DNA of 64,000 nucleotides, from assembly GCF_004799665.1 (NCBI RefSeq), contig NZ_CP031310.1:1170887-1234886 (forward strand), written 5' to 3'. Source of the DNA: Halapricum salinum (GTDB lineage Archaea > Halobacteriota > Halobacteria > Halobacteriales > Haloarculaceae). The notes under the pieces are model-generated. The model made no database searches. It was not told the origin of the DNA and saw only the letters and a list, made by a program, of their open reading frames with translations. Positions 1-64,000 of the stretch are shown here, piece after piece (position 1 is the stretch's first letter; every line of letters begins with the position of its first letter). The position numbers and the translations under genes are program-made.

Positions 1-340
1 GTGTCAGGTCGACGCTGACGCTCTGGCCGGGCGGCGTGTCGTCGATCGTCTCGACGTGAAACTGTTCGTCTTCGACGCCCGTTCGGACCGTGACTTGGTC
101 GAACAGGTCGGCCCCGTAGCGGGTCGACTTGCGGATCTCCAGGGTCGCGGTGTCGCCGCCACCGTCTTCGATCCTGACGTCGCCGTTGCGGTTCGTGACC
201 CGAAGCGGCGCCCCTGCGGGGATCGATACCTCGTCGCTCGTCTGCTCAGATTCCAGGACGCCCGGGAAGGCACAGCCAGCGAGCCCGGTCGCGGCGGCTC
301 CGCAGGCGAAGAGGACGTGTCGGCGATCGGGATCGACCAT
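1..340 (-). CDS. Tat-type lipoprotein, DUF4097-like (C-terminus outside window)
   Basis: Read on the minus strand from the ATG at 338-340; the frame stays open to the window edge, so only about the first 113 residues are visible. The N-terminus has paired arginines (DRRHVLF), a short hydrophobic stretch and a lipobox (LAGC), as expected for a haloarchaeal Tat-exported lipid-anchored protein on the outer face of the membrane. The mature part carries short beta-strand phrases (VTNRNGDVRIEDG, ATLEIRKS) typical of DUF4097-type beta-solenoid proteins. Its specific role is unknown. It is transcribed in the same direction as the Mrr-like gene that ends downstream of it in coordinates (starts at 1782). 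Confidence 0.8.
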   Translation of the reverse strand, partial: MVDPDRRHVLFACGAAATGLAGCAFPGVLESEQTSDEVSIPAGAPLRVTNRNGDVRIEDGGGDTATLEIRKSTRYGADLFDQVTVRTGVEDEQFHVETIDDTPPGQSVSVDLT

Positions 341-414
341 GGTGGCGGTTCGTCTGAAGTGGTCAAAGGTGTTGTCCTGGGGGTCGTAGACGGCCGAACA
401 GTAGTCGCTCCGTA

Positions 415-1782
415 CTACACGAGCCCGACTTGCATGAGGACGAACAGCAACACGAGCACTACCGCGACAGCACTGCCCGCCACGAGCGGCGGGTTCTCCA
501 TCGCCTTCTCGTGGGCGGCCATCTGTTCGTACTCGCGGCGGAACTGCTCGCGATTCCGTTCGTCGTAAAAGTACTTCCGTTTCAGCGCGAAGCGCTCGGT
601 CACCGCACAGCCCGTACAGATCGGCTCCTGCTCGACACGCTCGGTCTTGGTGTGGCTCTCGCAGTTGATCGACCCGCAGTTCTCACAGAAGGTGTAGGTT
701 TCACCCTGATCGCTCGTCTCACACTGCACACACTCCCTGATCCCGTCTTCGATCGTCGTGTGCGACGGGCCGGCGACGTAGCACTCGTAGGGGTAGCGGT
801 ACTCCCCGAGCTGGGCTTCGATAGACACCTTCGGGACGTATACCGGATCGATCGACTGGACCGAGATATCCGACTGTTTGGGCTCGCAGATCTTCTCGTA
901 GTCGACGTTGTTGTCACCCGTGTAGTGGACCGTGTTGGTGTATCGATCCCGTAGCTCGTCGACTACCCAGTCCTTGTATTCTGTTTCAGTCCTGTCGAAG
1001 TGCTCGACGTCGACTCTGTCGAACCGCTGCTCGAACGCCTCGGCGTCCATGTCCACGGCCTGGGCTCGGTTGTTGCGGACGAGACGATCCACCGACGAGG
1101 AGAGGGTGGTCGGTCGACCGCGATCACCGGCGATCGAGATGTCCGCCGTCGTGTCGATGTCGTGGATCACGCCGACGCTCGTCTCGAAGGTGGCGTCGAC
1201 CGCCGCCGAGACCTCCAGCGTCGGTTTGAACACCGCCTCGCAGTGCGTGTCGCCGATCTGCTGTGGATCGAGGTTGTCGATCTCGCGGAACGCCTCGAGA
1301 GCCGGTTTGTCCCGCGGGCCGGTCGGATGAGTCGGGCGGAGCGTCTCCTCGCAGATCACTTCGATCCGGCCGTTGTAGAGGTCGAGTCCGATCTCCTCGC
1401 CGATCTCCCGCAGGTCCGTCCCGTCGAGCAGTTCGATACTCCCGTCGTCACCGCCACGCTGGAGGTCTGCGGCGTATTCTGTGGCCGGATTGGTGAACGT
1501 GCCAGTGGTCACGACGATGCCGCGGCGCGGCCCGTCGTAGTCGAACGTCGACACGGCCGAGTGGAGTTTCTGGATCACTGGCCGGCCGACCCGCGTGGTG
1601 TGTTTACACTCGACGACGACCGCGCGCGTCTGCCCGTCGACGTGCTCTTCCATGATGATGTCCCGGCCTTCGTCGGCCGTCTTCGAGGCCTGGCGGACGT
1701 TTTGATAGCCGAGATTCCGAAAGACGTCCTCCATCAGATCCTCGAATTCGAAGCCCGAGAGGTCGTCCAGCAGTTGCGCCAT
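415..1782 (-). CDS. Membrane-tethered Mrr-like restriction endonuclease
   Basis: 455 residues. The N-terminal domain (about 5-120) looks like an Mrr_cat PD-(D/E)xK nuclease: D41 in EGRD, then E58 and K60 in VECK, and a following helix with Q71. Mrr-type enzymes cleave modified or foreign DNA. The C-terminal third holds several CxxC pairs (CVQC, CENC, CTGC) that should bind zinc, and the last 25 residues are a single hydrophobic helix, suggesting a tail anchor. No methyltransferase gene is adjacent. The nuclease fold is a motif-based call; whether the protein cuts DNA, and why it is membrane-bound, is inference. The start at 1782 gives a conventional N-terminus (MAQLLDDLSG). Confidence 0.8.
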   Translation of the reverse strand: MAQLLDDLSGFEFEDLMEDVFRNLGYQNVRQASKTADEGRDIIMEEHVDGQTRAVVVECKHTTRVGRPVIQKLHSAVSTFDYDGPRRGIVVTTGTFTNPATEYAADLQRGGDDGSIELLDGTDLREIGEEIGLDLYNGRIEVICEETLRPTHPTGPRDKPALEAFREIDNLDPQQIGDTHCEAVFKPTLEVSAAVDATFETSVGVIHDIDTTADISIAGDRGRPTTLSSSVDRLVRNNRAQAVDMDAEAFEQRFDRVDVEHFDRTETEYKDWVVDELRDRYTNTVHYTGDNNVDYEKICEPKQSDISVQSIDPVYVPKVSIEAQLGEYRYPYECYVAGPSHTTIEDGIRECVQCETSDQGETYTFCENCGSINCESHTKTERVEQEPICTGCAVTERFALKRKYFYDERNREQFRREYEQMAAHEKAMENPPLVAGSAVAVVLVLLFVLMQVGLV

Positions 1783-2130
1783 CGCTATCGCACCTCAGTT
1801 CCGCAAAGTGAGATTGATCGGCCAGTACCGCAGTTGGGGGGAACGCCAGCCATACTGCGTGATCGTATGAGGCTGTCGACATAACTGTGCAGGAGCGATT
1901 TCTCGAACTGAAAGACCGCGTGGGGGCGTCGTCTTCGTCCCTGCCGTTTGCCGGATCTGCGGGAGTTCGACGTCGAAATTGTATCAACGGAATCGCCAGA
2001 AGCCGCAGTTTGGGACGACCTTGTGTCAGTCTCAGCGGCCCGTCGCCGAAATCCTGTATCATCCGAATCTGTGAACAACAGCACTTCTACTGGACAAACA
2101 GGATTGTAACCGATTCGGGCTGCAAGGAAA

Positions 2131-2147
2131 TGGCGCTGGAGGATTTG
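2131..2147 (+). repeat. Broken copy of tRNA-Arg(UCG) 3' end (att-like)
   Basis: The sequence GGCGCTGGAGGATTTG matches the complement of the 3' end of the tRNA-Arg gene at 3330-3404 over 16 bases, lacking one G of the acceptor stem. It lies about 1.2 kb beyond the tRNA 3' end, the side where integrases leave the outer attachment site. Seen directly; its origin as an att scar is inferred. Confidence 0.6.
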
Positions 2148-2161
2148 CGAGCGACAGAACA

Positions 2162-2173
2162 TGGGCGCTGGAG
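2162..2173 (+). repeat. Second short copy of tRNA-Arg 3' end
   Basis: TGGGCGCTGGAG repeats the terminal 12 bases (complement) of the tRNA-Arg gene, then diverges. It lies only 15 bases after the copy at 2131-2147, suggesting stacked or nested integration and excision events. Confidence 0.45.
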
Positions 2174-2313
2174 ACTCTGGTTCGCGACGCGAACGAACTG
2201 ACCTCTGAGACGTGAGGCGGTCACATTCGGAAGGTCTGAAAATCGGGATTCGACGTGGTTTCTGCGTCGTTCATAGCAAAGACTACACCGGTCCGGTATC
2301 GATAATAAGTTGC

Positions 2314-2802
2314 ATGGCAGACTCGTTGTGGTATCCGTCAGTTGAAGACGTTCTCACCATCCACGACGACATCGTTTCGGAGTATCCCGATACTCATCCC
2401 GGCGTGGCGAACCGCGGGGACATCGAATTCGCGCTGGACTACATCGAGGAGGGGAGCTTCGATGCGGCACCGGAGACGATTCACGAGAAGGCATTTCATC
2501 TTCTTCGGCTCCTCGTTGCGAATCATCCTTTCGTCGATGCGAACAAACGTACCGCGCTCAACACTGCGGCCGTGTTCTATTTCCTCAATGGCTATCGGTT
2601 CGAGTACGACGACGAAATCAGAGAGATTCTGAAACGACTCGGTATCGACGAGGCGACCGTCGATGAGAAAAGAACTATCGAGTATCTTCGGTCTCATACA
2701 AAAGAGCTGGACCTGATAGGCGAAATCGAAGACTGGCGCGAGGACCTCATTCAGTACGGACTAGAACAGTTGAACGACGATCTGTCGGACCCGAACGATT
2801 AA
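2314..2802 (+). CDS. Fic/Doc family toxin
   Basis: 162 residues from the ATG at 2314. The diagnostic motif HPFVDANKRT (H71 to T80) matches the Fic/Doc active site (HxFx[D/E]xNxR). The variant with D and NKR is the Doc form, known in phage P1 to phosphorylate EF-Tu with ATP; ordinary Fic enzymes adenylylate targets. An in-frame start at 2212 would add 34 residues with no Fic character, so the later ATG was chosen. The AT-rich sequence GATAATAAG lies just before the start. The gene sits between tRNA-Arg fragments, so it looks like cargo of an integrated element. No Phd-like antitoxin precedes it; a 46-residue gene follows 25 bases later. Confidence 0.85.
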   Translation: MADSLWYPSVEDVLTIHDDIVSEYPDTHPGVANRGDIEFALDYIEEGSFDAAPETIHEKAFHLLRLLVANHPFVDANKRTALNTAAVFYFLNGYRFEYDDEIREILKRLGIDEATVDEKRTIEYLRSHTKELDLIGEIEDWREDLIQYGLEQLNDDLSDPND

Positions 2803-2827
2803 CCGCGCTCAGGACATCTACTCGGAT

Positions 2828-2968
2828 ATGGCCACTGAAGAAGGGGCAGAGTCCGCTTCTCCGCTCGACGAAGTGATGGAGGACATCCGTCGGGAGTTAG
2901 TTCGGCGTATCGCAACGGCCGATCGAGAGTCGAACCGAGACATCTACGACGCGCTCGAAAACGAGTAA
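2828..2968 (+). CDS. Small acidic protein downstream of Fic/Doc, possible antitoxin
   Basis: 46 residues, beginning MATEEGAESASPLDEVMED and ending in DALENE. It is acidic and helical, with a central amphipathic stretch (DIRRELVRRIATADRESN). It begins 25 bases after the toxin stop codon, in the same direction, so it could be co-transcribed. No family was recognised. Antitoxin function is a guess from position and size only; doc operons normally place the antitoxin first. Confidence 0.5.
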   Translation: MATEEGAESASPLDEVMEDIRRELVRRIATADRESNRDIYDALENE

Positions 2969-3015
2969 CTCGTACCCTTCGACCTGTATCTCCATCCTCT
3001 CTCGTGGCTTCTGCC

Positions 3016-3207
3016 TCAACTGCCTCTATTGACTCGATAGTCGCCACGAAGAGCTTCAATCGACGGTTGATTTTCTCCGATCAGACCAGTTTGGCTGTAC
3101 GCGAACCCAGGTGGAACCCACTCGGAGATTCGACGATCGAACGAAAGCAACCCCATTGCGGTCTCGACGAGATCCGCGCCGCCGCTGTATTGCGGTTTGT
3201 GGGGCAA
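3016..3207 (-). pseudogene. Possible 5'-truncated gene remnant
   Basis: A 63-codon minus-strand frame that would begin only at a TTG and has no good start signal. Its peptide (for example DRRISEWVPPGF and SIEALRGDYRVN) looks more like protein than chance, but matches no family I recognise. It lies inside the tRNA-flanked strip, so a gene fragment brought or cut by integration is plausible. The rest of 2969-3329 holds repeats and nothing else I can name. Confidence 0.25.
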
Positions 3208-3217
3208 AAAGCCGATA

Positions 3218-3233
3218 TGGGCGCTGGAGGATT
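3218..3233 (+). repeat. Copy of tRNA-Arg 3' end next to the tRNA (att-like)
   Basis: TGGGCGCTGGAGGATT is an exact 16-base match to the complement of the tRNA-Arg 3' end, followed by GTGAACCC, which resembles the next tRNA bases with a one-base shift. It lies 97 bases from the intact tRNA. A T-arm-like string on the other strand (GGTTCAAATCC near 3278) lies in between. Together they look like a remnant att junction. Confidence 0.6.
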
Positions 3234-3329
3234 GTGAACCCTACTGCGAGACTCGCTAGCGCTCGTCTCGCGTGGTTCAAATCCTCGCGGTATACTTCTC
3301 GCTCCTCACGTTCGTTCGTTGCAGAGAAG

Positions 3330-3404
3330 TGGGCGCTGGAGGATTTGAACCCCCGACAGCTTGGTCCGAAGCCAAGTACTCTGTCCAGACTGAGCTAAGC
3401 GCCC
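3330..3404 (-). tRNA. tRNA-Arg (anticodon UCG)
   Basis: The minus strand folds as a full cloverleaf: acceptor GGGCGCT pairs with AGCGCCC, D-arm GCTC/GAGT, anticodon stem CTTGG/CCAAG with loop CTTCGGA (anticodon TCG, reads CGA), and T-arm GGGGG-TTCAAAT-CCTCC. The discriminator base is A and CCA is not encoded. GTTTAAAC at 3431-3438, 27 bases upstream, is a good TATA box. Its 3' end has been used as an integration target, judging by the fragments at 2131, 2162 and 3218. Confidence 0.95.
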
Positions 3405-3430
3405 TGCACTCCTTTGTTACCCACGTTCCG

Positions 3431-3438
3431 GTTTAAAC
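3431..3438 (-). promoter_or_regulatory. TATA box of tRNA-Arg
   Basis: The palindromic GTTTAAAC lies 27 bases before the first base of tRNA-Arg(UCG), the expected archaeal TATA-to-start distance. Confidence 0.55.
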
Positions 3439-3492
3439 AACTCGGTTCGATCCGGCAGCATCTTTTTGCACTCGCTGGCCGTTTCTTTGGGT

Positions 3493-3903
3493 ATGCCTGT
3501 CACAGACGACGAAGGACTGAGAGAGATCCTCGACAGCGACACCATCGCCGTCGTCGGCTGCTCGACCTCACCCGGGAAAGCCGCCCACGACATCCCGAAG
3601 TACCTGCTGGAGCACGGCTACGACGTCATTCCAGTCAACCCCTTCGCCGACGAGATCTTCGGCCGCGAGGCCTACGACTCACTGGCGGACGTTCCCGACG
3701 AGATCGACATCGTCGACGTGTTCCGGCCGAGCGAAGAGGTCCCCGGAATCGTCGACGCCGTACTCGAACGCGAGGACGTCGAGACGGTGTGGCTCCAGTT
3801 GGACATCACCGACGACGAATCGGGCGAGCGCGTCGAGGAGAGCGGCCGGACGTTCGTTCAGGATCGCTGCATGAAAGTCGAACACCAGCGTCTTCGCGGG
3901 TAG
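3493..3903 (+). CDS. CoA-binding domain protein (YccU-like)
   Basis: 136 residues. The fold is a single Rossmann-like CoA_binding domain: TIAVVGCSTSPGKAAHDIPKY is the glycine-rich nucleotide loop, followed by GYDVIPVNPF and later VWLQLDI, matching the short YccU/COG1832 family. These bind CoA; the physiological role is not established. The ATG at 3493 was preferred over an earlier in-frame ATG because CTTTTTG at 3462-3467 sits about 28 bases upstream, fitting a leaderless transcript. Divergent from tRNA-Arg. Confidence 0.85.
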   Translation: MPVTDDEGLREILDSDTIAVVGCSTSPGKAAHDIPKYLLEHGYDVIPVNPFADEIFGREAYDSLADVPDEIDIVDVFRPSEEVPGIVDAVLEREDVETVWLQLDITDDESGERVEESGRTFVQDRCMKVEHQRLRG

Positions 3904-4200
3904 TTACTCGGCGGTCGCGGTCCCGTCGCTGGCGCTCTCATTCTCGTCAGCAGCGATATCCTCGATGTTGGCGTCGGCGATGATCGAGTCGACGTCGAGG
4001 TCCTGTTGTTCGGCCAGTGCTTCCAGCAGCGCACGCTGTTCGGCCAGATCGCGCTCGATGCCGTCGACTTGCTTGCTCGTCGACTCGACCTCGTTGCGGA
4101 GCTGAGAGAGCTGTTCGCGCAGCTCGTTCATCTTCTGGTAGCTGTCTTCGGCGAGCGAGGCGACCTTCTGGAGCTTTTTCGCAGTGCCTCCGAGTCCCAT
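3904..4200 (-). CDS. Short coiled-coil protein (DUF5798-like)
   Basis: 98 residues from the ATG at 4198-4200. Residues 5-70 form an amphipathic coiled coil (KKLQKVASLAEDSYQKMNEL, then LSQLRNEVESTSKQ), and the tail is acidic. It resembles the small haloarchaeal DUF5798 proteins whose function is unknown; family name from memory. It converges with the CoA-binding gene with no gap between stop codons. Confidence 0.75.
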   Translation of the reverse strand: MGLGGTAKKLQKVASLAEDSYQKMNELREQLSQLRNEVESTSKQVDGIERDLAEQRALLEALAEQQDLDVDSIIADANIEDIAADENESASDGTATAE

Positions 4201-4242
4201 AGGCGAGTATTGACGGTGGGGTGTTGTGGGCGTTGCGGTGTC

Positions 4243-4365
4243 GGCCGCGACTGAACGAGCGGTGCGAATACGGCGGACTCGCCGGGAGTGAGCAAACCCG
4301 GAAGGGTTTGCGATGGTCGGCGAGGCCGCGACTGAACGAAGTGAAGGAGCGGACTCGCCGGGATT
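4243..4365 (+). repeat. Degenerate direct repeat with central GNRA-type hairpin
   Basis: Two units, about 4243-4290 and 4324-4365, both begin GGCCGCGACTGAACGA and end CGGACTCGCCGGGA. Between them a perfect 8-bp stem (GCAAACCC at 4292, GGGTTTGC ending at 4311) is closed by the loop GGAA. The block sits between divergent genes starting at 4200 and 4393. No function is recognised. Confidence 0.5.
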
Positions 4366-4392
4366 AAGACCCACGCCGCCCGAGCACCGACT

Positions 4393-4791
4393 ATGGAACG
4401 CTCGCGTCGGATCGCGCCGCTTGTCGGGATCGTGGCCTGTCTGCTCGTCCTCGGCGTGCTGGCAGTGCCGTACGCGCTAGCGGACGCGGCGACGGTCAGA
4501 CTGTACTACGATTCGGGGATGTTGCACCCGCTCGTGGCAGGCCTGCTCGCGACAGTCTCGATCATCGTCTTCGCTGCTGGCCGCCAGGAGCGGACCGATC
4601 CCGAACTCGCGGCGGGCGTGACGCTGACGTTCGGGCTGTTCACGGTCTTTCTGGCGCTCGCGTGGGCGCTGACCGTCCGCGTCGACGTCGCGGGGCCGGA
4701 ACTCGCAGAGCATCGATGGGCGCTGGTCGCCGTTGCCCTCGGGGTCCCCGGGGCTGCGGCGTGGTACGCGCGCTCGCTCGGTCTGCTTTGA
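4393..4791 (+). CDS. Four-helix membrane protein, unknown function
   Basis: 132 residues with four predicted transmembrane helices (roughly 8-30, 45-62, 75-95, 108-128). The short loop RQERTDPE after helix 2 should be cytoplasmic. No catalytic motif is visible. It resembles conserved haloarchaeal DUF-class membrane proteins. It directly precedes the SRP RNA gene. Confidence 0.75.
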   Translation: MERSRRIAPLVGIVACLLVLGVLAVPYALADAATVRLYYDSGMLHPLVAGLLATVSIIVFAAGRQERTDPELAAGVTLTFGLFTVFLALAWALTVRVDVAGPELAEHRWALVAVALGVPGAAAWYARSLGLL

Positions 4792-4844
4792 GTCGGGTCG
4801 TGCCGAAAGACCCTTACGTTGCACCCGGCTACGAGAGGATGGAC

Positions 4845-5150
4845 TAGGTCGGGCGGTTAGGCCCCGCTCGTACTCCCGCACTATGGTCTTTAGCGGGGGC
4901 CGAACCCGGGGGCGTCCGGTCTGACGGGCGCGGACCCCGCAAGCTAACGTGGAAGCCTCGTCCGACGGGGGTAGCGGTCCACGGGAGTTCACCTGCAGGG
5001 GTGATCTGCCGTGGTTTACCGCGGGCAATCCGCCAGGCGCGGAAGCGAGCAGCGGACCCGCGGACACCTGCCGCTCGTCGGGTCGCGGGGTGGAGGAGGC
5101 GCGCGGGACTATCCGTGCTCGAACGCCGGGCAATCCCGTTGTCCACCCAT
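4845..5150 (+). ncRNA. ffs: SRP (7S) RNA
   Basis: A roughly 305-base GC-rich transcript starting GTCGGGCGGTTAGGCCCCGC. The decisive part is domain IV at about 5033-5053: CCAGG, then GGAA as the helix-8 tetraloop, then AGCAG on the other side, the SRP54-binding site. Size and opening sequence match the halophile 7S RNA as I remember it. The RNA targets nascent membrane and secreted proteins to the Sec translocon with SRP54 and SRP19. The weak box CCTTACG at 4812-4818 is about 30 bases upstream. The ends are approximate (a few bases). The region to 5369 downstream holds only small repeats and a T-run at 5325-5331 that could end transcription. Confidence 0.9.
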
Positions 5151-5231
5151 TCATACTGATTCGCGAGACGCCGAGCGTAGCGAGGGGTCTCGGATGTGCG
5201 AGCGGCGATGGAAGAGCCGCGAGATAGCGTG

Positions 5232-5261
5232 ATTCCGAACAGCGTGAGGAATCTCGGAAAT
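5232..5261 (+). repeat. TTCCGA...TCGGAA inverted repeat, copy 1
   Basis: ATTCCGAACAGCGTGAG followed by GAATCTCGGAAAT; the ends TTCCGA and TCGGAA pair as a small stem. A similar unit lies at 5614-5642, so the two bracket the small membrane gene at 5370. Confidence 0.45.
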
Positions 5262-5369
5262 CGAACGGTGAGCGACAGCGACCCGTGAGCAGCGACACGA
5301 GAGGCACAGCTGCCCGAATAGCAGTTTTTTTGATAGAGAACCGTGTATACAGGAGTGGCAGGGGGTACC

Positions 5370-5606
5370 ATGAAACAGTACATCTCGTATCAATTAACAG
5401 GGGTAGTGTCGTTCCTGGTGGTGTCGATCATAGCGTTCGCCGCCAGCGGCGTCTTCGGGAGTGGGTACACCGCGGGGCTGGTCTTCGGCTTCGCGATCGG
5501 GCTGGCAGTCGCGCTGTTCGAGTACGGCGTCGTCGTCGAGACGGAAGTCCGATCGAGCGGTTATCCCGACGCGATCAAGCGGAAGATCGATCAGGTGTTT
5601 GAGTAG
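5370..5606 (+). CDS. Small two-helix membrane protein
   Basis: 78 residues (MKQYISYQLTG...). Two hydrophobic helices at about 8-28 and 35-55 are followed by a charged tail (EVRSSGYPDAIKRKIDQVFE). A GTG at 5343 would add nine residues; the ATG was chosen because the extra part (MYTGVAGGT) adds nothing conserved-looking. Function unknown. Confidence 0.65.
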   Translation: MKQYISYQLTGVVSFLVVSIIAFAASGVFGSGYTAGLVFGFAIGLAVALFEYGVVVETEVRSSGYPDAIKRKIDQVFE

Positions 5607-5613
5607 TGACGTG

Positions 5614-5642
5614 GTTCCGAACGAAGTGAGCGTCTCGGAAAG
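5614..5642 (+). repeat. TTCCGA...TCGGAA inverted repeat, copy 2
   Basis: GTTCCGAACGAAGTGAG followed by CGTCTCGGAAAG, the same plan as 5232-5261 (TTCCGAAC, then GTGAG, then CTCGGAA). It lies directly after the gene at 5370-5606 and could act as a transcript-end hairpin for that gene or its convergent neighbour. Confidence 0.45.
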
Positions 5643-5651
5643 AGCGCTCGC

Positions 5652-5840
5652 TCATCCACGTACGCGCCAGCCGGCGTAGCACAGGCCGGCGAAGCCGTGG
5701 ACGGCGACCAGTGCGCCGAACAGCCAGGCAGTGCTCCCGAGGGTGAACAGCGTCGAGAGCCACAGCCCAGCGACGAGCAGGCAAGCGCTCGCGACGAGGA
5801 GCAGGGCGTGGCGGTTCACACGCAGTGGTGGGACGGCCAT
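5652..5840 (-). CDS. Small two-helix membrane protein
   Basis: 62 residues (MAVPPLRVNRHALLLVASAC...). Two transmembrane helices are separated by a short loop near STLFTLGSTAW. It ends in GWRVRG. A GTG two codons upstream is possible. Divergent from the DCC-family gene at 5896. No family function known. Confidence 0.65.
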   Translation of the reverse strand: MAVPPLRVNRHALLLVASACLLVAGLWLSTLFTLGSTAWLFGALVAVHGFAGLCYAGWRVRG

Positions 5841-5895
5841 CGACACGGGTGTTGCGGTCGAAGGGTTAGTGATGGGTGGGTTCTTAGGGACGGGT

Positions 5896-6279
5896 ATGAG
5901 CGAGGCTACGCTCGTCTACGATGACGACTGCGGGTTCTGCACGTGGTGGGCGGACTACATCGCCGAGCGATCGGACGTCGAACTGGTCGGCTTCTCGGAG
6001 CTGACCGAGGAGTTGCTCGCGCAACTGCCCGAGGACTACGAGGAGTGTGCCCATCTGGTCGTCGACGACGAGGTCTACTCCTGTGGCGAGTCGATCGAAC
6101 AGGCGCTCGGCCGGTCCGATCTCGGAGTCGACTTCGAGCCGCTGTTTCAGTTCTGCCGGCAGTTCGACGAGTACTCGCGGTTCCGTGAGTGGGCCTACCG
6201 CGAGGTCGCAGACCGCCGAAGCCTCTGGGGAAAGATCATCTCGAAGGACCCGCCGGCCCGGTCGAACAGCCGGGAGTGA
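5896..6279 (+). CDS. DCC-family thiol-disulfide oxidoreductase-like protein (DUF393)
   Basis: 127 residues. The start LVYDDDCGFCTWW holds the DxxCxxC signature of DUF393 (DCC) proteins, which have a thioredoxin-like fold; both cysteines are present. Later phrases (SCGESIEQALG, FRQFDEYSRFREWAYR) fit the family's helical half. Members are thought to be redox proteins, though substrates are unknown. The ATG at 5896 places the motif at residue 9, as is usual; the frame is open further upstream but has no matching sequence. Confidence 0.8.
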   Translation: MSEATLVYDDDCGFCTWWADYIAERSDVELVGFSELTEELLAQLPEDYEECAHLVVDDEVYSCGESIEQALGRSDLGVDFEPLFQFCRQFDEYSRFREWAYREVADRRSLWGKIISKDPPARSNSRE

Positions 6280-6294
6280 CCGACAGCCAGGCAA

Positions 6295-6480
6295 TCAGGA
6301 CTCGTAGAAGTCCCGGAGTATCTCTAGCCCGCGTGCGGTTTTGGTGAATTCGGCAGTCGGACGGACAGCGTCACAGTGGTCACAGACGAACGACTCGTCC
6401 GGTTCGGGGAGGTCGGCCGGCGTCGCTTCCCACGACTCGTTACATTCGGGACACTGCAGTGGAATCCACGACTCCTGCAT
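6295..6480 (-). CDS. Small zinc-ribbon protein
   Basis: 61 residues (MQESWIPLQCPECNESWE...). Two CxxC knuckles, CPEC and CDHC, about 25 residues apart form one zinc ribbon; the C-terminal half is basic then acidic (TKTARGLEILRDFYES). It is one of many small haloarchaeal zinc proteins of unknown role. The ATG at 6480 is the start giving the typical short N-terminus. Confidence 0.75.
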   Translation of the reverse strand: MQESWIPLQCPECNESWEATPADLPEPDESFVCDHCDAVRPTAEFTKTARGLEILRDFYES

Positions 6481-6590
6481 GCGTGAGCGTCGTGGGCCAC
6501 GCCGCATGAAGATTGGGGCTACAGTCTTTGGCACTCCCTCGTACGTCCCTCACTGGTCCACGGACGCTGGCGTACTCGACACAGCGACCG

Positions 6591-6598
6591 TCTTTATG
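6591..6598 (+). promoter_or_regulatory. TATA box of the 6631 gene
   Basis: TCTTTATG lies 33-40 bases before the ATG at 6631, giving a very short leader. Confidence 0.4.
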
Positions 6599-6630
6599 TG
6601 TCGTGGGGGGGAATCACACACTAGCGTGCC

Positions 6631-7287
6631 ATGAGCATCGACGAGGCGGACCCGCGCTGCCCGGAGTGTGGCGAGCCCATCGGACAGACGGCGACCTACT
6701 GCATGCACTGCTCGGCCGACCTGACCGACTACCAGGAGACGGTCGAGGACGACGAGCTGTCGTGGGACGGCACCGACGGCGAGTCGGGCGACGATGGGAC
6801 GACGACCACGGACGCTGTCACCGAGAGCGCCAGCGGCGTCGCCGACGCAGCGGGCATCGGGACCGAGGACGGACAGATTCTCGATCCCGATGGGTTCGTC
6901 GACAACACGCTCACGGTGATCGTCGGGATCCTCGGCGGGATCGTCGTCGGGTTCGTCGGGACGATCGTGTTGGTCGCGCTCACCGAGAGCGGCTGGGCGC
7001 TGCTGTTCGGACTGATCGCGTGGCTCGGGTCGACGGCCTATCTCGTCCGGCGGCGGACGGTTCAGGGTGCGGTCTCGAAGACCGGCTACGCGGTCGCGCT
7101 CGTGCTGTTGCTCGTCCCGGTGATCGCACTCAGTCCGGTGTTACAGATCGACGGCGGGCTCGAAAGACGGGGCGAGTTCTTCGGAGCGATGTTGCTGTTC
7201 GTGCTGATTCCGGCGCTGTTTTCGACCGGTATCGGGTGGGTCGCCGGGAAGTTCGTGCCCGAGAATCGCGGGGGCAGTGAAGGCTGA
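6631..7287 (+). CDS. Zinc-ribbon membrane protein
   Basis: 218 residues. An N-terminal zinc ribbon (CPECG at 10-14, CMHC at 24-27) is followed by an acidic, Ser/Thr/Gly-rich linker to about residue 90, then four transmembrane helices (about 92-115, 120-138, 150-170, 185-205). The cytosolic ribbon plus membrane tail is a common haloarchaeal architecture of unknown function. A TATA box lies at 6591. Confidence 0.8.
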   Translation: MSIDEADPRCPECGEPIGQTATYCMHCSADLTDYQETVEDDELSWDGTDGESGDDGTTTTDAVTESASGVADAAGIGTEDGQILDPDGFVDNTLTVIVGILGGIVVGFVGTIVLVALTESGWALLFGLIAWLGSTAYLVRRRTVQGAVSKTGYAVALVLLLVPVIALSPVLQIDGGLERRGEFFGAMLLFVLIPALFSTGIGWVAGKFVPENRGGSEG

Positions 7288-7315
7288 AAAACGGTCTCGA
7301 AAAACGACGGCGCGA

Positions 7316-8212
7316 TCAGTCGTCTGCCTGGGCGACGGCCTCGTAGCCCTCGATATCCAGCGAACCGCCGATCGTGCGGTTCGGGTAGGGGATGTTGATG
7401 TCTTCGGCGTCGAAGCGCTCTTTGACCGACTTGACGTACTCGGCTTTCGTCTTCACGAAGTCCGACCGCGAGGGATTGTCGATCCAGATGCGCGATTTGA
7501 GACCGACCGACGAATCGCCGAGCTCGGTCAGTCGAACGGACGGCGCGGGGTCGTCGAGGATGTCCTCGTGCTTTTCGGCTTCCTCGATGATGATGTCGGT
7601 CGCTTTGTCGATGTCGTCGTCGTAGCCGATGCCGAACAGGAACTGCAGCCGAAGCTGATCCTTCGCGACGGGGTTTTTGATGACCCCGCTGGTGAGGTTG
7701 GAGTTCGGAACCGTCAGCAGTTCGTTGTCGAAGGTTCGGACACGAGTGACACGAAGGCTGATGTCCTCGACGACGCCGGAGTTGCCGTCCCACTCGATCC
7801 AGTCGCCGAGACGGAACGGTTTGTCCGTGTAGATGAACACGCCAGCGACGAAGTTGGCGATGACGTCCTGCATGGCGAACCCGATCGCCAACGTGGCGGC
7901 GGCGGCGATGGTCGCCAGCGACGTGAGGAAGTTGCCGTACCCGGCCACGCCGAAGGCGACTGCGATCGCCGCGAAGACGATCAGGATCGATGTCACCTTG
8001 CGGATCGGCGTCCGGGCGTGTTCGTCGAGTCCGCGCCGTTTGAGCACGCGACTGACCAGCGGGAGGACGATCGCTTTCCCGGCGAGATACAACACGAAGA
8101 AGGCGATGACGAACGTGATCGCCGAGCCCAGTGGGTTCGCGATTCCCACGTCCAGGCCGGCGTCGACGAGTGCGTCGGCGACGGGGCCGTTGGTGACCTG
8201 CAGCGGTATCAT
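7316..8212 (-). CDS. mscS: MscS-type mechanosensitive channel
   Basis: 298 residues. Three N-terminal transmembrane helices (about 28-50, 70-90, 95-120); the third is the pore helix, rich in Ala/Gly (LATIAAAATLAIGFAMQD), then the beta domain with FIYTDKPFRLGDWIEW and VPNSNL, all MscS hallmarks. The C-terminal alpha/beta vestibule ends in DIEGYEAVAQADD. It opens under membrane tension and releases ions during osmotic downshock, which is essential for a halophile. Its start overlaps the stop of the YhbY gene by four bases (ATGA), so the two are translationally coupled. Confidence 0.93.
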   Translation of the reverse strand: MIPLQVTNGPVADALVDAGLDVGIANPLGSAITFVIAFFVLYLAGKAIVLPLVSRVLKRRGLDEHARTPIRKVTSILIVFAAIAVAFGVAGYGNFLTSLATIAAAATLAIGFAMQDVIANFVAGVFIYTDKPFRLGDWIEWDGNSGVVEDISLRVTRVRTFDNELLTVPNSNLTSGVIKNPVAKDQLRLQFLFGIGYDDDIDKATDIIIEEAEKHEDILDDPAPSVRLTELGDSSVGLKSRIWIDNPSRSDFVKTKAEYVKSVKERFDAEDINIPYPNRTIGGSLDIEGYEAVAQADD

Positions 8213-8457
8213 CGCTTGAACACTCCCGTGTGGCCGCGCGTCTGGACGACCTCGGCGTTGGCGAGGTCGGCGAGTTCCTCGGCCAGTTCCTCGGTCGTCG
8301 TCCCGCCACGCGATGACCGCAGGAACTTGACTTTCACCAGATCAGTGTTGTCGAGCTGGTCGGACAGTTCGTCGGCGACGGATTCGACGCCGCCTTTACC
8401 GACCCGGAGTGTCGCGTCCAGGTCGTGAATCTTGCGCTGTTGATCAGCGTCTGTCAT
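8209..8457 (-). CDS. YhbY-family RNA-binding protein (CRM domain)
   Basis: 82 residues. One CRM domain: LRVGKGGVESVADEL in the N-terminal half and the GxxG-like loop RSSRGG, with VVQTRGHTGVFKR at the end. Bacterial YhbY associates with pre-50S ribosomes. It lies just downstream of the RNase P component 4 gene, a pairing seen in haloarchaea that links RNA processing and ribosome assembly, and overlaps mscS by four bases. A start four codons earlier (MNEYM) is possible. Confidence 0.88.
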   Translation of the reverse strand: MTDADQQRKIHDLDATLRVGKGGVESVADELSDQLDNTDLVKVKFLRSSRGGTTTEELAEELADLANAEVVQTRGHTGVFKR

Positions 8458-8532
8458 GTACTCGTTCATCTCTCGGGGACGGTTTAGAGTCTTCGGCCCA
8501 AAGAGTTAGGGCGATTTCTTTACTCCTACTGT

Positions 8533-8820
8533 TCAGTCGTACCGATAGCGAGCCTGCGCGCCGCAGTCACACGTCACGACGACGTGACCGTCCTGAGTGC
8601 GGATGCGGGCGTTCTTTCCCGGGATGAAATAGGCGTCGCAGGCGTCGCAGGTGAACCGATCGAATTTTTTGGGGAGCGAGAGCCGGTTGCGCTCGGCGAC
8701 CCGCCGGGCGCGACGGACGTACTCGCGAGCGCGGTCGTGGTTGCCCTCGCGCGCAGCAGCCGCTGCACGCTCGTGGAGGACCTCGATCCGCTCGCGCGCG
8801 ATCGTCTCGCTCGATCCCAT
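8533..8820 (-). CDS. rnp4: Ribonuclease P protein component 4 (Rpp21)
   Basis: 95 residues. N-terminal helices (ARERIEVLHERAAAAAREGN, then ARRVAERNRLSLPKKF) lead into a zinc ribbon with cysteine pairs CDAC and CDCG and the typical basic phrase KNARIRTQDGHVV. This is the Rpp21/Rpr2 family, a subunit of archaeal RNase P that pairs with Rpp29 and helps process tRNA 5' ends. It is likely the first gene of an rnp4-yhbY-mscS operon. Confidence 0.9.
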   Translation of the reverse strand: MGSSETIARERIEVLHERAAAAAREGNHDRAREYVRRARRVAERNRLSLPKKFDRFTCDACDAYFIPGKNARIRTQDGHVVVTCDCGAQARYRYD

Positions 8821-8926
8821 CTACCCGACCGTTCTCGACCGGACGGGTTAGACGTGTCGTTCGGATATCGCTCGCTCTGCCCGAGATTCCGACAGCACTA
8901 ATTTCCCGGGTGGCGAGCCACAGAGT

Positions 8927-9985
8927 GTGCGCGTCCTGAACTATCTGGAACTCGAAGGTCGACTCGACCGAAGTGGGATCAGCACGTCGGTCGACCACCA
9001 GCGCGCCGCGCTGGAACAGTCAGAAGCGGACGTGACCTATCTGACGACGCCGTGGTACGGCGGCGACATGAAGCTGGCGGCGATCAACCGTGTCGCCCAC
9101 GGCCAGGGTCTGGCGAGCTTCGACATCGCTCACTGCAACATGATCGGGCCGGGCAGCGCCCTCGTCGCCCGCCAGGCTCGCAAAAAAGACATCCCGCTCG
9201 TCCTGCACGCTCACGTCACCAGCGAGGACTTCGCCGAGAGCTTCCGCGGGTCGAACCTGCTGGCGAAACCGTTGCGGCGCTATCTGCGGTGGTTCTACTC
9301 GAAGGCCGATCTGGTGCTCTGTCCCAGCGAGTACACCAAAGAGACGCTGGAAGCCTATCCGATCGACGCGCCGATCCGGCCGATCACCAACGGGATCGAC
9401 CTCGAATCGGTGGCGGGCCACGAGCAGTTCCGCGAGGAGTATCGCGAGCGCTACGACCTCTCGGGGATGGTCGTCTTCGCGGTCGGCAGCGTCTTCGAGC
9501 GCAAGGGCCTGACGACGTTCTGTGAACTCGCCCAGCAGACCGACTACGACTTCGCGTGGTTCGGCGAGTACGACGGGAGCCTCCTGGGCTCGCGCACGGT
9601 CCGCAAGTGGACGAAGAACCCGCCGGCAAACGTCACGTTCACGGGCTGGGTCGAGGACAAGCGTGGAGCGTTCGCCGCCGGCGACGTCTTCTGTTTCCCC
9701 TCGAAAGTCGAGAATCAGGGACTCGTCGTTCTGGAGGCGATGGCCTGCGGGAAGGCAGTCGTTCTGCGGGACATCCCCGTGTTCCGGGAGTACTACGAGG
9801 ACGGCCACGACTGCCTGCTCTGTTCGAGCGAGGCGGAGTTCCGCGATGCGCTCCAGCGACTCGAATCGAACCCCGACTTGCGCGAGCGCCTGGGAAAGAA
9901 CGCCCGGGAGACGGCCGAGAACCACAGTTTAGAGCGTGTCGGCGAGGAACTGATCGACGCCTACGAAGAAGTCGCAACAACTTAA
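8927..9985 (+). CDS. GT4-family glycosyltransferase
   Basis: 352 residues starting at GTG (MRVLNYLELEGRL). GT-B fold: the N-terminal half holds the acceptor side (HCNMIGPGSALVARQ), the linker carries ITNGIDLES, and the donor side contains FPSKVENQGLVVLEAMACG with the two glutamates of the GT4 E-x7-E motif. It transfers an activated sugar, acceptor unknown. Next to a second GT4 gene 26 bases downstream, so likely both act in glycolipid or surface glycan synthesis. Confidence 0.9.
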   Translation: MRVLNYLELEGRLDRSGISTSVDHQRAALEQSEADVTYLTTPWYGGDMKLAAINRVAHGQGLASFDIAHCNMIGPGSALVARQARKKDIPLVLHAHVTSEDFAESFRGSNLLAKPLRRYLRWFYSKADLVLCPSEYTKETLEAYPIDAPIRPITNGIDLESVAGHEQFREEYRERYDLSGMVVFAVGSVFERKGLTTFCELAQQTDYDFAWFGEYDGSLLGSRTVRKWTKNPPANVTFTGWVEDKRGAFAAGDVFCFPSKVENQGLVVLEAMACGKAVVLRDIPVFREYYEDGHDCLLCSSEAEFRDALQRLESNPDLRERLGKNARETAENHSLERVGEELIDAYEEVATT

Positions 9986-10011
9986 GTACCGCTCGTTCAA
10001 TCGTTGGACGA

Positions 10012-11139
10012 ATGGGGACACCAACGGTCGCCGCGTTCACGGACACCTATCTGCCGACGGTCAACGGCGTGACCTATACCGTCAAGTCCTGGCGGGAGTG
10101 TTGGGAGAAACGTGGCCACGAGATGGACGTCGTCTACCCGGGCGGTGACGAGTACGATCCGAGTGACGGCGAGTATCCGGTCCGGAGCGTTCCGTTTCCG
10201 TTCTACGAGGGGTTTCGAATCGGCGTCCCACAGGTTCCGGACGCGGTCGAAGACGCCGACATCGTCCACTCACACACGCCCTTCGGCGTCGGGTTGAGCG
10301 GGTTGCGTCTCTCCCGCTCGGAGGACGTGCCGCTGGTCGCCTCTTATCACACGCCGACGAGCGAGTACGCCGAGTACATCTCGTTCAACGGCGCGATCGA
10401 GCGCACTGTCAGGCGGTGTGCCGAATCCTACGAACGGTGGTTCCTCGAACAGACGGATCTGGTCGTCGCCCCGAGCGAGCGCACGCGCCGGCACGTCGTG
10501 CAGGAGGTCGGCGTCGACACGCGCGTCGCGGTCGTCCCGAACGGCGTCGACATCGACCGCTTTCAGCCGGTCGACACTGCCGCGTTCCGCGACCGGTACG
10601 ACCTCGGCGACGGCCCGCTGGTCGGCTACACCGGCCGCCACGGCTACGAGAAGTGCCTGCCCGACATCGTCGCCGCGACCGAAGACATGGACGTGACGGT
10701 CGTCTTCGGCGGGGACGGGCCCGCGCGTGAGGATCTGGAGGCTCGCGCACGCAAAGCCGACCTCGATATCCGGTTCCTCGGCTTTCTCGACCGCGAAGAG
10801 TTGCCGGCGTTCTACTCGGTGCTCGACGTCTTCGCGTTTCCCAGTCCCGTCGAGACACAGGGGCTGGTCGCGCTGGAGGCCAACGCCTGTGGGACGCCCG
10901 TCGTCGGCGTCGACAGCGGCGCGCTCTCGGATACGATCGAAGACGACGCGACGGGCTATCACTACCCCCGTGGCGACATCGACGCCTTCGGTGAGGCGAT
11001 CCAGCGGGCACTGGACGACCGCGAACGGCTCAGCGGGACCTGTCTCGACAGCCGCGAGCAGCTCAGCGTCGAACACTCGGTCGATCGGCTCGAAGAGCTC
11101 TACGACTCCGTGCTCGAACGGACGGCAATCGCCCCGTAG
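10012..11139 (+). CDS. GT4-family glycosyltransferase (second of pair)
   Basis: 375 residues from the ATG at 10012. The opening TDTYLPTVNGVTYTVKSW is typical of GT4 enzymes that make glycolipids (diacylglycerol glucosyl- or mannosyltransferases). The donor half has PNGVDIDRF, GGDGPAREDLE and SPVETQGLVALEANACGTP with the E-x7-E pair. Acceptor lipid is a family-based suggestion only. It is in the same direction as the previous GT4 and probably co-transcribed. Confidence 0.9.
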   Translation: MGTPTVAAFTDTYLPTVNGVTYTVKSWRECWEKRGHEMDVVYPGGDEYDPSDGEYPVRSVPFPFYEGFRIGVPQVPDAVEDADIVHSHTPFGVGLSGLRLSRSEDVPLVASYHTPTSEYAEYISFNGAIERTVRRCAESYERWFLEQTDLVVAPSERTRRHVVQEVGVDTRVAVVPNGVDIDRFQPVDTAAFRDRYDLGDGPLVGYTGRHGYEKCLPDIVAATEDMDVTVVFGGDGPAREDLEARARKADLDIRFLGFLDREELPAFYSVLDVFAFPSPVETQGLVALEANACGTPVVGVDSGALSDTIEDDATGYHYPRGDIDAFGEAIQRALDDRERLSGTCLDSREQLSVEHSVDRLEELYDSVLERTAIAP

Positions 11140-11150
11140 CGGCCCGTTTC

Positions 11151-12308
11151 TCAGCGTTCCATCCGCGACTGCCGCTCACGTAGCGCCGCGATCCGCTCGT
11201 CGGGCGCGGGATGTGAGCCCGGCAAGAGTCGATCACACAATCGGTCCCACCGTCGCTGGAGTCGGCCGAGACGGTCGTCCGGGAGGTCCTCGTCGGTCGC
11301 ATCGAAGGCGTACGGAAGGACACACAGTTCTCGCACGCCCGTCTGGGCGGCCCGGAGGTCCGTCTCGGGCCGCGGGTCGGTCGTCAGCGTTTCGAGTGCA
11401 TTCGCCAGTGCCGCTGGCGAGCCGCTGATCGCGACGCCGCCGGCGTCGGCAGCGTACTCGCGGATTCGCGAGAGCAACCGGTAGCAGGCCGTGCTGGCGA
11501 GATAGAGAGTAGCTGCGATCGGTACGGCGACGACCGCAAACACCAGCAGCGGGAGCTCAACCTGTGGCGCGCCGTAGGTCTCCTCGGCGTCGAGATCCCA
11601 GAGCCAGTTGAGGAGCATCGAATGGCGGAGCGAGCGGCCCATGCGGGCGATGAACTGTTCGCTCACCGTCGGCAGGAACGCCGCCGCGGTCATCACGAAG
11701 GCGTCGCCGTTCTTCAGATGGGCGAGTTCGTGCGCCAGGACCGCGTCCAACTGCTCGCCGTCGAGAGTATCGAGCAATCCTGTCGTTACGAACAACGTCC
11801 GCTCGCCGGGCCGACTCGCGACGTAGCTGTTGGGCGTGTCGGTGTGGACCAGCCGAATCGTCGGCGGTGCGAGGTCTGCGGTCTGGGACAGACGCGCCAC
11901 GCGCTCGCGGACGGGATGGTCCGCAGACGGTTCGGTCACCTCGACCGTCTCGCTCTCGTCGTCCTCGTCGTCGCTGCGGTCGGCCAGCACGACGTTCTTC
12001 AGCGACTTCTCCGGGCCGATGTTCCCCTCGGTGACGTCCCGTAGCGTCAGCCGGTAGCCGAACACCGACTGGACGACCAGCGTCAGCGGCGTCCCGACCG
12101 CCAGCACGAGCCACAGCGGGACCAGGTCGAACTGTAGCGACCACAACCCGAAGTGGGCGAACTGAAAACTCACCAGCGGCAACAGCCAGACGGCTACGTG
12201 CCCGAGGACGTACACCGCCGCGACGAAGACCACGTCGAACGCCAGCAACACCGCCGCGAGTGCGACGATTCGCAGACGATGCCGGAGAGTGGAGGGCTGG
12301 AACGACAT
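11151..12308 (-). CDS. M48-family membrane metalloprotease (HtpX-like)
   Basis: 385 residues. Two or three N-terminal transmembrane helices (about 12-35, 42-75) precede the cytosolic catalytic part with HELAH (zinc-binding HExxH) in AVLAHELAHLKNGDAF; the third ligand is probably the Glu in REYAADAGG. Another helix pair lies near PLLVFAVVAVPIAA. HtpX-like proteases degrade misfolded membrane proteins under stress. The linker around residues 95-125 is strongly acidic (RSDDEDDESETVEVTE), a halophilic insertion. Convergent with the GT4 gene. Confidence 0.9.
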   Translation of the reverse strand: MSFQPSTLRHRLRIVALAAVLLAFDVVFVAAVYVLGHVAVWLLPLVSFQFAHFGLWSLQFDLVPLWLVLAVGTPLTLVVQSVFGYRLTLRDVTEGNIGPEKSLKNVVLADRSDDEDDESETVEVTEPSADHPVRERVARLSQTADLAPPTIRLVHTDTPNSYVASRPGERTLFVTTGLLDTLDGEQLDAVLAHELAHLKNGDAFVMTAAAFLPTVSEQFIARMGRSLRHSMLLNWLWDLDAEETYGAPQVELPLLVFAVVAVPIAATLYLASTACYRLLSRIREYAADAGGVAISGSPAALANALETLTTDPRPETDLRAAQTGVRELCVLPYAFDATDEDLPDDRLGRLQRRWDRLCDRLLPGSHPAPDERIAALRERQSRMER

Positions 12309-12440
12309 CGTGTGAACTGTCTCACGACGAAATCAAAAACGTGTCGGATATCGTGATCGTAGACGGTGGTGGAGAGACAGCAGCCACGTCACAGGGTGGA
12401 ACCGGGAAACTCATACCAGTTGGTGTCGATAGCGTGACGT

Positions 12441-12695
12441 ATGGAGGGTGGCCCGAACGCGCTGACCCGGGTCGGGGCCTGGGGACAACTCGCCGCGATC
12501 ACGCTCGCAAGTGTCGGCTGGGTCGTCGGCTCGACAGCAGTGCTCTATCTGGCCTGCGGCGGGTTTCTCCTCGTCACAGTCGCCGGAATCGCCGGGATCG
12601 TCGAGGCCGAGTCGATTCCGGTCCACGGGCCGGTCATCTATCCGTTCGTGGTTCCGGGGTTCGTCCCGCTCTATCACTTCGCGATGCAACTGTAG
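12441..12695 (+). CDS. Small membrane protein
   Basis: 84 residues with two hydrophobic helices (about 13-50, which may be two short helices, and 63-83). There is no catalytic motif. The last residues are YHFAMQL. Function unknown; 54 bases before the HTH regulator. Confidence 0.7.
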   Translation: MEGGPNALTRVGAWGQLAAITLASVGWVVGSTAVLYLACGGFLLVTVAGIAGIVEAESIPVHGPVIYPFVVPGFVPLYHFAMQL

Positions 12696-12749
12696 GTCGC
12701 CGTCTCGGCGACCAGAACTTCCAAGCATGGGGGCAAAAATGACGAACAC

Positions 12750-13436
12750 ATGGGACTGGTCGCCGAGTTCGCCATCCACTGCCCGGCACTGCCGCTGACC
12801 GAGATTGCGGCCGCCGTCCCCGGGGCAGACGTCGTCGTGGAGCTGCAGTACAACCACGGGCGACGCCCGCTGTTCGTCACGCACGTCACCCACGACGACC
12901 CCGCCCCGGTCGAAGCGGCCTTCGACTCCAGTGAGTTCGTCGCCGAGTACGTCCTCGTCGGCCGGGCCGGCGAGACGCGGCGCTACCAGATCGAACCCGC
13001 GCTCTCGCTGGCGGAAACGCTGGGCGACGCCCTCGAGGATCTGGACGGCCTGCGGGCGCTCGCCACGGCCGAAGCCTCGATCGACCGCATCCAGGTCACT
13101 CCGGAGGGGTGGATCCAGTCGGGCTGGTTCGCCGACCGCGCGGCGTTCGACGACTTCCGGGCGTTCTGGCAGGCCGAGGCCGGTTTTACGTTGCGGCGAC
13201 TTACCCGCGACGGCGACCCCGAACCCCCGGGCGAGGGCCTGACCGACCGCCAGCAGGAAGCGCTGCGGACGGCCTACGAGATGGGGTACTTCGAGATCCC
13301 CCGAACCGCGTCGCTGGAGGCGGTCGCCGCCGAACTCGACATCTCGGCGTCGTCGCTCTCGGAACGGCTCCGGCGAGCCCAGACGCAGATCATCGAGACG
13401 AGCGTGGCCTCGACGTGGCCGCCGTTGCCCGACTAG
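12750..13436 (+). CDS. Bat-type helix-turn-helix regulator (HTH_10)
   Basis: 228 residues. The N-terminal 160 residues form a mixed alpha/beta sensor-like domain of the bacterio-opsin activator group. The C-terminus is the HTH_10 domain: LTDRQQEALRTAYEMGYFE, then SLEAVAAELDISASSLSERL and RAQTQII. Such proteins are haloarchaeal transcription regulators; ligand and targets here are unknown. The alpha/beta hydrolase 67 bases downstream could be a target. Confidence 0.88.
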   Translation: MGLVAEFAIHCPALPLTEIAAAVPGADVVVELQYNHGRRPLFVTHVTHDDPAPVEAAFDSSEFVAEYVLVGRAGETRRYQIEPALSLAETLGDALEDLDGLRALATAEASIDRIQVTPEGWIQSGWFADRAAFDDFRAFWQAEAGFTLRRLTRDGDPEPPGEGLTDRQQEALRTAYEMGYFEIPRTASLEAVAAELDISASSLSERLRRAQTQIIETSVASTWPPLPD

Positions 13437-13503
13437 TACTTAAGCGGCCGGACGACTGAGAGACAGTCGAATCCCGGCGGCCGTCCAACTCAGAGATCCA
13501 GTC

Positions 13504-14295
13504 ATGCAGACAGTCACTGCCGCAGACGGCACACGTACCGCATACGAGACACACGGCGACGGCCCACCCCTCGTACTCCTCTATGGCGGGGGCGGCCGGC
13601 GCTTCTGGGACCCGATCGTCCCTGCTTTCACCGACGAGTACACCGTCGTCGTCCCGGATCGGCGAGAACACGACGAGGGCGCGCCAACGGAGGGGTACAT
13701 CCAGCGCGAAGTTTCGGACGTCGAGGCCGTCATCGACGCCGTCGACGGGTCGCCCGTGCTGTTCGGCCACTCCTTCGGCGGCCTCAAAGCGATCGAGACC
13801 GCCCGCGTCGCCGACGTCCGGGCGGCTGTCGCCTACGAGCCCGCCTACCTCGTCGGAGAGTACCGCCAGCAGGCCGACCTCGCGGCGCGAATGCAGGAAC
13901 ACCTCGACGCGGGCGAGCCCCGCGAGGCGATGAAACTCCACCTGAAGGAGGTCATCCACGGCGGCGACATCGCGGACTTCGATTCGTGGCTCGAAGCCTG
14001 GGACGGCTGGCCCGAGGCCGCCCGGAACGCCGAGCACGCCGTCCGGATGGACCGCGCACTCGAACAACACGAGCTGGCCGATCCGCTGGACGTCGACGCC
14101 CCGGCGCTGTTGCTCGCCGGCAGCGAGGGACCGTCACACCTCCGAGACAGCGTCCGGACAGTCCACGACCGCCTGGCGCACAGCCGGTTCGTCGAGTTCG
14201 ACGGGCTGGGCCACCTCGGGCCGGTGACAGGGGCAGAGCGCGTCATCGCGGCAGTCGAGTCGTTCCTCGGAACGAGTCCAGACCTGACGAAGTAG
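13504..14295 (+). CDS. Alpha/beta hydrolase
   Basis: 263 residues. The nucleophile elbow GHSFGG places the catalytic Ser near residue 91, the oxyanion region is YGGGG near 26, the acid is likely in ALLLAGSEGP, and the catalytic His is in FDGLGHLGPVTG. It lacks a lid large enough to suggest a lipase. Substrate unknown. Start at the first ATG after the HTH gene. Confidence 0.87.
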   Translation: MQTVTAADGTRTAYETHGDGPPLVLLYGGGGRRFWDPIVPAFTDEYTVVVPDRREHDEGAPTEGYIQREVSDVEAVIDAVDGSPVLFGHSFGGLKAIETARVADVRAAVAYEPAYLVGEYRQQADLAARMQEHLDAGEPREAMKLHLKEVIHGGDIADFDSWLEAWDGWPEAARNAEHAVRMDRALEQHELADPLDVDAPALLLAGSEGPSHLRDSVRTVHDRLAHSRFVEFDGLGHLGPVTGAERVIAAVESFLGTSPDLTK

Positions 14296-14326
14296 CGACC
14301 GGACTCGTGGCGTCGCTGCCCGGCCC

Positions 14327-14962
14327 TCAGCTGTCGATCTTTCCGTCGAGGTACTGGAGTTGTCGGGCCAGCACGTCCACTTTGTCGGCGTTCGCCCCCC
14401 AGGCCCCGTAGAACCAGACCCGGTAGAGGTGCAGCGTCAACCCGTCGACCTCTGTCGTCGTCAGTTGCAGTTCGTGGGGACCGCCTTCGGACTCACCACC
14501 GAAGTACTCCAGCGCACCCTGATAGGTCTTCACGCCGAAACAGACGACGTGATACGCGGGCTGGTCGAGCAACGCCAACTGTGACAGCAGCAGGTCGGCG
14601 TCATCGTCGGTAACCGTCACTGTGTCGGCGTTCGGTTCGACCTCGTCGACGAGGTCGGTCATGTACCCGCCCCAGAGCCGGCCCAGTTCGGCGTCCTGGA
14701 CGAACTCCTTGAGCCGATAGTCGTAGTGCTGGCGCGTCGGTGCGTGGAAGTTCTGGAAAGGCGCGTCGAGGTCCGCTGACCGGTTCAGGCCCACGAAGAC
14801 GACGTCCGGCGTCAACGCGGCTCGGTGGATCTCGAAAAACGACAGCAGGTCTTCAGGCGTCGCCTCGACACACTCCTCCTCGGGGAAGCGGTCGTCCCAG
14901 AGAGCCCAGCTGGCCCACGGATAGGACTCGGCGATCCGACCCAGGGTCTCGCTGTCGATCAT
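14327..14962 (-). CDS. Conserved hypothetical, possible uracil-DNA-glycosylase-like fold
   Basis: 211 residues. VVFVGLNRS at about 54-62 resembles the first motif of the UDG fold (GLNPG in true enzymes), followed by the aromatic NFHAPTRQHYDYRL and later WGGYMTDLV and YHVVCFGVKTY, which could be the other core strands. The key Asn/Asp-Pro-Gly of active UDGs is not present, so it may be a relative with another role. Flanked by unrelated genes. The fold call is inference from short motifs. Confidence 0.6.
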   Translation of the reverse strand: MIDSETLGRIAESYPWASWALWDDRFPEEECVEATPEDLLSFFEIHRAALTPDVVFVGLNRSADLDAPFQNFHAPTRQHYDYRLKEFVQDAELGRLWGGYMTDLVDEVEPNADTVTVTDDDADLLLSQLALLDQPAYHVVCFGVKTYQGALEYFGGESEGGPHELQLTTTEVDGLTLHLYRVWFYGAWGANADKVDVLARQLQYLDGKIDS

Positions 14963-15004
14963 ACGTCACTCTTGACCGCGAGATGCCGTAGTAGTTGGCC
15001 GTCC

Positions 15005-16285
15005 TCAGGCCAGCGCACTCCCCGCCCGGATAATCTCTCTCTCGCCGAACGCCGGCCCGACGATCTGCAATCCAACTGGGAGACCGTCGTCGGTTTCACC
15101 TGCGGGCACCGAGATCGCCGGGAGGTTCGCGAGGTTGACGGGAGTAGTATTGGCGTCCGCGAGATACATCGTCAGCGGATCGTCCAGACTCTCGCCGCGT
15201 TTCATCGGCGGGACGGGCATCGTCGGCGACGCGAGGACGTCGGCCTCCCCTAGTGCCTCGTCGAAGTCCTGTTTGATCCACGCGCGGGCGTCCTGGGCCT
15301 GTTTGTAGTACTTGTCGTGATAGCCCGCAGAGAGGGCATACGTGCCCAGGAGAATCCGGCGTTTGACCTCCTCGCCGAAGCCTTCTTCGCGCACTTTCGC
15401 GAACTCCTCGTTCCAGTTGCCCTCGTACTCGGGCGTCGGTCCGTAGCGCACGCCGTCGAACCGCGCGAGATTCGAGGAGGCCTCGGACATGGCGATCACG
15501 TAGTAGGCCTCGACGGCGTGCTCCAGGGATTCCATCGACACCTCGTGATAACTCGCACCCTGGGCTTCGAGGTCGGCGATGGCGTCCCAGAACGTCTCGA
15601 CGACCGCCTCGTCAGCCCCGTCGAGCAGTTCCGTCGGGACACCGATGTCGAGTCCGTCGACGTCGCCGTCGGCGGCCTCGGCCAGACCCGTGCCGACATG
15701 TTCGTCGAAGTCCCGAGTGGTCGCGTCGTGATCGTCCTGTCCGGCGATCACGTCCAGCAGCTCGGCGGCCGCCTCGACGGAGGTTGCGATGGGGCCGATC
15801 TGCTCCAGGCTGTTGGCGTAGGCGATCAGGCCGTATCGGGAGACGAGCCCGTAGGTCGGTTTGATCCCGACCACGCCGCAGAAGGCGGCCGGACAGCGGA
15901 TCGACCCGCCCGTGTCGGTCCCGAGCGCGAGGTCTGCTTCGCCCGCGGCGACTGCTGCGGCCGACCCCCCCGACGAACCACCGGGGACGTGCCCTTCGGC
16001 GGCAGGATTCTCGGTCGGGCCGAACGCGGAGGTCTCGGTCGTGGTCCCCATCCCGAACTCGTCCATGTTGGTCTTGCCGGGGATGGTCGCGCCGGCCTGT
16101 TTCAGGCGCTGGACGACCGTCGCGTCGTAGGGCGGGACGTAGTCTTCGAGCATCGCCGACCCGCAGGTCGTCCGCACGCCCGCAGTGGAGATGTTGTCCT
16201 TGACGGCGACGGTCTTCCCTGCGAGGGGGCCCTCGCCGCTTCCCTCGATGGCCTCTCGCGTGACGAAGGCGTTGTAGGCGCTCAT
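15005..16285 (-). CDS. gatA: Asp/Glu-tRNA amidotransferase subunit A
   Basis: 426 residues. The amidase signature is complete: Lys in TVAVKDNIS, first Ser in PGGSSGGSAAAVAAG, and nucleophile Ser in GTDTGGSIRCPAAFCG. GatA releases ammonia from glutamine and passes it to GatB in the GatCAB complex, which converts mischarged Asp-tRNA(Asn) or Glu-tRNA(Gln). Length fits archaeal GatA. It follows gatC with no intervening base (gatC stop at 16286), so both are co-translated; gatB is not in the window. Confidence 0.95.
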   Translation of the reverse strand: MSAYNAFVTREAIEGSGEGPLAGKTVAVKDNISTAGVRTTCGSAMLEDYVPPYDATVVQRLKQAGATIPGKTNMDEFGMGTTTETSAFGPTENPAAEGHVPGGSSGGSAAAVAAGEADLALGTDTGGSIRCPAAFCGVVGIKPTYGLVSRYGLIAYANSLEQIGPIATSVEAAAELLDVIAGQDDHDATTRDFDEHVGTGLAEAADGDVDGLDIGVPTELLDGADEAVVETFWDAIADLEAQGASYHEVSMESLEHAVEAYYVIAMSEASSNLARFDGVRYGPTPEYEGNWNEEFAKVREEGFGEEVKRRILLGTYALSAGYHDKYYKQAQDARAWIKQDFDEALGEADVLASPTMPVPPMKRGESLDDPLTMYLADANTTPVNLANLPAISVPAGETDDGLPVGLQIVGPAFGEREIIRAGSALA

Positions 16286-16564
16286 CTACGACACCTTGGG
16301 CCCTTTGAAGTAGCCCTCTTCGCTCTCGGGGGCGTTCTGGAGGGCCTCCTCCTGGCTGAGACAGTCGTGCGTCTCGTCGGGGCGCATCACGTTCACGAGG
16401 TCGGCCTCGCTCTCGACTTCGGGCACTTCTTCGAGGGCCTCGAAGGCCGCGAGGATCTCGCCGAACTGGTCGGTGAACCGCTCGACTTCCTCCTCGTCGA
16501 GGTCGACCCGCGCGAGATCGGCGACGTGGCGGACCTCCTCGGGATCGACGGCGGATTCGCTCAT
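16286..16564 (-). CDS. gatC: Asp/Glu-tRNA amidotransferase subunit C
   Basis: 92 residues from the ATG at 16562-16564. It has the GatC pattern: EEVRHVADLARVDLDEEEV, FTDQFGEILAAFEALEEV and the C-terminal RPDETHDCLSQEEALQNAPE with EGYFKGPKV. GatC is the belt subunit that wraps GatA and GatB. An upstream extension in frame lacks family sequence. Divergent from the TFB gene at 16825. Confidence 0.93.
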   Translation of the reverse strand: MSESAVDPEEVRHVADLARVDLDEEEVERFTDQFGEILAAFEALEEVPEVESEADLVNVMRPDETHDCLSQEEALQNAPESEEGYFKGPKVS

Positions 16565-16705
16565 GTCTGTCGCGAAGGCAGGCCCAGCGGTAAGGATTTC
16601 GATGCCGCCCGTGTCAGCTTTCGATCGGTCGTGCAGAATCGACACACAAACACCGATCTTCGACTTGCGTTCCTGACGAACGAGATCCATCGAACGGAAC
16701 ATCGA

Positions 16706-16750
16706 TTTCCGAAAGTGGAAATGACTTTTTGGCTAGCCAAAGATTTAAGT
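16706..16750 (+). promoter_or_regulatory. TFB (first copy) promoter with palindromes
   Basis: TATA box TTTAAG at 16744-16749, 76 bases before the ATG, so the message has a leader. Directly upstream is the perfect palindrome TTGGCTAGCCAA (16729-16740), and before it TTTCC-N6-GGAAA (16706-16721). The first palindrome overlaps the BRE position and could be an operator. A near copy lies at the other TFB gene (23778-23789). Confidence 0.5.
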
Positions 16751-16824
16751 CGCCGGGTCCACAACACAATTACGAAGTCAGGTAATTCTTCGGGCGCGTG
16801 CCCGTTGCGTACCCTCCAAAACCA

Positions 16825-17796
16825 ATGACAGACACGACCATCAGACGTCACGAGCGCACCAGCGAGCGAGAGGAGTCCACCGACGAGCAGGCGAACGAGG
16901 AGTTGGTCTGCCCGGAGTGTGGTGGCAAGCTTGCAAGCGACTCCGAGCGCGGCGAGACAGTCTGTACCGAGTGTGGTCTCGTCGTCGAGGAAGACGAGAT
17001 CGATCCCGGGCCGGAGTGGCGTGCGTTCGATTCGAAGGAGAAAGACCAGAAGTCCCGTGTCGGTGCACCCACCACGAACATGATGCACGACAAGGGGCTG
17101 TCGACCAACATCGGCTGGCAGGACAAAGACGCCTACGGCAACTCACTGTCCAGCCGCCAGCGCGAGAAGATGCAGCGGCTGCGCACCTGGAACGAGCGTT
17201 TCCGCACGCGCGACAGCAAAGAACGGAATCTCAAGCAGGCACTGGGGGAGATCGACCGCATGGCCTCGGCGCTCGGTCTCCCGGAGAGCGTCCGCGAGAC
17301 GGCCTCGGTCATCTATCGCCGCGCGCTCGACGAGAATCTGCTCCCCGGGCGCTCGATCGAGGGTGTCGCCACGTCGTCGCTGTACGCCGCCGCCCGTCAG
17401 GCCGGAACCCCCCGGAGCCTGGACGAGATCAACGGTGTCTCCCGGGTCGAGAAAGACGAGATCGCTCGGACGTATCGCTACGTGGTTCGGGAACTCGGGC
17501 TGGAAGTGGCACCCGCCGATCCCGAGAGCTACGTGCCGCGCTTTGCGAGTGATCTCGAACTGAGCGAGGAGGTCGAGCGCCGCGCTCGCGAACTCCTGAG
17601 CACGGCCAAGCGCCAGGGTGTCCACTCGGGCAAGTCCCCGGTCGGACTGGCCGCTGCGGCGGTCTACGCCGCCTCGCTGCTGTCCAACGAGAAGGTGACT
17701 CAGAACGAGGTCAGCGAGGTCGCCAACATCTCGGAAGTGACGATCCGCAACCGCTACCACGAGCTGCTCGAAGCCGAGGACGACGTCCCCGCCTAG
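16825..17796 (+). CDS. tfb: Transcription initiation factor IIB (first TFB)
   Basis: 323 residues from the ATG at 16825. N-terminal zinc ribbon (CPECGGKL and CTECGLV, about 33-58), then the B-reader/linker region with FDSKEKDQKSRVGAPTT, then two cyclin-like repeats (about 125-215 and 220-310), including NISEVTIRNRYHELLE. TFB recruits RNA polymerase to TBP-bound promoters; haloarchaea carry several with different promoter preferences. Nearly the same protein is encoded at 22755-23714. An upstream in-frame GTG was rejected because the extra residues (MPVAYPPKP) do not match the paralogue. Confidence 0.95.
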   Translation: MTDTTIRRHERTSEREESTDEQANEELVCPECGGKLASDSERGETVCTECGLVVEEDEIDPGPEWRAFDSKEKDQKSRVGAPTTNMMHDKGLSTNIGWQDKDAYGNSLSSRQREKMQRLRTWNERFRTRDSKERNLKQALGEIDRMASALGLPESVRETASVIYRRALDENLLPGRSIEGVATSSLYAAARQAGTPRSLDEINGVSRVEKDEIARTYRYVVRELGLEVAPADPESYVPRFASDLELSEEVERRARELLSTAKRQGVHSGKSPVGLAAAAVYAASLLSNEKVTQNEVSEVANISEVTIRNRYHELLEAEDDVPA

Positions 17797-17830
17797 GAAC
17801 GTTTTTGCCGCCGCAAGCGCAGGCCGCGGT

Positions 17831-18301
17831 ATGGAGACGACTCGGCACTTCGTCGCGACAGTGTACGTCGTCAGCGACGGCGCCGTCGCGCTACACGACC
17901 ACGACAAACTCGACATGTGGCTGCCGCCCGGCGGCCACATCGACCGCGACGAACTCCCCCACGTCGCCGCCAGACGCGAAGTCCGCGAGGAGATCGGCCA
18001 GGACGTCGACCTGTTGGCACCCGAGGGTGACCTCTCCTCGCCGACCGTCGAATCGATCCCCGAGCCACAGCACTTCCTGCTCGAAGACATCAACACCTGT
18101 GACGGCGAGGTCGGCCACCAGCACATCGATTTCGTCTTCTATGGCCGCGCCGAGAGCCAGGAGATCGATCCCGGGCCCGGCGAAGCGCCACCGGAAGCGT
18201 GGGAGTGGTTCAGTCCTGCGGAGTTGCGGGACAGTCGCGACCGACTCGAACCGGACGTCGTCGAGATCGGCCAGCGCGCGATCGAAGCCGTCTCGGAGTG
18301 A
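17831..18301 (+). CDS. Nudix hydrolase
   Basis: 156 residues. The Nudix box is complete: GGHIDRDELPHVAARREVRE followed by EIG (G-x5-E-x7-REVREEIG). A hydrophobic N-terminal strand (TVYVVSDGAVALHDHD) and the later phrase GHQHIDFVFYGRA fit a general nucleotide-diphosphate hydrolase. Substrate not predictable. 34 bases after the TFB stop codon. Confidence 0.9.
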   Translation: METTRHFVATVYVVSDGAVALHDHDKLDMWLPPGGHIDRDELPHVAARREVREEIGQDVDLLAPEGDLSSPTVESIPEPQHFLLEDINTCDGEVGHQHIDFVFYGRAESQEIDPGPGEAPPEAWEWFSPAELRDSRDRLEPDVVEIGQRAIEAVSE

Positions 18302-18321
18302 GGCAGTGGGCGCGACTTCGA

Positions 18322-18501
18322 CTAGCTGTCCATCACGAGGATTCGACCGAAGATCGCGACGCTGGCCATGAACAGCCCGCCGAAGATGACGTACAGCAGT
18401 ACTTTCAGCGCGAACGGCAGCGGCATGAAGAACGTCGCCAGTGCCATCAGCAGCGCTGCCACCCCAGCCGCGGCCCCGAAGACGACGATACGCGGTGCCA
18501 T
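18322..18501 (-). CDS. Small two-helix membrane protein
   Basis: 59 residues, read from the ATG at 18499-18501 (MAPRIVVFGAAAGVAALLM...) to a TAG. Two helices (about 4-28 and 33-52) end in RILVMDS. It is convergent with the Nudix gene, and its stop is 21 bases from it. No family function is known; the continuous hydrophobic pattern and clean ends support a real gene. Confidence 0.6.
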   Translation of the reverse strand: MAPRIVVFGAAAGVAALLMALATFFMPLPFALKVLLYVIFGGLFMASVAIFGRILVMDS

Positions 18502-18539
18502 CTGCTCGTGAGTGTGCGGGCTGGGCGTATCAATCTATC

Positions 18540-19733
18540 TCAATAGGCGTTTTCGAGCACGCCCGCAATCTCCTCGACTGTGGGTTCGAATCCCGGCGGC
18601 GCGTTCGCCGCAAACGAGTCAGCCAGGATCGATCGCGCGACCCCCTCGAACTCCTCCGGTTCGGGTCCCTCGACGTCCCGAAGTCGGGTCGGCAATCCGA
18701 GCGCGTCCCGAATCTCGATCACGCGCTCGACCACCGCCGTGGCCAGCTCGGCGGCATCGCCCACACCCAGACTCTCGGCCAGTAAGCCACGGCGGGCATC
18801 GACCTGTGCAAAGAGGTATTCGAGGACGTGCGGCGCGATGACGGCGTGGGCCGCGCCCTGCTGGACCGGGTAGGTGCGGGTCAGCCCGTGACCGAAGGCG
18901 TGGATGAGAGACATCTTCACGCCGTCTGGTCGCCAGATGCCGTACTGGACGAGCAGCAGGCCCTCGACCACGGGTTCGAGTGCGGCGGCGTCGACTGCCC
19001 CGTCTTCGAACGCCTGCAGACCGTGGGCCAGCAGTTCGAGCCCGCGCCCGGCGGTCGCGTCGGTGATCGGCGTGGCGTTCGCGGCGTAGAGGGTCTCGAT
19101 GCCCTTGTCGAAGCCGTTCATCGCCGAGGCAGCCAGTATCGATTTCGGGGTCGTCGCGACCAGTTCGGGGTCGGCCAGGACGGCCCGCGGCATCAGTTTC
19201 GGGTCGGAGATCCCGCCGCTCGCGGCCGAATCGACCAGCCCCGAGGCGGGATCGGCCGTGACACCCGCGCCCTGTGAGAGGTCTGCTCCCGCCAGCGTCG
19301 TCGGGACGGCCACGACCGGGGCGGGGTCGTCGGGAACGCTGATCGTCCCCGTCTCCACGAGTTCGTCGGCCACCGTCTGGATCGCGCGGTCGTCGCCGGC
19401 CAGGATAGCCGTGAGCTTCGCGACGTCCAGACTGGAGCCGCCGCCCAGACCGACGAGCACGTCGGCATCGTGTGTGCGATAGGATTCGACCGCGGCCGCG
19501 GCCGTAGCCAGCCGTTTCTCGGGCGTCGTCTCCGCGAAGACGCCCGCGAGTCGCTCACCCAGGCCCTCCGTGACGGGATCGATCACTGTCGGTGTCGAGC
19601 CGACGGTCGAGCCACAGACCACCAGCGCGCGCTCGAAGCCCTGGCTGGCGAGTTCGGCTTCGAGATCGCCGATACAGCCCCGGCCGGCACGAATCACGCC
19701 CGGCTCGTACGCGAAGCGAAAGCGCTCACTCAT
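18540..19733 (-). CDS. Iron-containing alcohol dehydrogenase, candidate glycolaldehyde reductase
   Basis: 397 residues. NAD(P)-binding half with GGGSSLDVAKL; the C-terminal metal-binding half has FDKGIETLYA and the His-rich stretch LIHAFGHGLTRTYPVQQGAAH, giving the usual Fe/Zn ligands. It overlaps the VOC gene by four bases (ATGA) and is the last of four same-strand genes that start with R15P isomerase. In haloarchaea the non-carboxylating pentose bisphosphate pathway ends with reduction of glycolaldehyde to ethylene glycol, so this enzyme is a reasonable candidate for that step; inference from context. Confidence 0.9.
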   Translation of the reverse strand: MSERFRFAYEPGVIRAGRGCIGDLEAELASQGFERALVVCGSTVGSTPTVIDPVTEGLGERLAGVFAETTPEKRLATAAAAVESYRTHDADVLVGLGGGSSLDVAKLTAILAGDDRAIQTVADELVETGTISVPDDPAPVVAVPTTLAGADLSQGAGVTADPASGLVDSAASGGISDPKLMPRAVLADPELVATTPKSILAASAMNGFDKGIETLYAANATPITDATAGRGLELLAHGLQAFEDGAVDAAALEPVVEGLLLVQYGIWRPDGVKMSLIHAFGHGLTRTYPVQQGAAHAVIAPHVLEYLFAQVDARRGLLAESLGVGDAAELATAVVERVIEIRDALGLPTRLRDVEGPEPEEFEGVARSILADSFAANAPPGFEPTVEEIAGVLENAY

Positions 19734-20686
19734 GAGCGCTCAGTACCCCGGGGCGGATCGAACGGCGGGAGTTGGGCTTCGATCTCTCCGCGTTCGTCTT
19801 CGAGCCAGTCGGGCAAGACGAGCCGCGATCCCAGTTCGGCGACGTCCTCGTCAGCGGTAAATCCGGGGTCGGGCGTCGCGAGTTCGAAGAGGATACCGCC
19901 GGGTTCGCGGCAGTAGACCGACTGGAAGTAGGTGCGGTCGATGACGCGACTCGACCGGAGGTCGTGGTCGGCGAAGTCGCCGCGCCACTCCGCTTCGGCG
20001 TCAGTATCGGGCGCTTCGAAGGCGACGTGGTGGACCGTCCCGACGCCCATCCGACCGCGTGGCTGGTTCGTCTCGACGAGGTCCAGCGGTTGGCTGCCGG
20101 CGGGCGTCCGGTAGCGCCGCCGGTCCCCAGCCTCGGCGTCGAGTCCGTATCCCAGTACCTCGGTGAGAATCTCGTGGGTCGGCTCGAAGGTCTCCACTGC
20201 GAGGGTCACGCTGTGGAAGCCGCGCAGTTGATGCTCGGCCGGGACAGGGCTGTCCTCCCAGGCGACGGTGTCGGCGTCGAGTGCCGACTCACTGGCGATC
20301 AGTTCGAGACCGATCCCGTCCGTGTCCGCGAACGCAAGCACCGGCTCGTCGAATCTGGTCGTCTCCTCGACGTCGACGCCGCGTTCGTCGAGGCGGTCGC
20401 GCCAGTACACCAGTGACTCGGGTCGAATACGGTAGGCAGTCGCGGCGGTCTGGCCCGCGCCGAACTCGCCCTGACGGCCCGTCTCGCCCCAGGGAAAGAA
20501 CGTGATGTTCGTTCCGGGTGTGCCAACACCGTCACCGAAATAGAGGTGGTAGGTCCCGGTGTCGTCGTGATTGACAGTCCGTTTCACCAGGCGCAACCCG
20601 AGCGTCTCGACGTAGAAATCGGCGTTTCGCTGGGGATCGCCCGCGATCGCCGTCACGTGATGGAGGCCAGAGGTCGTGGGAGACAT
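19730..20686 (-). CDS. VOC-family glyoxalase/ring-cleaving dioxygenase-like protein
   Basis: 318 residues, two tandem VOC modules. The first opens LHHVTAIAGDPQRNADFY with a metal His, and the second contains LRGFHSVTLAVE and later VHHVAFEAPD with EPGGILFELAT providing the Glu ligand. It is the size and layout of the ring-cleaving dioxygenase/MhqO type, which in bacteria handles quinones. The real substrate is unknown. Four-base overlap with the Fe-ADH suggests tight co-translation. Confidence 0.88.
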   Translation of the reverse strand: MSPTTSGLHHVTAIAGDPQRNADFYVETLGLRLVKRTVNHDDTGTYHLYFGDGVGTPGTNITFFPWGETGRQGEFGAGQTAATAYRIRPESLVYWRDRLDERGVDVEETTRFDEPVLAFADTDGIGLELIASESALDADTVAWEDSPVPAEHQLRGFHSVTLAVETFEPTHEILTEVLGYGLDAEAGDRRRYRTPAGSQPLDLVETNQPRGRMGVGTVHHVAFEAPDTDAEAEWRGDFADHDLRSSRVIDRTYFQSVYCREPGGILFELATPDPGFTADEDVAELGSRLVLPDWLEDERGEIEAQLPPFDPPRGTERS

Positions 20687-20740
20687 ACTCGGCCTTCGCG
20701 TTCCAGCGTGGAATGGTTTGGCTGTCGTGGCCGCACGCGG

Positions 20741-21610
20741 TCACTCCTGGTCGACCGAAAGCATCGCCTCGACGTCGTCCCAGGAGAGGTACAGCCGCGC
20801 GCCCAGTGTCCGGGCCGCAAGCGCGCCGCAGGCGTTGGCGACCGCCAGTGCCTGCGCTGTCGTGCGGTCCTCCCGAGCGGCCAGAAACCCGGCAGCGAAG
20901 GCGTCGCCCGCACCCGTGGTGTCGACCGGCTCGACCGGAAAACCGAGGTGAGAGACGGTCGTGGCGCCTTCGCGGACCTCCGCACCGTCGGCTCCGTGTT
21001 TGACCACGACCGTCCGGACGCCATCGAGGAGTCCCTCGCTCTCGACAAGGTCGGCCTCGCGGTCGTTCACGAAGAGACAGTCGGTCAGTTCGACGACGGG
21101 ATCGTAGGCACGATCTGCGATCCGTCGCCCGGGATCGAAACTCACCGACACGCCGGCTTCGACCGCTGTCTCGGCCAGTTCCAGCGCCGTGGCCGGCCGC
21201 TGATTCGTGAGGTGGAGATGATCGGCCCCGCGGATCGCCGCGACGTCGACGTCGTCCACGGAGTAGTGTTCGTTCGCGCCCTCGTTTCCCAGCACCATCA
21301 CCTCGCCGCCCCGGTCGACGACGAGGTATTTTACTGTCGTCTCGCCTTCGGCCACCTCGACGAGGGCTGTCTCGACGCCGAGGGCGTCCATCTCCCGGCG
21401 GACGAGGTGGCCGTGCTCGTCGACGCCGACACTGCCGATCAGCGTCGTCTCGACGTCGAGCCCTGCCAGCACGGCCGCGGCGTTCGAGGCGCTGCCGCCG
21501 CCGGCCTGGCGCTGGCCCGTGATCCGGGCCTCGCCGTCGGCCTCGGGCAGGCGGTCGACCTGCAACGTGACGTCCCAGTTGACGTGGCCGGCACAGACGA
21601 TCCGGGTCAC
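20741..21610 (-). CDS. PfkB-family sugar kinase, probable ribose-1-phosphate kinase
   Basis: 289 residues from a GTG at 21608-21610 (VTRIVCAGHVNWDV). PfkB motifs: GGGSASNAAAVLAGL near residue 38 and the C-terminal DTTGAGDAFAAGFL with the catalytic Asp. The start overlaps the isomerase stop codon by four bases (GTGA). A kinase coupled to R15P isomerase points to phosphorylation of ribose-1-phosphate to ribose-1,5-bisphosphate, as in the haloarchaeal nucleoside pathway. Family is certain; substrate comes from context. Confidence 0.88.
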   Translation of the reverse strand: MTRIVCAGHVNWDVTLQVDRLPEADGEARITGQRQAGGGSASNAAAVLAGLDVETTLIGSVGVDEHGHLVRREMDALGVETALVEVAEGETTVKYLVVDRGGEVMVLGNEGANEHYSVDDVDVAAIRGADHLHLTNQRPATALELAETAVEAGVSVSFDPGRRIADRAYDPVVELTDCLFVNDREADLVESEGLLDGVRTVVVKHGADGAEVREGATTVSHLGFPVEPVDTTGAGDAFAAGFLAAREDRTTAQALAVANACGALAARTLGARLYLSWDDVEAMLSVDQE

Positions 21611-22599
21611 GGATCGGTCCCCGCATCGGATCCAGTAGACCGTCGATCCGCTGGTTCGGCCCAGGGCTCGGTCGTCCCCTCGCCGAAGAGTTCGCGCATG
21701 AGCGTGACGATACTCTCGGGCGGGAACTGCCCGTGCTCGGTGACGATCGCGTCCAGATAGCGCGGCGGCGTCACGTCGAAGGCGGGATTGTCGACGGCGA
21801 TCTCGCCGATTGCCCCGCGCTGTTCCTGACTGATCACCTCCGATTCGTCGCGCAGCTCGATCTCGACGGTGTGGCCCGTGAGCGTGTCGGGGTGGAGTTT
21901 GATCGTCTGAGCGGCGACGACGATCGGCGTCCCGCGGTCGCGGGCGTTGACCGCCAGCCCGGACGTCCCGATCTTGTTGACGACGCTGCCGTCGGCGGCG
22001 ATAGCGTCCGCGCCCACCATGACGTGATCGACGTCGTTGAGGTAGCGACGCGCCGCCGAGTCGACGATCAGCGTCACGGGCACGTCCAGGTCCCGGAGGC
22101 GCTCGGCAGTGATGTGACCCTGATTGCGAGGGCGGGTCTCCTTGACCACGGCGGTCAGTTCTTTGCCCTGCTCGCGGGCGGCTTCGACACACGCCAGGAC
22201 GTCCGTCGAGTGGCAGTGAGTCATGATACAGTCGCCGTCGCGCAGTCGATTCGCCCCGACCTGCCCGAGGTCGTCCTGCGCGCGATCGAGTTGCGAGCAG
22301 AAGGCGTCGGCGGCGGCGAGCGTCGATTGCCGGAGTGCCTCGACGGTCTCGCCCTCGACCCGCCGGAGGACGTACCGGAGGGCGTTGGGCAGCGAGACGG
22401 CCGTCGGGCGCGTATCCAGCAGGTGTCGAGCCGCGGCCCGGAGTTCGGCCCGAAACGCTGCGGGCGTCTCGGCGTCGCTCTCGCGGGCCTGGGCCCGGAG
22501 CGCGTCGGCGGCCGCGTCGGCGATGGGTGCTGCGCCGCGTGTCTCCATCGCCGCGATGTCGGCGGCGACCGCCTCGACCGTCGGATGCACGTCTGCCAT
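21607..22599 (-). CDS. Ribose-1,5-bisphosphate isomerase (eIF2B-like family)
   Basis: 330 residues. The core has DGDCIMTHCHSTDVLAC, with Cys129 at the position of the catalytic Cys of archaeal R15P isomerase, and VMVGADAIAADGSVVNKIGT, with Asp198 for the catalytic Asp. These residues separate it from true eIF2B regulatory subunits. It converts ribose-1,5-bisphosphate to ribulose-1,5-bisphosphate. No RuBisCO lies in the window, which fits the non-carboxylating route. The ATG at 22599 was preferred to a GTG three codons upstream. Confidence 0.9.
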   Translation of the reverse strand: MADVHPTVEAVAADIAAMETRGAAPIADAAADALRAQARESDAETPAAFRAELRAAARHLLDTRPTAVSLPNALRYVLRRVEGETVEALRQSTLAAADAFCSQLDRAQDDLGQVGANRLRDGDCIMTHCHSTDVLACVEAAREQGKELTAVVKETRPRNQGHITAERLRDLDVPVTLIVDSAARRYLNDVDHVMVGADAIAADGSVVNKIGTSGLAVNARDRGTPIVVAAQTIKLHPDTLTGHTVEIELRDESEVISQEQRGAIGEIAVDNPAFDVTPPRYLDAIVTEHGQFPPESIVTLMRELFGEGTTEPWAEPADRRSTGSDAGTDP

Positions 22600-22640
22600 G
22601 CCAGTCACGTAGGGGACCGACTGGCAAAAGTGTGTGACTG

Positions 22641-22722
22641 ATAGTGATTACTGTAGGTCTGTTCCGGATTGGCCACACACCTTCGTGCGGTCATACCGGT
22701 AAATCGCTACAGTAAGCACTAT
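22641..22722 (+). repeat. 82-bp palindromic element, copy 1
   Basis: Begins ATAGTGATTACTG and ends CAGTAAGCACTAT (13-bp terminal inverted repeat, one mismatch). Internal phrases GGTCTGTTCC and GGTAAATCGC match copies 2 and 3. The central hairpin has decayed here. Flanks are CTG before and GA after. It lies between the R15P isomerase start and the second TFB stop codon. Confidence 0.85.
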
Positions 22723-22754
22723 GAATCGCTGTGACAGGCGGAAAAACAGCGGGG

Positions 22755-23714
22755 TCAGGCCATCGCGATGCCCTGCTCGGCTTCGAGCAGTTCGTGATAG
22801 CGATTGCGGATGGTGACCTCGGAGATGTCGGCGACCTCCGAGACGGCGGCCTGCGTGGTCTTCTCGTTGGTGAGCAGCGAGGCGGCGTAGACCGCCGCGG
22901 CTGCGAGACCGACCGGGGATTTCCCCGAGTGGACGCCCTTCTCTTTGGCGTTGGTCAGCAGTTCGCGAGCGCGGTGCTCGGCCTCCTCGCTCAGTTCGAG
23001 ATCACTCGCGAAGCGCGGGACGTAGCTCTCGGGATCGGCCGGCTTGACTTCCAGCCCGAGTTCGCGGACGACGTAGCGGTAGGTGCGGGCGATCTCGTCT
23101 TTTTCGACGCGGGAGACCTCGGTAATCTCGTCCAGCGACCGGGGAACGCCGGCCTGGCGCGCGGCGGCATAGACGGCGGAAGTCGAGACGCCCTCGATCG
23201 AGCGACCCGGCAAGAGGTCCTCGTCGAGCGCGCGACGGTAGATGACCGAGGCCGTCTCGCGGACGTTCTCGGGCAGCCCGAGCGCCGAGGCCATGCGGTC
23301 GATCTCCCCCAGTGCCTGCTTGAGGTTGCGCTCTTTGCTGTCGCGCGTGCGGAAACGCTCGTTCCACTTGCGCAGGCGCTGCATCTTCTCGCGCTGGTTC
23401 GACGACAGGGAGTTGCCGTAGGCGTCCTTGTCACGCCAGTCGATGTTCGTACTGAGTCCCTTGTCGTGCATCATGTTCGTGGTGGGTGCACCGACGCGGC
23501 TTTTCTCGTCTTTCTCCTTCGAATCGAACGCACGCCATTCGGGGCCGCGGTCGATCTCGTCGGCGTCGACGACCAGTCCGCAGTCGTCACAGACCGTCTC
23601 GCCGCGCGCGTCGTCGGTGATCAGCCGGCCGCTGCACTCCGGACAGCTGAGGTCGTTCTGTTCGTCTGTCTCCTCTTCTACGTTTCGTGCTCGGGTTCGT
23701 GTTGTTTCGCTCAT
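22755..23714 (-). CDS. tfb: Transcription initiation factor IIB (second TFB)
   Basis: 319 residues from the ATG at 23712-23714 (MSETTRTRARNV). Same plan as the TFB at 16825: zinc ribbon (CPECSGRL, CDDCGLV), linker with FDSKEKDEKSRVGAPTTNMM, two cyclin repeats. The cores are almost identical, while the first 35 residues and the C-terminal end (EAEQGIAMA) differ. Many haloarchaea keep several TFBs to switch gene sets. The upstream in-frame extension was rejected because it lacks similarity to the paralogue and lies beyond the likely transcript start. Confidence 0.95.
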   Translation of the reverse strand: MSETTRTRARNVEEETDEQNDLSCPECSGRLITDDARGETVCDDCGLVVDADEIDRGPEWRAFDSKEKDEKSRVGAPTTNMMHDKGLSTNIDWRDKDAYGNSLSSNQREKMQRLRKWNERFRTRDSKERNLKQALGEIDRMASALGLPENVRETASVIYRRALDEDLLPGRSIEGVSTSAVYAAARQAGVPRSLDEITEVSRVEKDEIARTYRYVVRELGLEVKPADPESYVPRFASDLELSEEAEHRARELLTNAKEKGVHSGKSPVGLAAAAVYAASLLTNEKTTQAAVSEVADISEVTIRNRYHELLEAEQGIAMA

Positions 23715-23777
23715 GGTGGTGGCTCCGAGGGCGGACGCTATCCGGGCAGGAATTCCCTGGAAAAACCCGGACGCTCG

Positions 23778-23837
23778 TTGGCTGACCAATCGGTTAGTCG
23801 CAACCCTATAAATCAGTTTCGGTATCTACAGCTGTAG
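23778..23837 (-). promoter_or_regulatory. Promoter and palindromes of second TFB
   Basis: Minus-strand TATA box TTTATAGG (23805-23812). The near palindrome TTGGCTGACCAA (23778-23789) lies about 25 bases downstream, at the expected transcript start, and the perfect 12-bp palindrome CTACAGCTGTAG (23826-23837) lies just upstream of the TATA box. The first closely matches the palindrome at the other TFB promoter. Confidence 0.5.
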
Positions 23838-23920
23838 TGGTGCTCTCGGCCGTTATCGTGATGTTTGGTGTCGGGTAACATGCTATTGAAATAGGAGCCT
23901 AATTATAGAGCCGGGGGCTG

Positions 23921-24002
23921 ATAGTGGTTACTGTCGGTCTGTTCCACAGCGACCGCCCGACTCCGGACGGTCGTAGCGGTAAATCGCCACAGTAATCACT
24001 AT
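23921..24002 (+). repeat. 82-bp palindromic element, copy 2
   Basis: Begins ATAGTGGTTACTG and ends CAGTAATCACTAT. Contains GGTCTGTTCC, an interrupted hairpin (CGACCGCCCGA then GGACGGTCG) and GGTAAATCGC. The last two bases form part of the ATG at 24001. Flanks CTG and GA as in copy 1. It lies in the leader region of the DUF84 gene. Confidence 0.9.
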
Positions 24003-24012
24003 GAGACGGAGT

Positions 24013-24525
24013 ATGGAGGTCGCAGTCGGGAGCACGAATCCGGTGAAGGAGCGGGCAGTCGAGCGCGCGCTCGCCGGCAGGGCAGCGAGCGTGCAGGCTC
24101 TCGCCGTCGAGTCGGGCGTCGCCGAGCAACCCCGGGGTCGGGCGGAGACGATCGCGGGCGCGGACAACCGGGCGCGGCGTGCGCTGGCGACGGTCGAGGC
24201 CGACCTGGGCGTCGGCATCGAAGGCGGCGTCGCGACCGTCGAGGCGGTGGACGGGCACTTCCTGATCATGTGGGCGAGCGTCACCGACGGAGAACGACTC
24301 GAACGCGGTGGCGGTCCCTCCATCAGACTCCCCGAGTCGATCGCCGACCGAATCCGCGCGGGCGAGGAACTCGGCCCCGTACTCGACGACGTGCTCGACA
24401 CCAGCGGTGTTGCGACCGAGCAGGGCGCAGCCGGCGTGCTGACTGATCGAATCGTCGATCGGGAGTCGTCGCTGGTCCACGCTGTGGCGGGTGCGCTCGG
24501 TCCGTTTCTCACCGAACAGTACTAG
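24013..24525 (+). CDS. Inosine/xanthosine triphosphatase-like protein (DUF84)
   Basis: 170 residues. Opening VAVGSTNPVKERAVERAL is the DUF84/YjjX nucleotide-binding loop; EGGVATVEAV and WASVTDG match the core, and EQGAAGVLTDRIVDR is the family's C-terminal signature. The family hydrolyses non-canonical ITP/XTP to clean the nucleotide pool. The ATG at 24013 gives the family start; the ATG at 24001 is partly built from palindromic element copy 2. It overlaps the convergent GT2 gene by four bases. Confidence 0.9.
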   Translation: MEVAVGSTNPVKERAVERALAGRAASVQALAVESGVAEQPRGRAETIAGADNRARRALATVEADLGVGIEGGVATVEAVDGHFLIMWASVTDGERLERGGGPSIRLPESIADRIRAGEELGPVLDDVLDTSGVATEQGAAGVLTDRIVDRESSLVHAVAGALGPFLTEQY

Positions 24526-26390
24526 TCCTGCCCGGCGGCGGCCTCGACCTCACTGGCGTCGCGGCTCTCTTCTACCGCAGTAGTGAGCGAAACGTTGAGC
24601 CAGGCCATCGAAACGAGGCCGCCGGCCAGCGTCACGAGGTTCTTGACGGCGTGGTCGACGATGGCGACGCTGATCGCCAGCGCGCCACCGAGCGGCGTCA
24701 GCCCGACGACGATGATCGCGAACGCGCCCTCGTACAGCCCGAGACCTGCAGGCGTGAGCGGCAGCACCTTCGCGAGGTTGCCGACGCTGACCGCGAAGAA
24801 GGCCACACCGAGCAGGAACGGCGTGAGTTCGACGCCGAAGGCGGCGAGCACGACGACCGCAGTGAGGACGTCGATAGTCCAGATCAGCAGGCTCGTCGCC
24901 CCGACCAGCGCGAACGCCCGGCGGTCGCTGGCCACCGTCTGCACGTCGCCGGTGAAGCGTTCGATCACGCCCGCCACGTAGTCGGCGTAGGCGTCCGAAC
25001 TCAGCCGGGAGACGGTCGCCCGGACGTAGTTGCGCTCGCTACGCGCGCTGAGGACGATCACGACCGTCGCGAGCACGGCGGCGACGCCGACGCCCGCCGC
25101 GACCAGCATCGCCGTCTGCCCGGCGGCGACGCCGACGCCCGCCGCGACCAGCATCGCCGTCTGCCCGGCGGCTTCCTGGCCGCCAGCCAGTTCCGCACCA
25201 CCGATCGCCGACTGAATCTCCGCCGGTGACATCGTGATTGCCATGCCGACGACGACAGCGCCCGCGAGAAACGCGATCGTCAGCAGATCGAAGACGCGTT
25301 CGATCGCCAGCGACGCGAAGCCCGATGGATAGGGGACTGACCGACGTGCTTTCACCACGTACGCGCGAACGGCGTCGCCGAGCCGTGCCGGGAAGACGAG
25401 GTTGCCGGTCTGACTGATGAATATCGCACCCGTCAGGAACGCAGGGTCGGAGCGATACCCGAGTTTCGAGAGGATGTCCCGGTAGCGAAGTCCGCGAAGC
25501 GGCCAGGAGGTGACGTAGACGACTGCGGCGAGCGCGACCAGCGCGAGATCCGCGTCCTGCATGTAGCCCCAGACCTCGCCCGGATCGAGGTAGGTCGTCA
25601 TGAGCAGGAGGGCGACGAACACCAGCAGGGTGCCGGCGGCGATGCTCACCCGGCGGTCGATCCGCGGGCTGACCGCCACCTGCCACCAGGTGCGGACGAT
25701 CTGGCTGCCCATCCCGAAGACGTCCCGGACGAGATCGACTTTCGAGTCGCCCTTGGGCGCCCACTCGACGGGGAACTCCCTGACGTCGTAGCCCGCCCGC
25801 TGGGCGCGCACGAGCACCTCGGTGTCCCAGAACCAGTGGTCGTCCTCGACATCGTCGAGGAGGGAGAGTAGCGCGTCGCGGTCGAAGGCCTTGAAGCCAC
25901 ACTGGTGATCCTGGAGGTCCGAGCGCAGGAAGAGTCGGACGAGCGTGTTGAACCCCTTGCTCGGGATGTCGCGTTTGGCCGGCCGATCGGCGGCCTCGCC
26001 GGGGAGCAGGCGCGACCCCGTCGCGACGTCGTACCCCTCGGTGCGGACGCTCTCGACGAGTTCTTCGAGATGTCGCATATCGGTGGCGAGATCCGTGTCG
26101 AAGTAGACCAGCGTCTCGCCGCGGGCCTGGTGGAAGGCGTATTCGAGCGCGCCGCCGCGGCCGAGGCGCTCGTCGCTGTGGACGTGGCGGACGCGGTCGT
26201 CCGCCTCGGCCATCCGGCTCGCGATCTCGGGTGTGCGGTCGTCACAGCCGTCCTCGGCGACGATCACCTCGAACGAGCCTGCGGGGAGAAAGGTGGCGAG
26301 CGTCTCGAGCGTGATATCGACAGTTCGCTCGATGGTGTCCTCCTCGTTGTACGCCGGGAGGACGACGCTCACCTCGACCGCACGGGTCAT
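24522..26390 (-). CDS. GT2 glycosyltransferase fused to flippase-like membrane domain
   Basis: 622 residues. The N-terminal 235 residues are a GT2 (GT-A) enzyme: VSVVLPAYNEEDTIERTVD, VAEDGCDD and the DxD-like YFDTDLATDM. The C-terminal part is a LPG_synthase_TM/UPF0104 multi-helix domain (about 250-600). Dolichol-phosphate-sugar synthases of archaea can have such membrane parts, so lipid-linked sugar synthesis is likely. A perfect 45-bp tandem duplication (25081-25170) repeats GQTAMLVAAGVGVAA within a helix. The ATG at 26390 starts the glycosyltransferase directly. Confidence 0.88.
   Translation of the reverse strand: MTRAVEVSVVLPAYNEEDTIERTVDITLETLATFLPAGSFEVIVAEDGCDDRTPEIASRMAEADDRVRHVHSDERLGRGGALEYAFHQARGETLVYFDTDLATDMRHLEELVESVRTEGYDVATGSRLLPGEAADRPAKRDIPSKGFNTLVRLFLRSDLQDHQCGFKAFDRDALLSLLDDVEDDHWFWDTEVLVRAQRAGYDVREFPVEWAPKGDSKVDLVRDVFGMGSQIVRTWWQVAVSPRIDRRVSIAAGTLLVFVALLLMTTYLDPGEVWGYMQDADLALVALAAVVYVTSWPLRGLRYRDILSKLGYRSDPAFLTGAIFISQTGNLVFPARLGDAVRAYVVKARRSVPYPSGFASLAIERVFDLLTIAFLAGAVVVGMAITMSPAEIQSAIGGAELAGGQEAAGQTAMLVAAGVGVAAGQTAMLVAAGVGVAAVLATVVIVLSARSERNYVRATVSRLSSDAYADYVAGVIERFTGDVQTVASDRRAFALVGATSLLIWTIDVLTAVVVLAAFGVELTPFLLGVAFFAVSVGNLAKVLPLTPAGLGLYEGAFAIIVVGLTPLGGALAISVAIVDHAVKNLVTLAGGLVSMAWLNVSLTTAVEESRDASEVEAAAGQD
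25081..25170. repeat. Perfect 45-bp tandem duplication inside the GT2-flippase gene
   Basis: Two identical 45-bp units, 25081-25125 and 25126-25170. In the protein each unit gives 15 hydrophobic residues (GQTAMLVAAGVGVAA), so one transmembrane segment is doubled without frameshift. Exact identity suggests a recent slippage event, or an assembly artefact. Confidence 0.9.
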
Positions 26391-26505
26391 GACACCTACT
26401 AGCGGCGACGCGAGGTAAGAAGTTTCTGTTTGGTCAAAACGGAGTTTGATCGGCTGCGCCTGCACAGGGGAACCTTCTTTGTGATCCGGGAATCACCTAC
26501 AGCGT

Positions 26506-27663
26506 ATGTCAGTTCGGGCCGCCGGTAGCGTCGTCGTTCAGATCGACGCTATCGGGGGATTCGTCGGCGAGCAGCCCCTTGTCGTCGCGGCCGCCCTCCT
26601 CGCAGTCGCCCTCCTGGCTGGCGTGGGCGTGTGGGGACTCAGTCGACTGCGCCGGTCGGCCGGCGAGCGCTTCCAGCGGCTACTGGGTGCCCACGACGCG
26701 GTCACGGTGTTGATGCACCCGAATCCGGACCCCGACGCGATGGCCTCGGCGATGGCCGCCTCGGCGCTGGCCGAAGACGCCGGCGTGACGACGACCATCC
26801 AGTATCCGGGGCAGATCCGCCACCAGGAGAACCGCGCGTTTCAAACTGTGCTCGACCAGAACTTCGAACAGATCGAGACCGCGGGCGACCTCGCCGATGG
26901 GGCAGTCGTCCTGGTCGATCACAACGAGGCCAGAGGATTCCCCGGCGCCGACGGGATCGATCCGATCGCCGTCGTCGATCACCACCCGGGCGAGGGAGAA
27001 GGCGAGTCGTTCACCGACGTCCGCGACGACTACGGCGCGTGTGCGACGATTTTCAGCGAGTACTTCGACGACCTCGGCTGGGAGCCCAGCCACGACGAGC
27101 GGAAGCTGACGCCGATCCTGGCGACGGGGATGCTCTACGGAATCCAGTCGGACACCAACCACCTGACGAACGGGTGCTCGCGCGCGGAGTTTCAGGCCGC
27201 GGCGTACCTCTACGGCGGGATCGACGAGGACGTCCTCGACCGGGTCGCAAACCCCGAGGTCGACGCCGAAGTCCTGGAAGTCAAAGCCCGGGCGATCACC
27301 AACCGCGAGGTACGCAATCCCTTCGCCGTCAGCGACGTCGGTGAGGTCGGCAACGTCGACGCGATCCCGCAGGCTGCCGACGAACTGCTCCGTCTGGAGG
27401 GAGTGACGGCGATCGTCGTCACCGGTACCTGCGACGGGACGATCCATCTCTCGGGCCGGTCGCGTGACGACCGGGTCCACATGGGCAAGGCGCTGAAGGC
27501 CGCGACCGAGGGAATTCCGATGGCCGAAGCGGGCGGTCACGCCCGGATGGGTGGCGGTCAGCTCTCGGTGGATCACATGGAGGGGATCGGGCCCGGCGAC
27601 GGCGTCTCCTTCGAGGAGTTCACCGAGCGGCTGTTCGAGGCGATGACCGGCGAGTTGCAGTAA
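26506..27663 (+). CDS. Membrane-anchored DHH/DHHA1 phosphoesterase
   Basis: 385 residues. An N-terminal transmembrane helix (about 24-46) precedes a DHH domain: MHPNPDPDAMASAM (motif I), VVLVDHNE, and AVVDHHPG (the DHH motif), all metal ligands. The C-terminal DHHA1 part has GGHARMGGGQ. NrnA/GdpP relatives cleave short RNA or cyclic dinucleotides; GdpP is also membrane-bound, so c-di-AMP hydrolysis is possible but not shown. Confidence 0.88.
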   Translation: MSVRAAGSVVVQIDAIGGFVGEQPLVVAAALLAVALLAGVGVWGLSRLRRSAGERFQRLLGAHDAVTVLMHPNPDPDAMASAMAASALAEDAGVTTTIQYPGQIRHQENRAFQTVLDQNFEQIETAGDLADGAVVLVDHNEARGFPGADGIDPIAVVDHHPGEGEGESFTDVRDDYGACATIFSEYFDDLGWEPSHDERKLTPILATGMLYGIQSDTNHLTNGCSRAEFQAAAYLYGGIDEDVLDRVANPEVDAEVLEVKARAITNREVRNPFAVSDVGEVGNVDAIPQAADELLRLEGVTAIVVTGTCDGTIHLSGRSRDDRVHMGKALKAATEGIPMAEAGGHARMGGGQLSVDHMEGIGPGDGVSFEEFTERLFEAMTGELQ

Positions 27664-27694
27664 GGATTTTGTGTCACCCCGCCGGAACGACAGT

Positions 27695-27886
27695 ATGGTC
27701 CACTGCCCTGAATGTGACGCGACCTTCCAGACCCCCGAGGACGTCGTGTTCGTCGACACTGACTCTTCGCTGGGATTCATCTCGGCCTCGAAGCGCTACT
27801 ACACGATGGAGTGTGCCCACTGCGGCGCGGTCATCGGCAGCGGCGTCGCCGGCGCGAAGTCCAACGCCGGCGGCGGCGCGACCTGA
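27695..27886 (+). CDS. Zinc-ribbon micro-protein, tandem copy 1
   Basis: 63 residues starting MVHCPECDATFQTPEDVVF. Two knuckles, CPEC and CAHC, bracket a beta hairpin (SASKRYYTMECAHCGAVIG). The tail GAKSNAGGGAT is low complexity. A close paralogue follows 37 bases later. Start chosen to match the paralogue. Function unknown. Confidence 0.8.
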   Translation: MVHCPECDATFQTPEDVVFVDTDSSLGFISASKRYYTMECAHCGAVIGSGVAGAKSNAGGGAT

Positions 27887-27923
27887 CCAAAAACATTTCA
27901 ATCCACCGACCACACCACCGCAT

Positions 27924-28091
27924 ATGGCACACTGCCCTGAATGTGACGCGACCTTCCAGGCCCCCGAAGACGTCGCGTTCGTCGACATGGAATCGGAGAC
28001 GAAGATTTTCGGCGCCTCGAAGCGATTCTACATAGTCGCCTGCGACCACTGCGGCGCGGCCATCGGCGGCGGCGTCGCCGGCGCGATGTAA
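27924..28091 (+). CDS. Zinc-ribbon micro-protein, tandem copy 2
   Basis: 55 residues starting MAHCPECDATFQAPEDVAF. It aligns end to end with the preceding gene: CPEC, then GASKRFYIVACDHCG and a GGGVAGAM tail. The first 30 bases of the two genes are nearly identical at the DNA level, pointing to tandem duplication. The middle (MESETKIF versus TDSSLGFI) has diverged. Function unknown. Confidence 0.8.
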   Translation: MAHCPECDATFQAPEDVAFVDMESETKIFGASKRFYIVACDHCGAAIGGGVAGAM

Positions 28092-28145
28092 CCGAATCTC
28101 GACTCGATAACACGTCCTTTTCCCCTCCGCGCGCCAACGAGGAGT

Positions 28146-29234
28146 ATGGCGACCTACGAGGGAACCTGGGCCTATCGCGACCGCTTTCACGAGGACTTCG
28201 CCCGCACCTACTTCCGACCGTTCGGCGACTTCGCGCTGTCGAGTATCGGCGTCGGCACCTATCTGGGCGACCCCACAGACGAAGCCGACGAGCAGTATCA
28301 CGAGGCCATCGTGACGGCCCTCGAATCGGGCGTGAACGTCATCGACACGGCGATCAACTACCGCTGTCAGCGCAGCGAGCGCGTCGTCGGCGCGGCCATC
28401 GCGGACAGCGAGAGTCAGCGCGACGAGGTGTTCGTCGCGACCAAGGGCGGGTTTCTGCCCTTCGACGGCTCACAGCCCGACGATCCCGGGCGCTACCTCC
28501 ACGAGAAGTTCGTCGACTCCGGGCTCGTCGACCGTGACGACCTCGCGATGGGCCAGCACTGCATCGCGCCCGACTACATCGACGCGATGGTCGACCGCTC
28601 GCTGGACAACCTCGGCCTCGACAGCGTGGATCTGTACTACGTCCACAACCCCGAGACACAGTTGGAGGTGCGCTCTCGTGAAGCGGTCTACGACCAGCTC
28701 GAAGCCACCTTCGAGGTGCTCGAACGCCGCGCGAACGACGGCGATCTGGGGGCCTACGGCCTGGCGACGTGGGAGGCGTTTCGAGTTCCCGAGGGCGACG
28801 ATAGTTATCTCTCGCTGCCCGAAATTCTCACGCGAGCCGAGCAGGCGGCCGCGACGGTCGGCAACGAGGAGTCACACTTCGAAGCGATCCAGTTGCCGTT
28901 CAACGTCTACATGGCCGACGCGTTCACGACCCCATCCCACGACACCGACGCGGGGCCGAAGAGTGTCCTCGAAGTCGCCCACGAGGCCGACCTGCACGTC
29001 TTCACCTCGGCGAGTCTCATGCAGGGCAGACTCACCAGTGAAATGCCGGATCGTGTCGAGGCCGAGTTATCGGGCGAGACCCGCGCCCAGCGCGCGATCA
29101 ACTTCGCCCGGAGCGCGCCGGGCGTGACCTGCGCGCTCGTGGGGATGGGATCGTCCGAACACGTCGACGAGAACGTCGCTGCCGGGACATTCGAGCCACT
29201 CGGGGCGGGTGCGTTCGACGCTATTTTCGAGTAA
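28146..29234 (+). CDS. Aldo/keto reductase
   Basis: 362 residues. AKR TIM barrel with the catalytic set: Asp in NVIDTAINY, the Tyr of NYRCQRSERVVG, Lys in VATKGG, and the cofactor end GVTCALVGMGSSEHVDEN. Longer than the usual 320-330 because of an insertion after GGFLPFDG. It reduces carbonyls with NAD(P)H; substrate unknown. Confidence 0.9.
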   Translation: MATYEGTWAYRDRFHEDFARTYFRPFGDFALSSIGVGTYLGDPTDEADEQYHEAIVTALESGVNVIDTAINYRCQRSERVVGAAIADSESQRDEVFVATKGGFLPFDGSQPDDPGRYLHEKFVDSGLVDRDDLAMGQHCIAPDYIDAMVDRSLDNLGLDSVDLYYVHNPETQLEVRSREAVYDQLEATFEVLERRANDGDLGAYGLATWEAFRVPEGDDSYLSLPEILTRAEQAAATVGNEESHFEAIQLPFNVYMADAFTTPSHDTDAGPKSVLEVAHEADLHVFTSASLMQGRLTSEMPDRVEAELSGETRAQRAINFARSAPGVTCALVGMGSSEHVDENVAAGTFEPLGAGAFDAIFE

Positions 29235-29246
29235 AACAGATCCTCG

Positions 29247-29417
29247 CTAGCCAACCTCTTTCCACTCGCGACCACACTCCGGACACAGCCGAACAGTGCC
29301 GATCTCGTCGGGGTCGTTCTGGGACTTCAGGACCTCGCCGCACTCGACACAGGAGAGTCGCTCGTAGGTGTCTTTCTCGAGGTCGCCCGAGCGCAGCCCC
29401 TTCCTGACAGATTCCAT
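29247..29417 (-). CDS. HVO_0758-type zinc finger micro-protein
   Basis: 56 residues (MESVRKGLRSGDLEKDTYERL...). Knuckles CVEC and CPEC with the order and length of the HVO_0758 family of Haloferax, a zinc-finger micro-protein of 56 residues; family identification from memory. Ends REWKEVG. Convergent with the aldo/keto reductase gene. Confidence 0.85.
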   Translation of the reverse strand: MESVRKGLRSGDLEKDTYERLSCVECGEVLKSQNDPDEIGTVRLCPECGREWKEVG

Positions 29418-29529
29418 ATCGAGGGGTATGCGAGCAATTGCCAAAAAGGCCGGGGCAAGAGACGACAGTCGGCGGACAGCACGGCCGGAGAGGCGCAAGC
29501 CTTGACACCCTCCCGTTCCAAGCGCGCTC

Positions 29530-30702
29530 GTGTCTCGTCGCCGACTGTTCGGGTCGCTGTGTACGCTGGTGTTCCTGGTCAATCTCGCCCGGGTCGTCTT
29601 CGCGCCGCTGGTCGAGCCGCTGCAGAGCGCGTTCGGCACCTCCAACGCGACCATCGGACTGACGGTGACGCTGGCGTGGGTCGGCAGCGCCCTCCCGCGG
29701 ATCCCGACGGGCTATCTGCTGACCCGAGTCCCTCGCCACTACGTCGTCGGCGCGACCGGCCTCGTCCTGACGGCGGCCTCGGTGTTCATCGCCGCGGCCG
29801 ACAGCGTCGCGCTGGTGATGGTCGGCGCGCTCGCGATGGGGCTGGCCAGCGGCGCGTACTTCATCGCCGCCAACCCGCTGGTGAGCGAACTCTTTCCCGA
29901 GCGCGTCGGGAGTGCGCTCGGGATCCACGGCATGTCCAGTCAGATCGGCGCGGCCGTGGCCTCACTGCTGGTCTCGGCCGCCCTGGTGGTCGGCGACTGG
30001 CGAACCACCTTCCACGCCATCGGGGCCGCTGCGCTGCTCTCGACTGGGGTGTTCGTCCTCGTCACCCGCCGGAGCACGCTCCCCGAGGCCGGCGGCGAGG
30101 ACCGTGATCTACTGGCGGCCGTCCGCCACCAGTGGCGGATCGTCCTCGCAGGCGTGCTCATCATCAGCGCCAGCGGCTTCGTCTGGCAGGGCGTGTTCAA
30201 CTTCCTCGATAGCTACCTCCGGACCCGCGGCTTTTCCGGCGGGGACGCCCGACTCCTGCTGACTGGCGTGTTCGCCGCCGGGATCCCCGCGTTCGCGGTC
30301 ACGGGCTGGCTCGCAGATCGGGTGGCGATCGTCCCTCTCTTGCTGTCGATCCTGGCTGGCTTCTCGCTGTGCGTGCTCGCGCTGACGCTCCCGTTCGGGA
30401 CGGGATGGGTTGTGGGCGTCTGTCTGGTGCTGGGCTACGTGGTTCACAGCCTGTTCCCGGCGATGGACACCTACCTGCTCGGGTCGCTGCCCGACCGCCA
30501 CCGCGCCAGCGCCTACGCCGTCTACAGCGGGACGATGATGCTCATCCAGGCGACCGGAAGCTGGTCGGTGGGACTGCTCACCGATTCGGGCCTCAGTTTT
30601 ACGCTGGTCTATCGCGGCTTCGCCGCCGGGCTGGCGGTCGTCCTCGTCGGGCTAGTCGCTGCGCATCTGGCCGGGCGGTTGCCCGCTGGCGCGCGGGCGT
30701 GA
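29530..30702 (+). CDS. MFS transporter
   Basis: 390 residues from a GTG. Twelve hydrophobic helices; motif A-like loops after helix 2 (GYLLTRVPRHYVVG) and helix 8 (GWLADRVAIV). No clear substrate signature; the family exports or imports small solutes with ions. Start chosen at SRRRLFGSL just before the first helix. Confidence 0.87.
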   Translation: MSRRRLFGSLCTLVFLVNLARVVFAPLVEPLQSAFGTSNATIGLTVTLAWVGSALPRIPTGYLLTRVPRHYVVGATGLVLTAASVFIAAADSVALVMVGALAMGLASGAYFIAANPLVSELFPERVGSALGIHGMSSQIGAAVASLLVSAALVVGDWRTTFHAIGAAALLSTGVFVLVTRRSTLPEAGGEDRDLLAAVRHQWRIVLAGVLIISASGFVWQGVFNFLDSYLRTRGFSGGDARLLLTGVFAAGIPAFAVTGWLADRVAIVPLLLSILAGFSLCVLALTLPFGTGWVVGVCLVLGYVVHSLFPAMDTYLLGSLPDRHRASAYAVYSGTMMLIQATGSWSVGLLTDSGLSFTLVYRGFAAGLAVVLVGLVAAHLAGRLPAGARA

Positions 30703-30732
30703 CTCGGGTTGCACCCCACCCGTAGTCCGTGT

Positions 30733-30741
30733 CCTTATTTT
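30733..30741 (+). promoter_or_regulatory. TATA box of the 30765 gene
   Basis: CCTTATTTT lies 24-32 bases before the ATG at 30765, consistent with a leaderless message. Confidence 0.5.
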
Positions 30742-30764
30742 CCTGCCGTCCTGAGTTCCGCACG

Positions 30765-31865
30765 ATGGAGTACGTCCAGGAGCGGATCACCACGCTCCAC
30801 GACTTCGGCGGGGCCGCCCCCGACGCCCCGACCGACCGGGCGACGGTCGTCGTCCCGATGACCGAGCGCGACCACGCGAGTCTCGCGGCCGAGCGAGTCT
30901 TTGCCACCCTCGAATCGGTCGCTCCCGCACAGGTGCTCGTGGCGCTACGGGCCGACCCCGAGCAAGTCCGAGAGGTCCGGGCGTGGCTCGACGGCTTCGA
31001 CCTGCCGATCGAGGTCCTGTGGTGTGACGCGCCGCCGCTGGTCGAGAAACTCGCTGCGGCCGGCCTCGAGGGGAAACGTGGCAAAGGCCGAGACGTCTGG
31101 CTGGCGCTGGGCGTGGCCGCCAGCGACACGGAGTTCGTCGTCGTCCACGACGCCGACGCCAGCAGCTACGCCGAAACGCACGTCCCGCGGCTGCTCTTTC
31201 CACTCGACCACGGTTTCACGTTCTCGAAGGGGTACTACGCTCGCGTCGAGAACGGGCGGCTGTACGGGCGGCTGAACCGCCTGCTGTACGTCCCGCTGCT
31301 CCGCGCGCTGGACGAGGCCCACGACGATCCGATCGTGGACTATCTGAGTGCGTTCCGGTACTCCCTCGCTGGCGAGTTCGCGATGACCAGCGACCTCGTG
31401 CGGAAGGTCCGGGTCCCGCGGTCGTGGGGGCTCGAAGTTGGAACGCTCGGCGCGGCCTTCCGGCTGGCGGGCTTCGAGGGAACCGCGCAAGTCGACCTGG
31501 GCCAGCACGAACACGACCATCGCTCGGTCAGCGGTCCCGAGGGGTTGAGCGACATGAGTCGGTCGGTCGTCCGGGCGCTGTGCTGGGTGCTCGAGGAGTC
31601 GGGGGTCGACCCGGACTTCGAGACGCTGCCGGATCGCTACCGGGAGTGGGCCGAGCGACTGATCGAGCAGTACGCCGCCGACGCCGCGTTCAACGAGCTG
31701 GAGTACGACCGTGCCAGCGAGCACGACCAGGTCGAGGCCTACGCCGCGACGATCACTCCTCCCAGCGCGGACACTCGGCTGCCGGCGTGGGCCGAGGCAC
31801 CGATCTCGCCCGAGACAGTCAGAGAGTGCTCACGCGAAGGATTAGCCGAGCACGCGCGGCGCTGA
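30765..31865 (+). CDS. GT2/GT81-like glycosyltransferase (GpgS-like)
   Basis: 366 residues from the ATG at 30765. The pattern GKRGKGRDVWLALGVA, then VVVHDADASSY (metal-binding DxD) and FTFSKGYYARVENGRLYGRL is that of glucosyl/mannosyl-3-phosphoglycerate synthase relatives (GT81). The phrase DYLSAFRYSLAGEFAM also fits. GpgS makes glucosyl-3-phosphoglycerate, precursor of a compatible solute, a plausible but unproven role here. The TATA box at 30733 supports this start over one 12 codons upstream. Confidence 0.82.
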   Translation: MEYVQERITTLHDFGGAAPDAPTDRATVVVPMTERDHASLAAERVFATLESVAPAQVLVALRADPEQVREVRAWLDGFDLPIEVLWCDAPPLVEKLAAAGLEGKRGKGRDVWLALGVAASDTEFVVVHDADASSYAETHVPRLLFPLDHGFTFSKGYYARVENGRLYGRLNRLLYVPLLRALDEAHDDPIVDYLSAFRYSLAGEFAMTSDLVRKVRVPRSWGLEVGTLGAAFRLAGFEGTAQVDLGQHEHDHRSVSGPEGLSDMSRSVVRALCWVLEESGVDPDFETLPDRYREWAERLIEQYAADAAFNELEYDRASEHDQVEAYAATITPPSADTRLPAWAEAPISPETVRECSREGLAEHARR

Positions 31866-31869
31866 CCAG

Positions 31870-32430
31870 CTACGCCGGGAGTGCGAATTCCAGCGAATCG
31901 CCCTCGCTGACCCCGTGTTCTGTCGTCCACTCGTAGGGTACTTCGAGAACGTACTGGCCGCGGCCGGGATAGCGCTGGTCGTTGCCGTCCTCTCCGGGGC
32001 CCGGCTCTGGGGCGTGGTAAATCGCGGTGATCCGGCGGTCGCTGTCGGCGTAGACGATGTCGATCCCGAAGTCCATCCGGCGCATGACGTAGACGTGATC
32101 ACTGACAGTCCCGTAGACGAACAGCATGCCGCGATCCGGCGGGAGCCGCTCGGTGTCGCTCAGCCCGGTGCCGCGAAGCGATCGCGTGTCTGCGATGGCG
32201 GCCGTCACTGACCCGAGTGACTCCCCGGCCGCCGAGACGGCCCGGACGGTCGTCGTCTCGTAGTCGGCGTGGATGGGCGTGGTCTCGCCCACCGTCAACG
32301 TTCGCGAGTGCGTGGCTTCGTCGCCGCGGGTCGGCGTTCGAGACGATGTCGGCCCGCTATCGTTGGTACTGCAGCCAGCGAGCGCCGCAGCCGCTGCGCC
32401 CGCCGCGGCCAGGTACGTCCGCCGGTTCAT
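31870..32430 (-). CDS. DUF192 lipoprotein
   Basis: 186 residues. A signal with paired Arg (MNRRTYLAAAG) and lipobox LAGC at about residue 16-19 is followed by a Ser/Thr-rich linker and a DUF192 domain (about 55-185): GLSDTERLPPDRGMLFVY, MRRMDFGIDIVYAD and GRGQYVLEVP. DUF192 proteins are small beta-barrels of unknown role. Convergent with the glycosyltransferase gene. Confidence 0.88.
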   Translation of the reverse strand: MNRRTYLAAAGAAAAALAGCSTNDSGPTSSRTPTRGDEATHSRTLTVGETTPIHADYETTTVRAVSAAGESLGSVTAAIADTRSLRGTGLSDTERLPPDRGMLFVYGTVSDHVYVMRRMDFGIDIVYADSDRRITAIYHAPEPGPGEDGNDQRYPGRGQYVLEVPYEWTTEHGVSEGDSLEFALPA

Positions 32431-32513
32431 CGTCAGTCACTGGGGTCCGACGACGCTTAAACACAGCCACGGCAGCCGACAGCCTGAAGCCGGAGGCCGC
32501 CGCTCGCTTTCGT

Positions 32514-32978
32514 ATGATGTTCACGCCGGACGAACTCGCGGGGACCGTCGACCTCTTCGGCGCGCTCGACCGCCCGGCACTCCGGCAGGCCTGCGTCGAA
32601 CTCGCGTTCAAAGAGGGCGACGACCGCGAGCCCGAGAGCTTCGACGACGCCATCGACGACGCCGTCGAGAGCTATCACCTCCTCGCCATCGCGGACGAGG
32701 GTTCGGAGGTGCTCGTCCCAGGCCCGGTCGCGTTCCCGACGCTCCCGGAGGGGGCACAGGATCTCCCGCACATCCTCGACGTCGAGGAGCGAACAGTGCC
32801 CAGAGAACGGCTGGCCGAGGCCGCCGAGCGACGCTTCCGGGACGACGCCGCCGACGCCATCGCCGCGCGCGACCGCGAGCGGATCGCGGACCTGCTGGAC
32901 GTCAGCTACGAACTGGACGTGTGGGCCCCGGTCGAACTCAGCGGGACCAGAACCCGGCTGGACGAGGCCCTGGAGTAG
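32514..32978 (+). CDS. Conserved haloarchaeal protein, unknown function
   Basis: 154 residues, starting at tandem ATGs (MMFTPDELAG). Mostly helical and very acidic; the first 60 residues (FGALDRPALRQACVELAFKE) resemble a winged or helical repeat unit, and the C-terminal half has ERLAEAAERRFRDDAADAI. The phrase VLVPGPVAFPTLPEGAQDLP is Pro-rich. No family function is recognised. Confidence 0.72.
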   Translation: MMFTPDELAGTVDLFGALDRPALRQACVELAFKEGDDREPESFDDAIDDAVESYHLLAIADEGSEVLVPGPVAFPTLPEGAQDLPHILDVEERTVPRERLAEAAERRFRDDAADAIAARDRERIADLLDVSYELDVWAPVELSGTRTRLDEALE

Positions 32979-33045
32979 CACGTTACGTCGCGGACGGTGT
33001 CCGTCTAGCGGGCAAGTTATTACCACACAGCCGCTCAGTCAGGGT

Positions 33046-33645
33046 ATGGATCTGGGACCGATCCGCGCCCACGACCCCGCGGTCGTCGACGGCGACGCAC
33101 GGGAGGCGTCGGTACTGGTCCCGATCGTCGACCGTGCGAGCGGTCCCCACATTCTGTTTACCAAGCGCGCCGACCACCTCAGCGACCACCCCGGACAGAT
33201 GAGTTTCCCCGGCGGCGGCCGCGAACCCGAAGACCCAGACCGGACCGCAACGGCACTCCGGGAGGCCAACGAGGAGATCGGTCTCCGACCCGAAGAGGTC
33301 GAGATGCACGGCCGGCTGGACGACTTCGAGACGATCACCGACTACGCCGTCCGCCCGTTCGTCGCGTCGATCCCGGATCGCGAGTACACGCCCTGTGACG
33401 CCGAAGTCGCCGAGATCACCGTGCTCCCGCTGTCGGCGCTGATCGACCCCGAGAACTACGAGAGCGAGCAGCGCGACCACCCCCGCTACGGGCGGATCCG
33501 ACTGCACTTTTTCCACGTCGAGGGCTACACCGTCTGGGGCGCGACCGCCGAGATGCTCGTGCAGTTTCTCGAACTGGCGACTGACTGGAAACTGCCGCCC
33601 GAACCCGACCGCGTCGTCGACGCAGACGCGGATCTTCCCTCGTAG
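33046..33645 (+). CDS. CoA pyrophosphatase-like Nudix hydrolase
   Basis: 199 residues. QMSFPGGGREPEDPDR followed by ALREANEEIG gives both the NuCoA signature (SFPGG after a hydrophobic strand) and the Nudix box. Relatives (NUDT7, NudL) split CoA into phosphopantetheine and 3',5'-ADP. Its stop is two bases before the next gene, so they are coupled. Confidence 0.9.
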   Translation: MDLGPIRAHDPAVVDGDAREASVLVPIVDRASGPHILFTKRADHLSDHPGQMSFPGGGREPEDPDRTATALREANEEIGLRPEEVEMHGRLDDFETITDYAVRPFVASIPDREYTPCDAEVAEITVLPLSALIDPENYESEQRDHPRYGRIRLHFFHVEGYTVWGATAEMLVQFLELATDWKLPPEPDRVVDADADLPS

Positions 33646-33647
33646 CG

Positions 33648-34751
33648 ATGCCTGCAATCGACCGAGTCGCTGTGATCGGCGGCGGCGCGATCGGGACGAC
33701 GCTAGCCGGCGATCTCGCGACGCGGGACGTGGACGTGACCCTGTTCGAGCGCGAGTCGGTCGCATCGGGAGCCAGCGGCCGCGCGGCCGGGATCTGCTAC
33801 GACGCCTACACCGAGCGCCGTGATATCGCCATCGCCGGGCGAGCCATCGAGCGCTTTCGCGAGTTCGCCGACTCCTTTCGACCCGTGCCCTACGTCCTGC
33901 TGGCTCGCGAGGGCGACCGCGAACAGGCCAGCGCGATCGAGTCACTGGCCGAGCGGATGCAGGGCCGGGGCGTCGACGTCGACCTCGTCGATGGCGCGAC
34001 GCTCGGGTGGGAGTTCCCAGCCCTCGTGACCGACGACGTCGAGCGGGCCGCGGTCGCGAGAAACGCCGGCGTGCTCGACCCCGAATCGTTCACCGAGACG
34101 ATGGCCGAGCGGGCGCGCGAGGCGGGTGCGACCGTCCAGACAGGAACGGAAGCGACGCTTGCGGACCCACGGACGGTCCGCGCCGGCGGCACGAGCGAAC
34201 GCTTCGACGCCGTCGTGGTCGCCGCCGGCCCGTCCACGAAACAGATCGTCGCCGAGGTCGGCGTCGACCTCGCACTCGAGTGCTACAGGGCGCAGGCACT
34301 CGTGACCCGACTCGATATCGACGTCCCGACCGTCTTCGACGCGACAAACCACTACTACTTGCGACCCCGCGGATCTGGAATCCTGCTGGGCGATGGCGTC
34401 GACATCGACGTCGGCCCCGACGACGATCACGGCGAGGCCGACGCGGCGTTCGTCGAGTCGGGTCGCGAGCACCTCGACACCGCACTCGGCGTCGAGGCGT
34501 CGGTCGAGCGGGCCTGGAGCGGACTCTGTACCGCCACGCCGGATCGGGACCCGCTGGTCGGCCCTGTCGAGGCGGGACTGTTCGTGGCGACGGGGTGGCA
34601 CGGCCACGGACTGATGCGCGCGCCAGCGGTCGCTGAGCGTCTCGCAACGCAGGTGCTCGGTGGCGATGGAATCCCAGGCTTCGAACCGACGCGCTTTGCG
34701 GGAGACGAGCAGTTCGAGCCGGTCGAAGGGGTGAGCCTCGACGATTCGTGA
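33648..34751 (+). CDS. FAD-dependent oxidoreductase (DAO family)
   Basis: 367 residues. N-terminal FAD-binding VAVIGGGAIGTTLAGDL, then ERESVASGASGRAAGICYD; the C-terminal flavin loop is TGWHGHGLMRAPAVAE. This is the glycine/D-amino-acid oxidase group. Substrate unknown; it starts two bases after the Nudix gene. Confidence 0.9.
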   Translation: MPAIDRVAVIGGGAIGTTLAGDLATRDVDVTLFERESVASGASGRAAGICYDAYTERRDIAIAGRAIERFREFADSFRPVPYVLLAREGDREQASAIESLAERMQGRGVDVDLVDGATLGWEFPALVTDDVERAAVARNAGVLDPESFTETMAERAREAGATVQTGTEATLADPRTVRAGGTSERFDAVVVAAGPSTKQIVAEVGVDLALECYRAQALVTRLDIDVPTVFDATNHYYLRPRGSGILLGDGVDIDVGPDDDHGEADAAFVESGREHLDTALGVEASVERAWSGLCTATPDRDPLVGPVEAGLFVATGWHGHGLMRAPAVAERLATQVLGGDGIPGFEPTRFAGDEQFEPVEGVSLDDS

Positions 34752-34792
34752 TCGACGGACTGAGCGCCCGCGGTGAAGATACGTAGGCGCCA

Positions 34793-34800
34793 CTTTTTAT
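34793..34800 (+). promoter_or_regulatory. TATA box of the 34851 gene
   Basis: CTTTTTAT lies 51-58 bases before the ATG at 34851, implying a leader of about 25 bases. Confidence 0.4.
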
Positions 34801-34850
34801 GTCCATTCACGGTGCGATCTAGACACTCAGCGCAACGGAGTGATCGACCC

Positions 34851-35390
34851 ATGGTTGATGTCCTCGGTCACCTCGCGGTCGGGCTGCTGTGTACCGTCCC
34901 GGCGTGGGTGTACTGGAGAGAAGAGGTTGCGTTCACCTTCGTCGCCGTCGTGCTCGGGGCCGTGATCGTCCCGGATATCGACCTCTACCTCCCGTGGGTC
35001 CGCCACCACGGCCCGACCCACACCGTGCTCTTCGCCACCATCGTCGCCATCGTCGGTGGGACGGTGTTCGCCCGAGTCGCACCCCGGTTACTCCGGGTCG
35101 AACTACGGGACGACCTCCGGCGAGCGGTCCCACTCGGGTTGTTCGGCTTCGCAGCCAGCGCACTCCTCGTCGGCGGGGCGGGGCACGTGGTCGTCGACTC
35201 GCTCTCGACGTCGACCGCCGGCCAGCCGGTCAGACCACTCTGGCCGCTGGTCGAGCGGAGTTCCAGCGTCCACGTCCTCCGGCGCTTCAGCGCGCCGCTC
35301 TGGAACGGAATCCCCTTCGCGCTGGGGCTGTCGCTGCACGTCGGCGTCCTGCTGCCGTCGGTTCCACGGTCGATGCTGCTCGACGTGTAG
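34851..35390 (+). CDS. YdjM-like membrane-bound metal-dependent hydrolase
   Basis: 179 residues with four transmembrane helices. Motifs: DVLGHLAVG at the start, VPDIDLYLPWVRHHGPTHT (PDxD and HxGxTH, the metal-binding pattern of the YdjM/LexA-binding family), and GHVVVDSLSTS. Members are predicted membrane hydrolases of unknown substrate. The ATG at 34851 follows a TATA box. Confidence 0.85.
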   Translation: MVDVLGHLAVGLLCTVPAWVYWREEVAFTFVAVVLGAVIVPDIDLYLPWVRHHGPTHTVLFATIVAIVGGTVFARVAPRLLRVELRDDLRRAVPLGLFGFAASALLVGGAGHVVVDSLSTSTAGQPVRPLWPLVERSSSVHVLRRFSAPLWNGIPFALGLSLHVGVLLPSVPRSMLLDV

Positions 35391-35612
35391 GGGGGTGATG
35401 GGTTTCGGAAGGGTGTAGGGTGCGCTGGGTTGCGAGACGGAGCGATTCAACACAGCACGGTTGTGTCTTTGCTTTCGTGTCGGAGACGTTGAACCGGCCG
35501 CTCACCGAGCTGTGGTTCCTGAGCTGCGGCATCGTACTGCTGACTGTACCAAATCGAACGGATCCGCTACTCCGGGGTGGCGAATGTCTGTCGGAACGTA
35601 GAGTCAGCACTA

Positions 35613-35930
35613 TCAGGACTCGCGCCACTTGTGGCCGCACTCGACGCAGGTGAACAACCGAACCTCGTAGGAGCCGCCCGGCTTCGGCAGCATCTCGTAG
35701 TAGGCCCGGTCGCTGTCGCAGTCGCCCGCCGGACAGGGCTCCTGCATCGTCTCGGTGGAGTCCGTGGTCGCGTCGGCCACGTCGGGTGCCCCGTCGTCCC
35801 GCTGTCCATCCCGGGTCGCCATCGCCGCTTCTGCTTGCGAGTTCCGCGGCTCCTCGTTCTCACAGGAGCGACACACCCACGTGTCGCCTTCCGTATGCAT
35901 CATCGACCCACACTCGCCACAGAATTGCAT
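35613..35930 (-). CDS. TFS-like protein lacking the cleavage motif
   Basis: 105 residues. The N-terminal zinc ribbon (C4, C7, C20, C23) closely matches canonical TFS (MQFCxECGSMM). The C-terminal ribbon has C66, C71, C95, C98, with an unusual C-x4-C first pair, and the hairpin tip reads LPKPGGSYEVR in place of QTxSADEP, so the two acidic residues that stimulate RNA cleavage by RNA polymerase are missing. It could compete with TFS or act as an inhibitory paralogue, as known for one Sulfolobus TFS. The canonical protein is at 58176. Confidence 0.85.
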   Translation of the reverse strand: MQFCGECGSMMHTEGDTWVCRSCENEEPRNSQAEAAMATRDGQRDDGAPDVADATTDSTETMQEPCPAGDCDSDRAYYEMLPKPGGSYEVRLFTCVECGHKWRES

Positions 35931-36123
35931 ATACAGTACGAATACAGGGTTGTCAGATATATGTGTTAACTTCCGATCCGTCTCGGAGTGTAGTGCTCCG
36001 GGTCGCGGTGTACGACGTGCTGCAGACGCGCTCTCTCTTCACCAGCGCCTTCGAAACCCAGAACCGATCGGGTGATGCAGCAAAACCACAGTCGCATCCC
36101 GCGAATCCGATCCGCAACCGATC

Positions 36124-36576
36124 TCAGGAGTCGTCGCTCGCGTCGTCGTCAGTCTCGATATCGACCTCTTCGTCGCTCGCCTCGTCGGCGTCTTCGGCCT
36201 CGACTTTCGGAATCTCGACGTGGAGCGAGCCGTTGTCGTGCAGCGTCGCCGTGGCTGCGTCGGGATCGACGGACGCGCCTTCCGGCAGCGTGACCGAACC
36301 GTCAAGCGACAGTCCGCGGCCGGGAACGAGCATCTCGAAGTCCTCGTAGAACTCCCGGAAGCGGTCGACGCGAACCTCGACCGTCCGATCGGTGAAGCGG
36401 ACCTGCACGTCGCTGCTGGTCGCGCCGGGGGCGTCGAAGACCGCCAGATAGGCGTCGTCGCTCTCCAGCAGGTCGACCGGCAGCGGCGTCCGCTCCTGGG
36501 CCCGGCTCATCGCCCGGCCGACGTTCTCCAGTACGACGTTACTGAGGGACTTCCCGACGTCGCGTAGCGAGGTCAT
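36124..36576 (-). CDS. Hsp20/alpha-crystallin small heat shock protein
   Basis: 150 residues. The alpha-crystallin domain (about 33-125) has DLLESDDAYLAVFDAPGA, TVEVRVDRFREFYEDF and DNGSLHVEIPKVE. The last 30 residues are almost wholly acidic (DEASDEEVDIETDDDASDD). It holds unfolding proteins in oligomers. The 190-bp gap to the TFS-like gene holds no gene. Confidence 0.9.
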   Translation of the reverse strand: MTSLRDVGKSLSNVVLENVGRAMSRAQERTPLPVDLLESDDAYLAVFDAPGATSSDVQVRFTDRTVEVRVDRFREFYEDFEMLVPGRGLSLDGSVTLPEGASVDPDAATATLHDNGSLHVEIPKVEAEDADEASDEEVDIETDDDASDDS

Positions 36577-36634
36577 ACGCGCCTTTCGTGTGGTAGCGTC
36601 TTAGGGGTTGTGCCCCACGGCAGGCGACAGAACC

Positions 36635-36793
36635 CTACAGCTCGATCTCCTCGAGACAGTCCGTCCCGCCACAGACCGGACACTGGAGGTCGGTGACGCC
36701 GTGCTCTTCGGGGACGTCGTAGGTATAGTGATTCTCGAACATGTCCAGAAAGCAGTCCTCGTCAGTACACTTGATCTCCTTCGTGGGTGGCAT
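36635..36793 (-). CDS. Small zinc protein
   Basis: 52 residues (MPPTKEIKCTDEDCFLDMF...). Cysteines at KCTDEDC and CPVCGGTDC make one zinc site; the middle is rich in aromatic residues (ENHYTYDVPEEHG). This is a conserved haloarchaeal micro-protein type of unknown role. Confidence 0.78.
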   Translation of the reverse strand: MPPTKEIKCTDEDCFLDMFENHYTYDVPEEHGVTDLQCPVCGGTDCLEEIEL

Positions 36794-36915
36794 ACCAGCG
36801 CCTAGTGTCGGGGTCGGGAAACGGCTTTCGCCACCGTGTGAGGCCCACCGAGGAGGCGAATATGTCGACAAGCCTTCCATAGGGCTAAAAGTGCGGGTGG
36901 TGCGTACGGCGGGGT

Positions 36916-37704
36916 GTGGAGCAGATCCTCGGGGTCGACTTCAGCGGTGCACGCGACGCTGGCCAGAAAATATGGTTGACCGTCTGCATCGAGCGCGACG
37001 GCGCGCTGCACGTGAAATCGTCCGTCCCGGCAGCGGCGCAGTTCGACGCCGACTCCCGGGCGGCGTGCCTCCGCGGCGTTCGTGCGGCGATCGAGCGGGC
37101 CGACGTCGTCGGGTTAGACGTCCCGTTCGGATTGCCAGCGGCGGTCCACGATCGTGAGTCGTGGACCGACGTCGTGTCGCTGATCGCCGGGATCGACGAT
37201 CCCGAGACGTTCCGGTCGAGGTGCGTCGCCCGTGCGAGCGAGGTGACTGGCGGCGACCAGCAGTACCTCCGGCGGGAGACCGACGCGGACCGCGGGGCGC
37301 TCTCACCCTATCACTGGATTCGCGCCGCCCAGACCTACTACGGGATTCGTGAAGTGCTCCAGCCGCTGGTCGGCGAGGACGCCGTCGCGATCAAACCCCT
37401 TCATGACGGTCCAGCGACGCCGGTCTGTGAGACCCACCCCGCGGCGACACTGCGGGACATCGGACTGCCGACTCGCGGGTACAAAGACGACACCGACCGC
37501 TCGCGAGATCGCCGCAAGACCATCGTCGAAGGCCTGCAGATGACGCCGCTGTCGATGCACGGAATCGAGGAGTACCTGCTCGACGACGTCGGCGGCGACG
37601 CTATCGACAGTCTGCTGACGGCGCTCGCGGCCTGGCGGGCCAGCCGCAACGAGTTCAGTCCCGAGGGCGCGTTCGACCCCGTCGAAGGCCACATCTACAG
37701 ATAA
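36916..37704 (+). CDS. DUF429 family protein
   Basis: 262 residues from a GTG. RNase-H-like start ILGVDFSGARDAG, then VVGLDVPFGLP, and the DUF429 signature SPYHWIRAAQT with VCETHPAATLRD and DSLLTALAAWRA. Members share an RNase H fold with catalytic acidic residues, function unknown. Its stop lies 12 bases before the upstream 75-nt RNA-like element. Confidence 0.88.
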   Translation: MEQILGVDFSGARDAGQKIWLTVCIERDGALHVKSSVPAAAQFDADSRAACLRGVRAAIERADVVGLDVPFGLPAAVHDRESWTDVVSLIAGIDDPETFRSRCVARASEVTGGDQQYLRRETDADRGALSPYHWIRAAQTYYGIREVLQPLVGEDAVAIKPLHDGPATPVCETHPAATLRDIGLPTRGYKDDTDRSRDRRKTIVEGLQMTPLSMHGIEEYLLDDVGGDAIDSLLTALAAWRASRNEFSPEGAFDPVEGHIYR

Positions 37705-37716
37705 ACAAGGCGAGTG

Positions 37717-37791
37717 CCTCGGGGTTGTTCGGAAATCGTAGATTTCCGTGATGACGAGACGCGTCGCGTCTCGAACTATTTGACCCCGAGG
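37717..37791 (+). ncRNA. 75-nt three-stem RNA element, upstream copy (TnpB-associated)
   Basis: Closed by CCTCGGGG (37717-37724) with CCCCGAGG (37784-37791). Inside, GGAAATC-GTA-GATTTCC and CGAGACGCG-T-CGCGTCTCG form two perfect hairpins. Unpaired joints GTGATGA and AACTATTTGA match the element at 39309 almost exactly, while stems differ by paired changes. It lies upstream of the AbrB-like gene and tnpB. It could be the left-end structure, or a leftover right end of an earlier insertion. Confidence 0.7.
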
Positions 37792-37891
37792 GTGAAGCCG
37801 ACAGTGGCCGACCAGCCGCCGGGTTGTCTCTCCCGGCCCACAGGCCCACGGTATCGAAACACTTACTCCGAGTGAATCAGAACAGATATGT

Positions 37892-38026
37892 ATGGGTCAG
37901 ACTGAGATGGAATGTTACCCGACTGTCCGTGACCGAGGACAGGTCACGATTCCCGAAGATGTGCGCGAACCGCTTGGTATCGAACCGGGCGACCGTATCA
38001 AACTCACTGTCGAACGGCTGGACTAA
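37892..38026 (+). CDS. AbrB/SpoVT-like small DNA-binding protein
   Basis: 44 residues (MGQTEMECYPTVRDRGQ...). RGQVTIPEDVREPLGIEPGD is the swapped-hairpin AbrB signature. Only five bases separate its stop from tnpB. Short AbrB proteins often precede tnpB in haloarchaeal elements; it may repress the element's promoter. It is short but its motif is complete. Confidence 0.75.
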   Translation: MGQTEMECYPTVRDRGQVTIPEDVREPLGIEPGDRIKLTVERLD

Positions 38027-38031
38027 CACAG

Positions 38032-39375
38032 ATGGACATAACGCTTCGCTGTCGCGCGTATCCCGACGAGGAAACCGCCAGCGAAGCGTGGCGACACATC
38101 GAAATCCACCGGCAGATACGGAACCACGCCATCCGCGACTACTACTCACACGACTACGGAAACCGGCCAACCGCCTACGACCAGCACCGCAAACTCACCG
38201 ACTGGAAACAGCGGTGGCCGCTCTTTTCGGACGTCTCGGCACACGCCGCCCAGCAGACCGTTTCAGAGATACACAAGAACGTCGAGACGCAGAAGGGTCG
38301 GCGGGAAAACGGCCACAAGGCAGGCCGGTTGAAGTGGCAGGGAAGCGGCGAACGTCGGTCAGTCGCGTATCAGTCCGAAGGCTTCAACGTGAATCACACC
38401 ACGGGCCAAGACGGGTACGCCACTGTTCGACTCTCAAAAATCGGTCACATCCCGATTCGAGCGCACCGAGAGCTTCCCGCGACCGAGCAAATCAAGCGCG
38501 TCGTGTTGAAGAAAGAACGAACCGGCGATTGGTTCGTCTCTCTGGTCACGGAACAGGCCGACGACGACCTTCCCGAGAAGCCCAGTCCAGATACGCTCGA
38601 CCCTGCCGACTGCGTGGGCGTGGACCTCGGGATTCTCTCGTACATCCACACCAGCGACGATACGGCGGTGGATATGCTCGACCTGTCCGACGAGTACGAC
38701 CGCTACGGGCGCGAACAGCGGAAACTCGACCGGAAAGAACACGGGTCGAACAACTGGGAGAAACAACGGCAGAGAGTCGCCACGGCGAAGCGCCAAATCA
38801 AGCGGAAAGTGCTGGACTACCAGCACAAACTCACGACGTGGCTGGTTCAAGAGTACGACTTGGTAGCTGTCGAAGATTTGGACGTAAAGCCGATGCTGGA
38901 AACCAGCCAGAACGCCAAGAACAAGCAGGACGCGGCATGGTCGCGGTTTCTGGACCTCTTGGAGTATAAGGGCGACCTGTATGGTACTCACGTCGTTCGA
39001 GTCGAACCAGCAGGAACAACCAAAGAGTGTTCGGAGTGCGGTGTGGAAACGTCAAAACCACTCTGGATTCGAGAACATTCCTGTCCGGCGTGCGGTCACA
39101 CCGAGGACAGGGACCTGAACGCGGCGAAGAACATCCTTTCTCGCGGTCGTAAACAGATAGGGGCGGGACGCTCCGAATCAACGTCCCCAGAAACCGAAGA
39201 TTTCTGGTGTGAGAACGAATCGCAGAGCGATTCGTTAACGCCTGTGCAGACTGCGCTCCCTACGGGAACCATCTCGGTTCCTGCAAAGCGCGTCGTGGAA
39301 GCAGGAAGCCCCGAGGTCGTTCGGAAGACAGAGTCTTCCGTGATGACGAGAGACGAAGCCTCTCGAACCACTTGA
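38032..39375 (+). CDS. tnpB: TnpB RNA-guided nuclease of IS200/IS605 family
   Basis: 447 residues. The RuvC-like nuclease is intact: D198 in VGVDLG, E281 in AVEDLDV, and the third acidic motif DRDLNAAKN at 359-367, with a zinc ribbon between (C333, C336, C351, C354). The N-terminal wedge/REC part begins MDITLRCRAYPDEETASEAW. TnpB proteins cut DNA guided by an omega RNA made from the element's right end. The final 22 codons overlap the 75-nt structured element. No inactivating change is seen. Confidence 0.93.
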   Translation: MDITLRCRAYPDEETASEAWRHIEIHRQIRNHAIRDYYSHDYGNRPTAYDQHRKLTDWKQRWPLFSDVSAHAAQQTVSEIHKNVETQKGRRENGHKAGRLKWQGSGERRSVAYQSEGFNVNHTTGQDGYATVRLSKIGHIPIRAHRELPATEQIKRVVLKKERTGDWFVSLVTEQADDDLPEKPSPDTLDPADCVGVDLGILSYIHTSDDTAVDMLDLSDEYDRYGREQRKLDRKEHGSNNWEKQRQRVATAKRQIKRKVLDYQHKLTTWLVQEYDLVAVEDLDVKPMLETSQNAKNKQDAAWSRFLDLLEYKGDLYGTHVVRVEPAGTTKECSECGVETSKPLWIREHSCPACGHTEDRDLNAAKNILSRGRKQIGAGRSESTSPETEDFWCENESQSDSLTPVQTALPTGTISVPAKRVVEAGSPEVVRKTESSVMTRDEASRTT

Positions 39376-39383
39376 CCTCGGGG
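39309..39383 (+). ncRNA. 75-nt three-stem RNA element, downstream copy (probable omega RNA scaffold)
   Basis: Closed by CCCCGAGG (39309-39316) with CCTCGGGG (39376-39383). Inside, GGAAGAC-AGA-GTCTTCC and CGAGAG-ACGAAGC-CTCTCG. It overlaps the last codons and stop of tnpB, where omega RNA scaffolds lie in IS605 elements; the guide would be the bases after 39383. The closing stem has its two arms swapped relative to the copy at 37717, preserving pairing. Confidence 0.75.
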
Positions 39384-39434
39384 TGGGTTCACGTCTGAGA
39401 AACACACAAATACCGCGGGGCGCTCGTGGGGTGT

Positions 39435-39581
39435 ATGGCGAAGGTCTACTACGTGACGATCAACGGCGAGCAGGTCAAGGGCCCCTTCGACACCCGGGCG
39501 GAGGCCAAAGCCGTCGCCGACGACATGAACACCCACGAGGTCAACATGGAGTATCGCGTCGAGGGCGTTCGGCAAAACTGA
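39435..39581 (+). CDS. Small conserved-looking protein
   Basis: 48 residues (MAKVYYVTINGEQVKGPFD...). A beta-beta-alpha pattern: YYVTINGEQVKGPFDT, helix RAEAKAVADDMN, strand NMEYRVEGV. It resembles the short single-domain peptides common in haloarchaea. It is squeezed between the TnpB RNA element and palindromic element copy 3. Function unknown. Confidence 0.7.
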   Translation: MAKVYYVTINGEQVKGPFDTRAEAKAVADDMNTHEVNMEYRVEGVRQN

Positions 39582-39604
39582 AACCGGGGACTGCGCGCCG
39601 TCCC

Positions 39605-39686
39605 ATAGTGATTACTGTCGGTCTGTTCCACATCGACCGCCCGAAGTCGGGCGGTCGTAGTGGTTAATCGCTGCAGTAATCACTAT
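39605..39686 (+). repeat. 82-bp palindromic element, copy 3
   Basis: Perfect 13-bp terminal inverted repeat ATAGTGATTACTG / CAGTAATCACTAT. The centre is an 11-bp stem CGACCGCCCGA / TCGGGCGGTCG. Flanking phrases GGTCTGTTCC and GGTTAATCGC match copies 1 and 2. This is the best-preserved copy; it touches the stop codon of the lactate dehydrogenase gene. Confidence 0.92.
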
Positions 39687-40642
39687 CAGAGGCCGAGCTG
39701 TTCGATCTTGTCGCGAAGCGTCTCGGCGGAGGTGGTGAGCTGCTCGCGTTCGTCGTCGGCGAGGTTGAGTTCGAGGACGTTCCGGACGCCGCGACGGTTC
39801 ACGACACAGGGCAGGCTGATGTAGAGGTCTTCGAGGTCGTGCTGGCCCTGCATCAGCGTCGAGACGGTCATGATAGTGTCCTCGTCGCGGATCAGCGCGT
39901 CGATGATGTCCGTCGTCGCCATCCCGATAGCGTAGTAGGTCGCGCCCTTCTTCTCGATGATCTCGTAGGCCGCCCCGCGGACCTGCTCGGCGATGTCGGT
40001 TTTGAGTTCGTCGTCGTGAGAGCGAGCCGTGAGTTCACAGTACTCGTCGAAGGGGATCCCCGCGAGGTGGGCCGTGCTCCACAGCGGGACCTCGCTGTCG
40101 CCGTGCTCGCCGATGACGTAGGCGTGGACGTTCTTCGTGGCGACGTCACAGTGCTCGCCCAGCACCTGCTTGAAGCGGGCGGTGTCCAGCGTCGTCCCAG
40201 AGCCGATGACGCGCTCGTAGGGCAGATCCGAGACCTTCCAGGTCACGTACGAGAGGATGTCGACCGGGTTCGTGACGACGAGCAACACGGTTTCGGGCGC
40301 GATCCGCTCGGTGATCTTCGGGACCATGTCCTTGAAGATCTCGACGTTGCGTTCCAGAAGTTCCAGTCGGGTCTCGCCGGGCTTCTGGCTCGCGCCCGCG
40401 GTGATGACGACCACGTCGGCGTCCCAGCAGTCCTCCCAGTCGCCGACGTAGACGTCGACGGGCTTGACGAAGCCGACCCCGTGAGAGAGGTCCATCGCCT
40501 CACCCTCTGCCTTTTCGCGGTCGATGTCGATGAGTGCGATCTCGGAGACGGTGCCGCTGTTCATCAGTGCGAACGCCGTCGTCGCACCGACGTCGCCCGT
40601 CCCGACGATCGCGACCTTGCCTTTGATGCGTCCAGTTGACAT
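39686..40642 (-). CDS. L-lactate dehydrogenase (LDH/MDH family)
   Basis: 318 residues. NAD-binding VAIVGTGDVGATTAFALM with acidic ALIDIDREKAEG (NAD specific). The substrate loop reads GASQKPGETRLELLERN: Gln at the specificity site marks lactate dehydrogenase, where malate dehydrogenases have Arg. The catalytic His is in GEHGDSEVPLW. It interconverts pyruvate and lactate. Copy 3 of the palindromic element abuts its stop codon and may end its transcript. Confidence 0.92.
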   Translation of the reverse strand: MSTGRIKGKVAIVGTGDVGATTAFALMNSGTVSEIALIDIDREKAEGEAMDLSHGVGFVKPVDVYVGDWEDCWDADVVVITAGASQKPGETRLELLERNVEIFKDMVPKITERIAPETVLLVVTNPVDILSYVTWKVSDLPYERVIGSGTTLDTARFKQVLGEHCDVATKNVHAYVIGEHGDSEVPLWSTAHLAGIPFDEYCELTARSHDDELKTDIAEQVRGAAYEIIEKKGATYYAIGMATTDIIDALIRDEDTIMTVSTLMQGQHDLEDLYISLPCVVNRRGVRNVLELNLADDEREQLTTSAETLRDKIEQLGL

Positions 40643-40670
40643 TCGTATGCGGTGGTTCCGACCACGCAGC

Positions 40671-40680
40671 TATAAAAGTG
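40671..40680 (-). promoter_or_regulatory. TATA box of lactate dehydrogenase
   Basis: Minus-strand CACTTTTATA, 29-38 bases before the ATG at 40642, fits a leaderless transcript. Confidence 0.65.
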
Positions 40681-40708
40681 CGGTCCGATCCCGGAACGGG
40701 AGAATCGA

Positions 40709-40852
40709 CTACGAACGCCACTCGTGACCGCACCGCGCACACTCGAAGTACCGCCAGTCCGTCCCGCCCGGGACGCGCTCGCGCCCCGTCGTCTGTCGGT
40801 CGCTACTTCCACACACTGGACAGGCCATCAGTGCCTCGCTACTGAGGGACAT
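40709..40852 (-). CDS. Small zinc-ribbon protein
   Basis: 47 residues (MSLSSEALMACPVCGSSD...). Knuckles CPVC and CARC are 26 residues apart and the end is CGHEWRS. The ATG at 40852 was chosen because a strong minus-strand TATA box (AAAAAATATATA, 40875-40886) lies about 27 bases upstream; a second ATG eight codons on is possible. Function unknown. Confidence 0.75.
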   Translation of the reverse strand: MSLSSEALMACPVCGSSDRQTTGRERVPGGTDWRYFECARCGHEWRS

Positions 40853-40874
40853 ACCTGGGGATACGGAGTGCTGG

Positions 40875-40886
40875 TATATATTTTTT
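40875..40886 (-). promoter_or_regulatory. TATA box of the 40852 zinc-ribbon gene
   Basis: Minus-strand AAAAAATATATA, strongly AT-rich in a GC-rich genome, 23-34 bases before the ATG. It lies in the 107-bp divergent gap to the gene at 40960. Confidence 0.6.
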
Positions 40887-40959
40887 CGGTAGTGAGTAAA
40901 GACTTTCACGCAGGTCGAGAAGCGAAACACCGAGGGTGGTGGCAGGGCTAGACGGGAAT

Positions 40960-41142
40960 ATGACCCGCACGACCTACACCTGCGACGGGTGCGGGGCACG
41001 GCTGGACAACGAGAAAGACCTGCGAAAGCTCGACGGGACGAAACGCCCGCAGTGGCAGTGTCGTATCTGTCAGACGACCGTTCCGTCGGTCGTGGCAGAG
41101 CGGCTCAGCCACCAGAAGCAGAACGCCCAGGAGCAACGCTGA
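40960..41142 (+). CDS. Small zinc-finger protein
   Basis: 60 residues (MTRTTYTCDGCGARLDNEK...). Knuckles CDGC and CRIC, then a basic helix SVVAERLSHQKQNAQEQR. It could bind nucleic acid. This is a conserved haloarchaeal micro-protein type of unknown role; divergent from the zinc-ribbon gene at 40852. Confidence 0.75.
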   Translation: MTRTTYTCDGCGARLDNEKDLRKLDGTKRPQWQCRICQTTVPSVVAERLSHQKQNAQEQR

Positions 41143-41212
41143 CCGTCGAGAAGACGACCGACGGGCACCGGGACGCTTTTTTCGACCCGGCTTGAAGCCG
41201 TTGGCAATCGAC

Positions 41213-42898
41213 ATGGTATCACTCCCGGGATCGGTCGGCGACGTGAACCTCACTCGCCGGGACCGACTCGTCGTCTACTACCTCGTCGGACTGACCGTGC
41301 TCGTGCTCACCTACACGGGCGTGTACAACCTGGCGATGGCGCGGATCGAAGGCGTCGATCAGTCGATCTTCGCCTCCTTCGAGTTCGTCGTCCAGACGAT
41401 GACGACGACGGGCTACGGCCAGGATTCGGGCTACTGGAACCATCCCCTGATGTTCCTCTACGTCGCTGGGGTGCAGATCTCCGGGATCGGGATCGGTTTC
41501 TTCACGCTGCGGCTGATCATCATCCCGCTGTTCTCCAGCGCGGACGTCAACCTCGACAACCGCCTCACCCCGAAACGCGACCACGTCGTCGTCTGTGAGT
41601 ACCGCCGGGACTCGGAGGTCCTGCTCGAAGAACTCGAAGAACTCGGGATCGAGTACGTCCTCATCTCCTCGGACGAAGACGAGGCCAGACGACTCTCCGA
41701 CGACGGCTACGCGGCGATCGACGGCTCGCCACAGGACGCCGAGGCGTACCGACGAGCCAGCATCGACAGCGCCCGGGCGGTCATCACCGACGCGGGCGAG
41801 GCCAACGTCGACACGATTCTGACGATTCGCTCGGTCAGACCGGACATCGACGTCATCGCGCTCACCGACGACAGCAGTCTCGAAGACGTCCTCTACGAGA
41901 CGGGAGCCGACAGCGTCCTCTCGCCGCACAGCGTCCTGGGCCATCGGCTGGCAGAGAAGGTCGTCGCCTCGTTCGATACGGAACTGGGCGACGCCGTCGA
42001 ACTCGGCGAGGACATCGAACTGACTGAAGTCTCCGTCGAACGCGGGAGCTCGCTGGATGGGGTCCGGATCCGCGAGTCCGGAATCCGAGAACGGACCGGG
42101 GCGAACGTCGTCGGGGCCTGGATCGACGGCGAACTCCAGATGCCGCCCGACCCCGATTCGGTCATCCAAGAGAACACCGTCTTGCTGGTCGCTGGCGAAC
42201 ACGAGGCGCTCGAAGAACTGAGCGAATTTACCCGCTCGGCCGACCCATTCGGCCGACCGGACAGGGTCGTTCTTGCGGGCACGGGTGAAGTCGGGAGCGC
42301 GGCCGAGCGAGTGCTCGACGAGGAAGGGATCGAGACGGTCACCATCGACCGCAACGAATCGACCGGGGCCGATATCATCGGGGACGCCGGTGAGCGCGAG
42401 GTCCTCCGCGAGGCCGGAGTCGAAGACGCCGGGATGCTCCTCGTCTGTGTCCCCGACGACTCACAGGCGCTGCTGACGACGGTTCAGGCACAGGCGATCA
42501 ACCCCGACATCGAGGTACTGGTGCGGGCCAACGAGATGGCGACAGTCTCGAAGGCGTTCCGGGCCGGCGCGGACTACGTGCTGGCAGTGCCGCAGGTCAG
42601 CGCGCGGATGGTCGCTCGGGATCTCCGCGGTGAGGACGTCCTCGAACCTGCGAGTCAGATCCGGGTGATACGCGTCCCGGCGACCCCCTTCGCGGGCGAG
42701 ACGCTCGCGACCGCCGGCATCACCGAGCAGACGGGGTGTCGGGTGATCGCGATCGACGACGAATCGGGCCTGACCACGCGGATCGATCCGCAACGAGAAC
42801 TCCACGCCGACGACCGACTCGTCCTCGTCGGCAGCGACGCCGCCGTTCAGGAGTTCCTCAAGCGCTTCGACGTCTCCCCGGCAGCTAAGGGGAACTGA
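41213..42898 (+). CDS. Two-helix potassium channel with tandem RCK domains
   Basis: 561 residues. TM1 at about 18-42, pore loop with the selectivity filter TTTGYG (64-69), TM2 at about 80-105, then two TrkA_N/TrkA_C (RCK) units (about 120-340 and 345-560). The first unit begins HVVVCEYRR, the second RVVLAGTGEVGSAAE. The architecture is that of ligand-gated archaeal K+ channels of the MthK class. Cytoplasmic K+ is the main osmolyte of haloarchaea. The filter has Thr where TVGYG is usual. Confidence 0.9.
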   Translation: MVSLPGSVGDVNLTRRDRLVVYYLVGLTVLVLTYTGVYNLAMARIEGVDQSIFASFEFVVQTMTTTGYGQDSGYWNHPLMFLYVAGVQISGIGIGFFTLRLIIIPLFSSADVNLDNRLTPKRDHVVVCEYRRDSEVLLEELEELGIEYVLISSDEDEARRLSDDGYAAIDGSPQDAEAYRRASIDSARAVITDAGEANVDTILTIRSVRPDIDVIALTDDSSLEDVLYETGADSVLSPHSVLGHRLAEKVVASFDTELGDAVELGEDIELTEVSVERGSSLDGVRIRESGIRERTGANVVGAWIDGELQMPPDPDSVIQENTVLLVAGEHEALEELSEFTRSADPFGRPDRVVLAGTGEVGSAAERVLDEEGIETVTIDRNESTGADIIGDAGEREVLREAGVEDAGMLLVCVPDDSQALLTTVQAQAINPDIEVLVRANEMATVSKAFRAGADYVLAVPQVSARMVARDLRGEDVLEPASQIRVIRVPATPFAGETLATAGITEQTGCRVIAIDDESGLTTRIDPQRELHADDRLVLVGSDAAVQEFLKRFDVSPAAKGN

Positions 42899-42955
42899 CC
42901 GCCCCGATCCGCAGACGCCCCGCGGTTTTTTGCGCTGGCGGCCCACAGCAAGGGT

Positions 42956-43846
42956 ATGCGAGTACTCGTCACGGGCGCGACTGGGTTCGTCGGGAGCAAC
43001 CTCGTCCCGGCACTGCTCGATGCGGGCCACGACGTCGTCGCGATGACCCGCGACGCCGGCCGATACGAACCACCCGAAGGCGTCGAAGTCGTCGAGGGAG
43101 ACCTCCTCGAACCCGAGACGCTGGCCGGTGACTTCGACGGCGTCGACGCGGCCTACTATCTGGTCCACTCGCTGCAGACCGGCGGCGACTTCGAGGAGCG
43201 CGACCGGGAGGCCGCGACGAACTTCTCGGCGGCCGCCAGCGCCGCCGGCGTCGAGCGAGTGCTCTACCTCGGCGGACTGGGCGAGACTGGCGACGACCTC
43301 TCGCCACACCTGCGGTCACGCCAGGAAGTCGAGACCCTGCTCGCCAGAGGTTCGTACGATCTGACGACGCTGCGGGCGGCGATCATCGTCGGCGCGGGCA
43401 GCGTCAGCTTCCAGATGGTCCGCCAACTGGTCACCAAGCTCCCCGTGATGATCGCCCCGAAGTGGGTCTACACCTACTGCCAGCCCATCGCGATCAGCGA
43501 CGTCGTCTCGTATCTCGTGGGGGTGCTGGACGCACCCGAGACGGCCGGCGGGACCTACGAGATCGGTGGTCCGGAAGTACTCACCTACAAGGAGATGCTC
43601 GTCCGCACGGGCGAGGCGATGGGCAAGCGACGACTGATCGTCCCAGTCCCGGTGTTGAGTCCGCGACTGTCGTCGTACTGGGTCGATCTCGTGACGGACA
43701 TCCCGCGATCGATCTCTCACCCGCTGATCCTCGGTCTCAAGAACCCCGTCATCGTCACCGACGACAGTATCGAACAGCACGTCCGCGTCGACCGGACGCC
43801 GTTTCAGGAAGCCGTCGAGCGAGCACTGACGGAGGTCGACGAGTGA
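42956..43846 (+). CDS. NDUFA9-like NAD(P)-binding epimerase/reductase
   Basis: 296 residues. An atypical SDR: VLVTGATGFVGSNLVPAL is the nucleotide-binding loop; YYLVHSLQTGGDFEERD and LYLGGLGE match the complex I subunit NDUFA9-like group, which lacks the usual catalytic Tyr-Lys. The substrate is unknown. It overlaps the next gene by four bases (GTGA). Confidence 0.87.
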   Translation: MRVLVTGATGFVGSNLVPALLDAGHDVVAMTRDAGRYEPPEGVEVVEGDLLEPETLAGDFDGVDAAYYLVHSLQTGGDFEERDREAATNFSAAASAAGVERVLYLGGLGETGDDLSPHLRSRQEVETLLARGSYDLTTLRAAIIVGAGSVSFQMVRQLVTKLPVMIAPKWVYTYCQPIAISDVVSYLVGVLDAPETAGGTYEIGGPEVLTYKEMLVRTGEAMGKRRLIVPVPVLSPRLSSYWVDLVTDIPRSISHPLILGLKNPVIVTDDSIEQHVRVDRTPFQEAVERALTEVDE

Positions 43847-44583
43847 CTGACGACAGTGGGACCACCACCCCGTCGATGGCGACAGCGACCGAGGGCGAAG
43901 ATCGGTGGGTCTACGAGAGTATCGTGGGCGCGATCCCGGGTGTCCACTTCTCACGGGCGCAGGCGGTGGCGATTCAGCTGGGGCTGTTCGGGCTGGGCGT
44001 CGTCGTGCTCGCGGCGCTGACCGACCGCTGGGAGGGGCTCGCGCCGGGGCTGGCGGCCGTGCTCGTCGTCTCGGCCGGGAGCGTGCTCATGCTGACGATC
44101 GGCCGGCGAATCCGACGGCTGGACGTCCCCCAGATCTACACGCACACCCTCTTTGGCTCCCAGATCGAGATCGTCCTCGGCGTCCTCTCCTTTGTCGGGC
44201 TGGTGACCTACCTGTTCGTCGCCGACCCGCGTCAGGCGGGCGAGCCGCTGATCCAGCGGTTGCTCGGTCCCGAGCCGTCGCTGCTGTCGGTGTACTTCAT
44301 GCTGCTGGTACTCTGGGACGTCTGCTATCGCATCGGAACCGGCTGGTGGGCCAGTCTCGTCGGGCTGTGGCGGTCGGTGTTGTTTGCCGACCAGTTCGAT
44401 CCCGACACCCGAGCGGCACTGATCGAAGTCGATCTGGTCACGATCGGCTTCGCCGCCGTACAGGTCGTCCTCCTGCCGTTTCTCGGAGCGCAGCCGCTGT
44501 TGCTCGTGCTCGTCTCGGGCCACGTCGCCGCAGTGGCGACCGTCTCGGGGCTCTCGATCCTGCTGCTGTGGCGACGCGGCTGA
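43843..44583 (+). CDS. Multi-spanning membrane protein
   Basis: 246 residues from a GTG overlapping the previous stop codon. About six transmembrane helices start near residue 42; FSRAQAVAIQLGLFGLG opens the first. Loops are short, without catalytic motifs. Coupling with the NDUFA9-like gene suggests a shared membrane process, unidentified. An ATG 11 codons on is an alternative start. Confidence 0.78.
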   Translation: MTDDSGTTTPSMATATEGEDRWVYESIVGAIPGVHFSRAQAVAIQLGLFGLGVVVLAALTDRWEGLAPGLAAVLVVSAGSVLMLTIGRRIRRLDVPQIYTHTLFGSQIEIVLGVLSFVGLVTYLFVADPRQAGEPLIQRLLGPEPSLLSVYFMLLVLWDVCYRIGTGWWASLVGLWRSVLFADQFDPDTRAALIEVDLVTIGFAAVQVVLLPFLGAQPLLLVLVSGHVAAVATVSGLSILLLWRRG

Positions 44584-44589
44584 GACATA

Positions 44590-44937
44590 TCACGTGGTCG
44601 CGAAATCCTGTAACTCCTCGCTCGGGACGAACCCGTCCGAGAGGCGGTCGACCGGCTCGCCGTCGACGAACAGCACGAACGTCGGGACGCTCGCGATGTC
44701 GAACTGGTCGATCAGCGGCGGATCGTTCCGGGGATTGATCGTTCCGACGACGACACCCGACCGGGCGAGCCCGCCGAGGATGGGCTCCATCGAGGCACAG
44801 ATCCCACAGCCATCTGTATAGAACTCGACGAGCACGCGCGGATACGTCTCGACCAGCGAATCGAGCGCCTCGCTGTCGGCCAGATCGACGGGTCGCTCCG
44901 GCGGCTGATCGGGATCGAACGATGGAGTCGAAGACAT
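44590..44937 (-). CDS. Thioredoxin-family protein
   Basis: 115 residues. The active site reads CGIC in VEFYTDGCGICASM; the cis-Pro loop is ASVPTFVLFVDGEPV. The CGIC pair replaces the usual CGPC and should shift redox potential. The N-terminal 25 residues are disordered and acidic. Reduces or isomerises disulfides in the cytosol. Confidence 0.9.
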   Translation of the reverse strand: MSSTPSFDPDQPPERPVDLADSEALDSLVETYPRVLVEFYTDGCGICASMEPILGGLARSGVVVGTINPRNDPPLIDQFDIASVPTFVLFVDGEPVDRLSDGFVPSEELQDFATT

Positions 44938-45016
44938 ATCGATGAATACGGCCCCGAAAGGGGTTAACGCAACGGTTCCAGCCGGGGACAACCGGAAGGT
45001 TCTTCCCTGTCATTAA

Positions 45017-45030
45017 CTAACTGGTCAGTC
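45017..45030 (+). promoter_or_regulatory. TetR-type operator at its own gene start
   Basis: ACTAACTGGTCAGT is an inverted repeat (ACTnAC-NN-GTnAGT) ending four bases before the ATG of the TetR gene at 45035. Its spacing resembles known TetR-family operators, so autoregulation is likely. Confidence 0.5.
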
Positions 45031-45034
45031 AGGA

Positions 45035-45661
45035 ATGGACGTTGCGAACGGGGATCCGGAGTGGGAGCCGAACGAGACGCGGATCGAGTTGCTGGAGGCA
45101 GCCCGGGAAGCGATGTGCAAGCACGGCTTCGCGGATCTGACGATGCAGTCGATCGCCGACGAGTCCGAGAAGAGTAAGGCAGCGCTTCACTATCACTTCG
45201 ACACGAAAGCCGAATTGTTGGCCGAGACGCTGGCGTATCTGCTGGCGGAGTTTCTCTCGGAGGTCGACATCGGCGAGGAGGGCGATCCGGAACAGCGACT
45301 GCGGGCGCTCGTCGAGGCGATGCTGTTCGGGCCGAACGGCCGCGACGGCGACTCCAGCGGCCACTGGGAGTTTCACACGGCGCTGCTGGAGGTCCAGTCA
45401 CACGCACCCCACGACGAGACGTTCCAGGCGCAGTTCACCGACAACTACGACCACGTTCGACACCTCGTGACCGACATCATCGACAACGGGATCGAGCAGG
45501 GCGTCTTCCGCGAGGTCGACGCCGACCGGACGGCGGCACACATCATGGCCGCGATCAAAGGTGCGCGAGTCAACCAGGTCGCGACCACCCGCGAGGACAT
45601 CGCCGCGACCGTCCACGACTCGTTGCTGGAGCAGGTCATCGATCCGCTGGTCGTCGAGTAG
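45035..45661 (+). CDS. TetR/AcrR-family regulator
   Basis: 208 residues. N-terminal HTH: IELLEAAREAMCKHGFADLT, then MQSIADESEKSKAALHYHF and DTKAELLAETLAYLL, a standard TetR_N domain (about 12-65). The C-terminal ligand domain is helical. It represses transporters or enzymes when no ligand is bound. A palindrome lies at the start codon. The next gene, a fibre protein 217 bases downstream, may or may not be a target. Confidence 0.9.
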   Translation: MDVANGDPEWEPNETRIELLEAAREAMCKHGFADLTMQSIADESEKSKAALHYHFDTKAELLAETLAYLLAEFLSEVDIGEEGDPEQRLRALVEAMLFGPNGRDGDSSGHWEFHTALLEVQSHAPHDETFQAQFTDNYDHVRHLVTDIIDNGIEQGVFREVDADRTAAHIMAAIKGARVNQVATTREDIAATVHDSLLEQVIDPLVVE

Positions 45662-45878
45662 CTCTCTGTCTCGGTCTCATCGATCGGGTTTCGACCCCCG
45701 TATCGGTCAGGGAAACCCGTGAAGTGGCACCTCGGTCGGGAGCAACGAGCCGGTCGTGACCGGAAAAAGCCCGGAACCGACGAGCTGTGACTGGTGTCAG
45801 TTGAGTTTGATTACCACTGGTTTTTTCAATATGCCAATCGATCCGTGTTACGTGCTATCAAGCGTCAGGTGATCGAAG

Positions 45879-48185
45879 ATGTCCAACTCAGACGAGACGA
45901 ACACTCCCGACTCGACCGAGAAGAACGACACATCTGCGACGGCGTCGCCGTCGTCGAACTACAAGACACGTGGCAAACAGGATGCGCCGGATGGCACTGG
46001 TGTGCTGGGATACAATACATCCCCAACTGGCGCTGCCCACGGCGTCGAGGGTATCGTCGAATCGGACGTCGGCAACTCTGCGGGCGTGCGAGGAGACGCG
46101 TTGAACGGCAGCGGCGTGTACGGATCTTCCACGGACGGCGATGGGCTCAAGGGGACGTCCAACTCCGGGCGGGGGATGTACGCGCGGTCCGAGCAGTCCT
46201 TCGGCGCGGCGCTGTACACGAACAACGGCGATGCCTCCGGTGTGTTCGTGCAGAACCTGGCCGGAACCAACGTAAGTGACGAGGGATACGGCGTCGAGGC
46301 GCGCACGCAGGCCACCGGCGCGGGCTCGGCGGGCATCTACGGCGAGGCCACGCAGGGAAACGGGGTGACCTACGGCGTCAACGGCGTCACCGCGTCCGCC
46401 GACAATCGTGCTGCGGGCATCAACGGTGGGACGACAGACGCCAACGGATCGGCCGACGGCGTCCGGGGATTGGCGGTCGGCGACGGGGACGGCGTCTACG
46501 GCGAGTCGCGGAGTGGCGGCACCGGTGTGCGGGGCGCCGCGACCGATACCGGTACCCTGGCCTACGGTATCGAGGGGACCACGCAGTCGTCGGTGACTGA
46601 CGCCGCCGGCGTTCGAGGTGAAGCCACCCAGGGGAGCGGCCAGACCTACGGCGTCTACGGGACGACACAGTCTGACGCCACGGCCGCTGCAGCAGTCCGT
46701 GCCGACGCCGCGGAGGGCCGAGGCGTCTACTCGACGACCACGGGCGGTGACGCGTTCTTCGGACTGGCGGAAACCGGGATTGGGATTGTCTGTCAGTCGT
46801 CGGACAGCCGGGGTGCTCAGTTCACGACTCTCGACGCAGGCCGGGCCGCCGTCTGGGCGCGCTCGTCGAACATCAACAACCCGAGTGGCGCCGGCTACGG
46901 TGTCGAGGGCCGGGCCCGGGGCTCGGGCACTGGTACGGCGGGTGTGTACGGCGAGGCCGAGAACGGGACCGGTCAGAATTACGGCGTCGACGGCGTCACG
47001 GTGTCGTCGGGTACAGACGCGGCCGGTGTCCGTGGGCGTGCGACCGAGAACAGCGGGCAGACATACGGGGTCTACGGGGAGACGCAGTCGGACGATTTCC
47101 AGGCTGCCGGGATCAAAGCCCTCGGGACCGACACCCACGGCATCCGCGCCGAGACTACCGGCCAAACCCGCAACGGCGTGTACGGAATCGCCTCCTCCGG
47201 GTCGGGGTTCAATTTCGGTGTCCGCGCTGATTGCAATTCGACCGATCCCGGTGCACGGGGTCTCAAGGCAAAACTGACAAACTCCAGTGCGACCGGTGTC
47301 GCCGTCGAGGGCGTGGTCGACACGTCGTCGGCCCACGCAGCCGTCCAGGGGGACGCACCGGACGATGTCCCGGCGGTCGAGGCCCTCGGTCGCCTGACTG
47401 CCTCGGCGACCGTCAGTGGCGGGGCGAACACTCTCACGGACCACGTCGCTGCGATCAGCAACACGGAGCCGAGCGACGGCTTCAATCACGTCATGGCACT
47501 GGAGATGCCGAACATCAGCGGGCCTGCGGAAGGAAATAATTTCCTCACGTTTCTCGACAGTACGGGGCCGATCGGCGCGATCGAGGGCAGCAGCGGCGGC
47601 ATCAAACTGGACACCGCCGCTGGTGACTTCGCGGAGTACTTCCCGCTCGCCGATCCCGAGACCGACACCGAGGCGGGGACAGTCCTCGGCCTAGAGTCAG
47701 GTGAACTCGTCGCCGACGCAGACGGTGCGGAGGCGGCTCTGGTCGTCACCCGGGACGCCGCGATCACGGGCAAGAACCCGGACGCGGGCGAAGGGTCACC
47801 CGACGACCACGAATGCGTGGCCTTGCTGGGCCAGGTTCCGGTGAAGGTGGCAGGCGCTGTCGATGCCGGCAATCTCCTGGTGGCTGCCGGCGACGGTCGT
47901 GCCGAGTCCGCCTCGGGCGCGGATCCCAGTGCTGCCGACGCGCCGGTCGTCGGCCGGGCGCTCGAATCGGTCGCGGCGACCGACAGCGGCTCCAGGACAG
48001 TCGAAGCGTTCGTGGGTCGGGCGTCGACGGCCGGAAGCGACGACGAGAACGTCGAGCAACTGCGGGCCGAGCTCGCTCGGAAAGAGGAGACAATCGAACA
48101 GTTAGAGGACCGACTGGACGACCTCGAAGCGGCCGTCGAGCAACTGGCCAGTGGGAACCCGCGACCTGCCTCGGCGGACGATTAG
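45879..48185 (+). CDS. Large beta-helical fibre-like protein with G2-like C-terminal domain
   Basis: 768 residues. No signal peptide; the first 33 residues are disordered and acidic, then SNYKTRGKQDAPDGTGVLG. Residues about 40-490 hold some 30-35 repeats of the type GVxGxx (AGVRGEA, YGVYGTT, AGIYGEA), fitting a trimeric beta-helix. Near residue 582 GDFAEYFPLAD begins a domain resembling the peptidase G2/intramolecular-chaperone domain of phage appendages, with EAALVVTRDAAITGK and VPVKVAGAVDAGNLLV. Residues 722-757 form a coiled coil. This is a tail-fibre-like protein; its role in this cell is unknown. It pairs with the next gene. Confidence 0.85.
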   Translation: MSNSDETNTPDSTEKNDTSATASPSSNYKTRGKQDAPDGTGVLGYNTSPTGAAHGVEGIVESDVGNSAGVRGDALNGSGVYGSSTDGDGLKGTSNSGRGMYARSEQSFGAALYTNNGDASGVFVQNLAGTNVSDEGYGVEARTQATGAGSAGIYGEATQGNGVTYGVNGVTASADNRAAGINGGTTDANGSADGVRGLAVGDGDGVYGESRSGGTGVRGAATDTGTLAYGIEGTTQSSVTDAAGVRGEATQGSGQTYGVYGTTQSDATAAAAVRADAAEGRGVYSTTTGGDAFFGLAETGIGIVCQSSDSRGAQFTTLDAGRAAVWARSSNINNPSGAGYGVEGRARGSGTGTAGVYGEAENGTGQNYGVDGVTVSSGTDAAGVRGRATENSGQTYGVYGETQSDDFQAAGIKALGTDTHGIRAETTGQTRNGVYGIASSGSGFNFGVRADCNSTDPGARGLKAKLTNSSATGVAVEGVVDTSSAHAAVQGDAPDDVPAVEALGRLTASATVSGGANTLTDHVAAISNTEPSDGFNHVMALEMPNISGPAEGNNFLTFLDSTGPIGAIEGSSGGIKLDTAAGDFAEYFPLADPETDTEAGTVLGLESGELVADADGAEAALVVTRDAAITGKNPDAGEGSPDDHECVALLGQVPVKVAGAVDAGNLLVAAGDGRAESASGADPSAADAPVVGRALESVAATDSGSRTVEAFVGRASTAGSDDENVEQLRAELARKEETIEQLEDRLDDLEAAVEQLASGNPRPASADD

Positions 48186-48255
48186 GGCTGCAACCACCGG
48201 GTGGGCGGCGAATTACCGGCTATGAGGGACAGAACCAGCTATTTTCGACCCTTCC

Positions 48256-48266
48256 CGGATTTTTAT
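48256..48266 (+). promoter_or_regulatory. Promoter of the second fibre gene
   Basis: The AT-rich box GATTTTTATTG lies in the 144-bp gap between the two fibre genes, 64-74 bases before the ATG at 48330. GAGGAG at 48313-48318 may serve as a ribosome binding site. The second gene can thus be expressed on its own. Confidence 0.4.
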
Positions 48267-48329
48267 TGGGTAGAAAACATCATTTAGTGTCATTCGGCAC
48301 CCAGCGACGGGCGGTCGAGGAGCTTTACA

Positions 48330-50366
48330 ATGTCAGAGGCACCCGATTCAGAGAACGTGGATTCGACCGAGGCGACTGAGTCGCTGGCGACGATGGCGGT
48401 CGTCTCGAACTACAAGGTTCTGGGGCAGTTCACCGACTACCAGGGCGCCGGCGTGCTGGGACGGAACGACGCCGGGAGCGGGACGCCCATCGGCGTGCAG
48501 GGGGCAGTGCCGAACAGTAGCAGTGGGTACGGGCTGGCGACGCCAGACGATATGCGGCTGGCGGGGATCCTCGACACCGACGAGACCGACTTCAGGGTGC
48601 AGGCGGGGACGACATCAACCAAGGAAGGACAGAACGTGATCCTTGGGCACGCGAGTAACCACGTCGCGGACGCCGTGGTTGGCGCGACGATCGGTGGCGG
48701 CGGGTGGGACGACGGAGCCGTCGCGTTCACCAATGAAGTGTACGATAACTACAACACGATCGCAGGCGGCCAGCGAAACGTCACTGGATCGCCGAACGAC
48801 GACGATCCGACCACATCGGAGTACGCGACGATTGGTGGGGGCTACAATAACGAGGCGGCCGGTGAAGCTTCGACAGTCGCTGGCGGGGATAAGAACCAGG
48901 CGAGCGGATACGCCGCGACCATCGCAGGTGGGTCCAATAACAGTATACATTCGATGGCCACCGAGGCGACGATCGGTGGGGGCGGTAGCAATTCCGCAGA
49001 GAGGGGCCGAGCCACCGTCGCAGGCGGCGGGGGGAACGCAGCGAGGGGAGAGAAATCGACGATCGGCGGGGGCTTCGGCAACGAGGCCACGCTGACCGCT
49101 GCGACTGTCGGCGGCGGTGATTCCAACAGGGCCTATGCACAGTACGCGACGGTTGGCGGCGGACAGAACAACGAGGGCAGCGGCAAAAACGCGACAGTTA
49201 GCGGCGGCGATTCGAACCTCGCCTTTGGCGAGTGGTCGGTCGTCGGTGGTGGCCAGTACAACGACGTGATGGCGAGCCACGCGACGATCGCCGGCGGCGG
49301 CAGCACCGACGGCACCGACGCGACGGGCAACGCGGTCTACGACGACTACGGTACAGTGGGCGGCGGCGGGAACAACCAGGCTGGGATGGACGACAGTACC
49401 TCCAATGCCATCTACGCCGTCGTCGGTGGCGGCCAGGACAACACGGCCTCGGCCGCTCGCACGACTGTCGGAGGTGGAGAGGCTAACACCGCCAGTGCCC
49501 AGCACGCGACCGTCAGCGGCGGGACGAGCAACAGTGTGACTGCCGCGAAAGGGACGGTCGCCGGCGGGGAGAAAAACCAGGTCCAGGAGACCCAGGCCGT
49601 CGTCGTCGGGGGGGTCGAGAACATCGCATCCGGGACACAGTCGGTGGTCGCTGGCGGCTTCGACAACGAAATCAAGTCTGGTGCACTCCAGGCAGCCGTT
49701 GGCGGTGGGTACTTCAACATCGCCGATGGCGACCGCGCGACGATCCCCGGTGGGAGAGGAAACAAGGCGACCGGGAAGGTCAGTTTCGCCGCCGGCTACC
49801 GCGCTCAGGCCGTCGACGATGGCGCATTCGTCTGGGCCGATGACCAGGGTGCCACGAATTTCAGTTCTTCCGGTCAGGTCGGTACCTCCGATCCCACCGG
49901 TGCAAATACGTTCAGCGCTCGCGCCTACGGTGGGGTTCGGTTCGCCACGGGGTCGAGCAAAGTGACCTACATCTCTTCGGGGTCGACGGGCTGGTCGACC
50001 TCCTCTTCGCGAGCGGTCAAGACCAACGTCAGCCCCTTCGAACCCGACGCCGCACTCTCCGGTGTCGAAGAGATGGACGTCTGCACCTGGGAGTACGAAG
50101 ACGAGGACGGCGAGGGTGCAGGCGTGACCCACGTCGGGCCGATGGCCGAGGACTTCCACGAGGCCTTCGAGGCCGACCTGGGTGATAGCGACGAGCACAT
50201 CAACTCCATAAACGCCGACGGGTTGGCCTTCGCCGCCATCCAGGGCCTCTCGGAGCGGCTCGAGCGGAAGGAAGAGCGGATCGACGAATTGGAGGCCGAG
50301 AACGAACAGTTGCGCGAGCGCCTGGAAGAGATCGAGGCACACGTCGGACTGGACAACGGGACCTGA
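48330..50366 (+). CDS. YadA-like repeat fibre protein with S74 intramolecular-chaperone domain
   Basis: 678 residues. No signal peptide. N-terminal motif VSNYKVLGQFTDYQGAGVLG matches the neighbour. Residues about 115-495 hold over 20 repeats ATIGGGxxNxAxG, the pattern of YadA-head/left-handed beta-roll trimers. The C-terminus is peptidase_S74: TSSSRAVKTNVSP (catalytic Ser-Lys region near 558-563), HVGPMAEDFHEAF and ADGLAFAAIQGL, then a coiled coil (about 637-672). In phages S74 domains help trimeric fibres fold and then cut themselves off. Probably acquired from a bacterial or viral source; that is inference. Confidence 0.88.
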   Translation: MSEAPDSENVDSTEATESLATMAVVSNYKVLGQFTDYQGAGVLGRNDAGSGTPIGVQGAVPNSSSGYGLATPDDMRLAGILDTDETDFRVQAGTTSTKEGQNVILGHASNHVADAVVGATIGGGGWDDGAVAFTNEVYDNYNTIAGGQRNVTGSPNDDDPTTSEYATIGGGYNNEAAGEASTVAGGDKNQASGYAATIAGGSNNSIHSMATEATIGGGGSNSAERGRATVAGGGGNAARGEKSTIGGGFGNEATLTAATVGGGDSNRAYAQYATVGGGQNNEGSGKNATVSGGDSNLAFGEWSVVGGGQYNDVMASHATIAGGGSTDGTDATGNAVYDDYGTVGGGGNNQAGMDDSTSNAIYAVVGGGQDNTASAARTTVGGGEANTASAQHATVSGGTSNSVTAAKGTVAGGEKNQVQETQAVVVGGVENIASGTQSVVAGGFDNEIKSGALQAAVGGGYFNIADGDRATIPGGRGNKATGKVSFAAGYRAQAVDDGAFVWADDQGATNFSSSGQVGTSDPTGANTFSARAYGGVRFATGSSKVTYISSGSTGWSTSSSRAVKTNVSPFEPDAALSGVEEMDVCTWEYEDEDGEGAGVTHVGPMAEDFHEAFEADLGDSDEHINSINADGLAFAAIQGLSERLERKEERIDELEAENEQLRERLEEIEAHVGLDNGT

Positions 50367-50384
50367 TCCTCGCCAGCATCGCGA

Positions 50385-51260
50385 TCACCCGGCCAGTGCG
50401 ATATCGAGATACAGCATGACAACGACCCCGAGCATGAGCCCGAGCGTCGCGACGCGTTCGTGGCCGCGGGTGTGGGTCTCGGGGACGATCTCGTCGCTGA
50501 TGACGAAGAGCATCGCGCCCGCGGCAAAGCCCATCGCCCACGGCAGCAGTGGCTCGAAGATCACGACGGCCACCGCGCCCGCCACGGCCAGCGGGATCTC
50601 GACGACGCCGGCCCGGACGCCAGCGAACAGCGCGTACATCTTCCGATCGAAGCCGGCGTTGATCGCCGCGACGGACACCGCGAGTCCCTCGGGGACGTTC
50701 TGGATGCCGATGGCGAGCATGAGCGCGAGCGCCTCGCCGACGCCCGCCGTTTCTCCGCCGGCGGCCCCGAAGCCGACGCCGACCGCGAGGCCCTCGGGCA
50801 TGTTGTGCAGCGTGATCGCGAGGATGAACAGCACGACCGAGGCGACCCGCGGATCGTCGACCGACGGAACCGAATCGCCGGGGTTGGCGGCGTCAGAGCG
50901 TTTCCGACCCGTCAGCAGGTAGTGGGCGTGCGGGACGATCACGTCACCGCGGTCGAGCGCGAGCGCCCCGAGGAGGACGCCAGCGAGGACGGGCACGGGC
51001 TGGAGGAATCCCGTCGCCCACCCGACGGCCTCGGGGGTCAACTCGATCCCGGGGATGATGAGGCTCGTGAACGCCGCGGCCATCATCACGCCCGCGGCGA
51101 ACCCGAGTGCGGCGTCCAGCATGCGCTCGCTGGGATCCTTCCAGACGAGTACCAGCGACGCACCGAGCAGATTCAGCGACGCGATGAACAGCCCGCCGAC
51201 GAGGCCGTGTATCAGCGGATCGCTGCCGAACACCTCGACGAACTGGTCGGCGACCGCCAC
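50385..51260 (-). CDS. ZIP-family metal transporter
   Basis: 291 residues, eight helices. Helices 4 and 5 carry TLHNMPEGLAVGVG and QNVPEGLAVSVA, the paired metal-binding motifs of ZIP proteins. The cytoplasmic loop (about 112-145) includes HAHYLLTGRKRSD. It takes up Zn2+ or other divalent metals. Convergent with the fibre gene. Confidence 0.92.
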   Translation of the reverse strand: MAVADQFVEVFGSDPLIHGLVGGLFIASLNLLGASLVLVWKDPSERMLDAALGFAAGVMMAAAFTSLIIPGIELTPEAVGWATGFLQPVPVLAGVLLGALALDRGDVIVPHAHYLLTGRKRSDAANPGDSVPSVDDPRVASVVLFILAITLHNMPEGLAVGVGFGAAGGETAGVGEALALMLAIGIQNVPEGLAVSVAAINAGFDRKMYALFAGVRAGVVEIPLAVAGAVAVVIFEPLLPWAMGFAAGAMLFVISDEIVPETHTRGHERVATLGLMLGVVVMLYLDIALAG

Positions 51261-51412
51261 TACCGACCCCTCCCAACTCGGGCCGGTCGAACCTGTCTCA
51301 TGGTTCCGGTCGTCTCTCGGCTACAGTATGAATCTACGGGCCTGCGCCTGCCCCAGTGTCGTACCCCGTCCGCGAGCCGACCACCATTTCCCAGCCAGAG
51401 CTATTCTGGGTA

Positions 51413-51422
51413 TTCTTTTATC
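51413..51422 (+). promoter_or_regulatory. TATA box of the 51459 alcohol dehydrogenase gene
   Basis: TCTTTTATCA lies 37-46 bases before the ATG at 51459; the expected start leaves a leader of about 10-15 bases. Confidence 0.55.
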
Positions 51423-51458
51423 ATAGTTCCCGGCGAAGCTAGTAGTGGTGTAGACCAA

Positions 51459-52511
51459 ATGAAAGCTTTCGTCATGCAAGGGATCGGGGAGACGGCGATC
51501 GTCGAGAAAGAGCGGCCAGAGCCGGGACCGATGGACGCCATCCTCAAACCAACAGTCGGGTTGATCTGTACGTCGGATTGCCACACCGTCCACGGTGCGA
51601 TCGGCGACCGGGACAACCTCACGCTCGGCCACGAGGTCGTCGGGATCGTCGACGAAGTGGGATCGGAAGTCGAGGACTTCATGGCGGGCGACCGGGTCGC
51701 GGTCGGCGCGATCACACCCGACTGGAACGCAGAGGCCGCCCAGGAGGGCCATCCCTCTCAATCGAACGGCGCGCTCGGCGGCTGGAAGTTCGCCAACGTC
51801 AAGGACGGGACGTTCGCCGAGTACGTCCACGTCAACGACGCCGACGGCAACCTCGCGCCCATCCCGAAAGGCGTCACCGACCACCAGGCCGTCTACACGG
51901 CCGACATGCTCTCGACGGGATTCGCCGGCGCGGAGAACGCCGACATCCCGATGGGCGGCACAGTCGCAATCTTCGCGCAGGGCCCGGTCGGGCTGATGGC
52001 CACGAAGGGGGCCGCCCTCCAGGGAGCCGGCCAGATCATCGCCGTCGAGACCCGTGAGAACCGCAAAGAGCTGGCCCGGGTGTACGGCGCGACAGACATC
52101 GTCGACTTCCAGGACGGGGACCCGGTCGCACAGATCATGGACCTCACGAACGACAGGGGCGTCGACGCCGCCATCGAGGCGCTCGGGGCCGACGAGACGC
52201 TCCAGAACTGTATCGAGGTCACCAAACCCGGCGGGACAGTCTCGAACGTCGGCTACCATGGTGAGGGCGAGTTCCGCCACATCCCGCGCGAGGAGTGGGG
52301 CGTCGGGATGTCCGAGATCTCGATCGTCAACGACCTCTGTCCCGGCGGCCGCGTCCGGATCAGCCGTCTCCTGCGCCTGCTCCAGGCTGGCAAGGTCGAC
52401 CCGAGGAAGATGACGACTCACGAGTTCTCCTTCGACGAGATCGAGACGGCCTTCGAAATGATGGACGACAAGCGAGACGACATCATCAAGCCGCTGATCC
52501 GGTTCGACTGA
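51459..52511 (+). CDS. Zinc-dependent alcohol dehydrogenase (TbADH-like)
   Basis: 350 residues. The catalytic zinc ligands match the Thermoanaerobacter/Clostridium secondary alcohol dehydrogenases: C37 in ICTSDC, H58-E59 in GHEV and D149 in YTADMLSTG. The structural-zinc lobe is absent, also as in that group. The cofactor loop is AIFAQGPVGLMATKGAAL. It oxidises alcohols with NAD(P). The palindromic element at 52511 begins at its stop codon. Confidence 0.9.
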   Translation: MKAFVMQGIGETAIVEKERPEPGPMDAILKPTVGLICTSDCHTVHGAIGDRDNLTLGHEVVGIVDEVGSEVEDFMAGDRVAVGAITPDWNAEAAQEGHPSQSNGALGGWKFANVKDGTFAEYVHVNDADGNLAPIPKGVTDHQAVYTADMLSTGFAGAENADIPMGGTVAIFAQGPVGLMATKGAALQGAGQIIAVETRENRKELARVYGATDIVDFQDGDPVAQIMDLTNDRGVDAAIEALGADETLQNCIEVTKPGGTVSNVGYHGEGEFRHIPREEWGVGMSEISIVNDLCPGGRVRISRLLRLLQAGKVDPRKMTTHEFSFDEIETAFEMMDDKRDDIIKPLIRFD

Positions 52512-52590
52512 TACTGCCGGCTGTAACTATTTGAAGATACTCGGCACCCCGGGGTGCCGAGATTCGTTATTGATTTACAGCCGGTAGTAT
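52511..52590 (+). repeat. 80-bp palindromic element, related to the 82-bp family
   Basis: Terminal repeat ATACTGCCGGCTGTAA / TTACAGCCGGTAGTAT (15 of 16 pair) with a perfect central palindrome (52540-52561; arms CTCGGCACCCC and GGGGTGCCGAG). The ends share the frame ATAnTG....CTG with the 82-bp elements, and the same CTG and GA flanks. It starts in the stop codon of the alcohol dehydrogenase gene. Confidence 0.85.
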
Positions 52591-52644
52591 GAGCAACGCG
52601 CGTAGCGAGCATAACTATTCCTCGCTCGCCGTTCTCGACCCGGC

Positions 52645-53091
52645 ATGGGCACTCGACAGTACAGCGACCTCAGCGACGACGAACGCGACGAGGTGCTCGG
52701 ACGGAACGAAGAGGGCGTGCTCGCGCTGGCCAGCGGTGACGACCCCTACGCGATCCCCGTCTCCTATGGATACGACGGAGTCGAGCACCGGTTTTACTTC
52801 CAGCTGGTGAGCAACGACGACAGCGAGAAGCAGCGCTTTCTCGGCGCGACGACGCCGGCCCGGCTGGTCGTGACCGAGCAACGCGACGGGGGCTACACCA
52901 GCGTGGTCGCCGACGGCACGCTGACGAGGCTCTTCCGGGACGAACTCTCGGTCGAAGAGATCTACCAGTACGGCGGCTCGAAGCGGCCGCTCCTGGAGGC
53001 CTGGGGCGAAGACGAGGACGTCGAGCTGTACGAACTCGACCCCGAAACGCTGACGGGTCGGCGATTCGAGATCGATCTCAGACGAGATTGA
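52645..53091 (+). CDS. FMN-binding pyridoxamine-5'-phosphate oxidase-like protein
   Basis: 148 residues, one split beta-barrel. EGVLALASGDDPYAIPVSYG and YFQLVSNDD then AARLVVTE-type strands fit the PNPOx-like family, which binds FMN, F420 or haem. The full PdxH signature is missing. Its 3' end overlaps the convergent antiporter gene by 14 bases. Confidence 0.85.
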   Translation: MGTRQYSDLSDDERDEVLGRNEEGVLALASGDDPYAIPVSYGYDGVEHRFYFQLVSNDDSEKQRFLGATTPARLVVTEQRDGGYTSVVADGTLTRLFRDELSVEEIYQYGGSKRPLLEAWGEDEDVELYELDPETLTGRRFEIDLRRD

Positions 53092-54004
53092 TCGCCCAGC
53101 GGATCCCGGCGAGGACGAGCAACGCCGCCCCCTCCAGCCGGGTCAACTGCCGGCCAGTCCACAGCAGCGCGACGACCAGCAGGACGGTCCCGAGCAACCA
53201 GACCACGCTCCAGGTCGCCTCCGAGGAGACGGCGAGCGGCTGTAGCAAGCCCGCCAGCCCGAGGACGCCGAGGACGTTGAACAGGTCGCTGCCGAGGAGA
53301 CTCCCGACCGACAGCCCCGACTGGCCGCGTCGCGCGGCCACGAGCGCCGTCACCAGTTCCGGCGTCGACGTCCCGGCGGCGACGACCGTGACCCCGATCG
53401 CCCACTCGGAGATTCCCGCCGCGGCCGCGATGGTCGAGGCGCTGTCGATCAACAGTCGGGCACTGACGACGACGAACACGAGCCCGCCGGCCAGTCGGGC
53501 GGCGTCGACGGCCGGATTCGTGGGGTCGGCGGGCTCGGCGACAGTCGCGATCGCGCCGCTACGGACGAGCACGAGCAGGTACGCGACCAATCCGGCCATG
53601 AACACGCCGCCTTCGAGCCGCGAGAGCTGGCCGTCCCAGAGGACGACGAGAAGGGCGATCGAGGCGAGCACGAGAACGAATCCGTCGCGGTGGACCAGCC
53701 GCCGCGTCCGATCGAGCGTCCCGAGCAGCGCCGTTATCCCGAGAACGAACCCGAGGTTGAACACGTTCGAGCCGACGACGTTACCGACGGCGATGTCCCC
53801 GCGCCCGGCGAGGGCGGCCTCGGTCGTCACCGCAAATTCGGGCATCGACGTACCGAAAGCGACGACGGTCAACCCGATCACGAGCCGGCTGACGCCGAGC
53901 CGGGCGGCCAGCGCGGACGCGCCGTCGACGAGCAACCGCGCGCCGAGCCAGAGCCCGCCGATCGTCGCGAGCACGATTACGGTCTCGAGCGCGAGCGGTG
54001 CCAT
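53078..54004 (-). CDS. Calcium/sodium antiporter (CaCA family)
   Basis: 308 residues, ten helices in two inverted halves. Each half has the alpha motif: VVAFGTSMPEFAVT and VVAAGTSTPELVTA, with the ion-binding Glu, and matching GNVVGSNVFNLGFV and GSLLGSDLFNVLGV. It exchanges Ca2+ for Na+. The ATG at 54004 is the family start; upstream in-frame sequence is not conserved-looking. Confidence 0.92.
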   Translation of the reverse strand: MAPLALETVIVLATIGGLWLGARLLVDGASALAARLGVSRLVIGLTVVAFGTSMPEFAVTTEAALAGRGDIAVGNVVGSNVFNLGFVLGITALLGTLDRTRRLVHRDGFVLVLASIALLVVLWDGQLSRLEGGVFMAGLVAYLLVLVRSGAIATVAEPADPTNPAVDAARLAGGLVFVVVSARLLIDSASTIAAAAGISEWAIGVTVVAAGTSTPELVTALVAARRGQSGLSVGSLLGSDLFNVLGVLGLAGLLQPLAVSSEATWSVVWLLGTVLLVVALLWTGRQLTRLEGAALLVLAGIRWAINLV

Positions 54005-54092
54005 GGCCCGGGCTTGGGCCGGCGCCGCCGAAAAGACCACTGGTCGGGTATCGGATACTTTGAAGGCCCCTGCTGGCGAACGCCCGATAGAG

Positions 54093-54959
54093 ATGTTCGG
54101 GATATTCAGACGGCTGAAGATCGGGTTCGGCATGGCTCGCCGGAGCGGGCGCGTCCTGCGGGCGCATCCGAACCTCCTGATCCTGCCGTTGCTCGGGGGA
54201 ATCGCAGGCATCGCGTTCATGGCCACGCTGTTCGGCGGGCTGTTCGTCGGGGGTTTCTACGAGAGCCCAGGGCCGGTCCTGTACGGCGCGCTGTTCGTCG
54301 CCTACGTGATCGAGACGTTCATCGCCTCCTTCTTCGCGGCGGCGCTGGTCGCCGCGACACGGGAGGCCTTCCACGGCGAGACGCCGACCGTCGGCGGGGC
54401 GATGCGGGCCGCCTGGGACCACAAGTGGCCGCTGCTGGCGTGGTCGGTGATCGCGGCGATCATCGGCGTGATCATCCAGGCCATCGAGTCACAGGACAAC
54501 CTCCTCGCCCGCATTCTGGCGGGGCTGTTCGCCGTCGCCTGGTCGGTGATGACCTACTTCATCGTCCCGGTGATCGTCTTCGAGGACGAGTCTATCTCGG
54601 GGATGTTCACAGAGAGCGCGCGGACGTTCAAGAACACCTGGGGCGAGTCCATCGGCGCGATGGGTGCGATCAACATCGTCACCTTCCTGCTCGTGCTCGT
54701 CGGCGTGCTCCTCGGGGCCGCGACGTTCCTCGTCGTCCCCGGCACAGTCGGCATCCTCGCGGCAATCGCGATCGGCTTCACCGGGATCATCTTCGGCCTG
54801 CTGATCGGCAAGTCCCTCACTGGAATCGCAAAGACCGCACTGTACGTCTACGCGACCGAGAACACTGCCCCCGAGTTCTTCGAGGACATGGACTTCTCGG
54901 CGCTGGGCGGTGAGGATAGCGGGTCGAGCAGTTCGCGGATGAGCGGCGGCCGGATCTGA
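54093..54959 (+). CDS. Multi-spanning membrane protein (DUF6159-like)
   Basis: 288 residues. After a basic amphipathic start (MFGIFRRLKIGFGMARRSG) come six helices. The loop FEDESISGMFTESARTFKNTWGE and the tail DFSALGGEDSGSSSSR are cytoplasmic candidates. Family name from memory, function unknown. Divergent from the antiporter gene. Confidence 0.8.
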   Translation: MFGIFRRLKIGFGMARRSGRVLRAHPNLLILPLLGGIAGIAFMATLFGGLFVGGFYESPGPVLYGALFVAYVIETFIASFFAAALVAATREAFHGETPTVGGAMRAAWDHKWPLLAWSVIAAIIGVIIQAIESQDNLLARILAGLFAVAWSVMTYFIVPVIVFEDESISGMFTESARTFKNTWGESIGAMGAINIVTFLLVLVGVLLGAATFLVVPGTVGILAAIAIGFTGIIFGLLIGKSLTGIAKTALYVYATENTAPEFFEDMDFSALGGEDSGSSSSRMSGGRI

Positions 54960-55003
54960 ACACGACCGCAAGGCCCACTATTTCGACCGCAGTACCACCG
55001 CCA

Positions 55004-55645
55004 ATGACCGACTGGAACGTCTACCTCGTCACCCAGCAGCGCCACTCGAAGGGGCGAGACACCCGCGAGATCGTCCGGGCTGCCATCGCTGGCGGCGTCA
55101 ACGTCGTGCAGTTGCGTGAGAAGGACGTGCCCGCCAGAGAGCGCTACGAACTCGGGCTCGATCTTCGGGAACTGACCCGCGATTCCGGTGTCCCCCTGAT
55201 CGTCAACGACCGCGTGGATATCGCGCAGGCCATCGACGCCGACGGCGTCCATCTGGGCGACGAGGACCTGCCGGTCGAGGTGGCCCGCGACCTGCTGGGC
55301 GAGGACGCCATCGTCGGCCGATCGGTGTCGTTCGTCGAGGACGCTCGCGAGGCCGAACGGGCGGGCGCGGACTACCTCGGCGTGGGTGCGATCTACGCGA
55401 CCGGATCGAAGGACGACATCGACGACGAGGAGCACGCGATCGGTCTCGACCGCCTGGAATCGATCTGTGAGGCCGTCTCGATCCCGGTCGTCGGGATCGG
55501 CGGCGTCGACGCGAGCAACGCAGCCATGGTCGCAGCCACAGGAGCGGACGGCGTCGCCGTCATCACGGCGATCACGGGAGCCACAGACCCGGAAGCGGCG
55601 ACGCGGGCGCTGGGCGACGCGGTCGAAACGGGGCGACGGCGCTGA
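55004..55645 (+). CDS. thiE: Thiamine-phosphate synthase
   Basis: 213 residues. TIM barrel with VNVVQLREKD, LIVNDRVDIA, DGVHLGDEDLP, GRSVSFVEDA, YLGVGAIYATGSKDD and VGIGGVDASNAA, all ThiE landmarks binding the pyrimidine and thiazole phosphates. It joins HMP-PP and THZ-P to thiamine phosphate. Single-gene unit, 44 bases after the membrane protein. Confidence 0.94.
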   Translation: MTDWNVYLVTQQRHSKGRDTREIVRAAIAGGVNVVQLREKDVPARERYELGLDLRELTRDSGVPLIVNDRVDIAQAIDADGVHLGDEDLPVEVARDLLGEDAIVGRSVSFVEDAREAERAGADYLGVGAIYATGSKDDIDDEEHAIGLDRLESICEAVSIPVVGIGGVDASNAAMVAATGADGVAVITAITGATDPEAATRALGDAVETGRRR

Positions 55646-55687
55646 CCCGCCGTAACGCACAAGCCCCGTGCCTCGAAACAGAGGGGC

Positions 55688-56530
55688 ATGGTCCGAATCC
55701 CGTTCGGGATCCGCCAGCTCGACACGACGATCGGCGGCGGCGCACCCCCGGGCAGCGTCGTCCTGCTCTCGGGCGAAGCCGGCGCTGGCGCTCGCGAGTT
55801 CATGTACACCAGCCCGATGATCACCGGACTCGCCATGGCCGATCCCAATCTGTTCGACCTCTACTACGGCGACCTCCCGACCGAGGCCGAACTGCCCGAG
55901 GAGGTTCACTACGTCTCGCTGACTGCCGACGAGTCACAGTTTCGCGACGAGGCCGGCCGTGCCTTCGACGACGAGATCGTCGACGCCGGCATGGAAGCCA
56001 TCGAGTATCACGACCTCTCGACGACGTACTTCCACGTCAGTCCGGTTCCACGAGCCTGGTACGCCGAGCGCGCCCCGTCGATCAAAGATATTCGGACCCG
56101 GGACGACCGCGAGGGGCTCCTGACTGTGCTCGGCGATCTGCTGAACGAGCACGCCGCCGGGAACCTCGTCGTGATCGACTCGCTGGGCGACGTCGTCAGC
56201 GCCATCGGCGACCGCGCCGAGATCGAGTGGGCCGACGTCGCCTACCTGCTCAAGGGCCTCCAGAAAGCCGCCCACGAGTGGGACGGGCTCATCCTCGCGC
56301 ACGTCAACTTCGAGACGCTCAGCGACACCCGCCACGGCCAGCTCGTCGACGCCGCCACGGGAACCCTCAAGTTCGAGTGGGCAAGCGGCGGCTCGACGCT
56401 GGCCCGGACGATGGTCGTCAAGCAGTTCCGGGGCGTCCTCAGCCAGCTCGAATCGGAGAACATCGTCCGCTTCGAGACGGAGTTCACCGACGCCGGCTTC
56501 GACATCAGCGACGTCCGGAAGATCCGGTGA
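55688..56530 (+). CDS. KaiC/RecA-like protein with degenerate Walker A
   Basis: 280 residues. RecA fold: the P-loop position reads GEAGAGAR (29-36), lacking the Lys and Ser/Thr needed for ATP hydrolysis; Walker B is NLVVIDSLGD (about 159-168). LILAHVNFETL and TMVVKQFRGV match KaiC-like ends. It may bind nucleotide weakly or act as a scaffold. It heads a set of four same-strand genes ending in TFS. Confidence 0.85.
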   Translation: MVRIPFGIRQLDTTIGGGAPPGSVVLLSGEAGAGAREFMYTSPMITGLAMADPNLFDLYYGDLPTEAELPEEVHYVSLTADESQFRDEAGRAFDDEIVDAGMEAIEYHDLSTTYFHVSPVPRAWYAERAPSIKDIRTRDDREGLLTVLGDLLNEHAAGNLVVIDSLGDVVSAIGDRAEIEWADVAYLLKGLQKAAHEWDGLILAHVNFETLSDTRHGQLVDAATGTLKFEWASGGSTLARTMVVKQFRGVLSQLESENIVRFETEFTDAGFDISDVRKIR

Positions 56531-56614
56531 GCGGCCGCGTGGCGCGGCTTCCCAGTATTCACGGATGGAAATGGGTGGCAAACCCTTAACTACGTTCTCG
56601 CAGATATCCCGGTA

Positions 56615-57559
56615 ATGGCGAGCGAGTCGCGGGACGACGTGACGATCTCTCTGCCCCCCGATCTGGAGTCGTGGCTCGACCAGCAAGCCGCCGAGTTAGG
56701 GGTCGACCGCGAGGCCGTGCTGGTCCAGCTGCTCGCGTCCTACCGCGCCGCCGACGAACTCGACGATGTCGCAGTCTCCGATTCTGACCTCGACGCAGCC
56801 GTCCAGTCGGCCGTCAGCGACCGCCTCCCGGAAGTCGCCGACGCGGTCGAACAGCGGATCCAGGTCCCCGATGTCGACGCGCTCGAAGAACGAATCGACG
56901 ACGTCGAGAACGAGTTCCAGGGCAAACTCGACGACGTCCGCCAGCGCGTCATCCAGGTCAAGCGCGAGGCCGACTCGAAAGTCGACGCCGAGCGCGCTGA
57001 CGCGATCGAACAGCGTCTGGGCGACCTCGAATCGGCTGTCGATCGTGTGGACGAACTCGAACGACGGCTCGACGGACTGGACGACGGCGACCGTCTCGAC
57101 GATGTCGAGACGGAGCTGGACGGCGTCGAGTCCCGGCTTACAGCACTGCAGGGACGCCTCGACGAGCAGGACGACGTCGACGAACGCGTCGAGGGTCTCG
57201 CAGACCGACTCGACGACGTTCAGGACAAGCTCAAGACCGTGGCGTGGGTCGTCCGAGATCTGCGCGAGGAGCGAGCGAGAGCGGGCGCGACCGTCGAGGC
57301 GATCAAACGTGAGGCCGCGACACACGACCTCTCGCGAGCGCGGTGTGAAAACTGCGGGGAAGGCGTCGAGATCGGGCTGTTGACCGAGCCCTCCTGTCCG
57401 CACTGTGACGCTGCACTCGACGGGATCGAACCGTCGAGTCGGATGTTCGGGCTCGGCAGCGCGAAACTGACCGTCGCCGCACAGATCGAGTCCGGGGCCG
57501 ACGAGCAGGGTGACGAGATGGACGACATCGACACCGAAGCGCCGGGTGATCGCCGGTGA
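56615..57559 (+). CDS. RHH-like, coiled-coil and zinc-ribbon protein
   Basis: 314 residues. Residues 8-48 look like a ribbon-helix-helix (DVTISLPPDLESWLDQQAAE, then REAVLVQLLASYRA), residues about 60-230 a long acidic coiled coil in heptads (ERIDDVENEFQGKLDDVRQR), and a zinc ribbon near 244-265 (CENC, CPHC). DNA binding plus long coiled coil suggests a chromosome- or complex-organising role; unproven. The next gene overlaps its stop by four bases. Confidence 0.8.
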   Translation: MASESRDDVTISLPPDLESWLDQQAAELGVDREAVLVQLLASYRAADELDDVAVSDSDLDAAVQSAVSDRLPEVADAVEQRIQVPDVDALEERIDDVENEFQGKLDDVRQRVIQVKREADSKVDAERADAIEQRLGDLESAVDRVDELERRLDGLDDGDRLDDVETELDGVESRLTALQGRLDEQDDVDERVEGLADRLDDVQDKLKTVAWVVRDLREERARAGATVEAIKREAATHDLSRARCENCGEGVEIGLLTEPSCPHCDAALDGIEPSSRMFGLGSAKLTVAAQIESGADEQGDEMDDIDTEAPGDRR

Positions 57560-58140
57560 CCGACGAAGACGAGCAGGACGACACCCCGGCGGAGCGCGAT
57601 CCGTTCGAGGAACTCGGCCCCGGGATCGACGACCGCGAGGGCGACCCCTTCGAGTCGCTGGACGACACCTCGACCGAAGGGGGCGATTCCGACGGCGACG
57701 ACCCGGCGGTCGCGACCGACTCGGAGGACCTTCGGCTGGACGATCATCCGTTCAGTGACCCCGAGGCGGGTGCGCGAAAGCGACGGCTCGATCCTGACGA
57801 AGACGACCCGTTCGCTGGCATGGACGTCGTGCCCGGCGAGGACCCCTTTGAGAGCGGCGACTGGGGAGCCGGCGGCGACGACGAGTCGGTCTGGGAAGAC
57901 CTCTCCGAACCGGTCGAACCCGAGACAACAACGACCGAAGAGGGCGGCCGCCGGCTCTCGGAGGTCAACAAACACAGCTTCTGCGAGCAGTGTGAGCACT
58001 TCACCGGACCGCCCGAGATTGCCTGTACCAACGAGGGCACGGAGATCCTGGAGTTTCTCGACATGGAGACCGTCCGCGTCGCCGACTGTCCGATCGTCGA
58101 GGAACGCGAACGCCTCGAAGAGGCCGGGACGCAGGGGTAG
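57556..58140 (+). CDS. Acidic DPF-repeat protein with C-terminal zinc site
   Basis: 194 residues from a GTG (GTGA overlap). The first 120 residues are disordered and acidic with short motifs DPFEEL (15), DPFESL (30), HPF (64), DPFAGM (84), DPFESG (96). The C-terminal 60 residues hold CEQCEHFTGPPEIAC and DCPIVEE, a small zinc-binding module. Repeated DPF motifs suggest multivalent binding to one partner. Co-translated with the coiled-coil protein. Confidence 0.78.
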   Translation: MTDEDEQDDTPAERDPFEELGPGIDDREGDPFESLDDTSTEGGDSDGDDPAVATDSEDLRLDDHPFSDPEAGARKRRLDPDEDDPFAGMDVVPGEDPFESGDWGAGGDDESVWEDLSEPVEPETTTTEEGGRRLSEVNKHSFCEQCEHFTGPPEIACTNEGTEILEFLDMETVRVADCPIVEERERLEEAGTQG

Positions 58141-58175
58141 GGCTTTTGTGCGGTTCGGCGTGAAATAGGGGTACG

Positions 58176-58499
58176 ATGCAATTCTGCGAAGAGTGCGGCT
58201 CGATGATGAAGACAGAGGGCGACGTGTGGGTCTGTGGCTCGTGTGGGCACGAACAGCCCAAGGGCGACAGCGACGCCGAGCAGTTCGTCTCGACGGAGAA
58301 ACAGAGCGACGACGACGTCATCGAAACGGAGGAAGGCGCGAACTTCGAAGGCAAACCGACGGCCAAGGACGTCGTCTGTGACGAGTGCGGCCACACCGAA
58401 GCCTGGTACACGATCAAACAGACCGGCTCTGCGGACGAACCGCCCACTCGATTCTTCAAGTGCCAGGAGTGCGGCCACCGCTGGCGCGAGTACAACTGA
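58176..58499 (+). CDS. tfs: Transcription factor S (TFS), canonical
   Basis: 107 residues. N-terminal ribbon C4, C7, C20, C23; C-terminal TFIIS ribbon C68, C71, C96, C99 with the intact tip QTGSADEP (82-89), including D87-E88 that drive RNA cleavage by stalled RNA polymerase. An acidic linker joins them. 35 bases after the DPF-repeat gene. Confidence 0.94.
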   Translation: MQFCEECGSMMKTEGDVWVCGSCGHEQPKGDSDAEQFVSTEKQSDDDVIETEEGANFEGKPTAKDVVCDECGHTEAWYTIKQTGSADEPPTRFFKCQECGHRWREYN

Positions 58500-58706
58500 T
58501 CACTCCCCAGCCACCCGTTCGAAACTGCGAACCAACACGAGAAATCGCCACAGCAGATACAGCGACGCGGCGGCGACGAGCGGGCCGAGGACACCGAGGA
58601 GGAGCGTGCCGGCGTACAGCACCGAATAGGCGACGAGCAGGACGTAGACGACGCCGAGCGCGGCTAGCCACCTACGCGAGAGCGGCATCGGAAGCCAGTC
58701 GGTCAT
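58500..58706 (-). CDS. Small two-helix membrane protein
   Basis: 68 residues (MTDWLPMPLSRRWLAALG...). Helices at about 13-33 and 36-55, tail RSFERVAGE. Convergent with tfs: the stop codons abut. An upstream in-frame ATG (MRWFLFDW) is an alternative start. Function unknown. Confidence 0.68.
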   Translation of the reverse strand: MTDWLPMPLSRRWLAALGVVYVLLVAYSVLYAGTLLLGVLGPLVAAASLYLLWRFLVLVRSFERVAGE

Positions 58707-58783
58707 ATTCCCACCATCGTCCCAGTCGAATAAAAACCATCTCATCGAGTGACAAGTAGGGCAGCCAGGACCGGCGACAGCAC

Positions 58784-60049
58784 CTACAGCAACACGACCT
58801 GGGCCAGTCCGAGGAAGACCAGGAAGCCGAGCACGTCCGTCGCGGTCGTGATGAAGATGGTCGCCGACGTCGCCGGGTCCTGGCCGGCGCGATCCAGAAC
58901 GAGGGGGATGAGCGCGCCGAAAAAGCCCGCGATGACGAGGTTGGCGACCATCGAGACGCCGATGACCGCGCCCAGCAGGACGCCGAATTCCGCCGAGGAG
59001 AAGGCGGTCGCGATGACGGCCACGAGTGCTCCAGTGATGAGTCCGTTGACGGCCCCGGCGAGGACCTCGTTGAAGATCACGCGCTTGCCCGTGGCGAGCG
59101 TCACCTGGCCCTGGGAGATCCCGCGGACGGTGACGGCCATCGCCTGCGTGCCGGCGTTGCCACCCATCCCGGCGACAATGGGCATGTACGCCGCCAGCAC
59201 GGCGATACTCGCGATGGTCGCCTCGAAGAGGCCGACCACTGCCGCGGCGAGAAAGCCTGTCCCGAGGTTGAGTATCAGCCACTTGTAGCGGTGGCCGACC
59301 TTCGCCAGCGGGCCGTCCAGCGCGCTCTCCTCCTCGTCGACGCCGGTGAACTCGTAGAGGGTTTCGCCGGCGGCCTCCTCGACGACGGTGAGGAGGTCGT
59401 CGGCGTGGATGACGCCCACGATCTCCTCGTCCTCGTCCAGCACCGCGACGGTGCGGTCGCGGTTCTCCCGAAAGACTTCGAGCACGTCCTCGTCCTCGCG
59501 ATCGTAGCGGATGGACGGAATCTCCTCGACGTAGTCGACGAGTCGTTCGGAGTCGCGTTCGGTCATCGCCAGCGTCGCGCCCTTGAGTTCGCCGAGCAGT
59601 TCCCGGCCGTCGAGGACGAAGATCGTGGGGAAGCGCCCGGTCCGGCGCTCGAAGCGCTGGACGCGGTCGGCGACCGCCTGAAACGAGTCCTCGGCGTCGA
59701 CGGTCACGTAGTCGACGTCCATCAGCCCTGCGGCGCTCTCGGGATCGAACGACAGGAGGTAGCTCACCTTCTCGCGGCGGTTCGCGTCGAGGTGCGAGAG
59801 AACGTCCTCGCGGACGGCCTCGGGAGCGTAGCCCAGCACGTCGGTCGCCTCGTCGGGGTCGAGATTGCCGACGAACCGCCGGAGCTGCTCGCGGTCCATG
59901 TCTGCGACGAGGTCTTCCCGGACGGGTTCGGGCAGGGTGAAGAAGACGTCGCGCTGTCGGCTTCGCGAGAGCGTCGCGAATTCGTCGGCAGGGGCGGGAG
60001 AGAGCGCCAGTGTCTGCTGGAGATCGACGGCGGCTTCGGCCTCGGCCAT
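58784..60049 (-). CDS. mgtE: MgtE-family magnesium transporter
   Basis: 421 residues. MgtE N domain (about 15-110, LRRFVGNLDPDEATDVLGY), a CBS pair (about 120-235, with TVAVLDEDEEIVGVIHADDL), then five transmembrane helices including YMPIVAGMGGNAGTQAMAV, the pore signature GNAGTQ. Mg2+ bound between cytosolic domains closes the pore. The ATG at 60049 fits the domain start. Confidence 0.93.
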   Translation of the reverse strand: MAEAEAAVDLQQTLALSPAPADEFATLSRSRQRDVFFTLPEPVREDLVADMDREQLRRFVGNLDPDEATDVLGYAPEAVREDVLSHLDANRREKVSYLLSFDPESAAGLMDVDYVTVDAEDSFQAVADRVQRFERRTGRFPTIFVLDGRELLGELKGATLAMTERDSERLVDYVEEIPSIRYDREDEDVLEVFRENRDRTVAVLDEDEEIVGVIHADDLLTVVEEAAGETLYEFTGVDEEESALDGPLAKVGHRYKWLILNLGTGFLAAAVVGLFEATIASIAVLAAYMPIVAGMGGNAGTQAMAVTVRGISQGQVTLATGKRVIFNEVLAGAVNGLITGALVAVIATAFSSAEFGVLLGAVIGVSMVANLVIAGFFGALIPLVLDRAGQDPATSATIFITTATDVLGFLVFLGLAQVVLL

Positions 60050-60120
60050 ATCGCGTATGCTTGGTGAAGGATCAAAACGCTGTGCCTCTCTCGTTTCACC
60101 CAACCGATCGGCACAAGATA

Positions 60121-60145
60121 CTTGCCGGGCGTTCGTGTCGGCAAG
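60121..60145 (+). promoter_or_regulatory. Inverted repeat before the 60149 lipoprotein gene
   Basis: CTTGCCG (60121-60127) and CGGCAAG (60139-60145) face each other across 11 bases and end three bases before the ATG. The TATA-like AAGATACT lies just upstream, so the repeat covers the likely transcript start: an operator or leader hairpin. Confidence 0.4.
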
Positions 60146-60148
60146 CAT

Positions 60149-60904
60149 ATGAGACGCAGACAGATCCTCGCGTTCGGCGGGTCGGCCCTCCTCGGCACGG
60201 CAGGCTGTCTCGGTGACGCCCGGAGCGACGACCAACCGACCAGTACTGTCGGATCACTCGAAATAACGGTGTCGAGCGTTCAGCGAGGGATCGTGACATA
60301 CACGACGCCCGACTCGATCAGCGTCGTCGACACCGACCGCCGCCACGTCCTCTTCGGGGTCAACGCCGCAGATTGCGACGAACCGCCCGAACCCGACGCG
60401 TTCACGCTCCAGTTCGACGGCCGGGAGTTCGACGCGACCACAGAGAAACGGGGACACCAGCTGTACCGGTTCCCGGGATCGTTCTACACCGCCGAGTCGG
60501 AGAGTGGACACCTGCTGTTCGACCTCCCACTGACGGGCACAGCAGCGGACGCCGCCCTCGTCTGGGACAGCGGCGAGTGGCCGCTGCCCGAGTCGATCCG
60601 GCGTCGACTCGAAGTCGCTCCCGAGTTCTCGGTGTCGTTCGACGACGAACCGACGAACGGTAGCTGTACGCTGACCGCGACCAACGAGGGTGATCGCCCG
60701 CAGCGCTTTCTCGCAGCCGTCAATCAAGAAGGCGGGACCAGTGCGTACAGACCGATCGGCGTTCGAACGGCGGTGCTGGAGGGGGGAGCGAGCAGAGAGT
60801 ACGATATCGTGGCCCCGCCGGGCGGTACGGGTGGCCAGACGGCGACGCCGGGCGGGCGACGGATCGTCGCCTGGGCCGGCGGTCGCGGAAGTTGCAGCCG
60901 CTGA
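60149..60904 (+). CDS. Tat-type lipoprotein, unknown function
   Basis: 251 residues. Signal MRRRQILAFGGSALLG with twin Arg and lipobox TAGC at about 16-19. The mature part is beta-rich, with EITVSSVQRGIVTYT, TLQFDGREFDATTE and VSFDDEPTNGSCTLTATNEG, the last resembling an immunoglobulin-like strand set. Probably surface-anchored. Convergent with the amylase gene, whose stop codon abuts. Confidence 0.85.
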   Translation: MRRRQILAFGGSALLGTAGCLGDARSDDQPTSTVGSLEITVSSVQRGIVTYTTPDSISVVDTDRRHVLFGVNAADCDEPPEPDAFTLQFDGREFDATTEKRGHQLYRFPGSFYTAESESGHLLFDLPLTGTAADAALVWDSGEWPLPESIRRRLEVAPEFSVSFDDEPTNGSCTLTATNEGDRPQRFLAAVNQEGGTSAYRPIGVRTAVLEGGASREYDIVAPPGGTGGQTATPGGRRIVAWAGGRGSCSR

Positions 60905-63142
60905 TCAAGGCCGGTGGCTCGGCCCGAGCACGCCGGGCGTCTCGAAGATGCCCAGCGTCTCGACCTCGACGCGCGTGACGTGATCGGGACCGTCCGTCTC
61001 ACAGTTCTCGCCCGTGAAGTGATTGCAGGGGTCGACGGCGTTCCGAAGGTCGACTGCCGCCGTCCCGTCGCCGAAGTTGATCACGACAACGACCGACTGG
61101 TCGTCGCTCTCGCGGCCGAACACCAGCACGTCGTCGGGATCGCCGCCCTGCGAGGGGGCCTGCGCGAGGTCGGCCGAGGGGTGCAGGACGTCCAGTTCGT
61201 GGTAGGTGTCGATCAGGCGCTCGTAGAACGCGAAGTGGTCCTCGGGATACTCCTTCCAGTTCATGAACGCACGCTTGTAGGGGTCGACCCTGACGTCGTC
61301 GTCAGTACGTGGGTCGTCCTCGTCGAAGGCGCTCTCGCGGGGGGTACCGTGCTCGCCGACGAGTCGCTCCTGCCCGTAGAGGATGAAGGGGACGCCGGGC
61401 AGCGTGAACGCGGCGGCGACCGCGGCGCGCTGGGCTTTGGCGACGTTCTCGCGGTGGCCCTCGGTCTCGGCCTCGTAGTAGAGGCGGCGCTCGTCGTGGT
61501 TCTCGGTGGTATTGAGAATCCGCGTGAACGTGGGGAAGCCGTCGATGTAGCGCTTCTCGATCGCCCGGACGAGGTCGCTGGCGGGCCGATCCCCGCGAGC
61601 GACGGCGTGGGCCGAGTGCATGAACCCGGTCGTGTCGAAGTGGGCGTCGAACTCCGATTCGGCAAACGAGGGGAGCCGAGGGATGGTCTCGTCGAGCAGC
61701 ATGAACTCGGTGTCCTCGGCGCGGACGCGACGGCGGACTTCCTTCCAGAAGCTGTGGGGGACGCCCCAGGCGATGTCACAGCGGAAGGCGTCGACCTTGG
61801 GAGCCCAGTACTCGACGGCGGCCATGACGTGCTCGCGCAGCGCCATGTTGCCGTAGTTGAGGTTGGGCTGGAGACGCGTCCCGAAGAAGTACGTCGCGGC
61901 GGGCGCGGCGTCGGTGTCAGTCGCGTCCGCGCGGCGGTCGAACCAGTCGAAGTATTTCGACTCCGTGTCCCACGCCTCGACGTTCGGCAGGACGTACTCG
62001 TCGCCGGTGTCCTCGCCCAGCTCGGCGATCGTGTCCTGGAACTGTTCGTTCGTCCAGCCGGCGTGGTTGATCACCAGGTCGAAACACACCCTGATGTCGT
62101 GGTCGTGGCAGGTCTCGACGAAGCGCTCGTACTCCTCGATCGTCCCCAGGTCGGACGCGACCTCGAAGTAGTCCTCCGTGGAGTAGGCGTGGGGGCCGCC
62201 GGGGGCGTTGTCGATCTGGGCCGACCAGGCGGGGACGATGGGGGTCAGCCACACCACGTCGATCCCCAGGTCGTCGAGGTAGGGCACTTTCGAAGTCAGG
62301 AAGTCGAAGTCCGTTCCCCCGGGTGTACCCTCGAACGAGCGCGTGAAGATCTCGTATATCACGGCGTCGTCGAGCCACTCCGGGGGCCGGTTCGGGAGAT
62401 CGGTGGTTTCGGTTTCCGGGTCGAGGACCACCTCGTCGACGTTGCCCAGCACCTGCCCGTCGTAGGGCGCGGCGAACAGCCGCGTGGGACCGTCGAGTGC
62501 GTCGGCGGGGACGCGGAGTCGGTGGCCGGTGAGCACGCGGTCGTCCGTGCCTTCGTCGGCGAGATTCGATTCCTCGACCGTCACGTCGGTCGGATCGAGC
62601 CCCGAGTCGTCCTCGGGGAGCCACTCGACGCGCAGGTCCTCGCGGAAGGCGTTGCTCGTCGGTGATCGCTCGGCGTCGGCGTCGAGGACGAATTCCTCAC
62701 TCTCGGCGTCGTAGTGGCCCTCGATCGCGAGTCGTGGCGGCCCGCCGGCGTCGTCGGGTGCTTCCGGGAGCGCGCGGACGGTCTGGTGGTGGGTTCCGTC
62801 CGGGGCGTCCAGTTCGAAGACGTACGTCCCGGGCACGTCGGGCTGGAACTCGGCGGTGTGGTGGTCGCCGTGGTCGTACTGGGCGACGTCGTCGTAGGGT
62901 TTCGGGGCGAACTCGACTGTCGCCTCGCTGCCCTCGGGTGACTCGACGAGCGACCACGTGAAGGCGTCGGCGTCGTAGGGATCGGGATCACGTCGCGGCT
63001 CGCCAGCGAGCGACGGCGCGAGGTTGTCACGGTCGAGGCCGTGGTGGCCGTCGACGAAGATCGGATCGACGATCTGCTCGTCGACGTGGACGAACCGGGG
63101 CGGACCTGGATGGTGGCCCCCGGCGGGGTCTGGAGTGGGCAT
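60905..63142 (-). CDS. GH13 alpha-amylase-family enzyme, cytoplasmic
   Basis: 745 residues. N-terminal beta domains (about 1-265), then the catalytic barrel: DLVINH (region I), VDAFRCDIAW with the nucleophile Asp (II), FMLLDE with the acid Glu (III), NTTENHDER (IV), and a C-terminal beta domain. No signal peptide is visible, so it likely acts on internal maltodextrin or glycogen-like glucan. The ATG at 63142 was chosen; on the minus strand AAAAGATATACG, about 30-40 bases upstream, may be its TATA box. Confidence 0.92.
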   Translation of the reverse strand: MPTPDPAGGHHPGPPRFVHVDEQIVDPIFVDGHHGLDRDNLAPSLAGEPRRDPDPYDADAFTWSLVESPEGSEATVEFAPKPYDDVAQYDHGDHHTAEFQPDVPGTYVFELDAPDGTHHQTVRALPEAPDDAGGPPRLAIEGHYDAESEEFVLDADAERSPTSNAFREDLRVEWLPEDDSGLDPTDVTVEESNLADEGTDDRVLTGHRLRVPADALDGPTRLFAAPYDGQVLGNVDEVVLDPETETTDLPNRPPEWLDDAVIYEIFTRSFEGTPGGTDFDFLTSKVPYLDDLGIDVVWLTPIVPAWSAQIDNAPGGPHAYSTEDYFEVASDLGTIEEYERFVETCHDHDIRVCFDLVINHAGWTNEQFQDTIAELGEDTGDEYVLPNVEAWDTESKYFDWFDRRADATDTDAAPAATYFFGTRLQPNLNYGNMALREHVMAAVEYWAPKVDAFRCDIAWGVPHSFWKEVRRRVRAEDTEFMLLDETIPRLPSFAESEFDAHFDTTGFMHSAHAVARGDRPASDLVRAIEKRYIDGFPTFTRILNTTENHDERRLYYEAETEGHRENVAKAQRAAVAAAFTLPGVPFILYGQERLVGEHGTPRESAFDEDDPRTDDDVRVDPYKRAFMNWKEYPEDHFAFYERLIDTYHELDVLHPSADLAQAPSQGGDPDDVLVFGRESDDQSVVVVINFGDGTAAVDLRNAVDPCNHFTGENCETDGPDHVTRVEVETLGIFETPGVLGPSHRP

Positions 63143-63220
63143 CCTTGGTTCGGCTCTCCAATAGCTCCGCGTATATCTTTTGTGTTGTGGATACACCGAG
63201 GAAACAATCGTGTAAGAGCG

Positions 63221-63655
63221 TTACAGCCGGAACGGTTCCAGCACTCGCGCACCCAACGCCCGCAAGATGCCCGTGAGCGGGCCGCCGTCGTGGCTGTACA
63301 GAACGGAGAGGTCGTCCCGGGTTTCGCCGTGGCGGAGGTGCTGAACGCCGTCGAAACACAGCCAGCCGCCAACCGGGACACCGACGACGAGCGCCGGCGG
63401 AAACCCGGCCACGGCCAGATACCCGGTGAACGCGAGCGTGAGCGAGCCGAGTACGACGTTATCGGCGTAGTCACCGACCACAGCCGTCGCAGCGTCCATC
63501 GAGAGATTGAGCACCACGAGCGCGACGACGGTGATGATCGCGAATCGGAGTGAGCTACCGAGGAGGTACAGAACGACGCCCGGGACAATAGCTTCCCTGA
63601 GTAACGTTCGGGCGTGCTCACGTGCCGACAGGGACGTCGGGGAGCCGCCAGTCAT
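63221..63655 (-). CDS. Membrane protein, unknown function
   Basis: 144 residues (MTGGSPTSLSAREHARTLL...). Three or four helices (about 20-40, 45-62, 68-90, 92-105), then a cytosolic tail (RHGETRDDLSVLYSHDGG). An in-frame start nine codons earlier is possible. It lies upstream of the amylase gene in the same direction, but 78 bases separate them. Confidence 0.75.
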   Translation of the reverse strand: MTGGSPTSLSAREHARTLLREAIVPGVVLYLLGSSLRFAIITVVALVVLNLSMDAATAVVGDYADNVVLGSLTLAFTGYLAVAGFPPALVVGVPVGGWLCFDGVQHLRHGETRDDLSVLYSHDGGPLTGILRALGARVLEPFRL

Positions 63656-63750
63656 TATCGGTCGGCGCGTCCGGGACCGCAAAAAACGCTGTGAAACGTC
63701 ACGAAACCTGGTCCAGAAGCCCTTTGCTCGTGAAACCCCTACCCGCTACT

Positions 63751-64000
63751 GTGAGCGCCGACAGCCCACGCCGCGTGACGATCCACGGCGACAAGGAGGT
63801 CGTCGTGGACTTCCCGCCCGACCTCACCTTCGAGTGCGTCGACGACTGCACTTGGTGTTGTTATCACGGCGTGTTGCTGTACGAGCAGGACTTTTTCGAA
63901 CTCGCGAATCACGCCAGCCTCGGCGATTCGACCATCGAGCGCAAGGGCAAGGACTTCATCAAGCGCGAGGAGAAGGATCGCGAGGAACACGTCGACGTCG
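63751..64000 (+). CDS. YkgJ-family cysteine-cluster protein (partial)
   Basis: Starts at a GTG (VSADSPRRVTIHGD) and remains open at the window end, so only 83 residues are visible. CVDDCTWCCYHGVLL is the cysteine cluster of the YkgJ (CxxCxxCC) family, which probably binds zinc or an iron-sulfur cluster. The following basic stretch ERKGKDFIKREEKDRE fits. Function unknown. Confidence 0.82.
   Translation, partial: MSADSPRRVTIHGDKEVVVDFPPDLTFECVDDCTWCCYHGVLLYEQDFFELANHASLGDSTIERKGKDFIKREEKDREEHVDV

What the first reader, a model, noticed from the sequence alone, without database searches (positions are those of the whole stretch)
37717..39383. Two covarying 75-nt three-stem RNAs flank a TnpB gene
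The element overlapping the tnpB stop codon (39309-39383) is where an omega RNA scaffold should be. A second copy of identical length lies upstream at 37717-37791. Unpaired joints (GTGATGA, AAC.A.TTGA) are nearly identical, while all three stems differ by compensatory changes; the closing stem even has its arms swapped. So structure is under selection in both copies. The upstream one may be a stand-alone guide RNA with a different guide, a left-end structure, or a leftover from an earlier insertion.
Basis: partly seen in the sequence, partly recalled or inferred. Interest (0 to 1): 0.75.

Follow-up and report, generated by a model that had tools for sequence, protein, structure and literature searches.

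The report
Mobile 54-bp double-hairpin in haloarchaeal transposons
The two matching three-stem structures around this gene are the two end-hairpins of one transposon, each with its own copy of a tiny 54-base jumping DNA element made of two hairpins; the element occurs in most salt-loving archaea and is not a second guide RNA.

Summary
Two 75-nt three-stem structures lie at 37717-37791 and 39309-39383, and the covariation between them is real.

Comparison with relatives splits each structure into two parts: (i) a terminal palindrome of a TnpB-only IS605-type transposon (CCTCGGGG-yTTGA-CCCCGAGG on the left, CCCCGAGG-CTTGA-CCTCGGGG on the right), and (ii) a 54-bp two-hairpin insert at the 5' side of the loop. 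TnpB relatives 93-95% identical in the core lack the insert at both ends. The empty target site fixes the transposon at 37699-39392, so the upstream copy is inside the left end of the same element.

A covariance model finds the 54-bp unit in 260 of 292 haloarchaeal genomes, up to about 50 copies, and almost nowhere else in the phylum. It sits between G and C, makes no target duplication, and can break genes (L017). On the TnpB tree its presence at the right end changes 7 times in 37 tips.

The stems covary, but DNA-type C(GNA)G triloops and their inversions point to hairpin DNA dynamics rather than RNA selection alone. Closest known: SMR-A elements of Haloquadratum (also insert into IS605 palindromes), REPINs, mitochondrial double-hairpin elements. 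How it moves remains unproven.

The parts
37699..39392 (+). TnpB-only IS605/IS1341-type transposon (1694 bp), inserted in the 3' end of a DUF429 gene after TCTAC
   Evidence: Joined flanks CATCTAC|GTCTGA match the gene end of homologues ..IYV* (TACATCTACGTCTGA in L095, L098; same pattern in L107); relatives share CTACAG.. on the left and ..GTTCAC on the right and then diverge
37725..37778 (+). 54-bp double-hairpin element, left copy
   Evidence: 77.0 bits with model R1; absent from the left end of L011, L012, L014, L015
37892..38026 (+). 44-aa MazE/AbrB-like DNA-binding ORF, part of the host transposon
   Evidence: PF04014, 35.6 bits, cut-off 24.7
38032..39375 (+). tnpB (447 aa), RNA-guided endonuclease; its last 18 sense codons come from the 54-bp insert, the same TGA is kept
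   Evidence: NF040570 255 bits; aligns with solved TnpB 8bf8/8exa; reading frame
39184..39240 (+). second, unrelated double-hairpin insert (57 bp, in frame, flanked by AACG) in the tnpB C-terminal region
   Evidence: absent from L011, L012, L014; related inserts in L052, L060, L062
39317..39370 (+). 54-bp double-hairpin element, right copy
   Evidence: 76.9 bits with model R1; empty right ends in 30 relatives
39393..39412 (+). expected start of the guide (flanking DNA after the right end)
   Evidence: position inferred from the transposon boundary and established TnpB/omega RNA biology

Best explanation
Each three-stem structure is the near-terminal palindrome (left end or right end) of one TnpB-only IS605-type transposon, into whose loop a 54-bp non-autonomous double-hairpin DNA element has inserted. 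The element is TCGTT - 8-bp stem with 3-nt loop - TGATGA - 8-bp stem with 3-nt loop - AACCA; its symmetrical variants are an inverted dimer of a 27-nt unit. It inserts between G and C without target duplication, is present in most haloarchaeal genomes, and hitch-hikes with host transposons. Shown: the transposon boundaries, presence or absence at homologous sites, scattered distribution on the TnpB tree, class-wide dispersal, a frame-breaking insertion, and spread with host elements. Inferred (about 40% likely): it moves as single-stranded DNA whose two hairpins are recognised by an HUH-type nuclease acting in trans, as in IS200/IS605 and REPIN systems. At the right end it would add two hairpins to the terminal hairpin of the omega RNA without destroying the closing stem (prediction only).
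For: Empty terminal palindromes in the closest TnpB relatives. Tally in 81 TnpB loci not chosen for the element: right end 30 empty and 7 filled; left end 24 scored empty and 3 filled (L024 counted as filled, L013 is a 47-bp shortened copy; many loci could not be scored). 7 changes for 7 filled tips on the TnpB tree, at least 3 forced by starred branches. Insert lengths at palindrome+CTTG[AC] sites peak at 0, 54 and 109 bp; control loops show no such peaks. L017: a 58-bp copy breaks tnpB at GCGAAG^CGTGGCG, with 39 near-matches to the empty joint among the loci held. 260 of 292 Halobacteria genomes positive at E<=1e-3; G043 about 50 copies. G|C at 99 of 119 non-redundant sites, background 7.8%. 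Ten copies of a short TnpB-less host element in G043, all with the element in the left end and all with different left flanks. C-G loop-closing pairs in 75 of 76 copies; triloops GNA or TNC in 79-82%; reverse-complement loop pairs enriched, also in the asymmetric subfamily.
Against: No mobilising enzyme identified: copy number tracks TnpB load (partial rho 0.27) but not Y1 TnpA once TnpB is accounted for (partial rho 0.04), and the window's own genome has no Y1 TnpA. No transposition was observed; strain-level polymorphism was not examined. Outside IS605 ends the target flanks are not more palindromic than random G|C sites. The loop-inversion test does not exclude added selection on RNA.
Confidence: 0.83

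Rival explanations
1. The three-stem fold is the functional omega RNA scaffold, kept by selection on RNA structure, and the upstream copy is a second guide RNA using the same TnpB.
For: Right copy lies at the omega RNA position; stems covary (24 double-changed cells vs 6.7 shuffled).
Against: TnpB relatives 93-95% identical in the core lack the two inner stems at both ends; the same 54 bp occurs in tnpB reading frames and in genomes with 0-2 TnpB genes and no TnpA; G-T vs A-C mismatches are 17 vs 8 with 22 others, no significant strand preference.
Confidence: 0.06
2. The hairpins are not transposed but arise or change in place by template switching at palindromes, which would also give concerted changes in both arms.
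For: Loop inversions and concerted arm changes; many insertions sit in palindromes at IS ends.
Against: Template switching does not explain the same conserved ends, joint and 54-bp length at unrelated sites across the class, or the G|C junction. It may still explain how stems diversify after insertion.
Confidence: 0.07
3. The element is a host weapon against IS605-type transposons, inserted to inactivate them (proposed for SMR-A by Dyall-Smith et al. 2011, PMC3119063).
For: Strong preference for IS605 palindromes; breaks tnpB in L017.
Against: Host elements with a filled left end have multiplied (10 copies in G043); at the right end it keeps the tnpB frame and stop; many copies occur in genomes almost free of TnpB.
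Confidence: 0.1
4. The element reached these palindromes once, in an ancestor of the transposon family, and has mostly been lost since.
For: Counts of changes on a tree cannot tell gain from loss.
Against: It is also at many non-homologous sites, in reading frames and in distant genomes; losses would have to be exact to the base each time.
Confidence: 0.08

Closest known systems
SMR-A small mobile repeats of Haloquadratum walsbyi (HqIRS42, 43, 55; Dyall-Smith 2011, PMC3119063)
   Same: Short, inverted ends, no target duplication, inserted in near-terminal palindromes of IS605-type transposons and PATEs, many copies, mobilisation unknown.
   Different: SMR-A are about 110 bp; here 54 bp. 109-bp versions exist here as the 54-bp element with another 55-bp double hairpin nested in it (L146, L221, L223), which may be what an SMR-A is. 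Here the family is class-wide, also outside IS605 elements.
REP doublets / REPINs, CGTC-tagged REPs of bacteria (PMC3733652, PMC3116915)
   Same: Inverted dimer of tagged 8-bp hairpins with short tails, high copy, some dimers inserted in palindromes.
   Different: Loops 3 nt not 4-5, other stem and tail sequences, archaeal; only IS200-type TnpA is reported from Archaea (PMC6006769), and copy number does not follow TnpA here.
Double-hairpin elements of Allomyces mitochondrial DNA (Paquin 2000, as cited in PMC2800124)
   Same: Two hairpins, inserted in genes and spacers, no target duplication, mobility inferred from relatives.
   Different: Different genomes and sequences; no link to IS605 ends or guide RNAs. 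Primary paper not read here.
omega RNA / sotRNA of haloarchaeal IS200/IS605 elements (PMC12558985)
   Same: Right copy lies inside the region expected to encode it, in the right-end hairpin.
   Different: The 54 nt are an optional insertion, absent from most relatives.

Membership tests
omega RNA scaffold (both copies) | lies at the 3' end of tnpB, running to the transposon right end, followed by the guide | tested here: met
   right copy only: 39309-39383, transposon ends 39392
omega RNA scaffold (both copies) | fold conserved among close TnpB relatives | tested here: not met
   outer stem conserved, inner stems absent from most relatives
omega RNA scaffold (both copies) | transcribed and bound by TnpB | not testable with these tools
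   no RNA data held
SMR-A | inserted within near-terminal palindromes of IS605-type elements | tested here: met
SMR-A | no target duplication, inverted terminal repeats | tested here: met
   TCGTTCG / CGAACCA ends; near-exact empty joints found for the two window sites and for the L016, L017, L082 sites
SMR-A | about 110 bp | tested here: not met
   54 bp; 109 bp only as nested compound
SMR-A | sequence similarity to HqIRS42, 43 or 55 | not testable with these tools
   sequences are in supplements that could not be opened
REP/REPIN | dimer of tagged hairpins, multicopy | tested here: met
   symmetrical variants such as L041
REP/REPIN | GTAG or CGTC tag, 4-5 nt loop (CGTC class) | tested here: not met
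   TCGT[TAC] end, 3-nt loops
REP/REPIN | mobilised by a Y1 tyrosine transposase | tested here: inconclusive
   no residual correlation with PF01797 after TnpB
MITE | terminal inverted repeats shared with an autonomous transposon, target duplication usual | tested here: not met
   no duplication; no autonomous parent found

The most novel reading that the evidence does not exclude
A class-wide family of minimal (54-bp) single-strand DNA transposons in haloarchaea, made only of two extra-stable C(GNA)G mini-hairpins, that inserts exactly between G and C, including into IS605 end palindromes, and thereby repeatedly remodels the guide RNA and C-terminus of TnpB nucleases; moved by an enzyme not yet recognised.
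Probability: 0.4. Interest if true: 0.75.

Novelty: new variant of a known kind. Interest (0 to 1): 0.55.

Why it matters
It removes a false lead (a second TnpB guide RNA) and replaces it with a concrete mobile family found in about nine of ten sampled haloarchaeal genomes that the library searched here does not describe. It makes the open question of how SMR-A elements move testable: exact ends, exact target (G^C), exact length and many empty/filled pairs are given. It also warns that stem covariation between copies need not mean RNA function, and that 54-nt optional hairpins in haloarchaeal omega RNA models should be treated as inserts.

Tried and rejected
(1) Rfam search of 35-42 kb: no relevant match. 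(2) 'The element targets palindromes everywhere': rejected, non-IS605 sites are no more palindromic than random G|C sites (p 0.15). (3) 'Y1 TnpA in the same genome drives copy number': not supported once TnpB load is included. (4) 'RNA-strand selection from G-U excess': 17 vs 8, not significant. (5) Two exact-pattern scans of viral contigs: none. (6) 'Upstream copy is debris of an older insertion': rejected by the empty site. (7) Apparent loop inversion could come from mis-oriented symmetrical elements; repeated on 44 asymmetric copies, still present but weaker. (8) Outside Halobacteria, 7 of about 312 genomes of the phylum gave weaker matches (best 7e-9), not followed up. (9) A Natronomonas plasmid record carries no annotation at a copy.

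Full report
Observation. The two 75-nt three-stem structures are present at the stated coordinates and fold far better than shuffled sequence. The alignment shows identical joints, compensatory stem differences and swapped closing arms.

What they are made of. I fetched 80 TnpB relatives from haloarchaeal genomes and read their ends. The relatives most like the window (L011, L012, L014, L015; TnpB core 93-95% identical over the first 375 residues) have at the upstream position only CCTCGGGG-CTTGA-CCCCGAGG (one arm base differs in L014) and at the downstream position only CCCCGAGG-CTTGA-CCTCGGGG. The swapped arms are therefore a native property of the transposon's two near-terminal palindromes. 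The window differs by a 54-bp insert at the 5' side of the loop at each end: 37725-37778 and 39317-39370.

The transposon. The DUF429 gene upstream ends ..GHIYR*. Homologues in other genomes end ..IYV* with DNA TACATCTACGTCTGA (L095, L098; same pattern in L107). Joining CATCTAC (ends 37698) to GTCTGA (starts 39393) restores that end. The transposon is thus 37699-39392, follows TCTAC, and holds both structures. The upstream copy is its left end. TnpB matches the guided TnpB family and aligns to solved TnpB structures. Its catalytic residues were not assayed; the conserved blocks VDLGI, VEDL and EDRDLNAAKNI are present by inspection.

The 54-bp element. Twelve gap-free copies (A3) gave 98.4% paired stem cells and 24 double-changed cells against 6.7 in shuffles. 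A covariance model R1 found it in 260 of 292 Halobacteria genomes at E<=1e-3. Outside that class, 7 of about 312 genomes of the phylum had weak matches.

Why I call it mobile. (1) Occupancy at homologous sites varies: right end 30 empty against 7 filled, left end 24 scored empty against 3 filled; many loci could not be scored (L024 was added by eye, and L017's left end, misread by the script, is empty). On the TnpB tree the 7 filled tips need 7 changes, as many as random labels, with at least 3 forced by well-supported branches. (2) Insert length at palindrome sites has peaks at 0, 54 and 109 bp; the loci include many brought in by the model, so the height of the 54 peak is partly by selection. 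(3) L017 has a 58-bp copy that breaks tnpB; L016, L043 and L082 have it reversed in the tnpB C-terminal region; empty joints of the L016, L017 and L082 sites occur among the loci held. (4) Non-redundant sites are G|C at 99 of 119, against a 7.8% background. (5) In G043 ten copies of a short TnpB-less IS605-type element all carry it in the left end with different left flanks, so a filled host element can still spread. (6) In genomes nearly free of TnpB and TnpA (G058, G075, G110, G122) slightly longer versions (55-66 bp) sit at other sites. At the right end of this window the insert keeps the tnpB frame and the same stop codon.

DNA or RNA. In 76 distinct copies the pair closing each loop is C-G in 75. 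Loops are GNA in 45 and 39 copies and TNC, its reverse complement, in 15 and 23 (12.5% expected for the two together). C(GNA)G is an unusually stable hairpin in DNA (my own knowledge; papers listed were not read for this). Reverse-complement loop pairs are over-represented, also among 44 copies of unambiguous orientation. G-T mismatches do not significantly exceed A-C. This fits hairpins that act, and are copied or flipped, as DNA. It does not exclude RNA effects.

Mechanism. Lack of target duplication, two hairpins with conserved feet and free stems, and the IS605 association make single-strand DNA transposition by an HUH-type enzyme in trans my best guess, about 40%. The one test I could run did not support the obvious candidate: correlation with Y1 TnpA vanishes when TnpB load is included, and the window's genome has no Y1 TnpA.

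What is known. Dyall-Smith et al. 2011 (PMC3119063) described SMR-A elements in Haloquadratum: about 110 bp, inverted ends, no duplication, inserted into the near-terminal palindromes of PATEs and IS605-type transposons. The element here has the same target habit. The 109-bp compounds, one in this genome (L146), suggest some SMR-A may be nested double hairpins; I could not compare sequences. Nothing else in the library searched describes the 54-bp unit, but most subscription papers and ISfinder were not searchable. REPINs and mitochondrial double-hairpin elements are close in design.

Verdict. A real and tidy observation with a different explanation: transposon ends carrying a widespread small mobile double-hairpin element. 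New variant of a known kind.

Noticed in passing
window 39184-39240: A second, unrelated double-hairpin insert (TCCCCAGAAACC..GATTTCTGG TGTGAGA ACGAATCGC..GCGATTCGT TAACG), 57 bp, in frame, flanked by AACG, in tnpB; related ones with different stems in L052, L060, L062.
   Followed up: partly
L020:4236-4281, L021:4210-4250, L054:4095-4139, L081:4062-4107, L089:6354-6399: At least three further double-hairpin families (40-46 bp cores) in or near haloarchaeal TnpB genes, with conserved joints and varying stems.
   Followed up: no
L146 (own genome 2811295-2811403), L221, L223: 109-bp compounds: the 54-bp element with a 55-bp double hairpin nested in its joint.
   Followed up: partly
window 37892-38026 and the same place in L022, L023, L026, L031: The small ORF just upstream of tnpB is MazE/AbrB-like here but apparently other small proteins in relatives; the module seems exchangeable.
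   Followed up: no
window 36916-37704: The insertion changes the last residue of the DUF429 protein (IYV* to IYR*) but leaves the gene otherwise intact.
   Followed up: yes
L062-L086, just upstream of tnpB, minus strand: A more distant TnpB group has a single 22-30-nt hairpin in the loop of a palindrome near its left end (TACTC-hairpin-CTC-CTTGAGG), also with varying stem.
   Followed up: no
G075:C1:615303-615413 and 104445-104560: Head-to-tail adjacent copies of the double-hairpin element.
   Followed up: no
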